Origin: Flavobacterium sp. NRK F7
GTDB lineage: Bacteria; Bacteroidota; Bacteroidia; Flavobacteriales; Flavobacteriaceae
Length of the DNA stretch: 64,000 nt
Direction: 5' to 3'
Assembly (NCBI RefSeq): GCF_024054195.1
Contig: NZ_JAMXLB010000001.1
Span: forward strand, 124,001-188,000
Positions 1-64,000 of this stretch are shown in pieces. The position numbers were made by a program, and so were the translations under genes. How positions within the stretch are numbered: position 1 is the first letter of the stretch; each line of letters starts with the position of its first letter. Below the pieces are notes generated by a model that saw only the letters and a program-made list of their open reading frames with translations, was not told the origin of the DNA and did not search any database.

Positions 1-545
1 TTTAAATCATTTAATTTTTGCTGCAAATCTCCTTTATGATTTGATCTAAACTGATGCAAAACAGCTAAGTTTTCATCAATAGTATCTGGTATAATAGCAG
101 TAAAATATTCCCTCATTCGCTTTGCTAGAACAGGCGACTTGCCATTCGTTGAAATTGCAATTTTAAGATTTCCTTTGTTTACAATAGATCCCAAATAAAA
201 ATCACATAAATCGGGTTGGTCTGCTGCATTTACCTTAATACCTCTTCCTTTTGCTAAGTTTCTTACATTTAAGTTTACCTCAGCACTATCAGTAGCAATG
301 ATTACAAAATCTTTTTCAGCTAAATCATTCTCTTCGAAAGGTCTTTCAAAAAAAGTAATAGTAGCATAAGAATCTACAATTTGCTTTAATCTTAGATGTA
401 TTTGTATCCCAACAATGGTAATTCGAATAGTAGGATTTTGTCGCAATAAGGTTTCTGTTTTTTCTAAACCAACATTTCCTGCTCCAACAATCAAAAAGTG
501 AGCTGTATCTGTTTTTAAAAAAACTGGAAAAAGTGTGTTACTCAT
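1..545 (-). CDS. Precorrin-2 dehydrogenase / sirohydrochlorin ferrochelatase (siroheme synthase N-terminal type), partial
   Basis: This gene enters from the left edge, so only its first 181 codons are present. The translation begins MSNTLFPVFLKTDTAHFLIV and carries the Rossmann motif GAGNVG near residue 23, followed by sequence typical of the Met8p/CysG N-terminal family (NAADQPDLCDFYLGS, and STNGKSPVLAKRMRE). Family members oxidise precorrin-2 with NAD and insert iron to give siroheme, the cofactor of sulfite reductase. The ATG at 543-545 overlaps the end of the upstream DUF2490 gene by 8 bases, so it is the last visible member of the leftward cys operon. The SUMT enzyme that makes precorrin-2 is encoded in the same operon. 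Whether a C-terminal domain follows cannot be seen. Confidence 0.85.
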   Translation of the reverse strand, partial: MSNTLFPVFLKTDTAHFLIVGAGNVGLEKTETLLRQNPTIRITIVGIQIHLRLKQIVDSYATITFFERPFEENDLAEKDFVIIATDSAEVNLNVRNLAKGRGIKVNAADQPDLCDFYLGSIVNKGNLKIAISTNGKSPVLAKRMREYFTAIIPDTIDENLAVLHQFRSNHKGDLQQKLNDL

Positions 546-1296
546 TTGTACTATTTTTAAAATCTATTTTATGAAAGAATGACAATCTAAGAATATCTCT
601 ATTGTAAAAATCGATACCGTTCGCTTGCTGCTGGAACCAATTTAGATATCCTAATTCGACAGCAACATTTGAATTAACTATAGTATGTAAACCCAAGTAG
701 ATCCGATTTTGATCAAATGTATTTTTTACAATTTTATTTCCTATATTAAACAGCACCTCATCTTTTACTTTTAAAATTATTTTGTCAGATTGCTCTTTTT
801 TGTATAATGGGAAATCTATCCCTAATTGATATCTCATTCTTAAATTTGAAAAAACATAGTTATCAGTCAATTCATTTTCTTTAATTAATGCAAAAAAACG
901 TGCTTCTAATTTATACCGATGCGACACTGAAAAGAAAGCATATTTTTGACTATTTTGTATACCAATATTAGGTCTTAACTCTGGAACCATTAACATATTC
1001 TTTGTACAAGGGTTATTCGGACTTTGAAGAAAAAAAGTAAAACCAACAAAACCAATCCAATTTTCTAGTAACTTTCTTTCTAAATCACTCCTAAACAATA
1101 ACTGATGCTGTTGAAATGGTTCTAAAAAAACGCGCTCTTGAATTTCGCTTTTCAAACTCCAGTCTTCATTAAAAACAAACGTTGGATAATATCCAATCCA
1201 AAACAATTTTTGATGAATTATATTTTTTTGTCCGAAAATTGCAATTTGAGAAAGCAATAAAAAAACAAGTACTGCTTTCTCTATTCTATTTTTCAT
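538..1296 (-). CDS. DUF2490-type outer-membrane beta-barrel protein in the cys operon
   Basis: The protein has 252 residues. It starts with a signal peptide (hydrophobic residues 8-20, cleavage near FG-Q) and continues with alternating aromatic/polar strands, for example near WSLKSEIQERVFLEP and YKLEARFF, ending in a strand-like FHKIDFKN stretch. The pattern fits the DUF2490 family of small beta-barrels, whose function is not known to me. The start codon directly follows the cysI stop codon (cysI ends at 1297) and its 3' end overlaps the siroheme synthase start by 8 bases, so it is translated as part of the sulfite reduction operon. A role in uptake of a sulfur compound or metal is possible, but this rests only on context. 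Confidence 0.7.
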   Translation of the reverse strand: MKNRIEKAVLVFLLLSQIAIFGQKNIIHQKLFWIGYYPTFVFNEDWSLKSEIQERVFLEPFQQHQLLFRSDLERKLLENWIGFVGFTFFLQSPNNPCTKNMLMVPELRPNIGIQNSQKYAFFSVSHRYKLEARFFALIKENELTDNYVFSNLRMRYQLGIDFPLYKKEQSDKIILKVKDEVLFNIGNKIVKNTFDQNRIYLGLHTIVNSNVAVELGYLNWFQQQANGIDFYNRDILRLSFFHKIDFKNSTNE

Positions 1297-2937
1297 CTAA
1301 AACACAGTTCTAAAAGCAAAATCACCAAAAGTTTCGTTTTCTAGTTTTTCTTTCACATATTTCCCTAATAAAAGATCAACTTCTTCTAAAATTTGAGTCT
1401 CGGTTTGTTTTTCTTTGTATAGTTTATTCAATCTTTCCCCATAACGATCACCTCCTAGCATAAAATTATATTGTTCTGGACCTGTACCAATGAAACCCAA
1501 TTCAGCTACATAAGGACGCCCACAACCATTAGGACAGCCCGTCATTCTAATTGAAATTTCTTCGTTGGATAGATTGTATTTTTCTAATAAAGGCTCTATT
1601 TTGGTTACCAAAACTGGCAAATAACGTTGCGCCTCGGCTAAAGCCAAAGGACAAGTTGGTAAAGCAACACAAGCCATCGAACTTTTTCTAAGCGCACTAA
1701 CATGGGTTTCAATAACAAACTGCTTCAACAAGGCTTCTATTTTTTCTTTTTCACTATCTTTAATTTCACCTAGAATTAAATTTTGGTTCCCCGAAAAAAT
1801 AAAATTGGATATTTTTAATTTCGCTACTTCTAGTAAAAAAGCTTTTTGATTCGGCTGCACTACACCATGTTCCACAAAAAGAGTATAAAACCAATTCCCT
1901 TGATGGTTTTTTTCCCAACCATAACGATCATTTCTTTCTGTAAATTGAAAAGGTTTTGCTACCTCCAAAGAGAAACCAATTCTTTTTTCTAATTCTTTTT
2001 TAAATCCGTCAACTGTCAATTTTTCGATAGTATATTTCAAACGAGATAATTTTCGATCGGATCGGTTTCCAAAATCTCTTTGAATGGTTAGCACTTCATA
2101 AACTGCATTTAAGATTTTTTCTTCAGAATCGATAAACCCAAGTACATTTCCCAAACGCGGAAACGTATTTTCATTTCCATGTGTTGTTCCTAAACCACCA
2201 CCTACAACAAGATTAAACCCTTTCAACTCCTCATTTTCAACAACAGCAATTAACCCTAAATCATTGGTAAACAAATCCACATCATTACTTGGCGGAATGG
2301 CAATTGCTATTTTAAATTTTCTTGGCAAATAACGATCTTCATATAACGGATCTGCTTCAGCCGAACGCTCGTATATTTTTTCTCCATCAATAAAAACTTC
2401 ATAATACGATTGCGTTTTGGGCAATAATAAGGTTGAAATTTTATCCGCATAATCGTGAATTTGTTTATGCAATGGTGATAATTGCGGATGTGCAGAAACA
2501 ATAACATTTCTATTTACATCGCCACAAGCTGCGATTGAATCTAATTTTGCCACATTAAAAGATTGAATCGTAGGTCGCAATTGATGCTTTAACAACCCAT
2601 GTAGTTGAATGGTTTGTCGCGTAGTAATTTTCAACGTTCCGGTTCCATATGATTCTGAAGTTTCGTGAATGGCCAACCATTGATCTGCTGTAATTTGTCC
2701 GCCAGGAATACGCAAACGAATCATAAAAGAGTATAATTTGTCTAATTTTTTAGCCGCTCTTTCTGCTCTTCTGTCTCGGTCATCTTGCACATACATTCCA
2801 TGAAACTTAACCAATGTTTCATCATCTGGTCGTACATTACCGGTATGATTATCTAAGTCGATACTTTCTTTTAAAGTTCCTCGTAAACCGTCACTTTTTG
2901 TTTTTATAAATTCTACTGGAGATAATTTAGTGCTCAT
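1297..2937 (-). CDS. cysI: Assimilatory sulfite reductase hemoprotein (beta) subunit CysI
   Basis: It reduces sulfite to sulfide with six electrons using siroheme and a [4Fe-4S] cluster, in the cytoplasm. The cluster ligands are visible as C-x5-C (ACVALPTC) and C-x3-C (GCPNGC), separated by about 40 residues as in the family. The basic siroheme/sulfite region includes TTRQTIQLHG. I choose the ATG at 2935-2937 (MSTKLSPVEF), giving 546 residues. The reading frame stays open for another 21 codons upstream, but that stretch is Lys-rich and unlike the family N-terminus. It follows cysJ by about 90 bases and abuts the DUF2490 gene. With CysJ it forms the NADPH-dependent enzyme. Confidence 0.95.
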   Translation of the reverse strand: MSTKLSPVEFIKTKSDGLRGTLKESIDLDNHTGNVRPDDETLVKFHGMYVQDDRDRRAERAAKKLDKLYSFMIRLRIPGGQITADQWLAIHETSESYGTGTLKITTRQTIQLHGLLKHQLRPTIQSFNVAKLDSIAACGDVNRNVIVSAHPQLSPLHKQIHDYADKISTLLLPKTQSYYEVFIDGEKIYERSAEADPLYEDRYLPRKFKIAIAIPPSNDVDLFTNDLGLIAVVENEELKGFNLVVGGGLGTTHGNENTFPRLGNVLGFIDSEEKILNAVYEVLTIQRDFGNRSDRKLSRLKYTIEKLTVDGFKKELEKRIGFSLEVAKPFQFTERNDRYGWEKNHQGNWFYTLFVEHGVVQPNQKAFLLEVAKLKISNFIFSGNQNLILGEIKDSEKEKIEALLKQFVIETHVSALRKSSMACVALPTCPLALAEAQRYLPVLVTKIEPLLEKYNLSNEEISIRMTGCPNGCGRPYVAELGFIGTGPEQYNFMLGGDRYGERLNKLYKEKQTETQILEEVDLLLGKYVKEKLENETFGDFAFRTVF

Positions 2938-3025
2938 TTTTATTTTAAATTTGATTTTTAAATGTTCTCGATACATTTTTTGTTTTATTCCCTTCCACAA
3001 AAAACACGCGAACTGACGAATGGAT

Positions 3026-4723
3026 TTAATACACGTCTTTTTGATATTTTCCTGTTGCTTCTAACTCTTCTAAAATTTGTTTTGCTTCTGTTGTAGCTAT
3101 GTTTCTTTCTTGAGATAACACTTCCACTATTACTTCTTCCACATCAGCACTCATAGGATTCTTTTGTCCGCAGATATATAAATGAGCTCCGTTTTCAAGC
3201 CAAGCATTAAATTCTTTTGCTTTTTCTTTAATACGATCTTGCACATATATTTTACGCTCTTGATCTCTAGAAAAAGCCGTATCTAATTTTGTTAAAACGC
3301 CTGTTGCAATCCATTCTTGAATTTCGGTTTGATAATAGAAATCATGGACAAAATGTTGTTCCCCAAAGAACAGCCAGTTTTTACCTTCTGCTCCTGATGC
3401 ATCTCTTTGCGATAAAAAGCTTCTAAAAGGCGCAATTCCAGTTCCTGGACCAATCATTATAATGTCGGTATCTTCTTTAGGCAATCTGAAATTTTGATTT
3501 TTATGAATATAAAAATCGAGAGGTTCATGTAACGGAAAATCTGCTAAAAACTGTGACGCTAATCCTGTTTTAAGTTGATTGCTTACATTAAAAGTATTTA
3601 AATTTACGGTTAAATGTACTTCTCCATCATGTGCTTCATTGGAAGAAGCAATAGAATACAATCTTGGCGCAATGGGTAAAAGAATTTCTAATAAATTTTC
3701 AATTTGAAAAGAATCAGGTTTAGGATATACTTGCAAAACATCTATTAAATCTGCCCTTTCAAAAGTAATTTCAGCTTGCAATAAGTGTCCTAATTGTTCA
3801 AGTGAACGCTTACTAAGTCCCTTTATATTTTTTTCTTGTAACCAATTTTCCACTGTTTTTTGTTCGCCATTTATGGTAATTAACTTTTGAGCATCTGCTT
3901 GAAAATAATTCATAATAGCTTGAGTATCTTCTTTACTGTTTTTAGGAATAATTCCTAAAGCATCACCAGGTTCATACAAGACCTCTTCTTCTGTAACTAT
4001 CTCAATATGATAGGTTTTCTTATTAGAACCTATATCATTCAAGATAATCTTATTATTAATTTTCCCCACATAACTTTTCTTATGTGATGTTGTAGTAGCC
4101 ATCTTTGAAATCACAACTTCAGTAGTTGTTTGCTGTTTGAAAACTTGTTGCAAATCTTGTTCCCATTGTAACACATTTGGAGCAAAATCAACATCTGACT
4201 TTACTAAAGGTAACAAACGCTTTGCTCCTCTTTTGGATAAAATTTCATCCAATAAAACACCCGCGTGACAAAATAATGGATATGAAGAATCCCCTAAACC
4301 AAGAACCGCAAAGGAAATATGCTGCAAATCCAAATCATTTTTTTGTAGATAATTGTAAAACTGAATCGCGTTTTGAGGAAATTCACCTTCTCCTTGCGTA
4401 CTCATTACAAATAGGATAATAGTTTCTTTTTCCAATTTTGCTGTGTCGTATTGAAACACATCGATTGCTTTAGCTTGAATTTTATTTTTCTTGAAATTAG
4501 CCAGTAATTGAGAAGCTACTTTCTTAGAGTTCCCCGTTTCCGTTCCATAAATAATCAAGGGTTTAACAGCGACATTTTCTGTTGAAGCAATCACTGGAAT
4601 TTGAATTTCGTTTTTACTTCCCTCTAAAAAACCTGCCAAGTAGCCTTTTGTCCATATTATTTCCTCTCTAGAAGCATTTTGAACGAGTTGTTGTAAATAA
4701 TTTAATTTAGTATCAGATAGCAT
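3026..4723 (-). CDS. cysJ: Sulfite reductase flavoprotein (alpha) subunit CysJ
   Basis: It passes electrons from NADPH through FAD and FMN to CysI. The order of domains is: short helical N-terminus, flavodoxin domain with the FMN loop YGTETGNSKK near residue 60 and VMSTQGEGEFP, connecting domain, FAD domain (PRLYSIASS), and NADPH domain (IGPGTGIAPFRSF, then ICGQKNPMSADV). It ends in KYQKDVY, the expected C-terminus. The ATG at 4721-4723 (MLSDTKLNYLQQL) gives 565 residues. The upstream extension MKPHPILIII lies inside cobA and is rejected. The chosen start overlaps the cobA stop by 11 bases, which suggests translational coupling. Confidence 0.95.
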   Translation of the reverse strand: MLSDTKLNYLQQLVQNASREEIIWTKGYLAGFLEGSKNEIQIPVIASTENVAVKPLIIYGTETGNSKKVASQLLANFKKNKIQAKAIDVFQYDTAKLEKETIILFVMSTQGEGEFPQNAIQFYNYLQKNDLDLQHISFAVLGLGDSSYPLFCHAGVLLDEILSKRGAKRLLPLVKSDVDFAPNVLQWEQDLQQVFKQQTTTEVVISKMATTTSHKKSYVGKINNKIILNDIGSNKKTYHIEIVTEEEVLYEPGDALGIIPKNSKEDTQAIMNYFQADAQKLITINGEQKTVENWLQEKNIKGLSKRSLEQLGHLLQAEITFERADLIDVLQVYPKPDSFQIENLLEILLPIAPRLYSIASSNEAHDGEVHLTVNLNTFNVSNQLKTGLASQFLADFPLHEPLDFYIHKNQNFRLPKEDTDIIMIGPGTGIAPFRSFLSQRDASGAEGKNWLFFGEQHFVHDFYYQTEIQEWIATGVLTKLDTAFSRDQERKIYVQDRIKEKAKEFNAWLENGAHLYICGQKNPMSADVEEVIVEVLSQERNIATTEAKQILEELEATGKYQKDVY

Positions 4724-5531
4724 TTTGTAAAAGGGTTTTATGATTATCAAAATAGGATGTGGTTTCATTTTGTTCTTTAAACCAAGAAAATTCGTGGTGC
4801 AAATTCACCACATTACCTACAATCAATAGTGTAGGCACATATTCAAAGCTTGGTAACGATTTTTTTTCTAAGTCTGTAAATTGAAATACTTGGGTTTTTT
4901 GCTCTGGTGTTGTCGCTTGTTGCACAACAGCTAAACCTTTATTTTTTTCAACTCCGTGAAGTATAAATTGATTCACCAAAGTATTCAAACGTTGCCCACT
5001 CATATAAAAAACAAGCGTATCTTCGGTACTAGACCAGTTTCTCCATTGTTCATGGGTAACATTTTTCAAATCATATAAAGTAAGAAAACGCACTCCTCTT
5101 GAATACGACCTAGCTGTTAGCGGTATCCCTGTATAAGCAGCAGCACCAAAAGCAGCAGAAATACCAGGAACAATTTCATAGGGAATTTGGTTTTCAACCA
5201 AAACTTGCAATTCGTCTAAAACATTTGAAAACAAAGAAACATCACCTCCTTTTAATCGAAGCACTAACTTTCCAAGACTAGCAAATTCAACCATTAATTC
5301 ATTAATTTCACTTTGTGGCGTATGAATTCCTTTGGAACATTGTTTACCTACATAAATTATAGTCGCCTCTTTTTTTGCATATTCATCTACTAGAATGGGA
5401 GAAACCAATCGGTCTATTAAAATCACATCTGCCACTTGCAAATATTTAAGTGCTTTTACACTTATTAAATCAGGATCCCCTGGACCTGCACCAGCAAGTA
5501 TTACCTTACCTTTTGTTGAAATTTGTATCAT
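4713..5531 (-). CDS. cobA: Uroporphyrinogen-III C-methyltransferase (SUMT)
   Basis: It transfers two methyl groups from SAM to uroporphyrinogen III to make precorrin-2, the siroheme precursor. The tetrapyrrole methylase signature is clear: VILAGAGPGDPDLISVKAL near the N-terminus, LVLRLKGGDVSLFS for the SAM loop, and VPGISAAFGAAAYTGIPLTAR. At 272 residues it is a stand-alone SUMT, so dehydrogenase and ferrochelatase steps are on a separate protein (the partial gene at the left edge). It lies between cysteine synthase and cysJ in the same operon and links siroheme supply to sulfite reductase production. Confidence 0.93.
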   Translation of the reverse strand: MIQISTKGKVILAGAGPGDPDLISVKALKYLQVADVILIDRLVSPILVDEYAKKEATIIYVGKQCSKGIHTPQSEINELMVEFASLGKLVLRLKGGDVSLFSNVLDELQVLVENQIPYEIVPGISAAFGAAAYTGIPLTARSYSRGVRFLTLYDLKNVTHEQWRNWSSTEDTLVFYMSGQRLNTLVNQFILHGVEKNKGLAVVQQATTPEQKTQVFQFTDLEKKSLPSFEYVPTLLIVGNVVNLHHEFSWFKEQNETTSYFDNHKTLLQNAI

Positions 5532-5643
5532 TATTAATTTTTAAAAAACACTTACCCCATAGGTTTTATAGAGTAAGTAATTAAAGTTTTTATTTTTTTA
5601 TCTTCTAAATAACCTGTCTCAATAAATTAATTGCATCTAATTA

Positions 5644-6555
5644 TCAAAACAAATCTTCTACAGAAAGATAACGCTCACCTGTATCATAATTAAATGTCAG
5701 CACCACTGCATCATCAGGTAGTGTTGCTATTTTTTTTGCGACAGCAGCTAAAGAAGCACCCGTTGAAATTCCCACAAAAACACCTTCCTCCAAAGCAATT
5801 TTACCAGCAAAATCATACGCTTCGTCTTTAGAAACAGAAATGACTTCATCAATAAATTGAGCATGATAATTTCCTGGAACAAAACCTGCTCCAATACCTT
5901 GCAAAGGATGCGGACCTGGAGCTCCACCACTTAAAACTGGAGACAATTCAGGTTCCACGGCAATTACTTTCAATTTTGGAAATTTTTTCTTTAATACCTC
6001 AGCAACACCAGAAATGTGTCCACCCGTTCCTACACCAGTGATAATATAATCCAAACCCTCTGGAAAATCTTCGATAATTTCTAAAGCGGTTGTTTTCTTG
6101 TGCGCCTCCACATTAGCCGGATTATCAAATTGAGAAGGCGACCAAGCATTTGGGATTTCACGAACCAATTCAGCAGCTCTTTCAATAGCACCTTTCATTC
6201 CTTTCTCTCTAGCGGTCAATTCGAATTGGGCTCCATAAATCTCCATTAATTTTCTTCTCTCCACACTCATAGACTCAGGCATTACCAAAATAACTCGATA
6301 TCCTTTCACGGCAGCAACTAATGAAAGTCCAATCCCTGTATTTCCAGAAGTAGGCTCAATAATTACACTTTCAGGATTAAGTAATCCTTTTTTTTCAGCA
6401 TCTTCAATCATACCTAACGCAATCCTGTCTTTAATACTTCCTCCAGGATTTGCTTTTTCCAATTTGATCCAAATATTTTTATTTGAACCGTACATTCGAT
6501 TAATTTTAATTACTGGGGTATTCCCAATTGTATTTAAGATATTTTCTACTTTCAT
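5644..6555 (-). CDS. cysK: Cysteine synthase (O-acetylserine sulfhydrylase)
   Basis: This PLP enzyme makes cysteine from O-acetylserine and sulfide. The PLP lysine sits in [13 protein letters not shown] (around residue 43), the substrate loop is [10 protein letters not shown], the phosphate loop is [10 protein letters not shown], and the C-terminal PLP-ring contact motif is [19 protein letters not shown]. The length, 303 residues, is normal. A CysM-type enzyme is an alternative name, as sequence reading alone does not separate CysK from CysM. It starts 10 bases after the serine acetyltransferase stop, so the two final steps of cysteine synthesis are encoded together at the head of the operon. 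Confidence 0.93.
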
Positions 6556-6565
6556 ATGTTTTAAA

Positions 6566-7390
6566 TTAAATTATAAAGTTTATAGGTTCACTTGATTTGT
6601 GTTTTGATTTTACAATAGTTTCACTTTTATGATACACTAAGGTTTCTTCTTGAATGGTTTCAGTTAACCAAACATTCCCTCCAATTACCGAACCTTTGCC
6701 GATAACAGTATTTCCTCCCAAAATAGTTGCATTTGCATAAATAATAACATTATCTTCTATCGTAGGATGTCTTTTTTGAGTAGCTTTATCTTTACTGACA
6801 CTTAATGCGCCCAATGTTACACCTTGATATATTTTTACATCGTTCCCTATAATTGCAGTTTCACCAATAACAATTCCTGTTCCATGGTCAATAAAAAAAC
6901 GTTGCCCAATACTAGCCGCTGGATGTATATCTATTCCCGTTTTTCCATGTGCATATTCAGACAAAACTCTCGGTAAAATTGCAACTCCCTTATTCCAAAG
7001 GTTATTTGCAATTCGATAGACTGCAATAGCAAAAAAACCAGGATAGGAAAGTAAGACTTCATCCTTAGATTTTGCAGCTGGATCAAACTCGATAATGGCT
7101 TCCAAATCATCAAGTAAATCACTATGAATGATGATTAAATCTTCAAACAAACTCGTTGCAGTAGTAATTTTATCCAAAACACCAACTTGAGATAGAAACA
7201 ACTGCAAATCCAATTGCAAAGCCTCTTCTGTATGTTTAAACAATTCTATATTCGTACATTCACCACTTTTACAAAACAACCACGCAAACAATTCCTCAAT
7301 CCAAAATTCTATTTTCTTCTTAGTAATAGATAGGCTCTGAGTAGAATTATTTTTTTCAAATAAGACAGCACTGATAGTCATTTGTTTCAT
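6566..7390 (-). CDS. cysE: Serine O-acetyltransferase (CysE/EpsC type)
   Basis: It makes O-acetylserine from serine and acetyl-CoA. The N-terminal half is helical. The C-terminal half is a left-handed beta-helix with hexapeptide repeats, from [20 protein letters not shown] through [21 protein letters not shown] to [17 protein letters not shown], including the catalytic HGTG region. It is 274 residues, of the longer Bacteroidota form. The start at 7388-7390 (MKQMTIS) is the first after the leader terminator; Met4 is a possible alternative. As first gene of the operon it is controlled directly by the upstream attenuator, which makes sense because this is the committed and usually feedback-inhibited step. 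Confidence 0.93.
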
Positions 7391-7423
7391 ATACTTGGTA
7401 ACTTAATCGATAGTGTGTTAAAC

Positions 7424-7450
7424 AAAAAAACCTCTGCATTTCTGCAGAGG
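7424..7450 (-). terminator. Intrinsic terminator in the cys operon leader (attenuator)
   Basis: Read on the minus strand, 7450-7431 forms a perfect 8-bp stem CCTCTGCA/TGCAGAGG with a GAAA loop, followed by seven U (7430-7424). It lies 30 bases after the stop codon of the Cys/Met-rich leader peptide and 34 bases before cysE. The 5' arm can pair instead with GCAGAG at 7501-7496, inside the leader reading frame, so the terminator and an antiterminator are mutually exclusive. Confidence 0.85.
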
Positions 7451-7479
7451 TCCTATAACTCGTATAATAATTATTATTT

Positions 7480-7548
7480 TTAAGCAATAGAGATACTCTG
7501 CGGATTTTTCCACATCATACAACACATATTGCATACGAATAACATCAT
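7480..7548 (-). CDS. Cys/Met-rich leader peptide of the cys operon
   Basis: This is a 22-codon reading frame with start ATG at 7546-7548 (a second ATG follows at once) and stop TAA at 7480-7482. The middle reads VCNMCCMMWKNPQ: three Cys and, with the two start Mets, five Met codons in a peptide this small, ending in SISIA. It is preceded at a suitable distance by a perfect -7 promoter box and followed by a terminator hairpin that competes with pairing to its own codons 15-18. That layout is the classic amino-acid attenuator: a ribosome stalled at Cys or Met codons would leave the GCAGAG segment free to pair with the terminator arm. Translation itself is inferred. I do not recall a described leader of this sequence. 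Confidence 0.75.
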   Translation of the reverse strand: MMLFVCNMCCMMWKNPQSISIA

Positions 7549-7573
7549 TTTTATTTCTAGTATTTATTTGTGT

Positions 7574-7581
7574 CAAAAGTA
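7574..7581 (-). promoter_or_regulatory. -7 promoter element of the cys operon
   Basis: The minus strand reads TACTTTTG, a perfect match to the Bacteroidota -7 consensus TAnnTTTG. Transcription would start around 7566-7570, about 20 bases before the leader peptide. The -33 region is T-rich without a clear TTTG. Confidence 0.65.
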
Positions 7582-7784
7582 GAAAAAAAAACTATTTAAA
7601 AAAACTAAATAGTATAATTTTCTAATTTTTACACATTTAAAAGTCAAAAGCAAATTAAAAAACTAAAAAACAACTTTTAATCCATTTTAAAAACCAAAAA
7701 AACCAACCATTCTAGTTTTTAATTAAAAATGTTAATATATTTAAAAAATAAAAACGAATCGCTTTTATATTCGAATTGATTTCC
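7582..7784. other. AT-rich divergent spacer
   Basis: This stretch lies between the cys operon and metK promoters and is almost pure A/T with long A and T runs. I see no reading frame, hairpin or repeat of note in it. It may act as UP-type or operator DNA for the two divergent promoters. Confidence 0.4.
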
Positions 7785-7792
7785 TAAATTTG
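7785..7792 (+). promoter_or_regulatory. -7 promoter element of metK
   Basis: The sequence TAAATTTG matches the Bacteroidota -7 box perfectly and places the transcript start near 7797-7800, directly ahead of the riboswitch aptamer. Confidence 0.65.
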
Positions 7793-7806
7793 CCCCATTA
7801 ATAAAA

Positions 7807-7898
7807 AAGAGGAAAAATTTGAACTGATTGCAACCTCTTAATACTATTTGTTAGTATTAAAAAAAATGCTAAAGCAGTACCTACTACTTTAGTATTTT
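7807..7898 (+). promoter_or_regulatory. SAM-II-type riboswitch upstream of metK
   Basis: The P1 stem is AAGAGG (7807-7812) with CCTCTT (7834-7839). It encloses a loop containing ATTTGAACTGATTGCAA, which matches the conserved SAM-II (metA motif) loop. Downstream is the conserved 3' segment AATGCTAAAG (7865-7874), whose UAAA can pair with UUUG in the loop to close the pseudoknot. An extra 7-bp hairpin (7840-7846 with 7852-7858) is inserted in the linker. The 3' segment also forms a 12-bp alternative stem, 7863-7874 with 7887-7898, that excludes the pseudoknot. SAM-II elements control SAM and methionine genes in Alphaproteobacteria and Bacteroidota. metK, which makes SAM, follows 46 bases later. 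Confidence 0.8.
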
Positions 7899-7944
7899 CT
7901 ATACAATTAGCTCAAATATACCTCACTTAATTTAAAAAGAAACT

Positions 7945-9195
7945 ATGGCTTATTTATTTACGTCAGAGTCTGTGAGTGAAGGACATCCAGACAAAGTAGC
8001 TGACCAAATTAGTGACGCATTAATTGATAACTTTTTAGCATTTGACCCTGAGTCAAAGGTTGCTTGTGAAACCCTAGTTACTACTGGCCAAGTAATATTA
8101 GCAGGTGAAGTCAAATCCAAAACATATCTAGATGTACAACAAATTGCAAGAGAAGTAATTCGTAAAATTGGTTATACCAAAAGTGAATATATGTTTGAAG
8201 CAGATTCTTGCGGTGTTCTTTCTGCCATTCATGAGCAATCTGCCGATATTAATCAAGGTGTTGATAGAGCCACAAAAGAGGAACAGGGAGCTGGAGATCA
8301 AGGGATGATGTTTGGTTATGCAACTAATGAAACAGAAGAATACATGCCGTTAGCATTAAAGCTTTCTCATGAAATTCTTCAAGTATTAGCAGAATTAAGA
8401 AGGGAAAATCGAGATATTACTTACTTAAGACCTGATGCAAAATCCCAAGTAACATTAGAATACAATAACGATAACAAACCTGTTCGTATTGATGCTATTG
8501 TTGTTTCCACACAACATGATGATTTTGCTGATGAACCAACTATGCTAGCAAAGATTAAAAAAGACATTATCGAAATTTTAATCCCAAGAGTTATTGCTAA
8601 AAATCCACAATACGCTCATCTTTTCAACGATAGTATTAAATATCATATTAATCCTACTGGAAAATTTGTAATTGGCGGACCTCATGGTGATACTGGTTTA
8701 ACGGGTAGAAAGATTATCGTAGACACATATGGCGGAAAAGGAGCTCATGGTGGTGGTGCTTTTTCTGGAAAAGACCCAAGTAAAGTGGATCGTTCAGCAG
8801 CTTATGCAACGAGACATATTGCTAAGAACTTAGTAGCAGCTGGAGTAGCAGATGAAATTTTAGTACAAGTTTCATATGCTATTGGAGTAGCAGAACCAAC
8901 TAATATTTATGTAAATACTTATGGAACAAGTAAATTAAATAGCACAGATGGTGAAATTGCTAAAAAAGTAGCTGAAATATTTGACATGAGACCTTACTTT
9001 ATTGAGCAACGCTTAAAATTAAGAAACCCTATTTACAGTGAAACGGCAGCTTACGGCCACATGGGTAGAAAATCAGAAACCGTAACAAAAACTTTTTCAG
9101 CTCCTGGTGGTAATGAAAAAACAGTTACTGTAGAATTGTTTACATGGGAAAAATTAGACTTTGTAGATAAAATTAAGAGTGCATTCGGACTTTAA
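7945..9195 (+). CDS. metK: S-adenosylmethionine synthetase
   Basis: It makes SAM from methionine and ATP in the cytoplasm. The first motif [20 protein letters not shown] holds the ATP/Mg site. [12 protein letters not shown] is the signature hexapeptide region, and [18 protein letters not shown] the phosphate-binding loop. The length of 416 residues is normal for the Bacteroidota form. It stands alone: a SAM-II riboswitch precedes it and a strong bidirectional terminator follows. It is divergent from the cys operon, so enzymes for cysteine synthesis and for the final methionine derivative share one control region. Confidence 0.97.
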
Positions 9196-9212
9196 TTTTA
9201 ATACTAATAGAC

Positions 9213-9251
9213 AAAAAAGCCTGACATTTAATTTACATGTCGGGCTTTTTT
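9213..9251. terminator. Bidirectional terminator between metK and the TonB-type barrel gene
   Basis: A 15-bp stem, AAAAAAGCCTGACAT (9213-9227) with ATGTCGGGCTTTTTT (9237-9251), has one G-T wobble and A/T tracts on both sides. It can end both the rightward metK and the leftward gene that stops at 9273. Confidence 0.85.
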
Positions 9252-9272
9252 TATAACTAACACTATTATTCT

Positions 9273-11987
9273 TTATAAATTGTATTTTAAACTTAAGATA
9301 ATGTATCTTGGTTGAACAAAATAACTGGAAAAATTACTGATTCCGGCAATTTGATTAAAACTATTATTATTTAAAGATTTTGTATCCAAGATATTCGTTC
9401 CCGAAAGTTTATACTCCCACTTACTATCTTTCTTTTGATAAATCAAACTTGCACTTAGAAAATCATATTCATTGTCCACCGATTTTGATTTGTTTCTATT
9501 ATGATTAAACGTATAATCAGAAACAAATGAAAAAGCATCTAAGAAATAATATTCCAAACCTATCGTTGGGCTATCTGTATAAAAAGTATCGGTAAAATTA
9601 TCATTAATTGTATACGTATAACCTAACGATATGTTAGGCAAGGTTTTATAATTCGTTGCAAATTTCACATTATAATTTTGCGTAAAAGATTCTGTAGATT
9701 GAATTGTGGTTGGGTTGTTTGTTGGATCCGAATCCGCATCTGGGAATACACGAATATTATTAAATTTCCCCCAATTCATACTTAAGCCTAAAGATCCTTT
9801 GTAATATTTAGCAAATGAACGCCCGTAGTTAAAAGAGCCCGAAATGGATTCATCAGCAAAATTAGAAGGCATGTTTACCGAAGTAGAGGTTTGAAAAACA
9901 TTATTCAACAACGCTTTACTTTTAATCGCATCTACTTGTTTCGTATAATTTAAGAATCCGAAAATATTTTCGAAGTTAAACATATTGTATTTGAAATAAC
10001 GCAGACTATGGTTTTGAGATAAGGAGTTTTCCAAGTTTCGGTTTCCATTAAACAAACTGTTATAATTGGAGAACACATAGCCTTCAGCAAGTTTTGCAAT
10101 GTCTGTAAAATTATTTTGTAAGGAAAAATTATAGGTTAATGTTTCTGATTTTTTAATTTGGTATAAAGCATATACATCTGGCAAAAAGCGAGTGAAACTC
10201 ATGGTATTTGAACTTTGTAACTGATTATCTTTGGTGTTGTATTGATGCACACTGAAACCTGGATTAAAAGTAAACTTACCCGTTATAAACTTATAATGCA
10301 AGCCCATAAAAACATCATTAAAAGCATAGTCTACATCATTTTTAGTAGCATCAATTAAGTTAGTATTTATAGCACCATTATCTAAAATTTGAAAAATATC
10401 AGAATTGAAATTTTGATACGAATACGTATTGCCAATTGTTAGATTAATATTGCTTTTTGGAGTTACCATATAATAATAATCCCCTTTTACGTCTAATTTA
10501 TTCGTTTTAACAAATCTATTTTGATTAATATCATATAGCGATTGTGCTTGAAAATCAATTATTGGAAATGGATTATTAGCTAAAATAGCATTGTAAAAAG
10601 GATCTTCTTCTTGGTACAAATGTTGCATTTCAAAAGCAAAAACACTCTTATCATTTAAAGTATAATAATAATTGAAATTCTGATTTAACGAAATTGGATT
10701 TTGTTTTTTATTGGTATAAATCGCTCCTAAAACATTGGATATAGAAGATTGATTTTCTTTTTGATCTGAAAACTTCAACAAAGCATCATAATCAACATGC
10801 AATTTATCTGATGGCACATAACTGGAACTTAATTTCAACAAGGTTTGTGTCGTAGTTTGATTGGATACATCTTCTCTTGTTTCATCTTGTAAATCACCTT
10901 CATTAGGTCGATCCGTAATTGAAAGATTTCTAGTATTGGTTTTATTTCCTAAAACGATGCCAAAACCACTAAATGTTAACGATTTTGTAGGATTGTAGCT
11001 AAAGTTGGCCGCACCAAATTTAGTATCAATATTGGCCGCTTGATTGTTATTCAAATTCCCAATACCTAAATCATTAGAAGCAATATTAAAATTAGAACCT
11101 CCTTTACGCATCATGTTTCGAAAACCACCTGTAAATTTAAAATAGTCACCCGTTGTTAAAGGCAATTCTCCAATATTATTAAAATTACTAATTACATTGA
11201 TGCTAATTTTAGGGTTATAATAAAACAATTTGGGATTTATCAAATACCGATCTTCTTCATGTCCAACACCAATTCCAGCAGTAATATCACCAAACCAAAA
11301 ATTCTTTTTCCCTTCTTTCAATTTGATATTCAACGCTACGTTTTCTTCATTATTTTCTAGACCACGAAGATTGGCAACTTCATTATAATTACGCAACACC
11401 TGAATTTTATCTAACGCGTTTGCAGGAATATTTTTAGTGGCAATTTTGGTATCTCCATCGAAGAAATCTTTGCCTTCTACCATTACTTTTTGAACCGATT
11501 TTCCTTCCACTGTAATTTGACCTTCAGAATCCACCTCAACACCTGGCAATTTTTTCAAAACATCTTCTAATTTGCGTTCCGTGCCATTGGTAAAGGAATC
11601 CGAATTGTATATTATCGTATCTCCAGATATAGAAACAGGCATCTCATACACTACTTCTACATCTTTTAATTGAACACCTTGTGACATTTTTATGTCAAAA
11701 TTGGTGTTTTCTGCAGTTGTTTTTACATTTTGTTCAAAGGATTGAAATCCTATATAACTGGCTTTTATTTGATACGAAGTATTGGCTTTCAAATTCAAGG
11801 CATATTTTCCTTTTTCATTGGTAATCGCATAGGCATCCATTGCTTTAGTCTCTGTATTGATTGCCATTACATTGGCCATCTCTAAGCCTAAACCTGTACT
11901 ATCTTTAACTACTCCTTCAAACCGAATATTTTGAGCAAAACTAAAAGACGTAACAAATAATAAAATTGAAAAAAGAATTTGCTTCAT
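9273..11987 (-). CDS. TonB-dependent-receptor-like outer-membrane barrel with carboxypeptidase-regulatory domain
   Basis: The start at 11985-11987 gives a clean signal peptide (MKQILFSILLFVTSFSFAQ) and 904 residues. A further 15 upstream codons are open but would spoil the signal. The domain order is: CarboxypepD_reg-like beta-sandwich (roughly residues 22-110, FEGVVKDSTGLGLEMANV), a plug-like domain (DTIIYNSDSFTNGTERKLEDVLKKLPG), and a long barrel ending in aromatic strands (YIILSLKYNL). This is the 'outer membrane beta-barrel family' form common in flavobacteria; its ligand is unknown. It lies 101 bases downstream of a GLPGLI gene on the same strand and probably forms a unit with it. Confidence 0.85.
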   Translation of the reverse strand: MKQILFSILLFVTSFSFAQNIRFEGVVKDSTGLGLEMANVMAINTETKAMDAYAITNEKGKYALNLKANTSYQIKASYIGFQSFEQNVKTTAENTNFDIKMSQGVQLKDVEVVYEMPVSISGDTIIYNSDSFTNGTERKLEDVLKKLPGVEVDSEGQITVEGKSVQKVMVEGKDFFDGDTKIATKNIPANALDKIQVLRNYNEVANLRGLENNEENVALNIKLKEGKKNFWFGDITAGIGVGHEEDRYLINPKLFYYNPKISINVISNFNNIGELPLTTGDYFKFTGGFRNMMRKGGSNFNIASNDLGIGNLNNNQAANIDTKFGAANFSYNPTKSLTFSGFGIVLGNKTNTRNLSITDRPNEGDLQDETREDVSNQTTTQTLLKLSSSYVPSDKLHVDYDALLKFSDQKENQSSISNVLGAIYTNKKQNPISLNQNFNYYYTLNDKSVFAFEMQHLYQEEDPFYNAILANNPFPIIDFQAQSLYDINQNRFVKTNKLDVKGDYYYMVTPKSNINLTIGNTYSYQNFNSDIFQILDNGAINTNLIDATKNDVDYAFNDVFMGLHYKFITGKFTFNPGFSVHQYNTKDNQLQSSNTMSFTRFLPDVYALYQIKKSETLTYNFSLQNNFTDIAKLAEGYVFSNYNSLFNGNRNLENSLSQNHSLRYFKYNMFNFENIFGFLNYTKQVDAIKSKALLNNVFQTSTSVNMPSNFADESISGSFNYGRSFAKYYKGSLGLSMNWGKFNNIRVFPDADSDPTNNPTTIQSTESFTQNYNVKFATNYKTLPNISLGYTYTINDNFTDTFYTDSPTIGLEYYFLDAFSFVSDYTFNHNRNKSKSVDNEYDFLSASLIYQKKDSKWEYKLSGTNILDTKSLNNNSFNQIAGISNFSSYFVQPRYIILSLKYNL

Positions 11988-12088
11988 GAGATTTGTTTTT
12001 TTATTCATATACAAGACTAAATTTATTGGCATTTGTTACATTTTAATTCGTTAATTTCATCGTTTAGACCTTCTATTTTTAAAAAGGT

Positions 12089-12925
12089 TTAATTGATTCT
12101 AATTTCAATTACCCCATTTTCATTCGTCATACTTTTTAACTTTTTCACTTGTATAGAATCAAATTCATTTTGTGAAACTTTTTTGCCATTTTTTGGAACT
12201 TTTATTTCAATTTTATCTTTTGGATTTAAAACAAGCTTATTGCACAAAAAAACAGTATTAAATTCATGTAATTCTAAAATTAATCCAGGTAGCCCCCAAT
12301 ATTTTCCTGGACCATTTGAAATAGGAATATCTAAAGTATACCAAGCTTCTATAATCTCCTCCTTTGGTTCTTTCAATTCTAACAGATTGGTTTTACCTGC
12401 TTCTTTTTTCTTTTTAAATTCTTCATATTGTTTTTTGTCTTCTTCACTAACTGGAATACTCAATTCAGCTTTAAAACATAGATAATTTCCTATTTTCTTT
12501 TGTTCCTCTGTTAATTTCCAATTCATCTTTTGCAAAGAATCTACTATTAGAAATTCTTTTCCAAAAATATCGTCTTCTTTTATGTATTGCCTATTTTTAA
12601 AGTTTTTATACAGTTTCCCAGAAGTACTACTCCCTATGAAATCCATTTTTATATTTGGACCCGAAGAAGGTTTTGGTTTCGCTAATTTTTCCTCTTCTTC
12701 ATAAATAGATTCAAAGTTGGTAAAATGTAAAGTAAAGGTTTTTTCAAATGCTTTTTTCATTTTTTCCATCATATCCTCTTTCATTTCAGGTGTTAGATCA
12801 TTACTTGTAATATTAAAATCTTTTAATTGCGTTTTTGAGGTATAATACACTACACCTTCAAGGCTTTGAGCCCAATTAATTAATACAAAAAACAAGAATA
12901 ATGTTGTAAAGGTTAAAGTTTTCAT
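12089..12925 (-). CDS. GLPGLI family protein
   Basis: The 278-residue exported protein has a signal peptide (MKTLTFTTLFLFFVLINWAQ) and the family-naming motif in GPGKYWGLPGLILELHE near residue 220. A second family feature is AWYTLDIPISNGPGKYWG. GLPGLI proteins are periplasmic or outer-membrane-associated proteins of Bacteroidota with unknown molecular function. It precedes the TonB-type barrel and is divergent from a histidine kinase. A second GLPGLI gene (15205-16110) lies at the other end of the two-component system, and the two share the layout and motifs but differ in length. Confidence 0.88.
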   Translation of the reverse strand: MKTLTFTTLFLFFVLINWAQSLEGVVYYTSKTQLKDFNITSNDLTPEMKEDMMEKMKKAFEKTFTLHFTNFESIYEEEEKLAKPKPSSGPNIKMDFIGSSTSGKLYKNFKNRQYIKEDDIFGKEFLIVDSLQKMNWKLTEEQKKIGNYLCFKAELSIPVSEEDKKQYEEFKKKKEAGKTNLLELKEPKEEIIEAWYTLDIPISNGPGKYWGLPGLILELHEFNTVFLCNKLVLNPKDKIEIKVPKNGKKVSQNEFDSIQVKKLKSMTNENGVIEIRIN

Positions 12926-12979
12926 TTTCGCTTATTTAAAATTATGAGACAAACTAAAAAATTCTTATACAAACAAAGG

Positions 12980-13014
12980 GTTAATGTTTGTTAACGTATG
13001 TTAACAGTGTTAAT
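12980..13014. promoter_or_regulatory. Phased GTTAA direct repeats, candidate response-regulator site
   Basis: Four copies of GTTAA[C/T] start at 12980, 12990, 13000 and 13009, that is once per helical turn. They lie between the divergent GLPGLI and histidine kinase genes, overlapping the expected -33 region of the kinase promoter. OmpR/PhoB-type regulators bind direct repeats with 10-11 bp spacing, so the neighbouring response regulator is the natural candidate. Confidence 0.55.
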
Positions 13015-13031
13015 TCTTTTGAAATACTTCC

Positions 13032-13039
13032 TATTTTTG
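13032..13039 (+). promoter_or_regulatory. -7 promoter element of the two-component operon
   Basis: TATTTTTG is a perfect Bacteroidota -7 box. It ends 4 bases before the kinase ATG at 13044, which implies a leaderless or nearly leaderless transcript. Confidence 0.6.
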
Positions 13040-13043
13040 AAAC

Positions 13044-14531
13044 ATGAATGTGAATATCAAAAAAATATTTTTATTTATAAGTATCGTTATTTTAAGTACG
13101 ATATGTCTTCAAGTATATTGGAATTATAAAAATTACATTACCAATAAAAACCGACTTTTTAATGAAATTCAGATTGCTTATGACAAAGCATTAGAAATGT
13201 ATTTTACTGAACAATCTAAAAAAGATGTAATTAGTTTTTTTAGTACGGATAAAAATTTAAAATCAAAAGATTTTATCAATCTGGTTTTAAAAGATCCTCT
13301 TTTCAAGAATGAAATTAGGACGAAATCTCCTAAAAGAAAAGAAACAGATAGTCTTTTTTTGGAAAGTTTTAGCGATGATAATATCAAAATTGATACAAAA
13401 ATATTTTTTGCGGACACAAAACAAGATTCGCACCCAAAAAACAAATCCATTCGAGTTTTAAAAGGCATGACAGCTCAAAAAGAAATTGGTGGTGTAGAAC
13501 AATTTCCGAATCGAATTGTAATTAATATGTCTAGTGACACCATTAGATATAAAACCTTAGATTCAATTTTTAAATTAGAATTAGACCGAAAAAAAATTGG
13601 ACTCGAATATGGTTTTGAACATCGAAAAAAAGATTCTCTATTTTATTATTTCTCTGCAAATAAAACGTCGTTTTCTGAAAAAATCATCCCTAAATCTTCC
13701 TTTTTCAAACCAGATGAAACTTTACTATTAGATTTTAAGTATTCCAATTTGCAACTTTTTCAACGCATGGGAGTTGAACTTTTATTATCTTTTGTTTTCT
13801 TATTGGCTGTAATAGGTTGTTTATTTTTTATGCTTTACACCATTAACAAACAAAAAAAAATGGATGAAATAAAAAACGATTTTATTAACAATATTACTCA
13901 CGAATTTAAAACACCTATAACTACCATTGCTACAGCTTTAGAAGGCATGAGTAATTTCAATCCTACTAATGATTTAGAAAAAAATAAAAAATACATTTCC
14001 ATTTCTAAAAACCAACTTATAAAACTAGAAAGTATGGTAGAAAAGATTTTAGAGACCGCTACTTTATCTACAGAAGAATTAAGTTTAAGTTATGAAGAAA
14101 TCAATATTACTTCTTTTTTAAAAAACATTACTGAAAAATACAAAACCATCACAACTAAAGAGATTGCTTTTATTGGGTCCGAAAAACCGCTTTTTGTTTC
14201 TGGTGATTCCTTTTATTTGGATAATGTTGTTTCAAATTTGATTGATAATGCAATTAAATATGGTGGAAACACAATAACTATAAAATGTAGAAAAGAGAAC
14301 AACAATATTATTATTGATGTCGAAGATAATGGTAATAGTATTCCAAAAACTGAAGAAAAATCTATTTTTGAAAAGTTCTACCGAATTCCAACTGGAAATT
14401 TACACGATGTGAAAGGATATGGAATTGGATTGTATTATTCAAAAGAAATCATTCACAAACACAACGGCACATTAGAATTACTGAACACAAACCCTACTGT
14501 CTTTAGAATTATTTTACCTTATGGATACTAA
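13044..14531 (+). CDS. Sensor histidine kinase
   Basis: The 495-residue inner-membrane kinase has a first membrane segment at residues 7-25, a sensor region of about 215 residues likely in the periplasm, and a second membrane segment around 242-265. The dimerisation domain follows with the phosphoacceptor His286 (NNITHEFKTPITT). The ATPase domain shows the N box (LDNVVSNLIDNAIKYGG), G1 (VEDNGNSIP) and G2 (GYGIGLYYSKEIIHKHNG). In G1 the second glycine of DxGxG is serine, a mild deviation. I see no HAMP domain. It resembles the RprX-type kinases of Bacteroidota. It overlaps the response regulator by 11 bases. The signal sensed is unknown. Confidence 0.92.
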   Translation: MNVNIKKIFLFISIVILSTICLQVYWNYKNYITNKNRLFNEIQIAYDKALEMYFTEQSKKDVISFFSTDKNLKSKDFINLVLKDPLFKNEIRTKSPKRKETDSLFLESFSDDNIKIDTKIFFADTKQDSHPKNKSIRVLKGMTAQKEIGGVEQFPNRIVINMSSDTIRYKTLDSIFKLELDRKKIGLEYGFEHRKKDSLFYYFSANKTSFSEKIIPKSSFFKPDETLLLDFKYSNLQLFQRMGVELLLSFVFLLAVIGCLFFMLYTINKQKKMDEIKNDFINNITHEFKTPITTIATALEGMSNFNPTNDLEKNKKYISISKNQLIKLESMVEKILETATLSTEELSLSYEEINITSFLKNITEKYKTITTKEIAFIGSEKPLFVSGDSFYLDNVVSNLIDNAIKYGGNTITIKCRKENNNIIIDVEDNGNSIPKTEEKSIFEKFYRIPTGNLHDVKGYGIGLYYSKEIIHKHNGTLELLNTNPTVFRIILPYGY

Positions 14532-15201
14532 ACTTAAAATATTGTTAGCAGAAGATGAATCCTCATTAGGTTTAATCATCAAAGAGAGTTTAGAAAATCG
14601 TGATTTTGTAGTCCATTTGTGTGAAAATGGAGAAACTGCATTAGAAGTGTTTTACAAAAATTCATTTGATGCAATCGTATTAGATATCATGATGCCTAAA
14701 AAAGATGGCTTTTCAGTGGCAACCGAAATAAGAAAAGCAGACAAAGTAACTCCTATTTTATTTTTAACATCTAAATCTCAAACACAAGATGTAGTTACGG
14801 GTTTTAAAATTGGCTGCAATGATTACATTAGAAAGCCTTTTAGTATGGAGGAATTAATTGTTAGAATCATTGCTTTAACAGAAAGAAAACTCCAAATCGA
14901 GAAAAAAACAAATTTTCAAATAGGAAAGTATCACTTCAATCCTGACACACAGCTATTAACACATCCCAAAGAAACATTTTCATTAACGAATAGAGAAGCG
15001 TTACTTTTAGAATTATTATTAAAAAACAAAGGAGAAATAATTACTAGGGAGACTATTTTAACTATTGTTTGGGAAAATGATGATTTTTTTAGCGGCAGAA
15101 GTATGGATGTTTTTATTACGCGATTGCGAAAAAAATTAAACCTCGACCCTACCGTTCAAATCATTAACAGTAGAGGTCGAGGTTATAAATTAATTGGTTA
15201 A
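14521..15201 (+). CDS. OmpR-family response regulator
   Basis: The 226-residue protein has a receiver domain with acidic residues E11/D12, phosphoacceptor D55 (VLDIMMP), T83 and K105 (KPFSMEEL), then a winged-helix DNA-binding domain from about residue 128 (LTNREALLLELLL and the recognition region MDVFITRLRKKL). It is translated from an ATG inside the end of the kinase gene, so the two are coupled. Four phased GTTAA repeats upstream of the kinase are a plausible binding site, suggesting autoregulation and control of the divergent GLPGLI/barrel genes. Confidence 0.93.
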   Translation: MDTKLKILLAEDESSLGLIIKESLENRDFVVHLCENGETALEVFYKNSFDAIVLDIMMPKKDGFSVATEIRKADKVTPILFLTSKSQTQDVVTGFKIGCNDYIRKPFSMEELIVRIIALTERKLQIEKKTNFQIGKYHFNPDTQLLTHPKETFSLTNREALLLELLLKNKGEIITRETILTIVWENDDFFSGRSMDVFITRLRKKLNLDPTVQIINSRGRGYKLIG

Positions 15202-15204
15202 AAA

Positions 15205-16110
15205 TTAGAATCCTCTTCTTCCTCCTGGACCGCCACCTCTTTGACCTCCATACATTTCTCTCATTTCTTCCATTTTTTTCTTGACAATTTCGTCATATTC
15301 TTTCTGAGTAACTTCTTTTCCTTTTGTAGGCGCTTTAATTTCTACTTTCTCTTTAGAATTCAATACAATTTTAGAACATAGTAATACTGTTGTGCCATCA
15401 TTAACCTCTAGAATTAATCCAGGCAAACCCCAATATTTATCAGGCCCTTGATTAATAGGAATTTCAGGACAATACCAAGCCGTAATTGTTTTTTCCTTTA
15501 TCTGTTCGATATCGTCATTCATGAAATTTGTTTTTTTGGATCCATTAACAGAATCTTTTTCTTTCTGTTCTTTTTCTTTATTTTCATCGTTACGCGAACC
15601 TCTCATTCTAAAATTTCTAAAATCTGTTGGATCTGTTGCCACTACTGCAGTAGCTTTAAAACAAGTGTACTCCCCAATTTTTTTAGTTTCAGAACCCATT
15701 TGCCATTGGTACTTTGGCAAACTATCTTTAATTAAAAATTCTTTACTAAAAAACTCTTTGTCTACAGCATACATCTTTTCTTTTACATTTTTATACTGCG
15801 TTCCACCGCCACCCATCATCGACATCATCATGCGCCCTCCATTATTGGTTCCAGGTGCATCTAATTTTTCTTCTTCCTTATAAATAGAAGCCGATTTGTT
15901 AAAGTTTAGAATGAACGTTTTTTCAAACATTTTTTTCATTCGTTCTTCAATATTTTTTTGCATTTCTGGAGTAATTTCTCGATTGCCTCCAAAATTTTTC
16001 ATAAGCTCTGCCGTACTTGTCTTTGATTCATACACAGCAGTACCTTGAAACTCTTGCGCAAAAAAGTATTGGGAAACAAATAAAGCCAACAATAAAGGTA
16101 TTTTTTTCAT
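15205..16110 (-). CDS. GLPGLI family protein, second copy
   Basis: The 301-residue exported protein has a signal peptide (MKKIPLLLALFVSQYFFAQ) and the motif GPDKYWGLPGLILEVND near residue 235. Compared with the copy at 12089-12925 it has a Gly/Met-rich stretch (GGRMMMSMMGGGGTQYK), a charged insert rich in Lys and Glu around residues 175-195, and a Gly/Arg-rich C-terminus (GGQRGGGPGGRRGF). It is convergent with the response regulator, with only three bases between stop codons. Both GLPGLI copies are likely targets or partners of the two-component system. The biochemical role is unknown. Confidence 0.87.
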   Translation of the reverse strand: MKKIPLLLALFVSQYFFAQEFQGTAVYESKTSTAELMKNFGGNREITPEMQKNIEERMKKMFEKTFILNFNKSASIYKEEEKLDAPGTNNGGRMMMSMMGGGGTQYKNVKEKMYAVDKEFFSKEFLIKDSLPKYQWQMGSETKKIGEYTCFKATAVVATDPTDFRNFRMRGSRNDENKEKEQKEKDSVNGSKKTNFMNDDIEQIKEKTITAWYCPEIPINQGPDKYWGLPGLILEVNDGTTVLLCSKIVLNSKEKVEIKAPTKGKEVTQKEYDEIVKKKMEEMREMYGGQRGGGPGGRRGF

Positions 16111-16238
16111 GTTTTTTTAGTTTTTACAGCTATTATATAGACTCTCAAAAATGGTTTTTGTTACAGTATTTCAGTAAATATAAAGTTAAAATACTATCTT
16201 TAGATTCTATTTTTTAAAAAAGGTTTAATTTTTCTTAG

Positions 16239-17024
16239 ATGAAATTGAATTACACATTTTTATTTTTTATTTTTTTTATTGTAACATTTGGACAAGAAAA
16301 AATTACAACCGTTCCGTTGGATTCTATCCCTAAGGAAAATAAAGTGTTTCTTGAAAACAACAATCAAAATCTTTATTATGTAACCAATAATGTTTTTTAC
16401 AAAAAAACAGCAGATAAAACAATAAGTTATAATGCTATTTCATTAGGAAATTTAACTCATGTTGATATCTATAATCCTTTACAAATTGTTTTATTTTATA
16501 AAGATTTCAACACTATTATACTGGTTGATAATCAATTAAACGAAACACATAAAATAGAAGGAAACACAATTGATGACATTATTAATTTTGACTGTATTGG
16601 ACTCGCTATTCAAAATCAAATTTGGTTTTATGATTTTATAAGTCAAAAAATAGGTTTGTACAATTTCAATACAAATACTTACAACTATTTATCTACACCT
16701 TTAACCCATAAAATAGTAGATTATGCTACCGATTATAATTATTTTTATTGGATAGATGATGAAAAAAATGGATATCGTATTTCAATCTTTGGGAAAATAA
16801 ATTCTTTAGGCAAACTACCCGAGTATGATAGCATACAAATCCTTTCGGATGAAAATTGCATTTTCAAAAGAGAAGAAAAGCTTATTTTTTTAGACATCAA
16901 GAAAAACAAACAGTATGAAATAAATATTTCTAAAAATTCATTTGATAAATTCTATTATAAAAATGGAATTTTATCTATTTTTACCCCAAACAAAGTTATT
17001 AATTATAAAATACTTTTACCGTAA
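16239..17024 (+). CDS. Exported protein of unknown function, upstream of deoxynucleoside kinase
   Basis: The 261-residue protein has a signal peptide (hydrophobic residues 5-17, then FGQ) and no motif I recognise. Its body is rich in Asn, Ile, Tyr and Phe, with repeated short beta-strand pairs such as NLYYVTNNVFYKK, QIWFYDFISQKIGLYNF and YNYFYWIDDEKNGYRIS, spaced about 40 residues apart. That suggests a small beta-propeller-like fold in the periplasm or at the outer membrane. The stop codon overlaps the deoxynucleoside kinase start by one base (TAATG), so the genes are co-translated even though one product is exported and the other cytoplasmic. Confidence 0.65.
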   Translation: MKLNYTFLFFIFFIVTFGQEKITTVPLDSIPKENKVFLENNNQNLYYVTNNVFYKKTADKTISYNAISLGNLTHVDIYNPLQIVLFYKDFNTIILVDNQLNETHKIEGNTIDDIINFDCIGLAIQNQIWFYDFISQKIGLYNFNTNTYNYLSTPLTHKIVDYATDYNYFYWIDDEKNGYRISIFGKINSLGKLPEYDSIQILSDENCIFKREEKLIFLDIKKNKQYEINISKNSFDKFYYKNGILSIFTPNKVINYKILLP

Positions 17025-17638
17025 TGCATATAGCAGTTGCTGGAAATATTGGAGCCGGGAAAACCACTTTAACAAAATTATTAGCAAAACATTTTAAATG
17101 GGAAGCACATTTTGAAGATGTTGTTGATAATCCGTATTTAGATGATTTTTACCATCAAATGGAACGTTGGAGTTTTAATTTACAAATTTACTTTTTAAAC
17201 AGTCGTTTTAGACAAGTATTGCAAATTAGAGAATCAGGTAAAACTACCATTCAAGATAGAACAATTTATGAAGATGCGCATATTTTTGCGCCTAACCTTC
17301 ACACTATGGGTTTAATGACTAATAGGGATTACAACAATTACAAATCTTTATTTGATTTAATGGAAGGCTTAGTAGGCTCGCCTGATTTATTGATTTATTT
17401 GAGAAGTTCAATTCCTAATTTAGTAAGTCAAATTCACAAAAGAGGTAGAGATTATGAAAACACAATTTCTATTGAATATTTAAGTCGATTAAATGAACGC
17501 TATGAAGCATGGATTGAAACCTATGACAAAGGAAAATTAGTCATTATCGATGTAGACAATATAAATTTTGTAGACAATCCTGAAGATTTAGGAAGTATTA
17601 TTAACAAAATTGATGCCGAATTAAACGGTTTATTTTAA
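17024..17638 (+). CDS. Deoxynucleoside kinase
   Basis: It phosphorylates deoxynucleosides with ATP for the salvage of DNA precursors. The P-loop is GNIGAGKTT (residues 7-15), the Glu/Arg substrate motif is DRTIYEDAHIFA, and the lid with RxxR-type arginines is KRGRDYEN. The length of 204 residues fits the bacterial dNK/dAK/dGK family; which base it prefers cannot be read from the sequence. It starts within the stop codon of the unknown exported protein. A nucleoside transporter and ThyA elsewhere in the window serve the same metabolism but are not in this operon. Confidence 0.92.
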   Translation: MHIAVAGNIGAGKTTLTKLLAKHFKWEAHFEDVVDNPYLDDFYHQMERWSFNLQIYFLNSRFRQVLQIRESGKTTIQDRTIYEDAHIFAPNLHTMGLMTNRDYNNYKSLFDLMEGLVGSPDLLIYLRSSIPNLVSQIHKRGRDYENTISIEYLSRLNERYEAWIETYDKGKLVIIDVDNINFVDNPEDLGSIINKIDAELNGLF

Positions 17639-17643
17639 TTTAA

Positions 17644-17666
17644 ACCTCTCCAAAAGAGGGGGTTTT
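17644..17666 (+). terminator. Probable terminator after the deoxynucleoside kinase
   Basis: AACCTCT and AGAGGGGGTTTT form a short stem over a loop of CCAAA, followed by T-rich sequence. It lies just behind the kinase stop codon at 17638 and ahead of the next ATG at 17693. Confidence 0.5.
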
Positions 17667-17692
17667 CATTTAACAACTAAAACAAAAATAAC

Positions 17693-18283
17693 ATGCCTTT
17701 AGTCACTCCTTTACACCCTGATCATGATACTGCAACAAAAGAGTTAGCCACTTTTTTTAATGAGACTTTAGGTTTTTGTCCTAATTCGGTTTTAACAATG
17801 CAACACAGACCTGCCATATCAAAGGCCTTTATCAATTTAAATATGGCAGTAATGGAAAACCAAGGTCGCGTTACTTCAGCTTTAAAAAGAATGATTGCCT
17901 GGGTAAGTAGTAATGCTACTGGCTGTCGTTATTGTCAAGCGCATGCGATAAGAGCAGCAGAACGCTACGGTGCAGAACAAGAGCAATTAAATAACATTTG
18001 GGAATATAAAACGCATCCTGCTTTTTCAGATGCTGAAAGAGCCGCATTAGATTTTTCATTAGCAGCTTCTTTGGTTCCAAATACTGTTGATGAAGCTATT
18101 AAAACAGAATTATATAAGCATTGGAACGAAGGTGAAATAGTAGAAATGCTAGGAGTTATCTCACTTTTTGGTTATTTAAATCGTTGGAATGATTCTATGG
18201 GAACTACCTTAGAAGAAGGAGCCATTGAAAGTGGGAACCAATATTTAGAAAAAACAGGCTGGGAAGTTGGCAAACATATCTAA
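17693..18283 (+). CDS. Carboxymuconolactone decarboxylase / AhpD-like protein
   Basis: The 196-residue all-helical protein carries the AhpD-type redox motif C78-R-Y-C81-Q-A-H84. Relatives in this family are alkylhydroperoxidase-like enzymes that use the CxxC pair with a nearby His. It matches the 'peroxidase-related' branch rather than true carboxymuconolactone decarboxylases, because the decarboxylase active-site pattern is not evident. There is no signal peptide, so it is cytoplasmic. It is a single gene, convergent with the beta-mannosidase; their ends overlap by 4 bases. The substrate is unknown. Confidence 0.85.
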   Translation: MPLVTPLHPDHDTATKELATFFNETLGFCPNSVLTMQHRPAISKAFINLNMAVMENQGRVTSALKRMIAWVSSNATGCRYCQAHAIRAAERYGAEQEQLNNIWEYKTHPAFSDAERAALDFSLAASLVPNTVDEAIKTELYKHWNEGEIVEMLGVISLFGYLNRWNDSMGTTLEEGAIESGNQYLEKTGWEVGKHI

Positions 18284-20745
18284 TTTAGGGTATCAAATAA
18301 GCTTTTAACAGAAACTGTTTTTACAGGTTGTGTGACTTTTATGGTATAGACTTCATTCGGCAAAACATCAAAATAATTGTGGCTAAAATGAGTTTTCTCA
18401 TCTGAAGACAAACACACATTTTTAGCTACTACATTTGATGTAATTTCATAGGTTACTTCATCTATTTTTGTAATCTTTAGACCTGGTTTTAGCAACTGTA
18501 AGTCTTTGGGTTTAACCCAATAAAAAGTAGTATTCACTTTTTTCTCTTTCGTTACAAACTGAAGTTGCACCACTGATTTTTTTCGATATTTCTTAGGAAT
18601 GTCTTTTTTTGAAAAGGTATACACGATTTGACTTGAATTTGCTTTCACTTCTGTTAGAATAGTCTTTTCAAAAAGTACTTTTCCATTAAAATCTATAGTT
18701 TTCAAAATTAAATTACCTAAAATATCTTGCAAACTATCATTTACCAAATACACCTGATATTTTTCTTTGTCTTCTCCAACCGAAATAAGGAGGTTTTCAA
18801 AACTTTGCTTTACTTGATAATGCGACGCTTTCCAATTCCCAAAATAATCAACAGAACTCCAAGAGGTAACAGGCCAGCAATCATTGAGCTGCCAATAGAG
18901 TGTTCCCATACAATTAGGCTTTGCCCTTCTATGCGCTTCAATAGCTACTTTCATGCCTTTTGCTTGCAACAATTGAGAAACATAACTATAATTTTCAAAG
19001 GTCTTTGGAATTATATAATCGCGTTGCATGTATTCTTTTATGGTTTCATAGCCTGTGGGATGTTTTTGATGGCTTTTTATACTTTCGGAATCAAATTCTA
19101 ATTGATTTCCATTCGAAAAATAGTTAAAAGTAGTCATATCTGGCATTCCTTGAAATCCATATTCACTCATGAAACGTCCCACTTTTTCTTCGTATATTTC
19201 AAAAGGTTCTTTTCCCCACCAAACACCCCAATAATGAGCATCTCCTTGTAGCAAACTTTCCTTTCTTCCCCAACCAATGGAAGGAGAAGATGGCCAATAA
19301 ATCGCTTTTTTTTCTGGATACAAACTATCCAACGTATTTGGAAGTAATTCGTGAAATACTTTTTGGTAATCCTTCCATATTTGAGTAGAATCTGCTTTAG
19401 AATACTTCAATTGCTTTTGCCAACCCCAATTATGCCACGCTTCATCTATTTCATTATTGCCACACCAAAGTGCTAAAGAAGGATGATTTTGAATTCGATT
19501 TACATTATCGATTACCTCTTGCTTTATGTTTTCTAAAAAATCTTTCCCTCCTGGATACATGGCGCAAGCAAACATAAAATCTTGCCACACTAGAATTCCA
19601 TTTTTATCACAAGCGTTATAAAAAGCATCGCTAGCATATACACCGCCTCCCCAAACACGCAACATATTCATATTTGCTGCCACTGCGTCTTCAATTCGTT
19701 TTTGAGAAACACTATCCGCAACTCTTGGCAAAAAACTATCCTCTGGAATATAATTGGCTCCCTTCATAAAAACAGGCTTGCCATTCAGCTTAAAATAAAA
19801 ACTTTTCCCTATAGCATCTTGTTCTTGAATTAATTCAATGGTTCGTAAACCAATGTTCATTTCTTGTGATTCTATTTCTTGTAAATCGTCAAACAAACTA
19901 ATCTTGAAAGCGTATAAATTGGGTTCACCTAAACCATTACACCACCACAATTTAGGGTTATTTATCCTATATTTTATTGGAATCTTATGCAATCCTTTTT
20001 GTAATTCAACCTTTGCAATTGAGTCATTAACCTTTATTGTAATTACTTGTTTTTTTTCAGAAAACACTGTTGTGTTAAACTCTAAATCAGCTTTTTGAGA
20101 ATCCAATTGAACTTGTTTGTAACTACTGTTTACCAAAGTAAGTTGGTTCCAAAAATGTAATTTTACATCTTTCCAAATTCCTGCTGTAACCAATCTTGGT
20201 CCCCAATCCCAACCATATTGATAGGGTGCTTTTCTTGAATACACTCTTTCATCTGTAGGCAATTGAACCGATTGCTTCTTAGCTATATGTTGCTCTTCAA
20301 TCACTGCTGATTTGAAAACCACTTTGAGTATATTTTCTCCTTCTAACAAATACTTTCTAACGGGAATTTTCCAAATTCGAAACATATTATTGGCTTCCAA
20401 AATAAGTTGGTTGTTTAAAAAAACAGAAGCATATGTATCAAGACCATCAAACTGCAAATCAATATTTTTAAAATTCATTTCAGATTGAGAGAGAAAGAAA
20501 GAAGTCTTATATTCCCAATCTTTTTTTTCGACCCATTGTACATTTTTTTCATTGGTTTCCAAAAAAGGATCAGGTATTACATTATTGGCTAACAAATCAG
20601 TATGAACCGTACCAGGAACTGTTGCGGTAAACCAATTCTTTGTATCAACTTGTTTAAATTTCCAATTTTCACTACTTAATGACCGTTTTAAGTTTTGCCC
20701 AAAAAACACAATAGGGAAGAAAAACAAGACCAAATACTTATTCAT
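18280..20745 (-). CDS. Beta-mannosidase, glycoside hydrolase family 2
   Basis: The 821-residue enzyme has a signal peptide (MNKYLVLFFFPIVFFGQ). The domain order is: GH2 sugar-binding beta-sandwich (WFTATVPGTVHTDLLANNVI), immunoglobulin-like domain, TIM barrel, and C-terminal sandwiches. The acid/base is E432 in WCGNNEIDEAW and the nucleophile E528 in MSEYGFQGMP, both family motifs. It removes beta-1,4-linked mannose from the non-reducing end. The start overlaps the cutC stop by 8 bases. With the glycosylasparaginase two genes upstream it suggests breakdown of the Man-GlcNAc-GlcNAc-Asn core of N-glycans. Confidence 0.93.
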   Translation of the reverse strand: MNKYLVLFFFPIVFFGQNLKRSLSSENWKFKQVDTKNWFTATVPGTVHTDLLANNVIPDPFLETNEKNVQWVEKKDWEYKTSFFLSQSEMNFKNIDLQFDGLDTYASVFLNNQLILEANNMFRIWKIPVRKYLLEGENILKVVFKSAVIEEQHIAKKQSVQLPTDERVYSRKAPYQYGWDWGPRLVTAGIWKDVKLHFWNQLTLVNSSYKQVQLDSQKADLEFNTTVFSEKKQVITIKVNDSIAKVELQKGLHKIPIKYRINNPKLWWCNGLGEPNLYAFKISLFDDLQEIESQEMNIGLRTIELIQEQDAIGKSFYFKLNGKPVFMKGANYIPEDSFLPRVADSVSQKRIEDAVAANMNMLRVWGGGVYASDAFYNACDKNGILVWQDFMFACAMYPGGKDFLENIKQEVIDNVNRIQNHPSLALWCGNNEIDEAWHNWGWQKQLKYSKADSTQIWKDYQKVFHELLPNTLDSLYPEKKAIYWPSSPSIGWGRKESLLQGDAHYWGVWWGKEPFEIYEEKVGRFMSEYGFQGMPDMTTFNYFSNGNQLEFDSESIKSHQKHPTGYETIKEYMQRDYIIPKTFENYSYVSQLLQAKGMKVAIEAHRRAKPNCMGTLYWQLNDCWPVTSWSSVDYFGNWKASHYQVKQSFENLLISVGEDKEKYQVYLVNDSLQDILGNLILKTIDFNGKVLFEKTILTEVKANSSQIVYTFSKKDIPKKYRKKSVVQLQFVTKEKKVNTTFYWVKPKDLQLLKPGLKITKIDEVTYEITSNVVAKNVCLSSDEKTHFSHNYFDVLPNEVYTIKVTQPVKTVSVKSLFDTLN

Positions 20746-21409
20746 TTAATATCGATTTTAAGCGTTGAATTTCTATGGGATCGGCAGTTTCTGTTCCATC
20801 AGTAATAGCAGAAGAATGATAAAATATTGCATTTGTCTTTTGTTGAATCATTTTCAAATTCGAAGAACGTAAACTTCCTCCTGGCATAATAATTATTCTG
20901 TTATTTGCTTTTTGAACTAACCGTTTTAACTGAGTAGCACCATCGTTAACATTTTTTGCGTTTCCAGAAGTTAAAATCGTTTGAAAACCACATGCAACAA
21001 GTTCTTCTAATGCTTGGAAAGGATTTGAAACTTCGTCAAAAGCTCTATGAAAAGTACACGGTAAAGGTTTTGCTAGAGAAACTAAAGCTTTATTTTGAAT
21101 CACATCTACTTTATTTTCAACATCTAAAATTCCGAAAACAAATCCATTAATTCCCATTTCCTTTACTACTTTTATTTTTGATTGCATCCATTCCAATTCT
21201 GTTTCATTATAAACAAAATTTCCACCTCTCGGACGAATCATCACATATATAGGAATGTTTATTTTTGCTTTCACATTTTGAATCATTTCGAGTGAAGGCG
21301 TTGTACCTCCTATGCTCATTTCAACACATAATTCTATGCGATCAGCTCCGTTTTTTTGAGCGATTTCAGCAGATTCTAAATTAAAGCAGGCAATTTCTAA
21401 TGATGGCAT
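20738..21409 (-). CDS. cutC: CutC family protein
   Basis: The 223-residue TIM-barrel protein shows the family patterns EIACFNLESAEIAQKNGADRIELC at the N-terminus, IMIRPRGGNFVYNETE, and HRAFDEVSNP. CutC was named for copper homeostasis, but its enzymatic role is not settled. It has no signal peptide and is probably cytoplasmic. It lies between the glycosylasparaginase (12-base gap) and the beta-mannosidase (8-base overlap). Association with glycoside hydrolase genes in Bacteroidota hints at a sugar-related role rather than a copper one; this is inference. Confidence 0.92.
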   Translation of the reverse strand: MPSLEIACFNLESAEIAQKNGADRIELCVEMSIGGTTPSLEMIQNVKAKINIPIYVMIRPRGGNFVYNETELEWMQSKIKVVKEMGINGFVFGILDVENKVDVIQNKALVSLAKPLPCTFHRAFDEVSNPFQALEELVACGFQTILTSGNAKNVNDGATQLKRLVQKANNRIIIMPGGSLRSSNLKMIQQKTNAIFYHSSAITDGTETADPIEIQRLKSILNE

Positions 21410-21421
21410 TATTGGATCAAT

Positions 21422-22414
21422 TTATTTCAAAAAGTAAGCCGAATCTATTAATTTATTTCCAGAAGTATCTTGTACTGCATAATTAAAACCACTTTGTATA
21501 CAATAAGCGCCATACTCTCCTTTTTTATTTAGCGCGATAAATCCAACTTGAATATCTTTTAAGTTTTTATTTCTGTTTTTTGTAAGTTTAACAATTCGTG
21601 CCACTGCCTCTTCACAAGCTTTTTGAGGTGTTTTTCCTTGTCTCATTAATTCGACCACTAAATGACAGCCTACAATTCTAATGACTTCTTCTCCATGTCC
21701 TGTGGCAGTAGCAGCTCCAATTTCATTGTCTACAAATAATCCTGCACCAATAATAGGAGAATCACCTACTCTTCCATGCATTTTAAAAGCCATTCCACTA
21801 GTAGTGCAAGCTCCAGAAAGATTACCATGACTATCTAAAGCAATCATACCAATCGTATCGTGGTTTTCAATATTAGCAATAGGTTTATACTCACTCTTTT
21901 TCAGCCATTCTTTCCATTCTTTTTCAGAAGCTTCAACCAATAAATTTTCTTTCTGAAATCCTTGAGAAAGTGCAAACTGTAAAGCACCATCTCCCACTAA
22001 CATGACATGAGGTGTTTTCTCCATAACAGCTCTAGCAACTGATACAGGATGTTTAATATGTTCCAATGCAGCTACAGAACCAATATTTGAAAATTCATCC
22101 ATAATGCAAGAATCCAAAGTTACTTTCCCATCTCTATCAGGTCTACCACCAAAACCAACACTTCTTTCATTCGGATCTCCTTCAGGAATTTTAACACCCG
22201 CTTCTACTGCATCTAAAGCTCTTCCTCTATTGTTTAGAATTTTCCAGGCCTCTTCATTAGCTTGAATTCCAAAATTCCAAGTTGACAAAACTATAGGTTT
22301 ATTTATTGCACTGCTCTTTTGATTGCTATTTTCTTCCTTCGTTTTAAACGAATATAACGCTAAACCAACAGAAGCTGCTGCTGTCGTTTTTAAAAAATCT
22401 CTTCTGTTTTTCAT
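21422..22414 (-). CDS. N4-(beta-N-acetylglucosaminyl)-L-asparaginase (glycosylasparaginase)
   Basis: This Ntn-hydrolase cleaves the GlcNAc-Asn bond of N-linked glycopeptides. It is 330 residues with an N-terminal twin-arginine-like leader (MKNRRDFLKTTAAASVG), so it is exported folded. Autocleavage should occur before nucleophile T187 in ENHDTIGMIALD; the substrate region GRVGDSPIIGAGLFVDNEIG and TGHGEEVIR follow. The text is very close to what I recall of the Elizabethkingia (Flavobacterium) meningoseptica enzyme. It is first in the operon with cutC and beta-mannosidase, and follows the hppA terminator. Confidence 0.94.
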   Translation of the reverse strand: MKNRRDFLKTTAAASVGLALYSFKTKEENSNQKSSAINKPIVLSTWNFGIQANEEAWKILNNRGRALDAVEAGVKIPEGDPNERSVGFGGRPDRDGKVTLDSCIMDEFSNIGSVAALEHIKHPVSVARAVMEKTPHVMLVGDGALQFALSQGFQKENLLVEASEKEWKEWLKKSEYKPIANIENHDTIGMIALDSHGNLSGACTTSGMAFKMHGRVGDSPIIGAGLFVDNEIGAATATGHGEEVIRIVGCHLVVELMRQGKTPQKACEEAVARIVKLTKNRNKNLKDIQVGFIALNKKGEYGAYCIQSGFNYAVQDTSGNKLIDSAYFLK

Positions 22415-22461
22415 ATTGTTTTTAAATCAGTTATAAATGTATTGAAACCTATACTAGAACC

Positions 22462-22499
22462 AAAAAATCTCTTTCAAAATACATTAAAAGAGATTTTTT
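22462..22499 (-). terminator. Terminator of hppA
   Basis: A 13-bp stem, AAAAAATCTCTTT (22462-22474) with AAAGAGATTTTTT (22487-22499), lies 24 bases beyond the hppA stop on the minus strand, with a T tract. It separates hppA from the glycosylasparaginase operon. Confidence 0.85.
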
Positions 22500-22522
22500 G
22501 TGTGAAAATATTTTAGAAAAAA

Positions 22523-25063
22523 TTATTTAAGCATTTCTATTTGTGCAGTAACTTCTGCATCTGTACCTTCAAAAGTTTTTTCGGACACCTTCTCCTCTCC
22601 ATCATGCATTTCAGTTATTTTCACAACCGCTTTGACAGTACCATTTTCAGCAACTGTTTTTTCAATTTGTACTTCTTTACGAGTTTCCGAATTTGCATGA
22701 ACATCATGGTTTAAGCTGTGTATAACTTCACCTTGTAACATCTTACAATTAGGATTCATACAGCCTTTTTCAATACATTCAGCCTCACTCATGGATGCAC
22801 ATTCCACCATTGCACCATGTTTATGACAACACGCCCCCATAGCCATTTCAGAAGTAGCGGAATGCCCTCCTAAAATTGGAGCAATAACCAAACCAATCAA
22901 ACACGTTAATTTTATCAAAATATTCATTGAAGGTCCTGAAGTATCTTTGAAAGGATCCCCTACTGTATCACCAGTTACAGCTGCTTTATGAGCATCAGAA
23001 CCTTTATAAGTCATTTCTCCATTAATCTCAACACCAGCTTCAAAAGACTTTTTAGCATTGTCCCATGCACCACCCGCATTATTTTGAAAAACAGCCCAAA
23101 GCACGCCTGAAACGGTAACTCCAGCCATATAGCCTCCTAACATTTCTGCTACTAATTGGTTATTATCTTGATATACTAACATTCCTAATAAAACAATTGC
23201 AATAGGGAAGCCAATAGTTAAAATACCTGGCAACATCATTTCGCGTAAAGCCGCTTTTGTAGAGATTTCCACACATTTACCATATTCTGGTTTTCCAGTT
23301 CCTTCCATTATTCCTGGAATTTCTTTGAATTGACGACGTACTTCGTACACCATATCCATAGCAGCTTTACCCACAGAATTCATCGCCAAAGCTGAGAAAA
23401 CTACAGGAATCATTCCGCCTACAAATAACATGGCTAATACTGGGGCTTTAAAAATATTAATTCCATCAATACCTGTAAAAGTAACATAAGCAGCAAATAA
23501 AGCCAATGAAGTTAATGCTGCAGAAGCAATTGCAAATCCTTTTCCAGTTGCAGCAGTAGTATTCCCTACTGAATCTAAAATATCAGTTCTAGTACGCACT
23601 TCTTTTGGCAACTCACTCATCTCAGCAATTCCACCTGCATTATCAGCGATAGGTCCGAATGCATCAATAGCTAACTGCATAGCAGTTGTTGCCATCATTG
23701 CAGAAGCTGCTAAAGCAACACCATAAAACCCTGCTAAAGCATAAGAAGCCCAAATAGCGCCACCAAATAATAATACTGTTGGAAAAGTAGAAATCATACC
23801 GGTTGCTAAACCAGCAATCACATTAGTTCCAGCACCTGTTGAAGATTTTTGAACAATCGCTAAGACGGGTTTCGTACCCAATCCTGTATAATATTCTGTA
23901 ACTGATGAAATAGCTCCACCTACAAACAAACCAACAATTGTAGCGTAGAAAACACGCATAGATGAAATTTCTTTTAAGCCTTCCCCATAGAAATTTAATT
24001 TCATGGTTTCTGGCAACATATATTGTACTAAGAAATAACAAGAAACTAATGTTAATCCTATAGAAACCCAGTTACCAATATTTAAAGCACCTTGAACTTG
24101 TTTTTCTTTAGCATCATCAGAAGCAATTTTTACTAACATAGTTCCAATGATAGAGAATAAAATTCCAAAACCAGCAATTGCCATTGGCAATAAAATAGGT
24201 CCAATCCCTCCAAAAGCATCTTGGATGGCACCACCCATATCTTTGATAACATAATTACCTAATACCATAGCTGCTAATACCGTTGCTACATAAGAACCAA
24301 ACAAATCCGCTCCCATACCTGCGACGTCACCTACATTATCACCCACATTATCAGCAATTGTAGCTGGATTTCGAGGATCGTCTTCTGGAATTCCTGCTTC
24401 AACTTTACCTACTAAATCCGCACCTACATCAGCCGCTTTAGTGTAGATTCCGCCACCTACACGTGCAAAAAGAGCAATGGATTCTGCTCCAAGAGAAAAG
24501 CCTGCTAAGGTTTCTAAAACGATAGTCATCAATTCAGTTGGAGATTTTTGAACCCCATCAAACATGGTTGATTCCCAAACTCCATTCATAAAAACTTGGA
24601 ATAAAATAATAAAAAACACTGTTAAACCTAAAACGGCTAATCCTGCAACACCAAGACCCATAACAGTTCCACCGCCAAAAGACACTTTTAACGCCTGAGG
24701 TAAACTGGTTCTTGCAGCCTGAGTTGTTCTAACATTCGTTTTGGTAGCAATCTTCATCCCCATATTTCCTGCTAATGCAGAAAAAATAGCTCCAAAGATG
24801 AAAGCTACTACAATAAGTATATGTGTTGTTGGCACTATAAATGAAATTGCCGCTAGAGCAATACTGGCTCCAATAACAAAAAAAGTTAACAATTTATATT
24901 CTGCTTTTAAGAAAGCCAAAGCTCCCTCATATATATAGTCGGAGATTTCTTTCATTTTACCATCTCCAGCATCTTGTTTTAAAACCCAGGCTCTTTTATA
25001 AAACATAAAAGCTAAACCTAATAATGCCATAATTACAGGCACATAAATCATTATTGAATCCAT
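22523..25063 (-). CDS. hppA: Membrane-bound ion-translocating pyrophosphatase with Cys-rich C-terminal extension
   Basis: It couples pyrophosphate hydrolysis to pumping of H+ or Na+ across the inner membrane. About 16 hydrophobic segments are visible. The active-site loop [35 protein letters not shown] and the late [13 protein letters not shown] motif are intact. [10 protein letters not shown] has Ala where K+-independent enzymes have Lys, so I infer a K+-dependent type; the pumped ion cannot be decided. The core should end near residue 731 ([11 protein letters not shown]). A further 115 residues follow, with CCHKHG, C-x7-C-x3-C-x3-C spacing of cysteines, and a charged tail ([19 protein letters not shown]). 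A soluble pyrophosphatase is next upstream. Confidence 0.95.
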
Positions 25064-25109
25064 ACAGTTTTTTTGGTTGTTTTAGTTAAACTTATTTTAA
25101 GGTTTTTAA

Positions 25110-25117
25110 CAAAAATA
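25110..25117 (-). promoter_or_regulatory. -7 promoter element of hppA
   Basis: The minus strand reads TATTTTTG, a perfect -7 box, about 47 bases before the hppA start and just past the terminator of the soluble pyrophosphatase gene. Confidence 0.6.
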
Positions 25118-25120
25118 AAC

Positions 25121-25157
25121 AAAAAAGGCAATATTCCTAATGAATATTGCCTTTTTT
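25121..25157. terminator. Terminator of the soluble pyrophosphatase gene
   Basis: A perfect 16-bp stem, AAAAAAGGCAATATTC (25121-25136) with GAATATTGCCTTTTTT (25142-25157), has a 5-base loop. It lies 18 bases past the ppa stop at 25175 on the minus strand. Confidence 0.9.
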
Positions 25158-25174
25158 ACATGGATTATCACAAT

Positions 25175-25705
25175 TTATTTAATACTAAATAATCCTTCTG
25201 GTTTATTTTCTAATTCGTTGAAACGGTTGGTACATTTTACTAAAATTTCTTTTGCTTCATTTACGTCTCCCCAACCTTCTACATCTACTTTTTTATTTTC
25301 TAGGTCTTTGTAAACTTGGAAAAAATGTTCGATTTCTTTAATTAAGTGCGGATTTACATCACTTAAATCGTTTAATTTATTCCAAATTGGATCAGAAACA
25401 GGTACACAAATTACTTTTTCATCTGGTCCTTTGTCATCAGCCATATGGAATACACCAATAGGTTTTACTTCCATAACGCAACCTGGAAAAGTAGGTTCGT
25501 TTACTAAAACTAAAACGTCTAATGGGTCTCCATCTAAAGCTAAAGTTTCTGGAATAAATCCGTAATCTGCAGGATACATCATAGAAGAAAATAACATTCT
25601 ATCAAAACGCATTCTTTTTAACTCGAAATCATATTCGTATTTGTTTCTACTTCCTCTTGGAATTTCTATCAATACATCAAATGTTGTAACTTTATCTGCT
25701 GTCAT
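25175..25705 (-). CDS. ppa: Inorganic pyrophosphatase (family I, soluble)
   Basis: It hydrolyses cytoplasmic pyrophosphate. The motifs are EIPRGSRNKYEYD, MYPADYGFIPETLALDGDPLDVLVL (catalytic aspartates) and a late KDLENKKVDVEGWG. I take the ATG at 25703-25705 (MTADKVTTFDVLIEI), giving 176 residues. A longer frame of 26 extra codons is open, but a perfect -7 box lies inside it at 25729-25736, so those codons are upstream of the transcript start. The gene is followed by a terminator and then hppA, so soluble and energy-conserving pyrophosphatases stand side by side with separate promoters. Confidence 0.94.
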   Translation of the reverse strand: MTADKVTTFDVLIEIPRGSRNKYEYDFELKRMRFDRMLFSSMMYPADYGFIPETLALDGDPLDVLVLVNEPTFPGCVMEVKPIGVFHMADDKGPDEKVICVPVSDPIWNKLNDLSDVNPHLIKEIEHFFQVYKDLENKKVDVEGWGDVNEAKEILVKCTNRFNELENKPEGLFSIK

Positions 25706-25728
25706 TTTTTTTATTTTTAAAGCGGGTG

Positions 25729-25736
25729 CAAATGTA
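25729..25736 (-). promoter_or_regulatory. -7 promoter element of ppa
   Basis: The minus strand reads TACATTTG, a perfect Bacteroidota -7 box, about 24 bases before the chosen ppa start. It decides against the longer N-terminus. Confidence 0.6.
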
Positions 25737-25813
25737 ATCATTCTAGATTTTTTTAAAGAATGAATTCCCAATTTATTTTGCAACTAAAGGTAAAATAATT
25801 GTTATTTAACAAT

Positions 25814-26419
25814 TTAATAAACCAAAGGTGCTCTATTGCGCTTTTTTAAGTAATAATGCCAGAAAAAATAAGTCGCTAAAGAAGTATGTGGTTCCCATTT
25901 TTTGGCTAAAGTTAGCATTTCTTCTTTAGTTGTTACTGGATATAATTCTTTAAGGGTATTTTGCAAAGCGATATCGCCTATGGGGAATACATTCTCTTTT
26001 TGAAGGCAGAACATCATATACACATCGGCAGTCCAGTTCCCAATTCCTTTTATAGCTGTTAGTTGTTTTCTGATTTCTGTTTCCTCTTTTTGGGAAAGGC
26101 TTTCCAAATCCAATTCATTTTCAATTACAGCAATTGCTAATGCTTTGAGATAATTGGCTTTTTGTTTGGACAAACCATTATTTCTCAAATCTTTTTCTGA
26201 AGCCTTGAGAATTGTTTTTGGTGATACCATTCCTAAGAAAGATTCTAATTTTAGAAAACATGCTTTAGCAGAAGCTAAGGACACTTGCTGTTCTATAATT
26301 AGCTTACAAAGTGACACAAAACCTTCTGGTCTTGTGGAAATATGGGGCTGTCCATACAAATTCAAGATTTCCTGAAAAACAGCGTCTTTTTGAAGTAAAA
26401 AAGGAATGGCTCTTTTCAT
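25814..26419 (-). CDS. DNA-3-methyladenine glycosylase II-like (HhH-GPD) enzyme
   Basis: The 201-residue cytoplasmic protein has the helix-hairpin-helix and GPD pattern LTAIKGIGNWTADVYMMFCL, with catalytic D132. An upstream segment ISTRPEGFVSLCKLIIEQQVS matches the AlkA/MPG-II family N-terminal region. It removes alkylated bases from DNA in base-excision repair. It is shorter than E. coli AlkA because the first beta domain is absent, as in many bacterial homologues. The gene lies between the ppa promoter and an intergenic palindromic element and seems to be a single unit. Confidence 0.88.
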   Translation of the reverse strand: MKRAIPFLLQKDAVFQEILNLYGQPHISTRPEGFVSLCKLIIEQQVSLASAKACFLKLESFLGMVSPKTILKASEKDLRNNGLSKQKANYLKALAIAVIENELDLESLSQKEETEIRKQLTAIKGIGNWTADVYMMFCLQKENVFPIGDIALQNTLKELYPVTTKEEMLTLAKKWEPHTSLATYFFWHYYLKKRNRAPLVY

Positions 26420-26432
26420 GTTATTTCTTTTG

Positions 26433-26521
26433 TGTTAGCGGTTGTAACGGCATCCTTTTTTGTTTTCAAGAAACAAAAAAGATAGAGTGAAAGACGCGAC
26501 CTGAAAGGGAACACCCAAAGG
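26433..26521. repeat. Intergenic palindromic element
   Basis: This segment has an 11-bp inverted repeat, CTTTTTTGTTT (26455-26465) with AAACAAAAAAG (26471-26481). It is flanked by TAGCGGTTGTAACGGCATC on one side and a GC-richer tail GACGCGACCTGAAAGGGAAC on the other. Both flanks are unlike the local AT-rich spacers. From memory, similar composite sequences recur between genes in Flavobacterium genomes. The hairpin could serve as terminator for the DUF5686 gene or the glycosylase. Confidence 0.5.
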
Positions 26522-26522
26522 A

Positions 26523-29009
26523 TTAAAAATAAAATCCGAAAGAAGCCTTAACGGTAAATTTATTGGCATCAGGAATGGTTAAATAACTTCCTCTCCATGC
26601 GAAATCGATTCGTAATACTTTAAAGATATTCCCAATTCCTGCATTGTATTCCCAATACACATCTTCTGGTGCTCTATAAATTAGACCTGAGGCATTAATG
26701 AGACGGTTTTCTTCTGAAACTGTACCATAAACCCCTTTTATACCTACAATTTCTCTCCAATTTAATTTCCTTAATAAAGGCACTCTTGAAAACAATCTAC
26801 CATTAAAATGATGTTCAAAATGCAAAGAAGCATATTCATCGGCTACAAAATCGTAGTAATTTAAAAGGTTATAGGTATTATCTATAATAAAATAGGATTG
26901 GTTTCCTGGAATGACTCCCATTAACCCTAGCGGAATTTGACCAAAAGTTTTACCTAATTCTATAGTTGTAAATAATCTTCCGAAACCACCAATTAAAACT
27001 GGTTGACGATAATACAATTGTACTTTTTGATAATCAAAATCGCTATTCATTACCCCTTTTAAACCTTGACTATAGCTAACAAAGACTCTTGGAAAATTAT
27101 TATCAACCAATAACCGCTCTACACCATAACCAACGGTTCTTCTTTTAGGAGTAAATTCGGCTACCAGATTAATTTCCGACTGTTTGACCATGCTTTCTGT
27201 AGTAGTTCTAGAGGCATCTGTATAATAATTCAAGCTAAATTCGTTAGAGGCAGATTCCAATGTTCTATACGAAAAATTTGCTTGAAAGGTTAAGTTTTTA
27301 GCGGGTTCAATTTCAAAGCCTAAAGTTGTTAAATTAACTGAGGTTAATTTGTTATTAATTCCACTAGAAAACAAGGAAGAGGAAGCAAAACTTCTTCCTA
27401 GCACATCATTTGAAGTGGTTAAACTTACTCCTATTTGTTCTACATCTCTTCTATTTCCTGCTGATAAGATAATTCTTGTCTTTTTATCTACCATCCATTT
27501 TCCAGAAATACCATATTTTACTTTATCGTCTTTGAAACCATAGGCTAAATAACCTTGAATTCTCCATAAATCATTACTCCCAAAATAAGTTCTTCCACCA
27601 ACACGTGTTCGTATTCCTTCCACATCATTATATCCAAAGGTAGAAAAAATAGGTCCGTAATCCATTTTCCATTTTGGGATTTCGATGTAACCGCTTCCTA
27701 AGATAGAGGCTAAATTATATATTCTTTTAAAGCGAGGCACTTCTTTTAAGGTATCTAACATTTTATAGATTCCAGCTTCATTTTTGTTCAGCGCTTCAAA
27801 TCGATTGGTTTCCCAATATTCTTTAGGACGATTAAAGACTTCATTATCATAATAATTGACCTCTTCTTTATAAAATTTATCCTCTTTTTTGATATCAAAT
27901 TGATGGTTTTTCGCTAGAGTAGTTCGTTTACCATATACTCCTTTAGACTCTTCTTTTTTAGAAAAACTAAAATCAGACATCATGTAATCTCTTTTCAATA
28001 AGAAAACAGAATCGTTTAATACATCGTATTCTTGCTCTATATAAATTTCTTTAACCCAGTTGATATTAGCACTTTTACTGGCTTCTAGATTTATCTTTTT
28101 GATAGCAAATGTGGTATCGTTTACCCAAAAATCACCTTTAAACGTAAGTTCATTTTTTCGCCTTGGATAATAGACAATATTATAACACCATTTATTATCG
28201 ATAAACATACTATCATTCAGAACATAATTATACACATTGATTCCTGTACGAGATAAAGGACTTACAAAATCTTTATCGAAGAATTTTAAATAATTATCAT
28301 AAATATCGTAGTCGGCATACAAATCTTTAATAAAGGTATTCACCCCATCTCCCGAACTAAAACCAGAATTTTTATTCGCTTCAATGATTTCTTTGTATTT
28401 TTTGGAATCATTATCACCGTATACTTTACTCAAGGTTTCGTTGATAAAAATTGGTAAATATGTTTTTCCAGATATATTAGACGTATCGATTTGTTCAAAT
28501 ACAAATTCCATGCCTTTGAACATCTTACTTGCCATAAAAGCAGAATCAATGGTATTTAAATCGAATTCTACTTTTTCATATTTATCATATTCATATTGAT
28601 TGAACATTTTGAGTCCATTCTTTCTTCTTCTTTCCCAAATTTTTCTGAGAATATCTAGTGCTGGATTATCTTTTTTAGATGTTTTACCTGAATAAACCAC
28701 AATTTCTTTCAATTGAGTTCCTTCCTTTAAAACAATATTTAATCCAGTATTCAATCCTGGTTTTAATGGAATCTCCTTTTTTTCAAAACCGATAAATGAA
28801 ATTTGTAAAGTGGAATAATTTTGTTTGGATTCAAAATAAAAATTACCATTTTCATCTGTAATAACTCCTTCTTTCGAATTTTTAAAAATAACATTTGCAA
28901 ATGGAACGGGTTCTCCAAACTCATCCACCACTTTACCTCCTACTTTAGTTTGAGCAAAACCAAAAACAGAAAATAAAAAAAACAGAAACAATATTTTTTG
29001 TAAGCGCAT
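26523..29009 (-). CDS. DUF5686 outer-membrane protein with carboxypeptidase-regulatory-like domain
   Basis: The start at 29007-29009 (MRLQKILFLFFLFSVFGFAQ) gives a good signal peptide and 828 residues; the frame is open for 18 more codons without sense as a signal. Residues 21-105 form a CarboxypepD_reg-like sandwich (GGKVVDEFGEPVPFANVIF and ITDENGNFYFES). The rest matches the DUF5686 family and ends in barrel-like strands (AWRGSYLTIPDANKFTVKASFGFYF). Function is unknown; the form suggests an outer-membrane barrel with a periplasmic adaptor domain. It follows pdhB, from which a terminator separates it. Confidence 0.87.
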   Translation of the reverse strand: MRLQKILFLFFLFSVFGFAQTKVGGKVVDEFGEPVPFANVIFKNSKEGVITDENGNFYFESKQNYSTLQISFIGFEKKEIPLKPGLNTGLNIVLKEGTQLKEIVVYSGKTSKKDNPALDILRKIWERRRKNGLKMFNQYEYDKYEKVEFDLNTIDSAFMASKMFKGMEFVFEQIDTSNISGKTYLPIFINETLSKVYGDNDSKKYKEIIEANKNSGFSSGDGVNTFIKDLYADYDIYDNYLKFFDKDFVSPLSRTGINVYNYVLNDSMFIDNKWCYNIVYYPRRKNELTFKGDFWVNDTTFAIKKINLEASKSANINWVKEIYIEQEYDVLNDSVFLLKRDYMMSDFSFSKKEESKGVYGKRTTLAKNHQFDIKKEDKFYKEEVNYYDNEVFNRPKEYWETNRFEALNKNEAGIYKMLDTLKEVPRFKRIYNLASILGSGYIEIPKWKMDYGPIFSTFGYNDVEGIRTRVGGRTYFGSNDLWRIQGYLAYGFKDDKVKYGISGKWMVDKKTRIILSAGNRRDVEQIGVSLTTSNDVLGRSFASSSLFSSGINNKLTSVNLTTLGFEIEPAKNLTFQANFSYRTLESASNEFSLNYYTDASRTTTESMVKQSEINLVAEFTPKRRTVGYGVERLLVDNNFPRVFVSYSQGLKGVMNSDFDYQKVQLYYRQPVLIGGFGRLFTTIELGKTFGQIPLGLMGVIPGNQSYFIIDNTYNLLNYYDFVADEYASLHFEHHFNGRLFSRVPLLRKLNWREIVGIKGVYGTVSEENRLINASGLIYRAPEDVYWEYNAGIGNIFKVLRIDFAWRGSYLTIPDANKFTVKASFGFYF

Positions 29010-29021
29010 ATTTTTAAATTC

Positions 29022-29060
29022 AAAAAAAGAAAAAACTCCATCAATTACTTGATGAAGTTT
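29022..29060 (-). terminator. Terminator of pdhB
   Basis: A 12-bp stem with one wobble (29033-29044 with 29049-29060, loop TTAC) is followed on the minus strand by a T-rich tract (29032-29022). It lies 21 bases past the pdhB stop. Confidence 0.85.
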
Positions 29061-29080
29061 CAAATATAATAAGTTTTTAT

Positions 29081-30058
29081 TTACTTGTAAGCAACTTTCT
29101 TTACTGCTTTAATTACATCATCTGCGTTTGGCAACCATTCTTTTAACAAAGCTGGTGAATAAGGAGCTGGTGTATCTGCAGTTGTAATTCTTTGAATAGG
29201 AGCATCCAAATAATCAAATGCTTTTTCTTGAACCATATAAGTAATTTCCGATGCAACACTTCCAAAAGGCCATGCTTCTTCTAAAATCACTAATCGATTT
29301 GTTTTTTTAACTGAGTTTAAAACGGTATCATAATCTAAAGGACGAACGGTTCTTAAATCGATAATTTCACATGAAATCCCTTCTTTTTCTAAGGCATCAG
29401 CCGCAATAAAAGCTTCTTTTAAAATTTTTCCAAAAGATACTATAGTTACATCTTTACCTTCTCTCTTTATATCTGCTACCCCTAAAGGTAATGTGTATTC
29501 TCCTTCTGGCACTTCTCCTTTATCTCCATACATTTGTTCCGATTCCATAAAAATAACAGGATCGTTATCACGAATTGCCGATTTTAAAAGCCCCTTTGCA
29601 TCGTATACATTAGAAGGAACTACAACTTTAAGTCCTGGGCAATTGGCATACCAACTCTCGAAAGCTTGTGAATGTGTTGCTGCTAATTGACCTGCAGAAG
29701 CTGTTGGTCCTCTAAAAACAATAGGGATATTAAACTGACCACCAGACATTTGCCTCATTTTTGCAGCATTATTAATAATTTGATCAATACCTACTAGTGA
29801 AAAGTTAAAGGTCATAAATTCCACAATAGGACGATTCCCATTCATTGCAGAACCTACTGCTATACCAGCAAATCCTAGCTCAGCAATTGGCGCATCAATA
29901 ACTCTTTTTGGCCCAAATTCATCAAGCATTCCTTTAGATGCTTTATAAGCACCGTTATATTCCGCTACTTCTTCACCTATTAAATATATAGATTCATCAT
30001 GACGCATTTCTTCGCTCATTGCCTCACAAATAGCTTCTCTAAATTGAATTGTCTTCAT
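29081..30058 (-). CDS. pdhB: Pyruvate dehydrogenase E1 component, beta subunit
   Basis: The 325-residue protein begins MKTIQFREAICEAMSEEMRHD and has the TPP-binding E1-beta pattern LIGEEVAEYNGAYKASKGM, the SALE-like interface PTASAGQLAATHSQAFESWYA, and the C-terminal transketolase domain (DLRTVRPLDYDTV, ITTADTPAPYSPALL). It works with E1-alpha, E2 and E3 to convert pyruvate into acetyl-CoA. The alpha subunit gene is not adjacent, so here pdhB is alone with its own promoter and terminator. 2-oxoisovalerate dehydrogenase beta is a related alternative, but the residues fit PdhB better. Confidence 0.93.
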   Translation of the reverse strand: MKTIQFREAICEAMSEEMRHDESIYLIGEEVAEYNGAYKASKGMLDEFGPKRVIDAPIAELGFAGIAVGSAMNGNRPIVEFMTFNFSLVGIDQIINNAAKMRQMSGGQFNIPIVFRGPTASAGQLAATHSQAFESWYANCPGLKVVVPSNVYDAKGLLKSAIRDNDPVIFMESEQMYGDKGEVPEGEYTLPLGVADIKREGKDVTIVSFGKILKEAFIAADALEKEGISCEIIDLRTVRPLDYDTVLNSVKKTNRLVILEEAWPFGSVASEITYMVQEKAFDYLDAPIQRITTADTPAPYSPALLKEWLPNADDVIKAVKKVAYK

Positions 30059-30455
30059 TATATGGATGTTAAATTTAAAAATGCTGCAAAAACAACACCT
30101 TGTATCTTTTAATTTATTTATTGAATCGCAAAAATAGGAAAAAATTAAATTATTACGTGTCGATAAATTAAATATTAGAATTTTAATATTAACGATAACC
30201 TTTTCGTAAACAAAAATTGGGAAATAAAACGTGAATTAAGGATTATAACTAACAAATTTAATTCCTATAAGCACTTAACCACATTCATCTCTTCACTTAA
30301 ATACAGAAAGTAAAAGTTTTTTTCTTGTTAAAATTATCAAGATTAATACAACATTCACCTATAAAATAAAAAATAATTAAAAATTTATTATGCATGCATA
30401 GTATTTTTAAACATTTTTTTGTAATTTCGTGCCATTAAATCTCAAAAATTAAACA
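30059..30455. other. Divergent regulatory spacer between pdhB and etfB
   Basis: This 397-base AT-rich stretch holds no credible reading frame. It contains the pdhB -7 box at 30129-30136 (minus), a 12-bp palindrome TATGCATGCATA at 30389-30400, and a near-match -7 box TAATTTCG at 30422-30429 for etfB. Nothing else stands out between 30140 and 30385. Confidence 0.5.
30129..30136 (-). promoter_or_regulatory. -7 promoter element of pdhB
   Basis: The minus strand reads TATTTTTG, a perfect -7 box, about 70 bases before the pdhB start codon. Confidence 0.55.
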
Positions 30456-31202
30456 ATGAAAATATTAGTTTGCATCAGCCATGTACCTGATACTACATCA
30501 AAAATCAACTTCACAAACAATGATACTGAATTTGACACAAACGGTGTTCAATTTGTAATCAATCCAAACGACGAATTTGGATTAACTAGAGCCGTTTGGT
30601 TTAAAGAAAAGCAAGGTGCCACTGTTACTGTAGTAAATGTAGGTGGTACAGATGCAGAAGCTACATTAAGAAAAGCATTAGCCATTGGAGCAGATGAAGC
30701 CATTCGTATCAATGCAAATCCAACAGATGGTTTATTTGTAGCAAAGCAACTTGTTGAAGTGGTAAAACAAGGTGGTTATGATTTAATTATTGCTGGAAAA
30801 GAATCATTGGATTACAATGGTGGAATGGTACCTGGAATGATGGCTGGATTATTAGGATACAATTTTGTTAATTCTTGTACAGGTTTAGAAATTGAAGGTA
30901 ATAAAGCGACTGCTGTAAGAGAAATCGACGGTGGTAAAGAAACACTTTCAACTACATTACCACTAATTATTGGTGGACAAAAAGGGCTAGTAGAAGAAAA
31001 AGACCTTAGAATTCCAAATATGAGAGGAATTATGATGGCACGTTCAAAAGCGTTAGCCGTTAACGAACCAACAAACGACAGCAACGCAACTCAAGCTGTT
31101 AAATTTGAAAAACCTGCTCCAAAATCAGCAGTTAAATTAATTAGTCCAGATAATTTAGACGAATTAATTAATCTACTTCATAACGAAGCAAAAGTAATCT
31201 AA
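30456..31202 (+). CDS. etfB: Electron transfer flavoprotein, beta subunit
   Basis: The 248-residue cytoplasmic protein begins MKILVCISHVPDTTSKI and carries the ETF-beta signature VREIDGGKETLSTTLPLII followed by RIPNMRGIMMARSK. With EtfA it forms the FAD heterodimer that takes electrons from acyl-CoA dehydrogenases to the quinone pool. It lies 29 bases ahead of etfA with a shared promoter region. The palindrome upstream may be an operator. Confidence 0.95.
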   Translation: MKILVCISHVPDTTSKINFTNNDTEFDTNGVQFVINPNDEFGLTRAVWFKEKQGATVTVVNVGGTDAEATLRKALAIGADEAIRINANPTDGLFVAKQLVEVVKQGGYDLIIAGKESLDYNGGMVPGMMAGLLGYNFVNSCTGLEIEGNKATAVREIDGGKETLSTTLPLIIGGQKGLVEEKDLRIPNMRGIMMARSKALAVNEPTNDSNATQAVKFEKPAPKSAVKLISPDNLDELINLLHNEAKVI

Positions 31203-31231
31203 TTTAGCCATTAACATAAAAATATAGAATC

Positions 31232-32200
31232 ATGTCAATCTTAATATATGCTGAAGCAGCAGAAGGAAAATTTAAAAAAGTAGCATTAGAATTAGCTTCT
31301 TATGCAAAAAAAGTAGCAGATGCAATGGGCACAACAGTAACTGCAGTTACTGTTAACCAAGCGAATACATCTGAATTAGCAAAATATGGTGTTTCTAAAG
31401 TATTAAAAGTTTCTAATGACAAATTAAGCCCTTTTAATGCAAAGGCTTATGCCGATGTAATTAAACAAGCAGCTGAAAAAGAAAGCACTAAATTAATAGT
31501 ATTATCGTCAACAACAGACAGTTTATACTTGGCTCCCTTAGTGGCCGTAAGTTTAAATGCGGGTTATGCTTCAAATGTAGTGGCATTACCGGTAAGCACT
31601 AGTCCTTTCCAAGTAAAAAGAAATGCTTTTTCCAATAAAGCATTCAACATTACTGAAATCAATACAGAGGTAAAAGTTATTGGAGTTGCTAAAAACTCTT
31701 TTGGACTTTTTGAATCTGAGACTTCACTTACTGAAGAAGACTTTACACCTTCATTAAATGATGCTGATTTTGGAGTAAAAGTAGAAAACATCGAAAAAGT
31801 AACTGGAAAAGTTACGATTGCTGATGCTGAAATCGTAGTTTCTGCAGGTCGTGGTTTAAAAGGTCCTGAAAACTGGGGAATGATTGAAGAATTAGCTTCT
31901 GTTTTAGGAGCTGCTACAGCTTGTTCAAAACCTGTTTCTGATATTGGATGGAGACCCCACAGTGAGCACGTTGGACAAACTGGAAAACCTGTGGCCGCTA
32001 ATTTATACATTGCTATTGGTATCTCAGGTGCTATTCAACATATTGCTGGTATTAACTCTTCTAAAGTTAAAGTAGTTATCAATACAGATGCTGATGCTCC
32101 TTTCTTTAAAGTAGCAGATTATGGTGTAGTAGGTGATGCTTTTGAAGTAGTGCCACAATTAATTGAAAAACTAAAAGCTTTTAAAGCAAACAATGCTTAA
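31232..32200 (+). CDS. etfA: Electron transfer flavoprotein, alpha subunit
   Basis: The 322-residue FAD-binding partner of EtfB shows the C-terminal FAD motif: VSAGRGLKGPENWGMIEELA, then WRPHSEHVGQTGKPV, LYIAIGISGAIQHIAGI and NTDADAPFFKVADYGVVGD. The gene follows etfB closely and is closed by a terminator. Together the pair supports fatty acid or amino acid oxidation; the dehydrogenases are not in this window. Confidence 0.96.
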   Translation: MSILIYAEAAEGKFKKVALELASYAKKVADAMGTTVTAVTVNQANTSELAKYGVSKVLKVSNDKLSPFNAKAYADVIKQAAEKESTKLIVLSSTTDSLYLAPLVAVSLNAGYASNVVALPVSTSPFQVKRNAFSNKAFNITEINTEVKVIGVAKNSFGLFESETSLTEEDFTPSLNDADFGVKVENIEKVTGKVTIADAEIVVSAGRGLKGPENWGMIEELASVLGAATACSKPVSDIGWRPHSEHVGQTGKPVAANLYIAIGISGAIQHIAGINSSKVKVVINTDADAPFFKVADYGVVGDAFEVVPQLIEKLKAFKANNA

Positions 32201-32235
32201 TTTTTAATTGTTCAAAAATATATTATATTAAAATT

Positions 32236-32266
32236 AGAGTTATCTTTGTTTAGATAGCTCTTTTTT
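32236..32266 (+). terminator. Terminator of etfBA
   Basis: A 10-bp stem with one wobble, AGAGTTATCT (32236-32245) with AGATAGCTCT (32252-32261), is followed by a run of T. It lies 35 bases past the etfA stop. Confidence 0.85.
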
Positions 32267-32454
32267 TTATTTTTGGAGCGAATGTTTTTGGTATTTTTGC
32301 CAACCATTTTCCTGCTGTACGCTTTATTTTTTATGCAGATTACATCCGCATAAAAGATATCGCTACCATCAGGGCTAAATAGAATCATAGTTTATTTTAA
32401 TAATCTTTAAGTATTGTTTTTTATATTCAATCAGTACTTGTTACGAATTATATA

Positions 32455-33084
32455 ATGAGTTTAGTCAAATTAACAATAAAAGGCATTTCCTATAGCCAAA
32501 CACAAAATGGTGCGTATGCACTCATCTTAAATGAAGTGGATGGAGAACGAAAATTACCTATCGTTATCGGTGCTTTTGAAGCACAATCCATAGCCATAGC
32601 TTTGGAAAAAGAAATCAAACCGCCACGCCCCCTAACCCACGATTTATTTAAAAATTTTGCAGATCGATTTGACATAATTGTAAAACAAGTCATCATTCAT
32701 AAATTAGTAGATGGTGTTTTCTTTTCAAGTATCATCTGTGAAAGAGATAAAATTGAAGAAATAATCGACGCGCGTACTTCCGACGCAATTGCATTAGCAC
32801 TACGTTTTGGAGCACCCATTTTTACTTACAAAAATATCCTAGACAAAGCGGGTATCTACTTAAAAATAAACCCCTCAAAAGACGAAGAGAACAGCAACGA
32901 AACCGATGATGTTTTATCCACTCCAGAAACTTTTGGAAGTGATGATCCTGTCGTTTCTCCACAAGAAGAATATAGCGGTTTTTCCTTACAAGAATTGTAC
33001 GATAAATTAGAAGAAGCCGTACAAAATGAAGACTATGAAAAAGCTGCAAAAATAAGAGATGAAATCTCTAAAAAAGAATCTTAA
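32455..33084 (+). CDS. Bifunctional nuclease family (DUF151) protein with UVR domain
   Basis: The 209-residue cytoplasmic protein has the DUF151 domain over residues 1-135 (QNGAYALILNEVDGERKLPIVIGAFEAQSIAIALE; DARTSDAIALALRFGAPIF), an acidic linker, and a C-terminal UvrB/UvrC-type motif (LQELYDKLEEAVQNEDYEKAAKIRDEI). DUF151 proteins were described as bifunctional nucleases with RNase and DNase activity. The UVR motif suggests protein contacts. It is followed after 13 bases by a nucleoside transporter in the same direction, which would fit salvage of nucleic-acid breakdown products, though this is inference. Confidence 0.9.
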   Translation: MSLVKLTIKGISYSQTQNGAYALILNEVDGERKLPIVIGAFEAQSIAIALEKEIKPPRPLTHDLFKNFADRFDIIVKQVIIHKLVDGVFFSSIICERDKIEEIIDARTSDAIALALRFGAPIFTYKNILDKAGIYLKINPSKDEENSNETDDVLSTPETFGSDDPVVSPQEEYSGFSLQELYDKLEEAVQNEDYEKAAKIRDEISKKES

Positions 33085-33097
33085 TACTACATCCATA

Positions 33098-34759
33098 ATG
33101 ATTAAAAATATATTTTTATGCCTCTCTCTTATATTTACTTTTTTAAATATAAATGCACAAGAAATTGAAAAAAAATGGCAATTAGGCACTTCTAAAAACG
33201 ATTATTTAGAATTAAAAGAAGGCACTTACCAACTCCAATTATCTAATGACAGTCTTTTTCAAAAAGGCGATTATTTAATACAAGATAAATTTTTATTTCT
33301 TTTTGAAAACGGTTCAGATTCACCTACAAAACGTTTCGTAATTGAAACTAAAACCGATTCAACACTTACTTTAAAAAAAGGAGACAAAGCCTATTCTTTT
33401 TTCTCTTCAAATAAAATTAAGAAGTCAACTGAAACCACTAACACTTTAGTAAAAAGTACTGGAATAACTGCAAGTGGAATTGCAAGAGGTATTTTAGGAA
33501 TGTTAGCCTTACTAGCTATCGCATTCGTGTTTAGTGCAAACCGAAAAGCTATTAATTGGAAAACCGTCTTTATTGGTTTAGCGGCACAATTAATCTTGGC
33601 TATTGGAGTACTAAAAATTTCATTTGTAAAATCTGCATTTGAATTTGTAGGTAACCTTTTTGTTCTAGTATTAGATTTTACTAGAGCAGGTAGCGAATTT
33701 CTTCTAGGCGGAATGATGAATGTTGAAAGTTTTGGCTTCATCTTTTTATTTCAAGTTTTACCAACTATCATTTTCTTTTCAGCTTTAACTTCCTTGTTAT
33801 TCTATTTAGGAATAATACAAATTGTTGTAAAAGGATTAGCAAAAGTCTTAACCAAACTATTGCATATATCCGGAGCTGAAAGTTTATCTGTAGCAGGTAA
33901 TATATTCTTAGGACAAACAGAAGCACCACTAATGATTAAAGCCTATTTAGAGAAAATGAACAAGTCTGAAATCTTACTTGTAATGGTAGGTGGAATGGCT
34001 ACGGTGGCTGGCGGAGTACTTGCTGCTTACATTGGTTTTTTAGGCGGTAATGACCCTGTGCTACGATTAGAATTTGCTAAACATTTATTAGCTGCTTCAG
34101 TTATGGCAGCACCAGGTGCCATTGTTATTTCAAAAATATTATATCCTCAAACAGAATCCATTGACACCAATGTTGAAGTTTCAAAAGAAAAAATTGGTTC
34201 TAATATTTTAGATGCTATATCGACAGGAACAACAGAAGGGTTAAAATTGGCTGCCAATGTAGCAGCTATGCTACTAGTATTCATTGCTTTTATCGCCATG
34301 ATTAATTATACATTAGGGTGGATTGGAGATTGGTCTGGATTAAATACTATTATTGCTGATAACACACCCTATTCCAAATTCTCATTAGAAACGATTCTCG
34401 GACTTATTTTCTCTCCTTTAATGTGGTTAATTGGTGTGGCACAAGAAGACATGATGCTGATGGGACAATTATTAGGAATTAAATTAGCTGCTTCAGAATT
34501 TGTTGGTTATATTCAATTGGCCGAATTAAAGAATGCTGCTAATGACATCCATTTTACCTATGAAAAATCGGTAATTATGGCCACCTATATGCTTTGTGGT
34601 TTTGCCAACTTTGCCTCTATCGGAATTCAAATTGGAGGAATTGGTTCTTTGGCTCCTAATCAAAGAAAAACATTATCTGAGTTTGGATTAAAAGCAGTTA
34701 TTGGCGGAAGTATTGCTTCACTATTATCTGCAACAATAGCCGGAATGATTATTGGGTAA
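33098..34759 (+). CDS. Concentrative nucleoside transporter (CNT/NupC family) with exported N-terminal domain
   Basis: The ATG at 33098 gives MIKNIFLCLSLIFTFLNINAQ, a signal peptide, and 553 residues. An open extension to 33059 overlaps the upstream gene and is rejected. Residues 22-110 form a small beta-rich domain (lipocalin-like in character: GTYQLQLSNDSLFQKGDYLIQDKFLFLF). The CNT core follows with Nucleos_tra2_N, gate and C-terminal domains, including GNIFLGQTEAPLMIK, FANFASIGIQIGGIG and a final TIAGMIIG. It imports nucleosides with H+ or Na+. The extra periplasmic domain is absent from E. coli NupC. Confidence 0.92.
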   Translation: MIKNIFLCLSLIFTFLNINAQEIEKKWQLGTSKNDYLELKEGTYQLQLSNDSLFQKGDYLIQDKFLFLFENGSDSPTKRFVIETKTDSTLTLKKGDKAYSFFSSNKIKKSTETTNTLVKSTGITASGIARGILGMLALLAIAFVFSANRKAINWKTVFIGLAAQLILAIGVLKISFVKSAFEFVGNLFVLVLDFTRAGSEFLLGGMMNVESFGFIFLFQVLPTIIFFSALTSLLFYLGIIQIVVKGLAKVLTKLLHISGAESLSVAGNIFLGQTEAPLMIKAYLEKMNKSEILLVMVGGMATVAGGVLAAYIGFLGGNDPVLRLEFAKHLLAASVMAAPGAIVISKILYPQTESIDTNVEVSKEKIGSNILDAISTGTTEGLKLAANVAAMLLVFIAFIAMINYTLGWIGDWSGLNTIIADNTPYSKFSLETILGLIFSPLMWLIGVAQEDMMLMGQLLGIKLAASEFVGYIQLAELKNAANDIHFTYEKSVIMATYMLCGFANFASIGIQIGGIGSLAPNQRKTLSEFGLKAVIGGSIASLLSATIAGMIIG

Positions 34760-34899
34760 CCCTTTTAGGTAAAACCAAAAAAAGGTAGAAATAGTTGAAA
34801 CAAAAAATATATTTATATAAAATTTAGAAAAGAAAATAGGTTTGTTTATATTTTTTTTAATAAAAAACAACCCTTATCTTTTACCATTAACCAAATAAG

Positions 34900-35724
34900 A
34901 TGAAACAATATCACGACTTAGTAAAACATGTATTAGCAAACGGGAACCAAAAAGGAGATCGTACAGGAACGGGAACTATTAGTGTATTTGGATATCAAAT
35001 GCGATTCGATTTAAGTGAAGGTTTTCCTATGGTAACCACAAAAAAGCTACATCTTAAATCTATCATTTACGAATTATTGTGGTTTTTAAAAGGAGACACT
35101 AACATCAACTATTTAAAAGAGAACGGCGTTAAAATTTGGGACGAATGGGCAGATGAAAATGGCGATTTAGGACCTGTTTATGGCCATCAATGGAGAAACT
35201 GGAATAGTGAGGAAATCGACCAAATAAAAGAAGTTATTGAAACTTTAAAGAACAACCCAAATAGCCGCAGAATGCTGGTTTCTGCATGGAATCCAAGTGT
35301 GTTACCAGACACTTCTATTTCCTTTGCAGAAAATGTTGCCAATGGTAAAGCCGCTTTACCTCCTTGTCATGCCTTCTTTCAATTTTATGTTGCTGATGGA
35401 AAATTAAGTTGTCAATTATACCAAAGAAGTGCTGATATTTTCTTAGGTGTGCCTTTTAATATCGCTTCTTATGCTTTATTAACAATGATGATGGCTCAAG
35501 TTTGTAATTTACAAGTTGGCGATTTCATCCATACATTTGGTGACGCACATATTTACAACAACCATATTGAGCAATTGGAGTTACAATTATCACGTGAATG
35601 TCGTCCTTTACCCAAAATGAAATTAAATCCTGAAATCAAAGATATATTTGATTTTGATTTTGAGGATTTCACATTGGAAGGATATGATCCTCATCCTCAT
35701 ATTAAAGGTGCTGTGGCCGTTTAA
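34900..35724 (+). CDS. thyA: Thymidylate synthase
   Basis: It makes dTMP from dUMP with methylene-tetrahydrofolate. The catalytic cysteine is C156 in [12 protein letters not shown]. Other family motifs are [29 protein letters not shown], and [20 protein letters not shown], ending in the expected [10 protein letters not shown]. The length of 274 residues is slightly above the E. coli form. Dihydrofolate reductase, its usual partner, is encoded 6 kb away in this window rather than next door. A methyltransferase gene follows after 14 bases. Confidence 0.97.
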
Positions 35725-35738
35725 TTAGATTTTTTTTG

Positions 35739-36521
35739 ATGTCACATTACAGTACAGAAGTAACTTCTTCCAAAATTAAATCCGACAATCCTGTTCATCA
35801 GAGGTTACTTTTTGGGTACTATTCTGCAAAAGAATACATTCATGGCAATGTACTAGAAATTGGCTGTGGTATTGGTAGAGGTTTAGAAATTGTTGTAAAA
35901 AAAGGGACTACTTACACTGGAATTGACAAAAACAAAAAGCTAATTGAAGAGCAAATCCAAAACTTCCCAGAAAATTCTTTCATTCACGGAACTGTTCCAC
36001 CTTTATTAGAAATTGAAAATGAACGCTTTGATACTGTAATAAGTTTCCACGTGATTGAACATATTGAAAAAGATGATTTGTTTCTTGAAGAAATATACCG
36101 TGTTTTAAAACCTAATGGAACATTAATTCTTTCTACTCCCAATAAAAATAAAACCATTACAAAAAACCCTTGGCACATTAGAGAGTATACAGATCTAGAA
36201 TTGTTACAATTATTTTCTTCAACACAATTTAAACTTATTTCAAAAAAAGGTATTTCAGGAAATGAAAAAGTGAATCATTATTTTCAAATGAACACAAAGA
36301 CTACTCAAAAAATAATTAAATTGGATTTTTTAAATCTTCGAAACCATCTTCCTTCTTCCCTATTTAAAATAGTGTATGAATTTTTCAATCGGATTAATCG
36401 CTTCCTTTTAATGAAAAAAAATCCTGAAATTTGTTTATCAATAAGTAACACCGATTTCATTTTAACAGACGACACTAAAGATTGTTTGGATTTGTTTTTT
36501 ATTTTTAAGAAAAAAAGATAA
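35739..36521 (+). CDS. Class I SAM-dependent methyltransferase
   Basis: The 260-residue cytoplasmic protein has the SAM-binding motif NVLEIGCGIGRGLEIV, then YTGIDKNKKLI, FDTVISFHVIEHIEKDD and the post-motif EIYRVLKPNGTLILSTPN, placing it in the methyltransferase-11 group. The ATG at 35739 is chosen; a TTG one codon earlier is unlikely. The C-terminal third is Asn/Phe/Ile-rich without a clear relation. It follows thyA by 14 bases and may be cotranscribed. The substrate is unknown. Confidence 0.85.
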   Translation: MSHYSTEVTSSKIKSDNPVHQRLLFGYYSAKEYIHGNVLEIGCGIGRGLEIVVKKGTTYTGIDKNKKLIEEQIQNFPENSFIHGTVPPLLEIENERFDTVISFHVIEHIEKDDLFLEEIYRVLKPNGTLILSTPNKNKTITKNPWHIREYTDLELLQLFSSTQFKLISKKGISGNEKVNHYFQMNTKTTQKIIKLDFLNLRNHLPSSLFKIVYEFFNRINRFLLMKKNPEICLSISNTDFILTDDTKDCLDLFFIFKKKR

Positions 36522-36613
36522 ATCATTAAAACGTTATTATTTTCTTAAAACAAAACACTTTTTTTATTCCTTTTTATCAATTTAGTAATTTAGCAAAAAC
36601 TATACTTAAACGA

Positions 36614-39058
36614 ATGAAAAAAATTACCTTACTTTTTTTAGCACTTTTCGCATTTCATAGCAGTACTGCACAATTTTGGAAAAAGAAACAAAAACCAAAA
36701 ACAGAAATAACTGCAGCAACCGAAAAGAAAAAAACAGGAAAAATAAAGGATTATAATAGTGTGATTACTAAAGACGCTAAGACTACTTCTGGTTTATTTA
36801 AAATACACAAAGTAACCGATACATATTATTTTGAAGTTCCTAACCAACTCTTAAATAAAGACATGCTTTTGGTGAGCAAATTTGCAAAGGTTCCTGAAGG
36901 TCTTGGAGGAGGTTATGTAAATGCTGGTATTGAAACGAATACACAAATGATTTTTTGGGATCGATTTGAAGACAAATTACTCATTAAAGTAAAATCTGCA
37001 AATAGTATTGCCAATGATAGTTTACCAATCAACATTTCTGTTAAAGCAAATAATAATGATATCACTTTATTTACATTTGATATAAGTGCATTTTCTAAAG
37101 ACTCCACCGCAACTGTAATTGATGTGACCAAATTTTTTTCAACAGATGTAAAAGCGATTAGTGGTTTGTCTCCTAGAATAAGAGAAGCTTATAAAGTTAA
37201 AAATTTAGACGAAAGCAGAAGTTTTATTACTTATATGAAAGCTTTTCCTTTAAATATAGAAATTTTACAGGATTTTACTTATAATGCTTCAAAGCCTTCT
37301 ATTTTAGAAAATACGGAATCCATTAGCGTTCAAATGAGTCAATCGCTGATATTATTACCTGATAACCCTATGCGTCCACGTTATTTTGATTCTCGTGTAG
37401 GTTGGTTTACCTTGAATAAATACGATTATAGTAGTACAGAATTAAAAGCGGACAAAAAAACGTATATCAGAAGATGGCGATTGGAGCCCAAAGATCCTGA
37501 AGCTTATGCAAGAGGAGAATTAGTTGAACCTATCAAACCCATCATCTATTACTTAGATCCCGCAACACCTGAAAACCTTAGACCCTACATAAAAAAAGGA
37601 GTTGAGGAATGGCAAAAAGCCTTTGAAGTAGCTGGATTTAAAAATGCCATTTTAGCGAAAGACCCACCTACAAAAGAAGAAGATCCAGATTTTAATCCAG
37701 AAGACATTCGCTATTCTGTAATTCGTTATGTAGCGAGTACCACAAGAAATGCCATTGGACCTAGTATTTCAGATCCTAGAACTGGTGAGATTATTGAAAG
37801 TGATATTATTTGGTATCATAATCATCTCCGTTCATATAGAAATAGATATCTTCTTGAAACAGGAGCTGCTAATCCTTCCGCACGAACATTGCATACCAGT
37901 GATGAAGAAATGGGCGAAATGATGCAAATGGTTATCGCTCACGAAGTAGGACATGCGTTAGGTTTTCCTCATAATATGAGTGCAAGTTGTGCTTATAATG
38001 TAGATGATTACAGAAAACCAAATTTTACAAAACTAAATGGAATTTCTGCAAGTATAATGGATTATGCAAGATTCAATTATATTGCGCAACCTGGAGACAC
38101 TAATGTTCGTTTCATAAGACAAATGGGACCCTATGATGCTTATGCTGTAAACTGGGGCTATAGAATTATTCCAAATGCAACCACACCAGAAGATGAAATT
38201 CCAGTTTTAGATCAATGGATTTTAGAAAAAGCAGGTAACCCTATGTATGAATTTGGAAAACAATCGAGCAGTTTTAATCCTTATTCGCAAACTGAAGACA
38301 TAAGTAATAATGCCATGAAAGCAAGTGATTATGGTATAAAAAACTTAAAAATTGTGGCCCAAAATCTTCCTGAATGGACAAGTAGTCAAACTAACAATTA
38401 TGAGGATTTAGAAGAATTATATGGAGAACTACTTAGTGTTTGGAGTCGTTATATTGGTCATGTTGTGACGTATGTAGGTGGAGTTGATGAAATCGAAAAA
38501 AAACCGAATCAGGAAGGAGCAATTTATACCGTTATTGCAAAAGACAAGCAAAAAGAGGCTGTAAGTTGGCTACTAAAAAATGCTTTTTCTGATCAAGATT
38601 GGTTGGTTAACCCAAAATTACTTAATAAATTTACTCCAGATGATTACGCTCAAAAACTTTTAAGCTATCAAAAAAGACATTTGAACAACTTATTGAGTTT
38701 AGAAAGAATGTCTCGTTTAATAGATGCGGCATATATAGATTCAGAAAATTTTACCCTTTTAGAATTACTTACTCAAACTAGAAACCATATTTGGTCAATA
38801 CATACTAAAGGAAATTCTATTTCAGAAAGAAATCTTCAAAAAGCTTACTTAAGTCATTTAATTACACTCTATGAAGATAAAGACACCACTACGAAATTTG
38901 AATTATCTGACATTAAATCATTAATTTATGGTCAACTTTTAGAATTAAAATCCTATTTAAAAACACTCTCAAACCAAATCACTCAAAAAGAAACTAAATA
39001 TCATGTTTTAGAAAGTTTGAATCGTATTGAAAAAACATTGGAAAACAAATCCAAATAA
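36614..39058 (+). CDS. Zinc-dependent metalloprotease (DUF5117/DUF4953 type)
   Basis: The 814-residue exported protein has a signal peptide (MKKITLLFLALFAFHSSTAQ). An N-terminal DUF5118/5117-like region (FEVPNQLLNKDMLLVSKFAKVPEGLG) is followed by the catalytic domain with the extended zinc motif H443-E444-x2-H447-x2-G450-x2-H453 in AHEVGHALGFPHNM. A Met-turn-like segment SIMDYARFNYIAQPGD follows. It is probably a periplasmic or surface protease. A Lys-rich stretch (KKKQKPKTE) follows the signal. No T9SS sorting domain is present at its C-terminus. The substrate is not known. Confidence 0.9.
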   Translation: MKKITLLFLALFAFHSSTAQFWKKKQKPKTEITAATEKKKTGKIKDYNSVITKDAKTTSGLFKIHKVTDTYYFEVPNQLLNKDMLLVSKFAKVPEGLGGGYVNAGIETNTQMIFWDRFEDKLLIKVKSANSIANDSLPINISVKANNNDITLFTFDISAFSKDSTATVIDVTKFFSTDVKAISGLSPRIREAYKVKNLDESRSFITYMKAFPLNIEILQDFTYNASKPSILENTESISVQMSQSLILLPDNPMRPRYFDSRVGWFTLNKYDYSSTELKADKKTYIRRWRLEPKDPEAYARGELVEPIKPIIYYLDPATPENLRPYIKKGVEEWQKAFEVAGFKNAILAKDPPTKEEDPDFNPEDIRYSVIRYVASTTRNAIGPSISDPRTGEIIESDIIWYHNHLRSYRNRYLLETGAANPSARTLHTSDEEMGEMMQMVIAHEVGHALGFPHNMSASCAYNVDDYRKPNFTKLNGISASIMDYARFNYIAQPGDTNVRFIRQMGPYDAYAVNWGYRIIPNATTPEDEIPVLDQWILEKAGNPMYEFGKQSSSFNPYSQTEDISNNAMKASDYGIKNLKIVAQNLPEWTSSQTNNYEDLEELYGELLSVWSRYIGHVVTYVGGVDEIEKKPNQEGAIYTVIAKDKQKEAVSWLLKNAFSDQDWLVNPKLLNKFTPDDYAQKLLSYQKRHLNNLLSLERMSRLIDAAYIDSENFTLLELLTQTRNHIWSIHTKGNSISERNLQKAYLSHLITLYEDKDTTTKFELSDIKSLIYGQLLELKSYLKTLSNQITQKETKYHVLESLNRIEKTLENKSK

Positions 39059-39261
39059 CACAACTGAAAATCAATGTCATAATTAAAAAAGCAGTATTTT
39101 TATAAAAAGAGAATCAATTTTTCTACAATTTGGCTTACTTTTTGTAAATAATGAAATAAGTACGACGGTTCAAATAGTTACTACTATGATTTACAGTAAT
39201 TTAATTTTTATTTATCGATTAAATTTATCTTATTTTTACTGCAATTCTAAAATAGATTTCC

Positions 39262-39269
39262 TATTTTTG
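39262..39269 (+). promoter_or_regulatory. -7 promoter element of the DUF547 gene
   Basis: TATTTTTG is a perfect Bacteroidota -7 box 42 bases before the ATG at 39312. Confidence 0.55.
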
Positions 39270-39311
39270 CAATCGTTTTTTTTAAATTATTAAAATTATT
39301 AAAAAAATCTT

Positions 39312-40007
39312 ATGAAGAAAATTTTACTATTATTATTAGTTGTTACCTTAAATGGATTTAGTCAAGTTATTGATTTTTCAGAATATGATGATTTTCTGAA
39401 AAAACATGTATCGAGCAAGGGAGTTGTTGATTACGACAAGGTTCTAAAAAACATGAATGAAATTAGAAATATAGCACAAAATTTCTCTAAAATTTCTCCT
39501 AATAAAAGTTGGTCAGAAGCTGAAGTTAAAACCTACTGGATTAATGTTTACAATGCTAATATTATTAAATTATTAGTAGAGAATTATCCTATTAAAAGTA
39601 TCAATTATATTAGAGATCCATTCAAAATGCAATTTATTGATTTTGATGGTGAAAAAATTTCATTAGATCATATTGAACATGAAATTTTACGTCCAATGAA
39701 CGATCCTAGAATTCATTTTGCACTATATTCAACAGCTATTTCTTCTCCACATTTAAGAAATACAGCCTATGCTTCAAATAGTATTGATTATGATCTTGAC
39801 GTAGCAACCAGCAATTATATTAATGACGCTACACAAAACACAATTGGGACAGCAACTTGCCAGTTATCAAAAATTTTTGAATGGTATTTCACAGATTTTA
39901 TTGGACCCATGAATATGGTAGGCTTTATCAATAAATATTCTGCAGTAAAAATAAACGACAACACTAAATTAGAGTTTAAAGAATACGATTGGAATTTATA
40001 CAAATAA
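39312..40007 (+). CDS. DUF547 domain protein, exported
   Basis: The 231-residue protein has a signal peptide (MKKILLLLLVVTLNGFSQ) and the DUF547 core: KTYWINVYNANIIKLLVENYPIKSI, DPFKMQFIDFDGEKISLDHIEHEILRP, and DPRIHFALYSTAISSPHLRNTAY. DUF547 proteins are widespread and of unknown function; the conserved Asn and His/Cys pattern has led to suggestions of a peptidase-like fold. In this copy the position that often reads HFALNCAS is HFALYSTAIS, lacking the cysteine. A strong terminator follows, so it is a single gene. Confidence 0.85.
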   Translation: MKKILLLLLVVTLNGFSQVIDFSEYDDFLKKHVSSKGVVDYDKVLKNMNEIRNIAQNFSKISPNKSWSEAEVKTYWINVYNANIIKLLVENYPIKSINYIRDPFKMQFIDFDGEKISLDHIEHEILRPMNDPRIHFALYSTAISSPHLRNTAYASNSIDYDLDVATSNYINDATQNTIGTATCQLSKIFEWYFTDFIGPMNMVGFINKYSAVKINDNTKLEFKEYDWNLYK

Positions 40008-40028
40008 ATCAAAAAAAGTAAGTATCTT

Positions 40029-40066
40029 AATGCCTGTTTGAAACAATCCTCAAACAGGCATTTTTG
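40029..40066 (+). terminator. Terminator of the DUF547 gene
   Basis: A perfect 13-bp stem, AATGCCTGTTTGA (40029-40041) with TCAAACAGGCATT (40050-40062), is followed by a T tract. A TTG codon at 40064 lies in this tract, which argues against using it as the start of the next gene. Confidence 0.9.
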
Positions 40067-40078
40067 ATTCAAAAATTC

Positions 40079-41440
40079 ATGAAAAAAATAATACAAGAAC
40101 AAAGACTTTTCTTCCATACCAATCAAACAAAATCCCTACCTTTTAGAATAAAGGCTTTAAAAAAATTAAAAAGTATCCTACAGGAAAACGAAACTCTTTT
40201 ATACGAAGCCATTTATATCGATTTTAAAAAATCAGCTTTTGACACTTATACTAATGAGTTGGGTCTACTGTATAAAGACATTGATGAAGCAATACCTCGT
40301 CTTAAGAAATGGTCAAGAATTAAAAAAGTGAGTACTAACTGGGTAAATTTCCCAGCCAAAAGTTACATTGTACCTGAACCCTTTGGAAACACTTTAATTA
40401 TTGGTGCTTGGAATTACCCATACCAACTTTCATTAGCTCCTGCTATTGCAGCCATAGCAGCTGGTAATACTATTATACTCAAACCAAGCGAACTGCCTAA
40501 AAATACCAGTCGGGCATTAGCTAGAATAATAAATGAAAATTTCAATCCCAATTTTTTCTATGTTATGGAAGGAGGCATAGAAGAAACTACTTTTTTATTG
40601 AATCAAAAATGGGATAAAATATTTTTTACTGGAAGTGTTACTGTTGGAAAAATTGTATATGAAGCAGCTGCTAAACACCTAACACCAGTAACTTTAGAAT
40701 TAGGAGGCAAAAGTCCAGCAATTGTTACTGCAGATTGTAATCTAAAAATGACCGTTAAGCGATTAATTTGGGCCAAGTTCTTAAACGCAGGTCAAACCTG
40801 TATTGCTCCAGATTATGTCTATGTCCACAAAGCAATAGAAGCCGAATTTTTAAAGGCGTGTCAAAAAGAAATTGAAGCTTCTCATTTCAGTTTTGAAAAT
40901 CAAAATTATGTTCAAATCATTAATGAAAAAAATCACAAACGCCTCACTGAACTGATTGATTCAAACAAAATTTTCTTTGGTGGAAACCATAACATTGAGA
41001 ATCGATACATACAACCTACTCTTTTAAACAATATAACAGAGGAAGATGCTATTATGAAAGAGGAAATATTTGGACCTATTTTGCCTGTTTTATCCTACAT
41101 GGATTTATCAGATATAATCCATAAGATCAAACAAAGACCAAAACCCTTATCTTGCTACGTTTTTACAAATGATCATCCTACCAAAAAGAAAATTTTAAAC
41201 GAACTTTCGTTTGGTAGTGGAAGTATAAATGAAGCCGTTATGCAAATTAGCAACAGTAAATTACCTTTTGGAGGTGTTGGTGAAAGTGGAATAGGCTCAT
41301 ATCATGGAGAACATGGTTTTAGAACATTTTCACACTATAAAAGTATTTTAGAAAAACCCAATTGGTTTGAATTGAATTTAAAATATTTCCCACATTCGTT
41401 GAAGAAACTAAAAATAATAAAATTCTTATTGAAATTATAA
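40079..41440 (+). CDS. Aldehyde dehydrogenase, NAD(P)-dependent (class 3 type)
   Basis: It oxidises aldehydes to acids. I start at the ATG at 40079 (MKKIIQEQRLFFHTNQTKSL), giving 453 residues, the short form typical of class 3 / AlkH-type enzymes. The catalytic cysteine is C241 in NAGQTCIAPDYV and the general base E207 in LELGGKSPAIV; the cofactor-site segment GNTIILKPSEL and the C-terminal LPFGGVGESGIGSYHGEHGF are present. The end has a hydrophobic and basic tail (LKYFPHSLKKLKIIKFLLKL) that may contact membrane, as in fatty aldehyde dehydrogenases. folA follows after 17 bases. Confidence 0.93.
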   Translation: MKKIIQEQRLFFHTNQTKSLPFRIKALKKLKSILQENETLLYEAIYIDFKKSAFDTYTNELGLLYKDIDEAIPRLKKWSRIKKVSTNWVNFPAKSYIVPEPFGNTLIIGAWNYPYQLSLAPAIAAIAAGNTIILKPSELPKNTSRALARIINENFNPNFFYVMEGGIEETTFLLNQKWDKIFFTGSVTVGKIVYEAAAKHLTPVTLELGGKSPAIVTADCNLKMTVKRLIWAKFLNAGQTCIAPDYVYVHKAIEAEFLKACQKEIEASHFSFENQNYVQIINEKNHKRLTELIDSNKIFFGGNHNIENRYIQPTLLNNITEEDAIMKEEIFGPILPVLSYMDLSDIIHKIKQRPKPLSCYVFTNDHPTKKKILNELSFGSGSINEAVMQISNSKLPFGGVGESGIGSYHGEHGFRTFSHYKSILEKPNWFELNLKYFPHSLKKLKIIKFLLKL

Positions 41441-41457
41441 ACTTAAACAAACATACT

Positions 41458-41949
41458 ATGTTAACCATAATTGCAGCAGCTGCAGAAAATAATGCATTAG
41501 GCAAAGACAATGATTTAGTTTGGCATTTACCAGACGATTTTAAAAGATTTAAATCATTAACAACGGGGCATTACATCATAATGGGTAGAAAGACTTTTGA
41601 AAGTTTCCCTAAGCCTTTACCGAATAGAACTCATATAATCATCACTAGACAAAAAAACTACACTGTCCCAGAAAACTGTATCGTAGTAAGTAGTTTGAAA
41701 GAAGCTATTGCTAAATGTCCAAAAGATGAAGAAAATTTCATTATTGGTGGTGGAGAAATTTACAAACAATCTATAAATGTAGTAGATAAAATTGAACTTA
41801 CTCGTGTACATACAACTATAGAAGCAGATACTTTTTTTCCAGAATTTGACCCTAAAGATTGGTCTTTAATTGCTGAAGAATTTCATCCTAAAGACGAAAA
41901 ACACCTTTATGATTTTACCTACCTTACTTACTGTAGAAATGAAAATTAA
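41458..41949 (+). CDS. folA: Dihydrofolate reductase
   Basis: It reduces dihydrofolate to tetrahydrofolate with NADPH. The 163-residue protein shows IAAAAENNALGKDNDLVWHLPDD at the substrate site, GRKTFESFPKPLPNR at the NADPH site, and IIGGGEIYKQSI near the second nucleotide contact. It lies 17 bases after the aldehyde dehydrogenase and 33 before the ubiE start codon, but a perfect -7 box in that short gap gives ubiE its own promoter. ThyA, the enzyme that creates its substrate, is 6 kb upstream on the same strand. Confidence 0.96.
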   Translation: MLTIIAAAAENNALGKDNDLVWHLPDDFKRFKSLTTGHYIIMGRKTFESFPKPLPNRTHIIITRQKNYTVPENCIVVSSLKEAIAKCPKDEENFIIGGGEIYKQSINVVDKIELTRVHTTIEADTFFPEFDPKDWSLIAEEFHPKDEKHLYDFTYLTYCRNEN

Positions 41950-41954
41950 ATTCG

Positions 41955-41962
41955 TATTTTTG
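41955..41962 (+). promoter_or_regulatory. -7 promoter element of ubiE-porT
   Basis: TATTTTTG is a perfect -7 box starting six bases past the folA stop codon and 21 bases before the ubiE ATG. Confidence 0.6.
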
Positions 41963-41982
41963 CACACCATATAATTAAAATC

Positions 41983-42714
41983 ATGTCAAAAAATATAACG
42001 CCATACAAAGATTCAGATTTAGGTAAAAAAGAGCAAGTTGCCCAAATGTTTGATGCCATTGCTACCAATTATGACGGTTTAAATAGGGTTATCTCTTTTG
42101 GAATTGATGTTTCTTGGCGCAAAAAAGTATTACAATTAGTGGCTAATACCAAACCGGAAACCATTTTAGACATCGCAACTGGAACGGGAGATTTAGCTAT
42201 CTTAATGACTAAAACGGATGCTAAAGAAATTATTGGTCTAGACATTTCAGCTGGAATGCTTGAAATTGGTAAACAAAAAATTAATGAAAAAAAATTAGAC
42301 CATAAAATCACTATGGTTTTAGGTGATAGTGAAAATATTCCTTATCCAGACAATTATTTTGATGCCATTACGGTAGCTTTTGGAGTACGAAATTTCGAAA
42401 ATCTAGAAAAAGGACTTGCAGAAATACTTCGCGTTTTAAAACCAAATGGGATTTTTGTTATTTTAGAAACCTCTGTCCCAACTCGATTCCCTTATAAACA
42501 AGGATACGCTTTTTACACTAAATTTATTCTACCACTCATTGGAAAATTATTTTCTAAAGACAAAGTGGCTTATAAATATTTATCTGATTCTGCTAATATT
42601 TTCCCTTTTGGAGAAGCTTTGAACAATATTTTAAGGAAAATTGGGTTTATAGATGTAAAGCATTTGCCTCAAACCTTTGGAGTTGCCACAATTTATCATG
42701 CATCTAAGAAATAG
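41983..42714 (+). CDS. ubiE: Demethylmenaquinone methyltransferase
   Basis: It carries out the last step in menaquinone synthesis, methylating demethylmenaquinone with SAM. The 243-residue protein has YDGLNRVISFGIDVSWRKKVL, the SAM motif ILDIATGTGDLAI, GLDISAGMLEIGKQKI, and FGVRNFENLEKGLAEILRVLKPNG, all UbiE/MenG hallmarks. Bacteroidota use menaquinone, so the MenG role is meant. One base separates its stop from the porT start, an arrangement I recall from other flavobacteria. Confidence 0.96.
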   Translation: MSKNITPYKDSDLGKKEQVAQMFDAIATNYDGLNRVISFGIDVSWRKKVLQLVANTKPETILDIATGTGDLAILMTKTDAKEIIGLDISAGMLEIGKQKINEKKLDHKITMVLGDSENIPYPDNYFDAITVAFGVRNFENLEKGLAEILRVLKPNGIFVILETSVPTRFPYKQGYAFYTKFILPLIGKLFSKDKVAYKYLSDSANIFPFGEALNNILRKIGFIDVKHLPQTFGVATIYHASKK

Positions 42715-42715
42715 T

Positions 42716-43411
42716 ATGAAAAAAAGTTTTATTTTATTGTTACTAACTACCACTATTAGCTTAGCTCAAGGTGGTTTACTTGGGAAAGACCCGATTATTA
42801 ATCTCGAAAATTTCGACAAACAGAAAGTACACTGGGGCTATTTCCTAGGTTTTAATAGTTTGGATTTTAAATTTGATTATTTACAACCCACAGAAGATGT
42901 ATCAATACAATCAACAATTGGTTTCAATGTAGGTTTAGTTGGAAACTTACGTATAATTGACCATGTAGATTTACGATTTGAGCCAGGACTTTATATTACA
43001 CAAAGAAATTTAACTTTTCCAGGTATAGACAACCCTGTTGATGCTCTGAGAGAAGTAAAATCAACTTATATTTATTTTCCTTTATTACTTAAATTTTCTG
43101 CAAAACGTGCTGGAAATATTAGACCCTATTTAGTAGGAGGACTCTCTACAGCATTAAATTTAGGAAGTAATTCACAAGCACCTGATGACAACTTCAATGA
43201 TCGATTTAGAATGAAAAAATGGTCTAATTTTTATGAAGTAGGTTTTGGTATAGACTTATATTTGGAATATTTCAAGTTTTCTCCATCCATTCGTGGTGTA
43301 TTTAGCATGAACGATGAATTAATTCGAGACAACACACCAGACAGTCCCTGGACTGGAAATGTTCAATCCATGAAAACAAGAGGTATCTTTATTAATTTCA
43401 CATTCCACTAA
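42716..43411 (+). CDS. porT: PorT/SprT family outer-membrane protein of the type IX secretion system
   Basis: The ATG at 42716 gives a signal peptide (MKKSFILLLLTTTISLAQ) and 231 residues; an earlier in-frame start lies within ubiE. The body matches the PorT small beta-barrel: KVHWGYFLGFNSLDFKF, RIIDHVDLRFEPGLYITQRNLTF, YIYFPLLLKFSAKR and a final strand RGIFINFTFH. PorT (SprT in F. johnsoniae) is required for T9SS secretion and gliding-related surface proteins. Its position right after ubiE supports the call. The T9SS-tagged amylase at 50510-53377 is a likely client of the system. Confidence 0.85.
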   Translation: MKKSFILLLLTTTISLAQGGLLGKDPIINLENFDKQKVHWGYFLGFNSLDFKFDYLQPTEDVSIQSTIGFNVGLVGNLRIIDHVDLRFEPGLYITQRNLTFPGIDNPVDALREVKSTYIYFPLLLKFSAKRAGNIRPYLVGGLSTALNLGSNSQAPDDNFNDRFRMKKWSNFYEVGFGIDLYLEYFKFSPSIRGVFSMNDELIRDNTPDSPWTGNVQSMKTRGIFINFTFH

Positions 43412-43412
43412 T

Positions 43413-44135
43413 TTACCTTTTAAATTCACTTAAAATAATAGCTGTAGCGGTTGCCACATTTAAACTTTCAGTTTGTTGTAAGTTACCAAACCTAGGAATG
43501 GCAATTTTTTGAGTAACCAAGGCTTCAATGGAAGGAGAAATTCCATTAGCTTCATTTCCCATTACAATAACGCCTTCTTTTAAAAGAGAGGCTTCATATA
43601 TGTTTTTACCATCCATAAAAGTACCATAAATTGGCACACGAATTCCGCTTAATTTTTTTTCTAAATTCGTATACAAAACATTTACTCTACTTAGAGATCC
43701 CATAGTGGCTTGCACAACTTTAGGATTATAAATATCTACTGTTTCTTCAGAACACCAAAGCGTTTCGATTCCAAACCAATCACAAAGTCGAATAATTGTT
43801 CCCAAATTCCCTGGATCTCTTACATCATCTAAAGCTAAAATTAACCCGTTAGGAGTTGTTCTTTTTTCTTTCGGAATTTTAAAAATTGCCAAACAAGAAT
43901 TAGGAGTAGTTAAGGCACTTATTTTTTTCAATTCACCAACCGTTATGGTATAAATTTTGTTAGTATCAACAGACAAAAACAAATCAGTTGTAGTGAATAA
44001 ACTGTGCAATTCATAGTTAGCATCTAGGAACTCTTGAATTACTTTTTTACCTTCGGCAAAAAATAATTGGTACTGCTTTCTATATTTTTTTTGTTGCAGA
44101 CTCGTTATAAGCTTAATTTGGTTTTTACTAAGCAT
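43413..44135 (-). CDS. TrmH/SpoU family RNA 2'-O-methyltransferase
   Basis: The 240-residue cytoplasmic protein has an N-terminal substrate-binding domain (QLFFAEGKKVIQEFLDANYEL) and a knotted SPOUT domain with ALDDVRDPGNLGTIIRLCDWFG, VMGNEANGISPSIEAL and IPRFGNLQQTESLNVATATAIILSEF. It methylates a ribose in rRNA or tRNA using SAM; the precise target cannot be read. It is convergent with porT (one base apart) and divergent from tamL, whose -7 box lies just beyond its start. Confidence 0.93.
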   Translation of the reverse strand: MLSKNQIKLITSLQQKKYRKQYQLFFAEGKKVIQEFLDANYELHSLFTTTDLFLSVDTNKIYTITVGELKKISALTTPNSCLAIFKIPKEKRTTPNGLILALDDVRDPGNLGTIIRLCDWFGIETLWCSEETVDIYNPKVVQATMGSLSRVNVLYTNLEKKLSGIRVPIYGTFMDGKNIYEASLLKEGVIVMGNEANGISPSIEALVTQKIAIPRFGNLQQTESLNVATATAIILSEFKR

Positions 44136-44143
44136 AAAAATTG

Positions 44144-44151
44144 TATTTTTG
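44144..44151 (+). promoter_or_regulatory. -7 promoter element of tamL
   Basis: TATTTTTG is a perfect -7 box 20 bases before the TTG start of tamL. A TTTG at 44117-44120 is a possible -33 element, within the divergent trmH-like coding start. Confidence 0.6.
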
Positions 44152-44170
44152 ACTAACTATATTAATCGAA

Positions 44171-46726
44171 TTGAAAAAAATTTTTCCAAAAATAGTATTT
44201 ATATTTATAACTGGCACCTTATTTTACTCTTGTTCGATGGTAAAAAAAGTTCCAGACGGCAAACATCTCTTAACGAAGAACACTGTCATAACCAATGATA
44301 CTGTTGTTAAAAACGAAAGAGTCGAAAGTCTTATTAGCCAAAAACCAAATGGAAAACTTCTTGGATTTCCATTGCGTTTAGGCCTCTACAATATTGCCAA
44401 AGACAATCCAGACTCTCTTTATTACGCTTGGTTGGAAAGAAAACCCAATAGAAGAGAAAATCTTGCCAAAATTCTATCCAATAAACAAGTGGATCGATTA
44501 AGCCAATCCTTTTTAGTTTCTGGATTGAGTCGCTTCTTAAAAAAAACTGGTGAAGCACCCGTTATTATTGATTCTATTAAAATTGGCACAACCAAAAATA
44601 GACTACAAGGTTTTTATAGCAATCAAGGTTTTTTTGATGCCAAAGTAACAGCAAAAGTCGATTCTGTAGGTGTAAAAAGAGCCGAAATTACCTACCATGT
44701 AGAAACAGGAAAAGGATATATTATTGATAGCATTTCCAAACGTATTGAAACTCCAGCTTTGGACAGTCTTTTTGTAAAAACACAACCACGTTCTTTAATC
44801 AAAAAAGGCGAACAATTTAACGATGAAAAGTTTGATGCAGAAAGAACGCGATTAACTACTTATTTTAGAAACCATGGTGTTTATGATTTTCAAGTAAACC
44901 ATGTGAGATATGACGTTATTACCAGTGAGAAAGACACCAATATAGATATTGTTTATGATATTGAAGACCGAAAAATTAAAAGAGGTGACACGCTCGTTAA
45001 AACTCCTTTTAAGATTTATAAAATCAGTCAAATAAATATTTTTACCAACAGTCCTATTAAAAAAGGAAAATATAAAATTAGTGACAGTGTTGTTTATAAT
45101 AACTATAATATTTATTCTATTGGAAAGTTAAATTATAAACCCAAAGCCATAACTGATGCCATTTTTATTGAAAAAGGAAATTATTTTAGCGACAACGACA
45201 AAACATTAACATCTAGATCATTAAGCAACTTAAAGGTATTTAATTTTCCTAATATTGAATATATAGAAGATCTTTCCACAGAAGATGAAAATGATTTGGT
45301 AGCCAATATTTATCTTATTCCCTTAAAAAAGAAAAATTTAAACGCTTCTATTGATTTCAATCATTCCAATATTCAAGATTTTGGTATTACAGGAAATCTT
45401 TCGTTAACCTTTAGAAACTTTTTTAGAAGAGCTGAAACCTTAGAAATTTCAACACGAGGTAATATTGGTTCGTCTCGAGATTTACCCAACCCAAACGGGA
45501 CTTTTTTCAACCTTTCTGAATACGGAGCCGATGTAAAACTTACGTTTCCAAGAATATTTTTTCCTTTTAAAACCACTAGCATCATTAAAAAGGAAATGCT
45601 TCCTACTACACAGATGAGTTTTGGTTTAACCAATCAAAAAAACATTGGATTGGACAAAGAAAATTTCACTAGTATTATCAATTACAATTGGTTACCCAAA
45701 GACGACACTACCATTCGTTATGATTTATTAAACATTCAATTTGTTCGTAATTTAAATATCGACAACTATTTTAATGTGTATAACTCTTCTTATAATCGAT
45801 TGAACGATTTAGCTCAAGTGTATGATACAACAGGAACGTATTTGGACCCAAACACAGGAAACTTAACCAATACTAGTGCCGTAGGTTTTATTGACGCTGT
45901 TTTAAATGGTTCCATTCCAATTAACAACCAATCTTCTGATTTTAATTCGATACGAAGTATTGGAGAAAGAAGAAAACGTTTAATTGAAAACAATTTGATT
46001 GTTTCATCTGCTTTTACATATAATAAAAACACTCGAAAAGGTTTTTTAGATAATACTTTTTATGCCATCAAAGCCAAAATTGAATCAGCAGGAAATTTAG
46101 TAAGTTTATTTGCCAAACAAGTGCCACAACCTGAAAGCGATAATGGTAATGAAACTCTTTTTGGTATCGAATATGCGCAATATGTAAAAGGAGAAGTAGA
46201 TTTAATCAAACACTGGGATTTAGGTAAAAAGAACATTCTGGCTTTTAGAACTTTTGGAGGAATTGCTATTCCTTATGGGAATGCCAATTCTATTCCTTTT
46301 TCGCGAAGTTATTTTGCAGGAGGTTCCAATGATAATAGAGGTTGGCAAGCCTATGGATTAGGACCTGGAAGCAGTGGCGGTATTAATGATTTTAATGAAG
46401 CTAATTTAAAACTCGCAGCCAGTGTAGAATATCGTTTTAATATTGTAGGAAAAATTAACGGTGGTCTTTTTGTAGATGCAGGAAATATTTGGAATGTATT
46501 TGACAATGTAGAAGACAAATCCTACACCTTTAATGGTATTGAATCCTTAAAAGACATAGCTGTAGGAACTGGAATTGGTTTACGATATGATTTTGATTTC
46601 TTTGTCTTTAGAATCGATTTTGGTTACAAAGCATACAATCCTGCAAAAGAACAAAGTGAAAGATGGTTTAAAGATATAAACTTTAGTAAAACTGTCTTAA
46701 ATTTTGGAATTAATTACCCATTCTAA
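44171..46726 (+). CDS. tamL: Translocation and assembly module lipoprotein TamL (BamA/TamA family), TTG start
   Basis: The 851-residue Omp85 protein starts at TTG (44171). The lipoprotein signal MKKIFPKIVFIFITGTLFYSC with lipidated C21 depends on this codon: the next ATG lies past the cysteine. POTRA-like repeats follow (for example LQGFYSNQGFFDAKVTAKV and LTTYFRNHGVYDFQVNHVRY), then the surface-antigen barrel with SYFAGGSNDNRGWQAYGLGPG (the conserved RGW-type motif) and a C-terminal NFGINYPF. TamL is the lipidated TamA form of Bacteroidota and acts at the outer membrane in protein insertion. A -7 box stands just upstream. Confidence 0.9.
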   Translation: MKKIFPKIVFIFITGTLFYSCSMVKKVPDGKHLLTKNTVITNDTVVKNERVESLISQKPNGKLLGFPLRLGLYNIAKDNPDSLYYAWLERKPNRRENLAKILSNKQVDRLSQSFLVSGLSRFLKKTGEAPVIIDSIKIGTTKNRLQGFYSNQGFFDAKVTAKVDSVGVKRAEITYHVETGKGYIIDSISKRIETPALDSLFVKTQPRSLIKKGEQFNDEKFDAERTRLTTYFRNHGVYDFQVNHVRYDVITSEKDTNIDIVYDIEDRKIKRGDTLVKTPFKIYKISQINIFTNSPIKKGKYKISDSVVYNNYNIYSIGKLNYKPKAITDAIFIEKGNYFSDNDKTLTSRSLSNLKVFNFPNIEYIEDLSTEDENDLVANIYLIPLKKKNLNASIDFNHSNIQDFGITGNLSLTFRNFFRRAETLEISTRGNIGSSRDLPNPNGTFFNLSEYGADVKLTFPRIFFPFKTTSIIKKEMLPTTQMSFGLTNQKNIGLDKENFTSIINYNWLPKDDTTIRYDLLNIQFVRNLNIDNYFNVYNSSYNRLNDLAQVYDTTGTYLDPNTGNLTNTSAVGFIDAVLNGSIPINNQSSDFNSIRSIGERRKRLIENNLIVSSAFTYNKNTRKGFLDNTFYAIKAKIESAGNLVSLFAKQVPQPESDNGNETLFGIEYAQYVKGEVDLIKHWDLGKKNILAFRTFGGIAIPYGNANSIPFSRSYFAGGSNDNRGWQAYGLGPGSSGGINDFNEANLKLAASVEYRFNIVGKINGGLFVDAGNIWNVFDNVEDKSYTFNGIESLKDIAVGTGIGLRYDFDFFVFRIDFGYKAYNPAKEQSERWFKDINFSKTVLNFGINYPF

Positions 46727-46739
46727 TTTTTTAAATTAT

Positions 46740-46747
46740 TATTTTTG
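46740..46747 (+). promoter_or_regulatory. -7 promoter element of fbaA
   Basis: TATTTTTG is a perfect -7 box 24 bases before the fbaA ATG and 13 bases after the tamL stop. Confidence 0.6.
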
Positions 46748-46771
46748 TAAATTATATTAAACAAACTAACT

Positions 46772-47839
46772 ATGAATCATTCAATAAAACCTGGTGTAGC
46801 AACTGGAAATCAAGTTCAAGAAATATTCAAATATGCTAAAGAAAAAGGATTTGCATTACCAGCTGTTAATGTTACAGGTTCAAGCACAATAAACGGTGTT
46901 CTAGAAACTGCTGCTAAACTAAAAGCACCCGTTATTATTCAGTTTTCAAATGGTGGCGCTCAATTTAACGCTGGAAAAGGGCTTTCCAATGAAAATCAAA
47001 AAGCAGCAATTTTAGGAGCTGTTGCAGGAGCAAAACACATACATGAATTAGCAGAAGCTTATGGAGCAACGGTTATTTTACATACCGATCACTGTGCGAA
47101 AAACTTATTACCTTGGATTGATGGTTTATTAGATGCTTCAGAACAATTTTACAAAGAAAAAGGAAAGTCTTTGTTTAGTTCACATATGATTGATTTATCA
47201 GAAGAACCAATTGAAGAAAACATTGAAATTTCTAAAAAATATTTAGAGCGCATGAGCAAAATGGACATGACGTTAGAAATTGAATTAGGAATTACTGGTG
47301 GTGAAGAAGATGGTGTAGACAATTCTGATGTTGACAGTTCCAAATTATATACCCAACCTGAAGAAGTAGCTTACGCATATGAAGAATTAATGAAGGTAAG
47401 TCCGAGATTTACTATTGCAGCCGCTTTTGGAAATGTACACGGGGTTTACAAACCAGGAAATGTAAAATTAACTCCAAAAATTTTAAAGAACTCTCAAGAA
47501 TACGTACAAAACAAATACAGCACAACGGCAAACCCAGTTGATTTTGTTTTCCATGGTGGAAGTGGTTCTACACTAGAAGAAATTAGAGAAGCGATTTCTT
47601 ACGGAGTAATTAAAATGAATATTGATACCGATTTACAATTTGCTTTCACAGAAGGAATTCGCGACTATATGACGAAAAATATCGAGTATTTAAAAACTCA
47701 AATTGGTAGTCCAGATGGTCCAGAAAGTCCAAACAAAAAACACTACGATCCAAGAAAATGGATTAGAGAAGGTGAAGCAACATTTAACAAAAGACTAGAG
47801 CAAGCATTTGCCGATTTAAATAACGTTAACACTTTATAA
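46772..47839 (+). CDS. fbaA: Fructose-bisphosphate aldolase, class II
   Basis: It cleaves or forms fructose 1,6-bisphosphate in glycolysis and gluconeogenesis using zinc. The 355-residue length and motifs fit the E. coli FbaA subgroup: zinc-ligand region VILHTDHCAKNLLPWIDGLL, EIELGITGGEEDGVDN, FGNVHGVYKPGNVKL, and FHGGSGSTLEEI with KMNIDTDLQFAFT. It has its own promoter and lies ahead of accD with an inverted repeat between the two genes. Confidence 0.96.
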   Translation: MNHSIKPGVATGNQVQEIFKYAKEKGFALPAVNVTGSSTINGVLETAAKLKAPVIIQFSNGGAQFNAGKGLSNENQKAAILGAVAGAKHIHELAEAYGATVILHTDHCAKNLLPWIDGLLDASEQFYKEKGKSLFSSHMIDLSEEPIEENIEISKKYLERMSKMDMTLEIELGITGGEEDGVDNSDVDSSKLYTQPEEVAYAYEELMKVSPRFTIAAAFGNVHGVYKPGNVKLTPKILKNSQEYVQNKYSTTANPVDFVFHGGSGSTLEEIREAISYGVIKMNIDTDLQFAFTEGIRDYMTKNIEYLKTQIGSPDGPESPNKKHYDPRKWIREGEATFNKRLEQAFADLNNVNTL

Positions 47840-47853
47840 TTAATTTAGAATTT

Positions 47854-47896
47854 AAAATTTAGAATTAGGATATTATGGTTTCTAGTTCTAAATTTT
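47854..47896. repeat. Inverted repeat between fbaA and accD
   Basis: AAAATTTAGAATTAG (47854-47868) pairs with CTAGTTCTAAATTTT (47882-47896) with one wobble over a 13-base loop. It is not followed by a clear T tract, so it may stabilise the 3' end of fbaA mRNA or be a weak terminator. Confidence 0.5.
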
Positions 47897-47923
47897 GATT
47901 ATTAATTTCTAACTTCAAGAATT

Positions 47924-48778
47924 ATGGCTTGGTTTAAAAGAAAAGAAAAAGGAATTCAAACAGCAACAGAAGATAAAAAAGACGTTCCTAAAGGGTTGTG
48001 GTACAAATCACCAACAGGTAAAATTGTTGACACTGAGGAATTAGCAAAAAACTTATGGGTAAGTCCAGAAGATGATTTTCATGTACGAATAGGTAGCGCT
48101 GAATACTTTGAAATCTTGTTTGATAACAATGAATTTAAAGAATTAGACGCTAAAATGACATCTAAAGATCCTTTGAAGTTTGAAGACACTAAGAAATATG
48201 GCGATCGTTTAAAAGAAGCGATGGAGAAAACCAAATTAAAAGATGCGGTTCGTACTGCAGTTGGAAAATCCAAAGGAAAAGACTTAGTAGTTTCTTGTAT
48301 GGATTTTGCTTTTATTGGGGGTTCCATGGGAGCGGTTGTAGGAGAAAAAATTGCTAGAGGAATTGATTACGCTATCAAAAACAAAATCCCTTTTGTGATG
48401 ATTTCTAAATCGGGTGGTGCCCGAATGATGGAAGCGGCTTATTCCTTAATGCAGTTAGCCAAAACTTCTGCTAAATTAGCGCAATTAGCTGATGCAAAAG
48501 TACCTTATATTTCACTTTGTACAGATCCAACTACAGGAGGAACAACAGCTTCATATGCAATGTTAGGAGATATCAACATTGGAGAACCAGGTGCTTTAAT
48601 TGGTTTTGCAGGTCCGCGTGTGGTAAAAGACACCACAGGTAAAGATTTACCAGAAGGTTTCCAAACTTCAGAGTTCTTGTTAGAACACGGATTCTTGGAT
48701 TTTATTTCGCACCGAAAAGAATTAAAAAACAAAATCAACTTATATATTGATTTGATTTTAAATCAAGAAATACGATAA
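47924..48778 (+). CDS. accD: Acetyl-CoA carboxylase carboxyltransferase beta subunit, lacking the zinc-ribbon cysteines
   Basis: With AccA it moves the carboxyl group from biotin to acetyl-CoA to give malonyl-CoA for fatty acid synthesis. The 284-residue protein has the crotonase-fold core ([72 protein letters not shown]). Typical AccD begins with a four-cysteine zinc ribbon (CPxC ... CPxCxHH). Here the same region reads [12 protein letters not shown] and [11 protein letters not shown], so all four cysteines are gone while the surrounding frame is kept. From memory other Flavobacteriaceae look alike, so this seems lineage-wide rather than a defect. Confidence 0.94.
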
Positions 48779-48782
48779 AAAG

Positions 48783-48811
48783 AAGCCAGCACAATTGCTG
48801 GCTTTTTCTTT
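48783..48811 (+). terminator. Terminator of accD
   Basis: A 9-bp stem, AAGCCAGCA (48783-48791) with TGCTGGCTT (48796-48804), is followed by TTTCTTTTT. It lies directly past the accD stop codon. Confidence 0.88.
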
Positions 48812-48866
48812 TTCAATCCTTTAGCAAAAAAGCGATAGAAAACCTTTCAAAAAACAGCTAAAAGTT

Positions 48867-48896
48867 TTTGATTATATCTAAAAATAATTATATTTG
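48867..48896 (+). promoter_or_regulatory. Promoter of tRNA-Leu
   Basis: TTTG at 48867-48870 and TATATTTG at 48889-48896, 18 bases apart, match the Bacteroidota -33/-7 promoter very well. The tRNA begins 12 bases after the -7 box. It is the most complete promoter in this window. Confidence 0.75.
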
Positions 48897-48908
48897 CACT
48901 CCAATTTA

Positions 48909-48990
48909 GCGGGTATGGTGAAATTGGTAGACACGCCAGACTTAGGATCTGGTGCCGCAAGGTGTGAAGGTTCGAGTCCTTTTACCCGCA
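48909..48990 (+). tRNA. tRNA-Leu (anticodon UAG)
   Basis: The 82-base class II tRNA has acceptor stem GCGGGTA/TACCCGC with discriminator A at 48990. The D-arm region contains AAATTGGTAGACA, the anticodon stem CCAGA/TCTGG frames loop CTTAGGA with anticodon TAG at 48943-48945, a variable arm GTGCCGCAAGGTGT follows, and the T arm contains GGTTCGAGTCC. The CCA end is not encoded (CAA follows). A terminator stands just behind it. Confidence 0.97.
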
Positions 48991-48994
48991 CAAC

Positions 48995-49025
48995 AAAAAG
49001 CTGAACAATAGTTCGGCTTTTTTTT
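48995..49025 (+). terminator. Terminator of tRNA-Leu
   Basis: A 12-bp stem with one wobble, AAAAAGCTGAAC (48995-49006) with GTTCGGCTTTTT (49011-49022), ends in a T run. It starts five bases past the tRNA. Confidence 0.9.
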
Positions 49026-49041
49026 ATGACTTCTATTTAAG

Positions 49042-49090
49042 GATTTGAAATATAAAAAACCACTCCTTTTACAAGAGTGGTTTTATTTTT
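49042..49090. repeat. Hairpin element, copy 1 of 2
   Basis: AAAACCACTC (49056-49065) and GAGTGGTTTT (49075-49084) form a 10-bp stem followed by T. The same arms recur at 49876-49901, and both copies are preceded by TTxAAATATAAA-like sequence. The two copies enclose the small lipoprotein gene and the 21-bp repeats. Confidence 0.65.
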
Positions 49091-49102
49091 AGCTACTTTG
49101 TG

Positions 49103-49125
49103 AGCACGGAAAACATTTCCGCGCT
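49103..49125. repeat. Small inverted repeat AGCACGGAAA/TTTCCGCGCT
   Basis: Arms 49103-49112 and 49116-49125 pair over a 3-base loop with one mismatch. The segment is GC-richer than its surroundings. No T tract follows on either strand, so it does not look like a terminator. Its function is unknown. Confidence 0.4.
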
Positions 49126-49165
49126 ATTAGGTTTATAAATATGTTCTATTGCTTTTTTATATAAC

Positions 49166-49537
49166 TTAATAGTAAAAACACTTATCATATACACCCTCTT
49201 TTAAAATTAAAAACAACTTTTTATTTTTTAGAACATATTCTTCATATCCATCATTACTTGTATATTTAGAATTGAAAAAAATGGAATCTGTTTGGATATT
49301 AAAGCTTTCACTATCAATAAAAGAATCAGACTTTAAAGTCAACTTATTCCGATTTAAAGACCACTCCCCTTCAATAGTATCATTCATAAAAGAAATAATT
49401 CTAAATTGATTATTTTTTTCAATATAAAGTATGTATTCAGGCTTGCCATATAAAATACAATTTGATTCATAATTTCTCTTTAATGTTGGCTTACAAGACA
49501 CTAAAACTAAAAAAAATAAAATACTATTTCTCATCAT
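49166..49537 (-). CDS. Small putative lipoprotein of unknown function
   Basis: The protein has 123 residues with a short lipoprotein signal MMRNSILFFLVLVSC, predicted lipidation at C15; Met2 is an equally good start. The remainder reads like a small beta-sandwich (YILYIEKNNQFRIISF, IEGEWSLNRNKLTLKSDSF, KNKKLFLILKEGVYDKCFYY), similar in style to lipocalin-like 'how much does it weigh' lipoproteins of flavobacteria. I recognise no specific family. It lies alone in an accessory patch behind tRNA-Leu, between two copies of a hairpin element. Confidence 0.6.
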   Translation of the reverse strand: MMRNSILFFLVLVSCKPTLKRNYESNCILYGKPEYILYIEKNNQFRIISFMNDTIEGEWSLNRNKLTLKSDSFIDSESFNIQTDSIFFNSKYTSNDGYEEYVLKNKKLFLILKEGVYDKCFYY

Positions 49538-49643
49538 ACCTATTATTCATTTTTCTAATAAATTCTACGGTGTGAATTTACAATCAGTGTTAGAAATTTT
49601 AATCAAAAACAACCTAACCTCTCTTCAAAAATAAATAAAATTA
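49538..49643. other. Spacer upstream of the small lipoprotein gene
   Basis: This AT-rich stretch probably contains the promoter of the small lipoprotein on the minus strand, though no perfect -7 box is seen. The 21-bp repeat array begins at its right end. Confidence 0.4.
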
Positions 49644-49874
49644 ATAACTTTTTGGACGTAAAAAACACCTTTTAGCTTGTAATGACAACCTTTTTACTTA
49701 TTAAAAGATGCTTTTTGAATATAATTTGAACCTATTCGTTTATAATTACAAGCTTTTTGATTATAAATAGAAGCTTTGAGGTTGTAATTAGAAGCTTTTA
49801 GTCTATAATTATACGCTTTGAGATTATAAATAGTAGCTTTTAGATTATGGAGAGATGCTTTTAGGTTTAAAATA
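49644..49874. repeat. Eleven tandem imperfect 21-bp repeats
   Basis: Units start at 49644, 49665, 49686, 49707, 49728, 49749, 49770, 49791, 49812, 49833 and 49854, each exactly 21 bases. The consensus is near GAAGCTTTTAGATTATAATTA, with the central CTTT core best kept and divergence growing towards low coordinates. On the minus strand one frame is open across eight units and reads heptads of the type NYNLKAS, but it has no ATG and ends at a stop in the ninth unit, so it is probably not translated. Neither the length nor the lack of spacers fits CRISPR. Confidence 0.9.
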
Positions 49875-49875
49875 T

Positions 49876-49905
49876 AAAACCACTCCTTAAAGAGTGGTTT
49901 TTTTA
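49876..49905. repeat. Hairpin element, copy 2 of 2
   Basis: AAAACCACTC (49876-49885) and GAGTGGTTTT (49892-49901) repeat the arms of the element at 49056-49084. A T run follows, so on the plus strand it could terminate transcription. It abuts the last 21-bp repeat. Confidence 0.65.
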
Positions 49906-49952
49906 GTAATGGAGTGGATTTTAAGCTTGTGTTATACTTATTTTAATAGTCC

Positions 49953-50408
49953 CTATTTCAAGGGTCGCAAGGTATTGCTATACGTAATCGAAAAATCGGC
50001 GGTATCGTCTTTGTATTCTTTCATCAAATAAATGAATTTATACTTTTGTGCTTTATCCGAAGGAATTACAATGTCTTTTTTAGAAAATTGATCGTGAATG
50101 ACCAAAGCACTCTCATTGGAAAAACTAAAGTAATCGGCTAGTTTTGTGTTTAAATTGGTAATAGGATAACTCGAATAAACCGATTTTTCTCCTTGTTTTG
50201 CCGAAATTTTTTCTCCTTTGAAGCCTTGTGTTAAAATGAGAACACTACGATTACTAGCATCCGCGTTGTGCTGTTTCAAAAACGCATTTTTTTCACTTTC
50301 TGAAACACTGGTAAAATCATCTCGATATTGGGTAGATACTCCACCCGATTTACATCCTATAATAAGTATTAAAAGGACAACTAGGGTATATAAATTTTTC
50401 TTTTTCAT
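49953..50408 (-). CDS. Putative lipoprotein of unknown function
   Basis: The protein has 151 residues with signal MKKKNLYTLVVLLILIIGC and predicted lipidation at C19. The mature part (SVLILTQGFKGEKISAKQGEKSVYSSYPITNLNTKLADYF, IHDQFSKKDIVIPSDKAQKYKFIYLMKEYK) has mixed alpha/beta character and no motif I recognise. It lies between the 21-bp repeat array and the terminator of the amylase gene, all on the minus strand, and has about 100 bases of its own upstream region. It may be an accessory gene. Confidence 0.6.
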   Translation of the reverse strand: MKKKNLYTLVVLLILIIGCKSGGVSTQYRDDFTSVSESEKNAFLKQHNADASNRSVLILTQGFKGEKISAKQGEKSVYSSYPITNLNTKLADYFSFSNESALVIHDQFSKKDIVIPSDKAQKYKFIYLMKEYKDDTADFSITYSNTLRPLK

Positions 50409-50453
50409 ATTTTAATAACTTAAAAAAACAGCTTATAGTATGTTTTTATACTA

Positions 50454-50487
50454 AAAAAAGCACCTTTTTAAAAAAAAGATGCTTTTT
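50454..50487 (-). terminator. Terminator of the sus/amylase operon
   Basis: On the minus strand AAAAAGCATCTTTTT pairs with AAAAAGGTGCTTTTT (one wobble), ending in T. It lies about 23 bases past the amylase stop codon at 50510. Confidence 0.8.
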
Positions 50488-50509
50488 AAGAAACACATTC
50501 TAAATCAAA

Positions 50510-53377
50510 TTAATCTTTACTAAACTTGCTTTTATTGATGGTATTATCGGAATTAATAATGGTAATAAAATAAATTCCTTTTTGAATATCTTCAATCGGT
50601 AAACTCTGATTTGCTTTTACCGAATTAAAACTTTTTACCAATTGCCCTGTTATCGTATAAATAGCCACTTTATTAGCATCTAAAGACACATGCAGGTTGC
50701 TTTTTGCAGGATTTGGATATACCAAAACTTTATCATTTGCTTCAAATTCAGAAGTACTTAAAGTACTTGGTTGGTTACCAAAAATTCTAAATTGACCAGA
50801 AGGAATACTAATTGCAGTTGTTGTATTCGTAACTACATAAGGAGCATCAGTCATTAAATCATACCAAGTTCCGGTGTAAGGAAAATTAGGATTAATCGTT
50901 AAATCAGCCACAGAGAAATTTGCCAAAATCACTACATTTTTCAATTGTGTAGTGGGCAAACTATTATCGTAAACATAGATTCTTTGTCTAACATTATTGC
51001 CATCTGGACTAATGGCGTAATCCCCATTAAAAACAGGTTCGTTGGTTTTTAAAGCAATCATTCGCGCATACTTATCATAAATTGCGCCTCTAATTGGGTC
51101 GCTTGCCCAGTTTTCAACCCATTGTGGTTGTGGTTTTGTGGCTAATTTACAATCTCCTGGCGTTGGATCTGATTCGGAGTTTACAGTTCCATTGGTACAG
51201 GTATAAATAGAATCGTCCATACCTAATTCTTGAAAATGCCAAATCATTTTTGGTCCAGGAACCAATACACTTATAGCTCCTAAAGAAGCCATTCTATTTA
51301 AAGCATTGGTAAGATTTCCATTTACAGGATAAGCTCCTGCTGCATTTCCAAAAGTGACAGCCTCATACATTAAACGATCTTTATCATGGCTTTCAGGATA
51401 CCCAATTAAACGTTTTCCAGAAAAACCTCTGCTTACGTGCCCTATTCTTGAAATATCACCATTAGTTGCATATCCTTTCGCTAATTCTTTATAATTAAAG
51501 AACATTTCACCCCACATCATAATTCCTTTACCTTCTCCTAGCCTATAATTTGCCCATTGTTGTTCTTCATTATCAGAACCTAAATGTTCAAAAATAGCGT
51601 AGTGATTGGTATCTAAACTCCATGTATAATCTACATATTCTTTCAAAACATCGATACGATCTTGTTGATATGCATTGGTACACGATTCATCACCACTCGT
51701 ACAATTTTGTGTAAACCCTTTGGTTAAATCCCAACGGAAACCGTCAATTTTAAAATCAGTAATCCAATGTTTTAAAGTACGTTTTACATATTCTTTAGTA
51801 TGCGTAGAAGCATGATTGAAATCTTCACCTACACTATAAGTATGTCGCGCTACCGTATTAAAGTAAGGATTATCGGTACTTGGGCTACCCCAACCATCGC
51901 CATCTGGATCATTCATCCACATTCTTACCATTGGATTTCTTCCGAAAGCATGATTAAAAGCGATATCTAAAATAACCGCAATACCATTTTGATGGCATAC
52001 ATCTACTAATTCTCTCAACTTATCTTCTGTACCATAGAATTTATCCAAAGCCATGTGAAAAGAAGTGTTGTAACCCCAACTTTCATTCCCTTCAAATTCC
52101 ATTACAGGCATTAATTCGATTGCCGTAATTCCTAAATTTTTTAAATACATGATTTTATCTATCACATCTTGATAATTTCGGTCTGCATCAAAATCACGTA
52201 CTAGAAGTTCGTAAACTACTAAATTGTCTTTATTAGGTTTTGTAAAATTAGTCACTTGCCAATTGTATGGGGTTTGCGCGGTTTGTAAAACTGTTACTTC
52301 TCTTTCTTGACCTGCTGGATAAGTAGGCAAATTAGGATAAGAAGCACTTGGAATATACGGATCATCGTAAGGTGATAAAACTAGTGTTGAACAAGGATCT
52401 GCTGCTTTCACCAAAGAAGGAGAATTTGCAATAGGCGTTTGATCCACTACCCAATATTGATAGGTATAAATTTGTCCTGGTGTTAAACCAGTAAGTTCCA
52501 ACCAGAATTTCTCAGAAGACGTATCTTTTTTCATGGCATAAGCATTGCTTGGGTTCCAATTGTTAAAAGAACCTGCCACATATACAAAATCTTTCCCTGG
52601 AGCATTTAATACTAAAGTTGCTTTAGTGTTATCGGATGCATTATAATTAATTCCAATTTCCATCCCATTAGGAAGCGCTTGAGTTACTGCACCTGGATTC
52701 ACTACTACAGCAAAAGTTTTGGTTTGTGTAACGGCTCCTTGCGTAATTTCTAATTCATAATTTTGGTTGGTCGTGATATTCGTATGATTGAAGCTATACG
52801 AACTTACATTGGCAACCGAATTAATAGAAGCCCCATTCGCTTTTAAATTATAATTGGCATTCCCATTATTATTGTTGGCTGAAATGGATAAATTACCCCC
52901 TGAATTTAAAATGGTTGTAGAGTTAACTGCTGGTGTAACTAAAGTCGATTGAAAAGCCCCTACTTCAATTAAAATATCTTGTGATTTTTTATCTCCAGTT
53001 CCATCTTTTGCTTTTACTAAAAACCCTATTCTACCGATTCCTGTTCTAGCATAAAACGTATTGGGAACAAAAGTCATCGTATAGGTATCTGGACCTGCAT
53101 TATAGGTCAACCGATTCGCTTCATTGGAACTCGTCCAAGAACCATTGGTGGGACAATCTAAGATATTGGTATCATTGGTATCAAAAGACCAAGCCCACAA
53201 ATAAAGAGCATTTCCAGTAACTCCCCAAGTAGCTTCATTAATAGAATTTCCATTAATGGTAATGGTGATACTCTGATTTTCTTCAAAAGAAGAAGGAGCA
53301 ACACTATAGGTTACATTTTGCTGTTGAGAGAAAACAAAGGATATAAAAAAAGTAAATAAATACGTAATTTTTTTCAT
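50510..53377 (-). CDS. Alpha-amylase (GH13) with type IX secretion sorting domain
   Basis: The 955-residue exported enzyme has a signal peptide (MKKITYLFTFFISFVFSQ), two N-terminal beta-sandwich regions, an E-set/CBM48-like domain (FVYVAGSFNNWNPSNAYAM), and a GH13 TIM barrel. Catalytic residues are nucleophile D550 (DGFRWDLTKGF), acid E597 (IFEHLGSDNEE) and D665 (YPESHDKDRL). The last 75 residues (ANDKVLVYPNPAKSNLHVSL ... GIYFITIINSD) are a T9SS type A sorting domain, so it is secreted or surface-bound. It hydrolyses starch-type glucans, feeding SusCDE encoded upstream. A hairpin between susE and this gene may lower its expression. Confidence 0.95.
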   Translation of the reverse strand: MKKITYLFTFFISFVFSQQQNVTYSVAPSSFEENQSITITINGNSINEATWGVTGNALYLWAWSFDTNDTNILDCPTNGSWTSSNEANRLTYNAGPDTYTMTFVPNTFYARTGIGRIGFLVKAKDGTGDKKSQDILIEVGAFQSTLVTPAVNSTTILNSGGNLSISANNNNGNANYNLKANGASINSVANVSSYSFNHTNITTNQNYELEITQGAVTQTKTFAVVVNPGAVTQALPNGMEIGINYNASDNTKATLVLNAPGKDFVYVAGSFNNWNPSNAYAMKKDTSSEKFWLELTGLTPGQIYTYQYWVVDQTPIANSPSLVKAADPCSTLVLSPYDDPYIPSASYPNLPTYPAGQEREVTVLQTAQTPYNWQVTNFTKPNKDNLVVYELLVRDFDADRNYQDVIDKIMYLKNLGITAIELMPVMEFEGNESWGYNTSFHMALDKFYGTEDKLRELVDVCHQNGIAVILDIAFNHAFGRNPMVRMWMNDPDGDGWGSPSTDNPYFNTVARHTYSVGEDFNHASTHTKEYVKRTLKHWITDFKIDGFRWDLTKGFTQNCTSGDESCTNAYQQDRIDVLKEYVDYTWSLDTNHYAIFEHLGSDNEEQQWANYRLGEGKGIMMWGEMFFNYKELAKGYATNGDISRIGHVSRGFSGKRLIGYPESHDKDRLMYEAVTFGNAAGAYPVNGNLTNALNRMASLGAISVLVPGPKMIWHFQELGMDDSIYTCTNGTVNSESDPTPGDCKLATKPQPQWVENWASDPIRGAIYDKYARMIALKTNEPVFNGDYAISPDGNNVRQRIYVYDNSLPTTQLKNVVILANFSVADLTINPNFPYTGTWYDLMTDAPYVVTNTTTAISIPSGQFRIFGNQPSTLSTSEFEANDKVLVYPNPAKSNLHVSLDANKVAIYTITGQLVKSFNSVKANQSLPIEDIQKGIYFITIINSDNTINKSKFSKD

Positions 53378-53391
53378 TGTGAATATATTTG

Positions 53392-53417
53392 AAAAAGGCT
53401 ACCTAAGTAGCCTTTTT
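53392..53417 (-). terminator. Intra-operon hairpin between susE and amylase
   Basis: A perfect 11-bp stem, AAAAAGGCTAC (53392-53402) with GTAGCCTTTTT (53407-53417), has a CTAA loop. On the minus strand it ends in TTTTTC. It sits between the susE stop (53420) and the amylase start (53377), so it would attenuate transcription into the amylase gene. Confidence 0.75.
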
Positions 53418-53419
53418 AT

Positions 53420-54505
53420 TTATTGAGCAGTTAATGAATAAGTATATTCTCTTGGGTTACTTAAATCTAATTCGATTAAATAAGTTCCAGCTGAAGGCAC
53501 AGTTAAATTTGGTCCACCGTAATCCATATATTCATCACCATTTGAATCACCACCTAAATTTAAATCCCAACCATTGTTAGCTCTAAATTTGAATTCTCCA
53601 GCAGTTAATGGTAAAGTTATACTCCATTTTTTTGTGGAAGCATTATAAGTCATATCATGATCTAGAGCTGGATCAGGCCATCCATTAGGCGTAGCAGCAC
53701 CAGTAACTGCCCAATTAGCAATTTCTACTGAATATGTTAATCCATTTGGGTTATCTGAAGTAACAGCACCTGTATTAGCTTTAACTCTATAATAACCAGC
53801 TGCAGCTGGCCCACAGTTAGTTGAGCTTCCTTGTAGTAAAACTCCTGAAAATGTTCCATCATCACCCCAATCAACATTTCCCCATTCATAAGCACCAGAT
53901 GCGTTTGGTGCAATAAATTTGAATTCCCCATCTAACCATAGAAATCCTTCAAAATCTGTTTTTCCAAAATCCGAAGCTGCCAATTCTGGTGCAGTTGGTG
54001 GATTCCATCCTTGATGATTACCTGGTACAGCAATTTTTGGCAAATCAGTAGGATAAGGAGTAATTGTTAAAGTAATAACATTTGAATAGGTTACTAAACT
54101 TTCATTTGAACCTAAAGAAGCTTTAACTCTGACATCAACATCAGTTGCATCGTAAGGTATTGCTCCTAAATTTAACATCACTCCATTAAGTGCTTCTACA
54201 GTCCAAGTTACAAATCGACTTGTTGTCATTCCACCAATTTCATATGTCGCAAAATCAGTCCCTGATAAAGCTATTTGAACTTCATAATTAACCTCCGTTT
54301 GAACAGAATATTCAGCATGATTCCAAACTAAAGTTGTTGCTTCACTTGCAGCATTTGCTGGATTTAATTCATAAGTACTTCCGTTTACAGGAGAAACTAA
54401 TTGCGGGTCACCTGAAGCTTTAACGGTAACTTGCTCATCATTTTCACAAGAAAAACTTGTAAATAACAATAAGGCTAGAGCAGATATTTTTAATATTTTT
54501 TTCAT
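53420..54505 (-). CDS. susE: SusE-like outer-membrane starch-binding lipoprotein
   Basis: The 361-residue lipoprotein has signal MKKILKISALALLLFTSFSC with C20 lipidated. Residues 30-150 form the SusE N-terminal Ig-like domain (LVSPVNGSTYELNPANAASEATTLVWNHA). Two starch-binding repeats follow: VPGNHQGWNPPTAPELAASD ... and GWPDPALDHDMTYNASTKKWSITLPL with a WDLNLGGDSNGDEY segment carrying aromatic residues suited to glucan binding. SusE/F proteins sit at the cell surface and hold oligosaccharides for the SusCD pair. The gene lies 17 bases after susD. Confidence 0.9.
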   Translation of the reverse strand: MKKILKISALALLLFTSFSCENDEQVTVKASGDPQLVSPVNGSTYELNPANAASEATTLVWNHAEYSVQTEVNYEVQIALSGTDFATYEIGGMTTSRFVTWTVEALNGVMLNLGAIPYDATDVDVRVKASLGSNESLVTYSNVITLTITPYPTDLPKIAVPGNHQGWNPPTAPELAASDFGKTDFEGFLWLDGEFKFIAPNASGAYEWGNVDWGDDGTFSGVLLQGSSTNCGPAAAGYYRVKANTGAVTSDNPNGLTYSVEIANWAVTGAATPNGWPDPALDHDMTYNASTKKWSITLPLTAGEFKFRANNGWDLNLGGDSNGDEYMDYGGPNLTVPSAGTYLIELDLSNPREYTYSLTAQ

Positions 54506-54522
54506 TTTAAAACAATTTTATG

Positions 54523-56064
54523 TTAATAACCAGGATTTTGTGATAAGTTAGGATTCGCTTGCAAAGCCGTTAAAGGGATTGGGAATACGTTATAAGTAGC
54601 TGGAATTGGAGCTCCATTCACTGCATTTCCTTTCCATGGCCATAAATAAGTTCCTCCAGTAAACATTCCAAAACGAATTAAATCGCTTCTTCTGTGTCCT
54701 TCTAACATTAATTCCCTACCTCTTTCTTCTATTATGAAATCTAAATCCAATTCACTAGATGAGATTGTTAATGCATTAGATCTTGTTCTTACAGCATTTA
54801 CATATGTAACAGCTTCTGTTAAAGAACCACCAGTTGCGCCTCTAACTACGCATTCAGCATACATTAAATAAGCATCTGCCAATCTAAATAATGGGAAATC
54901 TGTCCCTGAAAAGTCTGTAGGTGTAGTAGCAGACATATAATTATTATTTCTAAACTTGATTGATGGATATCCATTAGTCCATTCTTTATAATCGGTCATT
55001 TCGAAAGTATGCCCATTGGTCCAAAACAATTGCGCTCTATCATCTGTAGAAGTTGACAAGTTACCAAATAGACCATACCATGCTTTAGTAGCTCTGTGAC
55101 CTGCCCAACCTTGAGTAGCTCCATAAGTACTTAATGTCATGGTAGCACTATTTAAACTTCCGTTTACGATATAGGTCGTATTTCCATAACTTTGGCTTAC
55201 TAAAGGATCTGCGATTAATGGATAGATAATTTCTGATGAAGTATTATTATCTCCTGTAAAGTTAGAAGCAAAATTAGGTTCTAATGTATAACCTCCTTCA
55301 TCAATAACTTTCTTTGTATAAGTTAACGCATCTGTATATCTATCTACTCCTGTATATACTTGAGCATTCAAATATAATTTTGCCAATAACATTCTTACTA
55401 CAGATTTATTTGCTCTACCATAAGCATTTGTCATGGTAATCTTGTCTTCAATATCTAATAATTCTGATTCAACGAAGTTAAACAGATCTAATCTAGAAGC
55501 TTCAGGAAGTGGCGTTGAAACACCCACGTTCTCTTCTGTCACTAAAACCCCTTTTCCAAAGCAATCAATCATATAGTAGTACGCTAATGATCTTAGAAAT
55601 CGCACTTCACTAGTAATGGATTCTTTATTAGGTATATCTACATTATTTAAAACTACTAATAGATTATTGCATTGTGGAACGGTATAGTAAACTCTATTAT
55701 ATAAATATCTGAAGAATTTATTGTTTTCGTCCCAACTTGAAGTAGTTGTTAACTGGTCTAAACCATTATCTCCCCAACGGTTTTTCATACCATCTGCAGT
55801 AAACTCTTGCAAATTGATAATTCCTCTTAAAAATGGGGATTCACCTGGATCATCACTTATATCAGAAGAACCTGGTCCATCTGGACCTGATAAAGCAAAG
55901 GAACCATACAATTTCGACATAATACCAGTAATGGCATTTGGATCTTTCTGTAGCAATTGTTCTAATGACAATTCTACTTTTGGTTCTGTGTTTAAATCAT
56001 CTGTACATCCTGAAAACAAAGCAGTACAAAAGATGAATAAACTTAATAATTTGATTCTTTTCAT
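54523..56064 (-). CDS. susD: SusD/RagB family glycan-binding lipoprotein
   Basis: The 513-residue surface lipoprotein has signal MKRIKLLSLFIFCTALFSGC with C20 lipidated, a helical TPR scaffold (SLAYYYMIDCFGKGVLVTEEN; SVVRMLLAKLYLNAQVYTG), and the C-terminal SusD signature (FPLFRLADAYLMYAECVVRG, FIIEERGRELMLEGHRRSDLIRFGMF, VFPIPLTALQANPNLSQNPGY). It forms the lid on the SusC transporter and binds starch-type oligosaccharides here. It starts 10 bases after the susC stop. Confidence 0.96.
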   Translation of the reverse strand: MKRIKLLSLFIFCTALFSGCTDDLNTEPKVELSLEQLLQKDPNAITGIMSKLYGSFALSGPDGPGSSDISDDPGESPFLRGIINLQEFTADGMKNRWGDNGLDQLTTTSSWDENNKFFRYLYNRVYYTVPQCNNLLVVLNNVDIPNKESITSEVRFLRSLAYYYMIDCFGKGVLVTEENVGVSTPLPEASRLDLFNFVESELLDIEDKITMTNAYGRANKSVVRMLLAKLYLNAQVYTGVDRYTDALTYTKKVIDEGGYTLEPNFASNFTGDNNTSSEIIYPLIADPLVSQSYGNTTYIVNGSLNSATMTLSTYGATQGWAGHRATKAWYGLFGNLSTSTDDRAQLFWTNGHTFEMTDYKEWTNGYPSIKFRNNNYMSATTPTDFSGTDFPLFRLADAYLMYAECVVRGATGGSLTEAVTYVNAVRTRSNALTISSSELDLDFIIEERGRELMLEGHRRSDLIRFGMFTGGTYLWPWKGNAVNGAPIPATYNVFPIPLTALQANPNLSQNPGY

Positions 56065-56074
56065 ATTTATTTTT

Positions 56075-59000
56075 TTAAAAATCTAAACTTAATCCAAACG
56101 TGTAAGAAGTTGGTCTTGGATAAAAATTCGTATCAATTGCTCCAAAATTTTCAGGGTCTTGACCACCATATTTTGTTATTAAAAATGGATTATTCAGAGC
56201 TCCATATAATCTTAGAGAAGAAGTCTTTATTAATTTATTGAATTTATATCCTAAAATAATATTCTCACATCTTAAAAAAGTAGCATCTTCTAAGAAATAA
56301 TCTGAAAAAGTGGCATTCCCATTAAAGTTTTGGAAAGCCAAATCAGATTCCCCTCCGTAAAAATTTAAAACATTTGACAAGCTATTGTTGTTTACTGGAA
56401 TTGCACTATCAACCCAACCTGAAGTTAAAATTCTTGAATTGTAAACTTGTCCGCCAAATTGACCTCTGAAGCTAGAACTTACATCCCAATTTTTATAATT
56501 AAACGCGAATCCAAAACCAAAAGTCCAATTTGGTCTTACTGCTTTATAATATCTATCGTCATTGGTAATCACATTATCACCATTTCTGTCAACAAAAGCA
56601 CCTGGAATAACGTTGCCATCTTGATCATATAGTTGTTCAAATACCCAAAATGAATACGGTTGTAAACCTACTACGTGATCAGCAATATTTACACCTGTAC
56701 CTGTTGGTAAATTACCTCCAGCCTGCACTTTATCAACATCTTTTAAATCGGTTACCTTTACATAACTATATGCTACATTGGTATATACTTCTAATCTATA
56801 ATCTTCTGTTTGTACAGGTTTTAAATTTAAACTTAACTCAAAACCTTTACCCTCAGTACTTCCCACATTTTTAACAAAAGTATCTGTCAATCCTTGTCCT
56901 GGAGGTAATGGTACTCTTGCCAATAAATCATTTGTTTCTTTCTTATATATATCAAAACTTCCTGATAAAAAGTTATTCTTAAAGAAATCAAAATCAACAC
57001 CTAAGTTATAGGTAGTTGTTTTTTCCCAAGTTAAATCTTCATTAAAAGCTAAAGCAGAATATAAGTTAGAACCATCTAAATATTGACTGCTATTGCTACC
57101 AACACTAAACAAAGGTGTAGAGGGATAAAACCCTACAGTACCTGTAATATCTTGTTGTCCAGTTTTACCTACTCCAATTCTTACTTTAGCATCATTCACA
57201 AAGGCAACATTTGAAAGAAAGCTTTCTTCTTTTAATTTCCAAGCTACTGCCGCTGATGGAAAATAACCCCATCTTTTATCTTCTCTAAATAAAGATGAAC
57301 CGTCTGCTCTAAAGGTTAAGGTAACTAAATATTTATTCGCTAAATCTATATTCGCTCTTCCAAAAAAGGATTGTAAATTCAAAACATTGTAGTATCTATT
57401 GTTTGGGTTGTTTACATTTGGCTGCACCTCTCTAAGTCCCGTGTCTATGTTATACCTATAGATTTCTTTATTCCCGTCATTCTTAAAGTTTTGATACGAA
57501 TAACCTCCTTGAATATCAAATTTATTTACGAACCCATCCAACGATTTAGCATACGCTAAATAAGAGTCCATAGTTACATTTGTCATTTTTTGATTTTCCA
57601 AATAATTTAAGCCAGGATTAAAAACATAATCTGTATCATTATTGATTACCCTATAAGTAGCTATAGCATTGTTGTTAAATGTCTCGCGAATTCTAGCTTT
57701 AGAAGCATCAATACCTAAATTCAATACTGCTCTTAATTCCGGTAAAAAATGCATTTTATAATCCATTTCAATATTACCTAAAAATCGAAGCACTCTTTCG
57801 GGTCTATTTCTTTGCTCTAATAAAGCTAAAGGATTATATTGACCACTTATATTATTAGAATTTGTAACCAAATCTTGATAATAACCTCCAAATCTATTTG
57901 AAGCTGAATAATCATATAACGGTTTAGTAGGATCCATTTTAATTGCACCTCCTAAAGCACCCCCTTCATCAATTGAATTTTTAACAACATTTATCAATCT
58001 TGCATTGGCATCGATTTTTAAATGATCTGTAAAAAGTTTTGGTGTTAATTTCAATGAATAGTTATATCTCTCATAATCATTCGTTTTAACCAAACCTTCA
58101 TTTTTAGTATAACCTAATGAAGCTCTCATTGGCAATACTTTATATAGATTCGTCTTAGCACTAAAATTATGATCAGTCGAAATAGCCGTTCTATAAATTT
58201 CGTCTTGCCAATCGGTATCATATAAAATTCTACCTTCAATTACCCCAGGTGTTGATGGATCATCAACCAATGTTGAATTAGGATCATCTATACCTAAATA
58301 ATTAGTATAAGTAGGATGATACTCCTCAATAAATTGAGTAAACTCTTTCCCATTCATCACGTCAATTTTTTTACCTACTTTACCAACCGATACATTTGCA
58401 GAATAATTATATTGTGCTTGACCCGAAGTTCCTTTTTTGGTTGTAATAATAATGACACCATTAGAAGCTCTAGAACCATAAATAGCAGAAGCAGAAGCGT
58501 CTTTTAGAACTGTAAAACTTTCAATATCATTTGGATTAATAAATGACAATGGATTACTAACACCTGCTTGTGTTGTATTATCTAAAGGAATTCCATCAAT
58601 AACAATTAAAGGACTACTATTAGCACTTAAAGAAGAACCTCCTCTAATTCTGATATTTGGAGCCGAATCTGGCTGACCACCATTTGAAGTGATTCTAAGA
58701 CCCGCTACTTTACCTGTCAATAATTGATCCGCAGAAACAATTGCTCCTTTATTAAAATCCTTTGTAGTTACAGAAACTAAAGATCCAGTAGCGTCTTCTT
58801 TTTTAACGGATCCATAACCAATAACAACTACACCTTCTAATTGATTCGCATCTTCAATCATTAAAATAGTAATTTCTTTTTCACCTTTATAAGTAAATGT
58901 TTGCTTTACAAATCCTACATAAGAGAAAACAATTTGATCTCCATTAGTTAAATTTGAAAGTGTAAAGTTTCCGTCAAAATCTGTGGCAGTTCCTGACGTA

Positions 59001-59146
59001 CTATTAACTACTGCTATATTCACACTTGGTAGTGGTGATTGTGTGGCACTATCTAACACTCTTCCTTTTAAAATGTTCTGTGCAAACATCCCCATCGGTA
59101 ATACTACCAGCATGAAAAATAATAGCTTTTTTTGTAATGTTTTCAT
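56075..59146 (-). CDS. susC: SusC/RagA family TonB-linked outer-membrane transporter
   Basis: The 1023-residue barrel has signal peptide MKTLQKKLLFFMLVVLPMGMFAQ, a CarboxypepD_reg-like domain (LKGRVLDSATQSPLPSVNIAV), a TonB-box-like stretch before the plug (LEGVVVIGYGSVKKEDATGSL), a plug domain (GKVAGLRITSNGGQPDSAPNIRIRGGSS; DASASAIYGSRASNGVIIITTKKG), and a 22-strand barrel ending FYPRPTSYTFGLSLDF. It imports oligosaccharides bound by SusD in a TonB-dependent manner. It heads the leftward operon susC-susD-susE-amylase and is divergent from the LacI-type regulator. Confidence 0.97.
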   Translation of the reverse strand: MKTLQKKLLFFMLVVLPMGMFAQNILKGRVLDSATQSPLPSVNIAVVNSTSGTATDFDGNFTLSNLTNGDQIVFSYVGFVKQTFTYKGEKEITILMIEDANQLEGVVVIGYGSVKKEDATGSLVSVTTKDFNKGAIVSADQLLTGKVAGLRITSNGGQPDSAPNIRIRGGSSLSANSSPLIVIDGIPLDNTTQAGVSNPLSFINPNDIESFTVLKDASASAIYGSRASNGVIIITTKKGTSGQAQYNYSANVSVGKVGKKIDVMNGKEFTQFIEEYHPTYTNYLGIDDPNSTLVDDPSTPGVIEGRILYDTDWQDEIYRTAISTDHNFSAKTNLYKVLPMRASLGYTKNEGLVKTNDYERYNYSLKLTPKLFTDHLKIDANARLINVVKNSIDEGGALGGAIKMDPTKPLYDYSASNRFGGYYQDLVTNSNNISGQYNPLALLEQRNRPERVLRFLGNIEMDYKMHFLPELRAVLNLGIDASKARIRETFNNNAIATYRVINNDTDYVFNPGLNYLENQKMTNVTMDSYLAYAKSLDGFVNKFDIQGGYSYQNFKNDGNKEIYRYNIDTGLREVQPNVNNPNNRYYNVLNLQSFFGRANIDLANKYLVTLTFRADGSSLFREDKRWGYFPSAAVAWKLKEESFLSNVAFVNDAKVRIGVGKTGQQDITGTVGFYPSTPLFSVGSNSSQYLDGSNLYSALAFNEDLTWEKTTTYNLGVDFDFFKNNFLSGSFDIYKKETNDLLARVPLPPGQGLTDTFVKNVGSTEGKGFELSLNLKPVQTEDYRLEVYTNVAYSYVKVTDLKDVDKVQAGGNLPTGTGVNIADHVVGLQPYSFWVFEQLYDQDGNVIPGAFVDRNGDNVITNDDRYYKAVRPNWTFGFGFAFNYKNWDVSSSFRGQFGGQVYNSRILTSGWVDSAIPVNNNSLSNVLNFYGGESDLAFQNFNGNATFSDYFLEDATFLRCENIILGYKFNKLIKTSSLRLYGALNNPFLITKYGGQDPENFGAIDTNFYPRPTSYTFGLSLDF

Positions 59147-59256
59147 ACAATTTGTTTAGGGTTAAATCTTTAATTATTTTCGCTTATAATTCACTTCTAA
59201 TGTTAAATTTATGTAAAAAAAGCTTTAAAAAAAATCAGTAAGCGAGAAAGACTAAC

Positions 59257-59270
59257 CGAAAACGTTTTCG
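59257..59270. promoter_or_regulatory. LacI-type operator palindrome between susC and the regulator
   Basis: CGAAAACGTTTTCG is a perfect 14-bp palindrome with the central CG step typical of LacI-family operators. It lies 111 bases before susC and 104 before the LacI-type gene, a good position to control both. Confidence 0.7.
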
Positions 59271-59331
59271 TGTTGAAAACTTTGTTAAATCCTAGCATTT
59301 TTTACATTAAAATTACGATACTAAGAAAAAT

Positions 59332-59343
59332 AAAAGTACTTTT
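59332..59343. promoter_or_regulatory. 12-bp palindrome ahead of the regulator gene
   Basis: AAAAGTACTTTT is a perfect palindrome 31 bases before the regulator ATG. It could be a second regulatory site, but it lacks the central CG of the operator nearby and is AT-rich, so chance is possible. Confidence 0.35.
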
Positions 59344-59373
59344 ATTGAAAATATTAAATTTACAAAAAATGCA

Positions 59374-60396
59374 ATGAAAAGAAAAGTAACTTTAAAACAA
59401 ATTGCCAAAGAGTTAGATGTATCTATTTCAACTGTATCCAAATCCTTAAAAAACAGTCCCGAAATAAGCGAAGATACTCGTTTAAAAGTACAAGCATTTG
59501 CAAAACTATATAACTACAAACCCAACAACATTGCCTTAAGCTTAAAAAACAAAAAAACGAAAACTATAGGAATAATAATTCCTGAAATTGTACATCATTT
59601 TTTTGCTACTGTTATTAGTGGAATTGAACAGGTTGCTAATGAACAAGGTTACAATGTAATTGTGTGTTTATCGGACGAATCTTTTGACAAAGAAGTCATC
59701 AACCTTGAAATGCTTGCCAATGGAAGCACGGATGGATTTATTATGTCTTTATCCAAAGAAACACAACAAAAGAAAGATTTTCATCATCTACAAGAGGTAA
59801 TAAACCAAGGAATGCCAATTGTTATGTTTGATAGAGTGGCCAATGAAATTTTGGCTGATAAAGTAATTATCGATGATTTATTGGCCGCCTACCAAGCTGT
59901 CAATTTTTTAATTGAAGAAGGACGCAAAAAAATAGCTTTAATAACTACTGTTGACTATGTAAGTGTTGGTAAATTGAGAACTGAAGGTTACATTAAAGCT
60001 TTAAAAGATCATAATTTACCTGTAGATGAAAACATCATATTAAAAATTGAAGACATAGACAATTGTTCGGACGTAATTCAAAGATTAATTGACGAACAAA
60101 AAATAGATAGTGTATTTGCGGTTAATGAACTTTTTGCTGTAGTTGCTATTAAAGAAGCTTTAAAAAAAGGAATAAAAATTCCTGAAGAACTATCGGTAAT
60201 TGCATTTACGGATGGAATCATCTCTAAATTTTCAACACCCACAATTACTACTGTAAGCCAAAACGGAGTTAAAATGGGTAGAAAAGCAGCCGAAATGTTA
60301 ATTGAAAGACTAGAAGCAGAAGATGAAGAAGAGGAACGATATCGTACGGAAGTCATTGAAACAAACTTAATTTCTAGAGAATCTACGCAAACGTGA
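59374..60396 (+). CDS. LacI family transcriptional regulator of the starch/maltose locus
   Basis: The 340-residue regulator has a helix-turn-helix at residues 3-24 (VTLKQIAKELDVSISTVSKSL), the hinge helix region YNYKPNNIALSLKNKKTKTIG, and a periplasmic-binding-protein-like ligand domain (IIPEIVHHFFATVISGIEQVA; DSVFAVNELFAVVAIKEAL; ITTVSQNGVKMGRKAAEMLIERL). It probably senses maltose or an oligosaccharide and controls the susCDE-amylase and transporter operons through the palindrome at 59257-59270. In many Bacteroidota sus loci the regulator is a SusR hybrid; here a LacI type takes that role, as in F. johnsoniae-like maltose loci. Confidence 0.93.
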   Translation: MKRKVTLKQIAKELDVSISTVSKSLKNSPEISEDTRLKVQAFAKLYNYKPNNIALSLKNKKTKTIGIIIPEIVHHFFATVISGIEQVANEQGYNVIVCLSDESFDKEVINLEMLANGSTDGFIMSLSKETQQKKDFHHLQEVINQGMPIVMFDRVANEILADKVIIDDLLAAYQAVNFLIEEGRKKIALITTVDYVSVGKLRTEGYIKALKDHNLPVDENIILKIEDIDNCSDVIQRLIDEQKIDSVFAVNELFAVVAIKEALKKGIKIPEELSVIAFTDGIISKFSTPTITTVSQNGVKMGRKAAEMLIERLEAEDEEEERYRTEVIETNLISRESTQT

Positions 60397-60500
60397 TAGT
60401 TTTAATTAACCTATTGAAAAACAAATTATTACAATACAAAAAGTTGTCTTTTCCAACAAAAAAAAGTAGTTAAAAAAAATTTTTAGATTAAAATAAAATA

Positions 60501-60508
60501 TATATTTG
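60501..60508 (+). promoter_or_regulatory. -7 promoter element of the MFS-pgmB-GH65 operon
   Basis: TATATTTG is a perfect Bacteroidota -7 box. Transcription would begin near 60513, leaving a leader of about 84 bases that holds two competing hairpins. Confidence 0.6.
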
Positions 60509-60552
60509 TACTCAATCAAAGCTTATAATACACTTCTACAATACTAAGTTTT

Positions 60553-60597
60553 GATAAGCAATCACGCTTATCGTAAAATAATAAAACGTTACGATAA
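60553..60597 (+). promoter_or_regulatory. Two mutually exclusive hairpins in the MFS gene leader
   Basis: GATAAGC (60553-60559) pairs with GCTTATC (60566-60572). TTATCGTAA (60568-60576) pairs with TTACGATAA (60589-60597), reaching the A of the start codon. The two stems share TTATC, so only one can form. The core AAAACGTT at 60583-60590 also matches part of the LacI-type operator palindrome upstream of susC, so the site could act on DNA, RNA or both. Confidence 0.5.
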
Positions 60598-62123
60598 TGG
60601 AAAAGCGTAAATTAGGTTTCTGGGAAATTTGGAACATGAGTTTCGGTTTTTTAGGAATACAGTTTGGTTTTGCTTTGCAAAACGCAAACACTTCTAGAAT
60701 TTTCGACACCTTGGGTGCTGAAGTGGATAAAATTGGCCTATATTGGTTAGCCGCTCCTTTAACTGGATTAATTGTACAACCTATCGTGGGGTATTTTTCT
60801 GACCGAACTTGGACAAAGCTTGGAAGAAGAAGACCTTATTTTTTAGCAGGTGCCATTTTATCTTCAATTGCACTATGCATCATGCCCAATTCACCCACTT
60901 TATGGGTAGCCATAGGTACCTTATGGATTATGGACTCTTCCATAAACATTTCTATGGAACCTTTTCGAGCTTTTGTTGGAGATAATTTACCAGAAAAACA
61001 AAGAACATTAGGTTTCTCCATGCAAAGTTTCTTTATTGGAGCTGGTGCAGTAGTAGGTTCTGCCCTACCTTACATTTTTACGAATTGGTTCAACATGGCC
61101 AACACGGCTCCAAAAGGAATTATAGCTCCATCTGTAAAGTGGTCTTTCTACATTGGAGGTATAGTTTTTCTATTAGCTGTATTATGGACCGTATTCCATT
61201 CGAAAGAATACACTCCAGAAGAGTTAGAAAAATTTGAAAAAAACAAAGAACCTAATCTTAATAAAATTGAAAACAGCCAATCTTTAGTCCCATTGAAGAA
61301 GCAATGGAATTATGGAATTCTATTAACTTTTATTGGGCTTATTGCCTTATCGTATGTTTATTATATCAATCGAATAAACAATTCACACAAAGAATTGTAT
61401 ATATTGGCTATCGGTTTATTTGTAACAGGGGTATTATTTATCATTGTTTCGCAACTGCGTAAAGCCCAAGTAAGAAATGGTTTTACAGTAATTGTTACCG
61501 ATTTATTAAATATGCCAAAAACCATGAAACAATTAGCTTGGGTGCAATTTTTTTCTTGGTTCGCCTTATTTGCAATGTGGATCTACACTACTAAATCTGT
61601 AACAGGTCACGTATTCAACTCTTTTGACACCACTTCAAAAGTATATAATGACGCAGCTGATTGGGTTAGTGTTATGTTTACAGTTTATAATGGAGTTGCT
61701 GCTGCAGTTGCCTTTTTATTGCCTGTTATTGCAAAAAGAACCAGTAATAAATTCACTCATATGTTAGCCTTAGTTGCAGGTGGCTTAGGACTTATTTCTA
61801 TTTATTTCTTATCGGATAAAACAGGATTATTGTTAGCTATGATTGGTGTAGGAATTGCTTGGGCAAGTATTCTTTCTATTCCTTATGCCATGTTATCTGG
61901 TGCATTACCCGCTAACAAAATGGGATACTATATGGGCGTTTTCAATTTCTTCATTGTAATACCTCAAATTGTAGCTGGAACAATTCTAGGGTTTTTAGTC
62001 AATACTTTTTTTGATGATCAACCTATTTATGCGTTAATTATAGGAGGATTTTCTATGATTTTCGCAGGCCTTTTAACATTAACAGTAAAAACAAAAAGAA
62101 AATTAAATATTAATGAACAATAA
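60597..62123 (+). CDS. MFS sugar transporter (SLC45/GPH-like), probable maltose carrier
   Basis: The 508-residue inner-membrane protein has about 12 hydrophobic segments. The start MEKRKLGFWEIWNMSFGFLGIQFGFALQ and the loop GYFSDRTWTKLGRRRPYFLAG (the MFS D-R-x-x-x-R-R-R motif) match carriers of the SLC45 / glycoside-cation symporter type. A repeat of the signature appears near PVIAKRTSNKFTH. In this locus it should import maltose or maltodextrins released in the periplasm. It overlaps pgmB by 11 bases. Its leader contains two competing hairpins. Confidence 0.9.
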   Translation: MEKRKLGFWEIWNMSFGFLGIQFGFALQNANTSRIFDTLGAEVDKIGLYWLAAPLTGLIVQPIVGYFSDRTWTKLGRRRPYFLAGAILSSIALCIMPNSPTLWVAIGTLWIMDSSINISMEPFRAFVGDNLPEKQRTLGFSMQSFFIGAGAVVGSALPYIFTNWFNMANTAPKGIIAPSVKWSFYIGGIVFLLAVLWTVFHSKEYTPEELEKFEKNKEPNLNKIENSQSLVPLKKQWNYGILLTFIGLIALSYVYYINRINNSHKELYILAIGLFVTGVLFIIVSQLRKAQVRNGFTVIVTDLLNMPKTMKQLAWVQFFSWFALFAMWIYTTKSVTGHVFNSFDTTSKVYNDAADWVSVMFTVYNGVAAAVAFLLPVIAKRTSNKFTHMLALVAGGLGLISIYFLSDKTGLLLAMIGVGIAWASILSIPYAMLSGALPANKMGYYMGVFNFFIVIPQIVAGTILGFLVNTFFDDQPIYALIIGGFSMIFAGLLTLTVKTKRKLNINEQ

Positions 62124-62769
62124 AACTTTCATATTTGATTTAGATGGAGTAATAGTAGATACTGCTAAATATCATTTTTTAGCATGGCAACGATTGGCTT
62201 CTCAATTAGGAATAGATTTCACACCTGAACATAATGAACAATTAAAAGGAGTAAGTAGAGTTCGTTCCTTAGATATTATATTAGAATTAGGAAACATTCA
62301 TGCTACACAAGAAGATAAAAACAAGTGGCTCATTCAAAAAAACACAGAATATCTTTCCTACATCGATAAATTAGATGAAAGCGAAATATTGCCTGGAGTA
62401 TCTTCAGTATTAAATTATCTTAAAGAATATCAACAAAATATTGTTTTAGGTAGTGCAAGTAAAAATGCAAGACCGATTTTAGAAAAAACAGGTATTATAC
62501 ATTATTTTGATGCCATAGTAGATGGTAATGATGTTACCAATGCAAAACCCGATCCCGAAGTTTTTCTTCAAGGGGCAAAAAAAATGAATGCATCACCAAC
62601 AAATTGTATCGTTTTTGAAGATTCAGTTGCAGGTATTCAAGCAGCAAATATTGCTGAAATGACAAGTATTGGAATTGGCGAAAAAGAGGTTTTGCATGAA
62701 GCGAAATTTATTTTCCCCAACTTTACTTTTATCGACACAACTTTTTTAGACAATTTATTGAAAAAATAA
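62113..62769 (+). CDS. pgmB: Beta-phosphoglucomutase
   Basis: It converts beta-glucose 1-phosphate, the product of maltose phosphorylase, into glucose 6-phosphate. The 218-residue HAD enzyme has nucleophile D9 and acid/base D11 (FIFDLDGVIVDTAKYHFLAW), the substrate loop GVSRVRSLDII, motif II GSASKNARPILEKTG and motif III/IV (KPDPEVFLQGAKKM; CIVFEDSVAGIQAA). Its start lies within the end of the MFS gene, and the GH65 gene begins one base past its stop, so the three are tightly coupled. Confidence 0.95.
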   Translation: MNNKTFIFDLDGVIVDTAKYHFLAWQRLASQLGIDFTPEHNEQLKGVSRVRSLDIILELGNIHATQEDKNKWLIQKNTEYLSYIDKLDESEILPGVSSVLNYLKEYQQNIVLGSASKNARPILEKTGIIHYFDAIVDGNDVTNAKPDPEVFLQGAKKMNASPTNCIVFEDSVAGIQAANIAEMTSIGIGEKEVLHEAKFIFPNFTFIDTTFLDNLLKK

Positions 62770-62770
62770 A

Positions 62771-64000
62771 ATGAATCAGGATTATATTATACCAAATAAT
62801 TGGTCAATTATAGAAGAAGGATTTAATGCGGCAAGTGTAAAATCCTCAGAAAGTCTATTTAGCATTGGAAACGGTGCCATGGGGCAAAGAGCAAATTTTG
62901 AAGAAAATTATTCTGGAAGCACTTTTCAGGGTAGCTACATCGCTGGAGTATATTATCCAGACAAAACAAAAGTGGGCTGGTGGAAAAACGGATATCCAAA
63001 ATATTTTGCTAAAGTTTTAAATGCTCCAAATTGGATTGGAATTCATGTTGAAGTTAATGGAGAAGTGGTAGATTTAGCAACTTGTAAAGAAATCAAAAAC
63101 TTTAGAAGAGAATTGAATATGAAAGAAGGTTGGTACAACCGTACTTTCGAAATTGTACTTCAGAATGAGACCCAAATTCAAGTAAATGTAACCCGATTTC
63201 TTTCATTAGACCTAGACGAAGTAGGTGCTATTAAATATGAAATAACACCTGTAAATACAGATGCCAAAGTAGTATTTGTTCCATATCTTGATTCGGGTAT
63301 TGAAAACGAAGACACCAATTGGGAAGAAAAATTTTGGGAGACTTTAACGGTTAAAAGTGACGAAAACAAAGCTTTTATAGTAGCGCGTACCTTAAAAACT
63401 AATTTTGTGGTAGCTACTTTTATGCAAAATAATGTTTTGGTAAATAATCACACCGCTGATGTGCTTCCTGTTGAAATAAAAAAAGAAGCTTCAAAAATCT
63501 CTTTTTCTTACGAAATAGCTGCAACCAAAGGACAAACTGTTGCTTTACAAAAATTTGGAGGTTACACCGTTTCTACCAATCATGCTGAAGAAAACTTAAT
63601 TGTTGCTGCAAAAAAAGTACTACAAGAAGCACAAACTTATGGTTTTAGCGGGCTTTTGGAAAAACAAAAACAAGCTTGGGCTAAAATTTGGGAAATGAGC
63701 GACATCACAATAGATGGTGATGTTAAAGCGCAACAAGGTATTCGATTTAATATATTTCAATTGAATCAAACCTATTTAGGTAAAGATTCTCGATTAAATA
63801 TAGGTCCGAAAGGATTTACAGGTGAAAAATACGGAGGTTCAACCTATTGGGACACCGAAGCTTATTGTATCCCTTTCTATATGGCAACCAAAAATCAAAA
63901 TGTAGCTCGAAGTTTGTTAGAATACCGCTACAATCAACTGGATAAAGCCATTGAAAATGCACAGCAAAACTTAGGCTTTAAAAATGGTGCAGCTTTATAT
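62771..64000 (+). CDS. Glycoside hydrolase family 65 maltose phosphorylase, partial
   Basis: The gene runs off the right edge; the first 410 residues are present. It starts MNQDYIIPNNWSIIEEGFNA and has the GH65 N-terminal domain (SLFSIGNGAMGQRANFEENY), then the catalytic-domain entry GFTGEKYGGSTYWDTEAYCIPFYMA. GH65 enzymes of this kind phosphorolyse maltose into glucose and beta-glucose 1-phosphate. The pgmB gene immediately before it supports maltose phosphorylase over kojibiose or trehalose phosphorylase, though the specificity loop is outside the window. Confidence 0.93.
   Translation, partial: MNQDYIIPNNWSIIEEGFNAASVKSSESLFSIGNGAMGQRANFEENYSGSTFQGSYIAGVYYPDKTKVGWWKNGYPKYFAKVLNAPNWIGIHVEVNGEVVDLATCKEIKNFRRELNMKEGWYNRTFEIVLQNETQIQVNVTRFLSLDLDEVGAIKYEITPVNTDAKVVFVPYLDSGIENEDTNWEEKFWETLTVKSDENKAFIVARTLKTNFVVATFMQNNVLVNNHTADVLPVEIKKEASKISFSYEIAATKGQTVALQKFGGYTVSTNHAEENLIVAAKKVLQEAQTYGFSGLLEKQKQAWAKIWEMSDITIDGDVKAQQGIRFNIFQLNQTYLGKDSRLNIGPKGFTGEKYGGSTYWDTEAYCIPFYMATKNQNVARSLLEYRYNQLDKAIENAQQNLGFKNGAALY

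Follow-up and report, generated by a model that had tools for sequence, protein, structure and literature searches.

The classical form of leader-peptide control is found in the ribosome-mediated trp/his-type attenuators of Proteobacteria (general reference, PMC9723704). Canestrari (2020) reportedly treats the polycysteine leader ORFs found ahead of cys operons in mycobacteria. According to the accessible part of another report, mycobacterial cys operons carry polycysteine leader ORFs and no conserved terminator hairpins, and an involvement of Rho was suggested (PMC1262725). Attenuation was proposed for uORFC-8-2, a motif located ahead of cysS in Rhodobacterales, and Met codons are unmentioned in the accessible text (PMC8632094). 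In the genus Flavobacterium, short-peptide attenuation was suggested for amino-acid operons of Flavobacterium psychrophilum, including elements upstream of pheA and hisG; cys and met operons are unnamed in the main text (PMC9723704). Salmonella mgtCBR is described, in the accessible part of the source, as having tandem attenuators on a single transcript, each with a leader ORF, that respond to ATP and proline (PMC3641672).

The element described here lies in the window (the whole stretch of 64,000 nucleotides of DNA that was analysed). Like the trp/his attenuators, it has a small upstream ORF whose codons include those for the amino-acid product of the operon, strands that can pair as 1:2, 2:3 and 3:4, and an intrinsic terminator between the ORF and the first gene; unlike them, it combines Cys with Met codons, places strand 2 inside the ORF, belongs to Bacteroidota and has tandem copies. 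With the mycobacterial polycysteine leaders it shares a Cys-codon ORF upstream of a cys operon (PMC1262725), but it differs from that type, as far as the accessible text describes it, in having an intrinsic terminator and an antiterminator. The window leader, with three Cys codons, internal Met codons and a terminator, falls outside a Cys-only mycobacterial type defined by the lack of Met and terminator. Like the window element, the uORFC-8-2 motif combines a uORF that has two Cys codons in tandem with an intrinsic terminator, but, in the accessible text, phylum, gene and structure are different (PMC8632094). The tandem units of mgtCBR sense different signals, as described in the part of the source considered, whereas both units of the tandem pairs reported here carry Cys/Met codons (PMC3641672). 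The mechanism, leader-peptide attenuation, is a known one, and its Cys/Met variant in Bacteroidota was found to be undescribed: no description was found in the literature searched, which covered few subscription journals. If the assignment is correct, sulfur assimilation in a large environmental phylum is controlled through the translation of short Cys/Met ORFs, instead of or beside a protein regulator. Many short ORFs that lack annotation would then gain a functional label, and nature would provide a series of leaders (Cys-only, Cys plus Met, Met-only, single and tandem) suited to tests of tuning to one or two amino acids.

On the minus strand of the window, a TAnnTTTG box, which we take to be the Bacteroidota-type -7 consensus, is followed by a 22-codon ORF, a linker, a hairpin of 8 bp with a GAAA loop (7442-7439) and U7, and the cys operon (Table 1). 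A sequence-only reading had listed the box, the ORF and its stop, the hairpin, the seven U and cysE, and all of these coordinates hold. The complementarity that it noted between CTCTGC in the terminator 5' arm (7449-7444) and GCAGAG (7501-7496) was confirmed in the sequence, with GCAGAG located in codons 16-18 and not 15-18. That reading contained neither hairpin 1:2 (TGTGGA/AAAA/TCCGCA, 7514-7499) nor the stretch that lengthens the antiterminator, CUAU (7490-7487) with AUAG in the linker. A TAnnTTTG box occurred within 80 nt upstream of 48/209 leader ORFs, against 9/209 reversed sequences, and is supportive evidence, far from general. No Rfam 15 family reached its gathering score over window positions 7390-7600, the best sub-threshold matches being OmrA-B (25.8 bits, 40 needed) and Phe_leader (24.1 bits, 55 needed). 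Elsewhere in the window, a SAM-II riboswitch (Rfam RF01726, 61.7 bits) was found at 7803-7882 (+), ahead of the metK-like gene. This gene neighbourhood recurs in locus L004 and, together with a SAM-II match, in L343. Two Flavo-1 RNAs were also present in the window, at 32304-32380 (-) and 26430-26505 (+).

Table 1. Features of the candidate attenuator, its operon and neighbouring elements (window positions unless another contig is given).
Feature	Position	Strand	Basis or remark
-7 promoter box TACTTTTG (TAnnTTTG)	7574..7581	-	sequence
Leader ORF MMLFVCNMCCMMWKNPQSISIA, 22 codons + TAA (ATG 7548-7546, TAA 7482-7480)	7480..7548	-	locus L002
Sensor codons C6 N7 M8 C9 C10 M11 M12	7513..7533	-	conserved in relatives
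Strand 1, TGTGGA, over Met12-Trp13	7509..7514	-	pairs with 7504-7499
Strand 2, TCCGCAGAG	7496..7504	-	kept in type-1 leaders
CTATTG, extension of strand 2	7485..7490	-	predicted fold and covariation with linker
Strand 3, CCTCTGCA, terminator 5' arm and partner of strand 2	7443..7450	-	sequence, pairing, predicted fold
Strand 4, TGCAGAGG, terminator 3' arm	7431..7438	-	sequence, predicted fold
Terminator U7 tract	7424..7430	-	sequence
Serine O-acetyltransferase (cysE)	6566..7390	-	NF041874 (EpsC) above cut-off; TIGR01172 cysE below cut-off
Cysteine synthase cysK	5644..6555	-	TIGR01139 above cut-off
Uroporphyrinogen-III C-methyltransferase (siroheme branch)	4713..5531	-	TIGR01469 above cut-off
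Sulfite reductase flavoprotein, cysJ-like	3026..4768	-	full-length match to TIGR01931, below cut-off
Sulfite reductase hemoprotein cysI, start codon provisional	1297..3000	-	NF010029 above cut-off
metK (named by eye), divergent neighbour	7945-9195	+	leader region lies between metK and the cys operon
Own-genome metY tandem pair	G000:C1 about 123484-123761, just left of window		loci L194, L342

From these features and their relatives, the window element is, with high probability, a trp-type ribosome-mediated transcription attenuator sensing charged tRNA-Cys and tRNA-Met. The analysis yielded the ORF, three alternative stems with evolutionary support, and the gene contexts; leader translation, stalling, termination and the response to Cys and Met would follow the classical scheme. 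RNA polymerase would transcribe the leader while a ribosome translates the 22-codon ORF. With charged tRNA-Cys or tRNA-Met scarce, the ribosome would stall at Cys9-Met12 and cover strand 1, leaving strand 2 (UCCGCAGAG...CUAUUG) free to pair with strand 3 (...AUAGGACCUCUGC); strand 4 would then stay single-stranded and cysE-cysK-cobA-cysJ-cysI would be transcribed. With both charged tRNAs plentiful, the ribosome would reach the stop codon and cover strand 2, and 3:4 would form, with termination at U7. If the ORF were left untranslated, hairpins 1:2 and 3:4 would form together and the operon would be off. The whole leader is predicted to fold as 1:2 plus 3:4 (-39.4). When strand 1 was masked (Cys10 in the A site) and strand 4 was absent, 2:3 formed in the predicted fold; with strand 4 made, 3:4 was preferred even when strand 1 was masked. 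The switch must therefore be kinetic, as it is in classical attenuators. With the textbook ribosome footprints used, a ribosome halted anywhere from Cys9 to Met12 would cover strand 1, and a stall at Cys6 may come too early to do so.

At the window locus alone, the terminator 5' arm pairs with the leader at -10.6 kcal/mol (z -2.4, p 0.045 against dinucleotide shuffles), only modestly better than the shuffles, and evidence was for this reason sought in relatives. The loci scanned were 80 named loci with a CysE relative, 50 Flavobacterium loci and 28 drawn across the phylum, giving 152 distinct cysE loci in which a terminator-like hairpin was sought in the 500 nt upstream. An intrinsic-terminator-like hairpin was found in 44/152 loci, and in 32 loci a Cys-rich ORF came before it. 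Counted by terminator, a Cys-rich short ORF preceded 37/52 terminators upstream of cysE, where dinucleotide shuffles of the same stretches expect 2.9, and only 3/139 control terminators elsewhere in the same loci. A Cys leader is thus the rule where a terminator precedes cysE, although most cysE loci (120/152 distinct loci) are without the element. Since units were found by a rule asking for Cys, or Cys/Met, richness, that richness counts as evidence only in comparison with the shuffle and terminator controls. Outside Flavobacterium, the leader peptides had little in common but Cys, with runs such as CCCCCC in L021 and L029. In L029, from an uncultured Bacteroidota genome, where cysE has Cys leaders in tandem, a SAM (S-box) riboswitch was also observed close to these leaders, at 1837-1955 (-).

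The antiterminator pairing was evaluated in 85 leader-terminator units, retained from 90 raw units after four off-target strands were dropped by hand, together with one unit lacking a downstream ORF. The 5' arm paired better with its own leader than with shuffled leaders in 57/85 units (p <= 0.05; median z -2.5); the remaining 28 were individually non-significant, many of them A-rich "leader 2" units. Across 17 arm groups, pairing with the own arm averaged -10.5 kcal/mol, against -7.1 with the arms of other groups, and in 20,000 permutations the observed centred mean was never reached. The own arm was the best-ranked partner in 9/17 groups, and in three groups it ranked no better than sixth. 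By pairing with the linker, the CTATTG segment lengthens the antiterminator. Its own linker was a better partner than foreign ones among 77 family sequences (0/20,000 permutations), and covariation of extension and linker persisted in 24 diverse sequences (1/20,000 permutations). CTATTG was also considered as a conserved pause site and rejected: it lies 12-13 nt after CCGCA in 69/84 type-1 leaders, this spacing differs by one according to the reading frame, and the linker pairing explains its conservation at least partly. A 2:3 antiterminator that excludes the terminator is conserved or co-varying, as in trp/his-type attenuators, with the 28/85 single units as the exception. The trp/his-type attenuation proposed in the sequence-only reading is supported, since the terminator, strand 2, the reading frame and the Cys/Met codons are conserved or co-vary in relatives; a check for non-conservation of the frame and the competing stems did not refute it.

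In Flavobacterium, a covariance model built from a 22-sequence alignment and searched in 249 genomes at E <= 0.001 matched 204/249, with 166 at 1e-8 or better (count from table) and 45/249 without a match. A CCTCTG arm was present in 88/209 units, 82 of these 88 being in the type-1 set, which was picked partly by strand 2, so that conservation of 2:3 inside the set is partly by construction. The idea that the CCTCTG type occurs more widely in the order was rejected: 32/146 genomes matched, 16 of them Flavobacterium, and the other 16 (best E-values 3.5e-5 to 9e-4) were taken as chance. In 84 type-1 leaders, counts that take in related species, the strand CCGCAGAG encoded PQ(R/S) in 34 (frame 0), SA(E/G) in 49 (frame 1) and RRD in 1 (frame 2). 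What these sequences conserve in strand 2 is the RNA and not the peptide. The ORF stop and the C-terminal Ile-Ala/Val are kept despite the frame changes (codon 21 Ile in 56/62), which requires compensating indels. Among 62 distinct 22-codon homologues, codon 6 was Cys in 46/62, codon 8 Met in 55/62, codon 9 Cys in 55/62, codon 11 Met in 48/62 and codon 12 Met in 56/62, while codon 10 was Cys in 34, Met in 11 and Arg in 9. The Cys codons were kept with synonymous changes, TGT and TGC both being used. The exact pattern TGYNNNATGTGYTGYATGATGTGG, suggested earlier as a search criterion upstream of cysE, was present in only 4/60 relatives and proved too strict.

Hairpin 1:2 (UGUGGA/UCCGCA) completes the trp-like set of 1:2, 2:3 and 3:4, and the evidence for such a hairpin over the sensor region covers the Flavobacterium CCTCTG type. 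Compensatory forms of the stem were observed: TGTGGA/TCCGCA in the window, TGTGGT/ACCGCA in L009 and TGTGGAA/TTCCGCA, CGGA/TCCG and GGAT/ATCC elsewhere. The stem scored above the mean of shuffled upstream sequence in 77/77 relatives (12.4 against 2.9 on average). Codon 13, in the 5' arm of 1:2, was Trp in 42 of 62 homologues, Pro in 7, Ser in 6, Gly in 4 and Met in 2. Trp was rejected as a third sensed amino acid, since codon 13 varies while the 1:2 stem is kept; judging from these alignments, the Trp codon probably belongs to the hairpin and not to the sensor.

The gene contexts were evaluated in 209 units, several with partial downstream genes below NCBIfam cut-offs. Downstream genes were metY (119 units), cysE (34), cysH (21), osmC-like (11), TonB/other (7), EamA (4), metX-like (3), cystathionine-synthase-like (3), cysD-like (1), homoserine-dehydrogenase-like (1) and unclassified (5). 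Mean Cys/Met numbers per leader were 3.9/1.6 for cysE, 3.6/2.1 for cysH, 3.6/4.6 for metY and 0/5.0 for cystathionine-synthase-like genes. Met minus Cys was different for the 56 Cys genes and the 137 Met genes, with a Mann-Whitney p of 9e-16, a value that ignores species relatedness. Codon content tracks the gene: mostly Cys for cysE/cysH, Cys plus Met for metY and Met-only for the cystathionine-synthase-like genes. Elsewhere in the genomes that have the Met-only leaders (L298, L307 and L315), leaders of the same type do contain Cys (L257, L264 and L260). Two units within 250 nt were found on 60/146 locus-strands, most upstream of metY (38). The genome of the window has such a pair between the cys operon and metY, MRTIMCMMCKMMWNIPQR followed by MKNNNKMCCMMMMCMCAPP. 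In metY leader 2, strand 2 is CCAAAAG and extends over the final Cys-Gln-Lys codons; in the own-genome copy CCAAAAG lies just past the stop codon. That one RNA family runs the Flavobacterium sulfur-amino-acid regulon is slightly favoured, with a Cys/Met mix that suits each enzyme (Cys for cysE/cysH, both for metY and Met only for the step consuming Cys to make Met), tandem units that multiply control and, in further Bacteroidota, Cys leaders that follow the same logic with a different sequence. Outside Flavobacterium, metY leaders were sought in 26 loci (L195-L220) and set aside, the finding rule returning only L209, a doubtful unit whose next ORF is DUF4395. At the own-genome cysH cluster (L341), no Cys leader of this type was found; a 137-aa ORF upstream of that cluster (1411-1824, -) looks by eye like an Rrf2-type regulator.

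The dual Cys/Met sensor proposed in the sequence-only reading is favoured by the tracking of Met content with the downstream gene, and is less firm than attenuation itself. A real attenuator that senses Cys only, with Met codons carried along for other reasons, is unlikely though deserving of attention. The operon product is Cys, several leaders outside Flavobacterium are Cys runs (CCCCCC in L021 and L029) and 12/55 cysE/cysH leaders lack internal Met (9/34 cysE and 3/21 cysH). In Flavobacterium, however, Met11 and Met12 occupy the position at which a stall would mask strand 1 and are kept (48/62 and 56/62), none of the 119 metY leaders lacks Met, and the cystathionine-synthase-like leaders are Met-only in 3/3, probably close relatives for which Met/Cys richness is part of the finding rule.

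Stalling might instead be caused by the nascent peptide, as a thiol- or metal-sensing arrest peptide and not through shortage of charged tRNA. Cys-rich peptides can bind metals or oxidise, and residues 5-12 are well conserved within Flavobacterium, but peptides of the wider set share little besides Cys or Met and the identified downstream genes are largely for sulfur amino acids, not metal or redox functions; the exceptions (TonB receptor, OsmC-like and EamA) are mostly in met contexts themselves. This makes an arrest peptide very improbable. A plain terminator, acting on an upstream transcript or as a constitutive block, beside a chance ORF is scarcely credible: AT-rich DNA gives many short ORFs and terminators, but the shuffle and real-terminator controls, the synonymous codon conservation and the own-versus-foreign pairing all speak against it. 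A dual-sensing attenuator remains the preferred reading.

Several further contexts were observed. In L165, a 63-aa ORF without a Pfam match (1240-1428, +) lies between leader 2 and metY, and L166 and L178 show a comparable short ORF. On the minus strand of L260 and L280, EamA-type transporter genes, possibly for Cys/Met export, have two Cys/Met leaders with terminators of other sequence. Type-1 leaders stand directly upstream of a TonB-dependent receptor in L337 (with a Plug domain), L323, L326, L334 and L336, and leader 2 and metY follow further on in at least G006.
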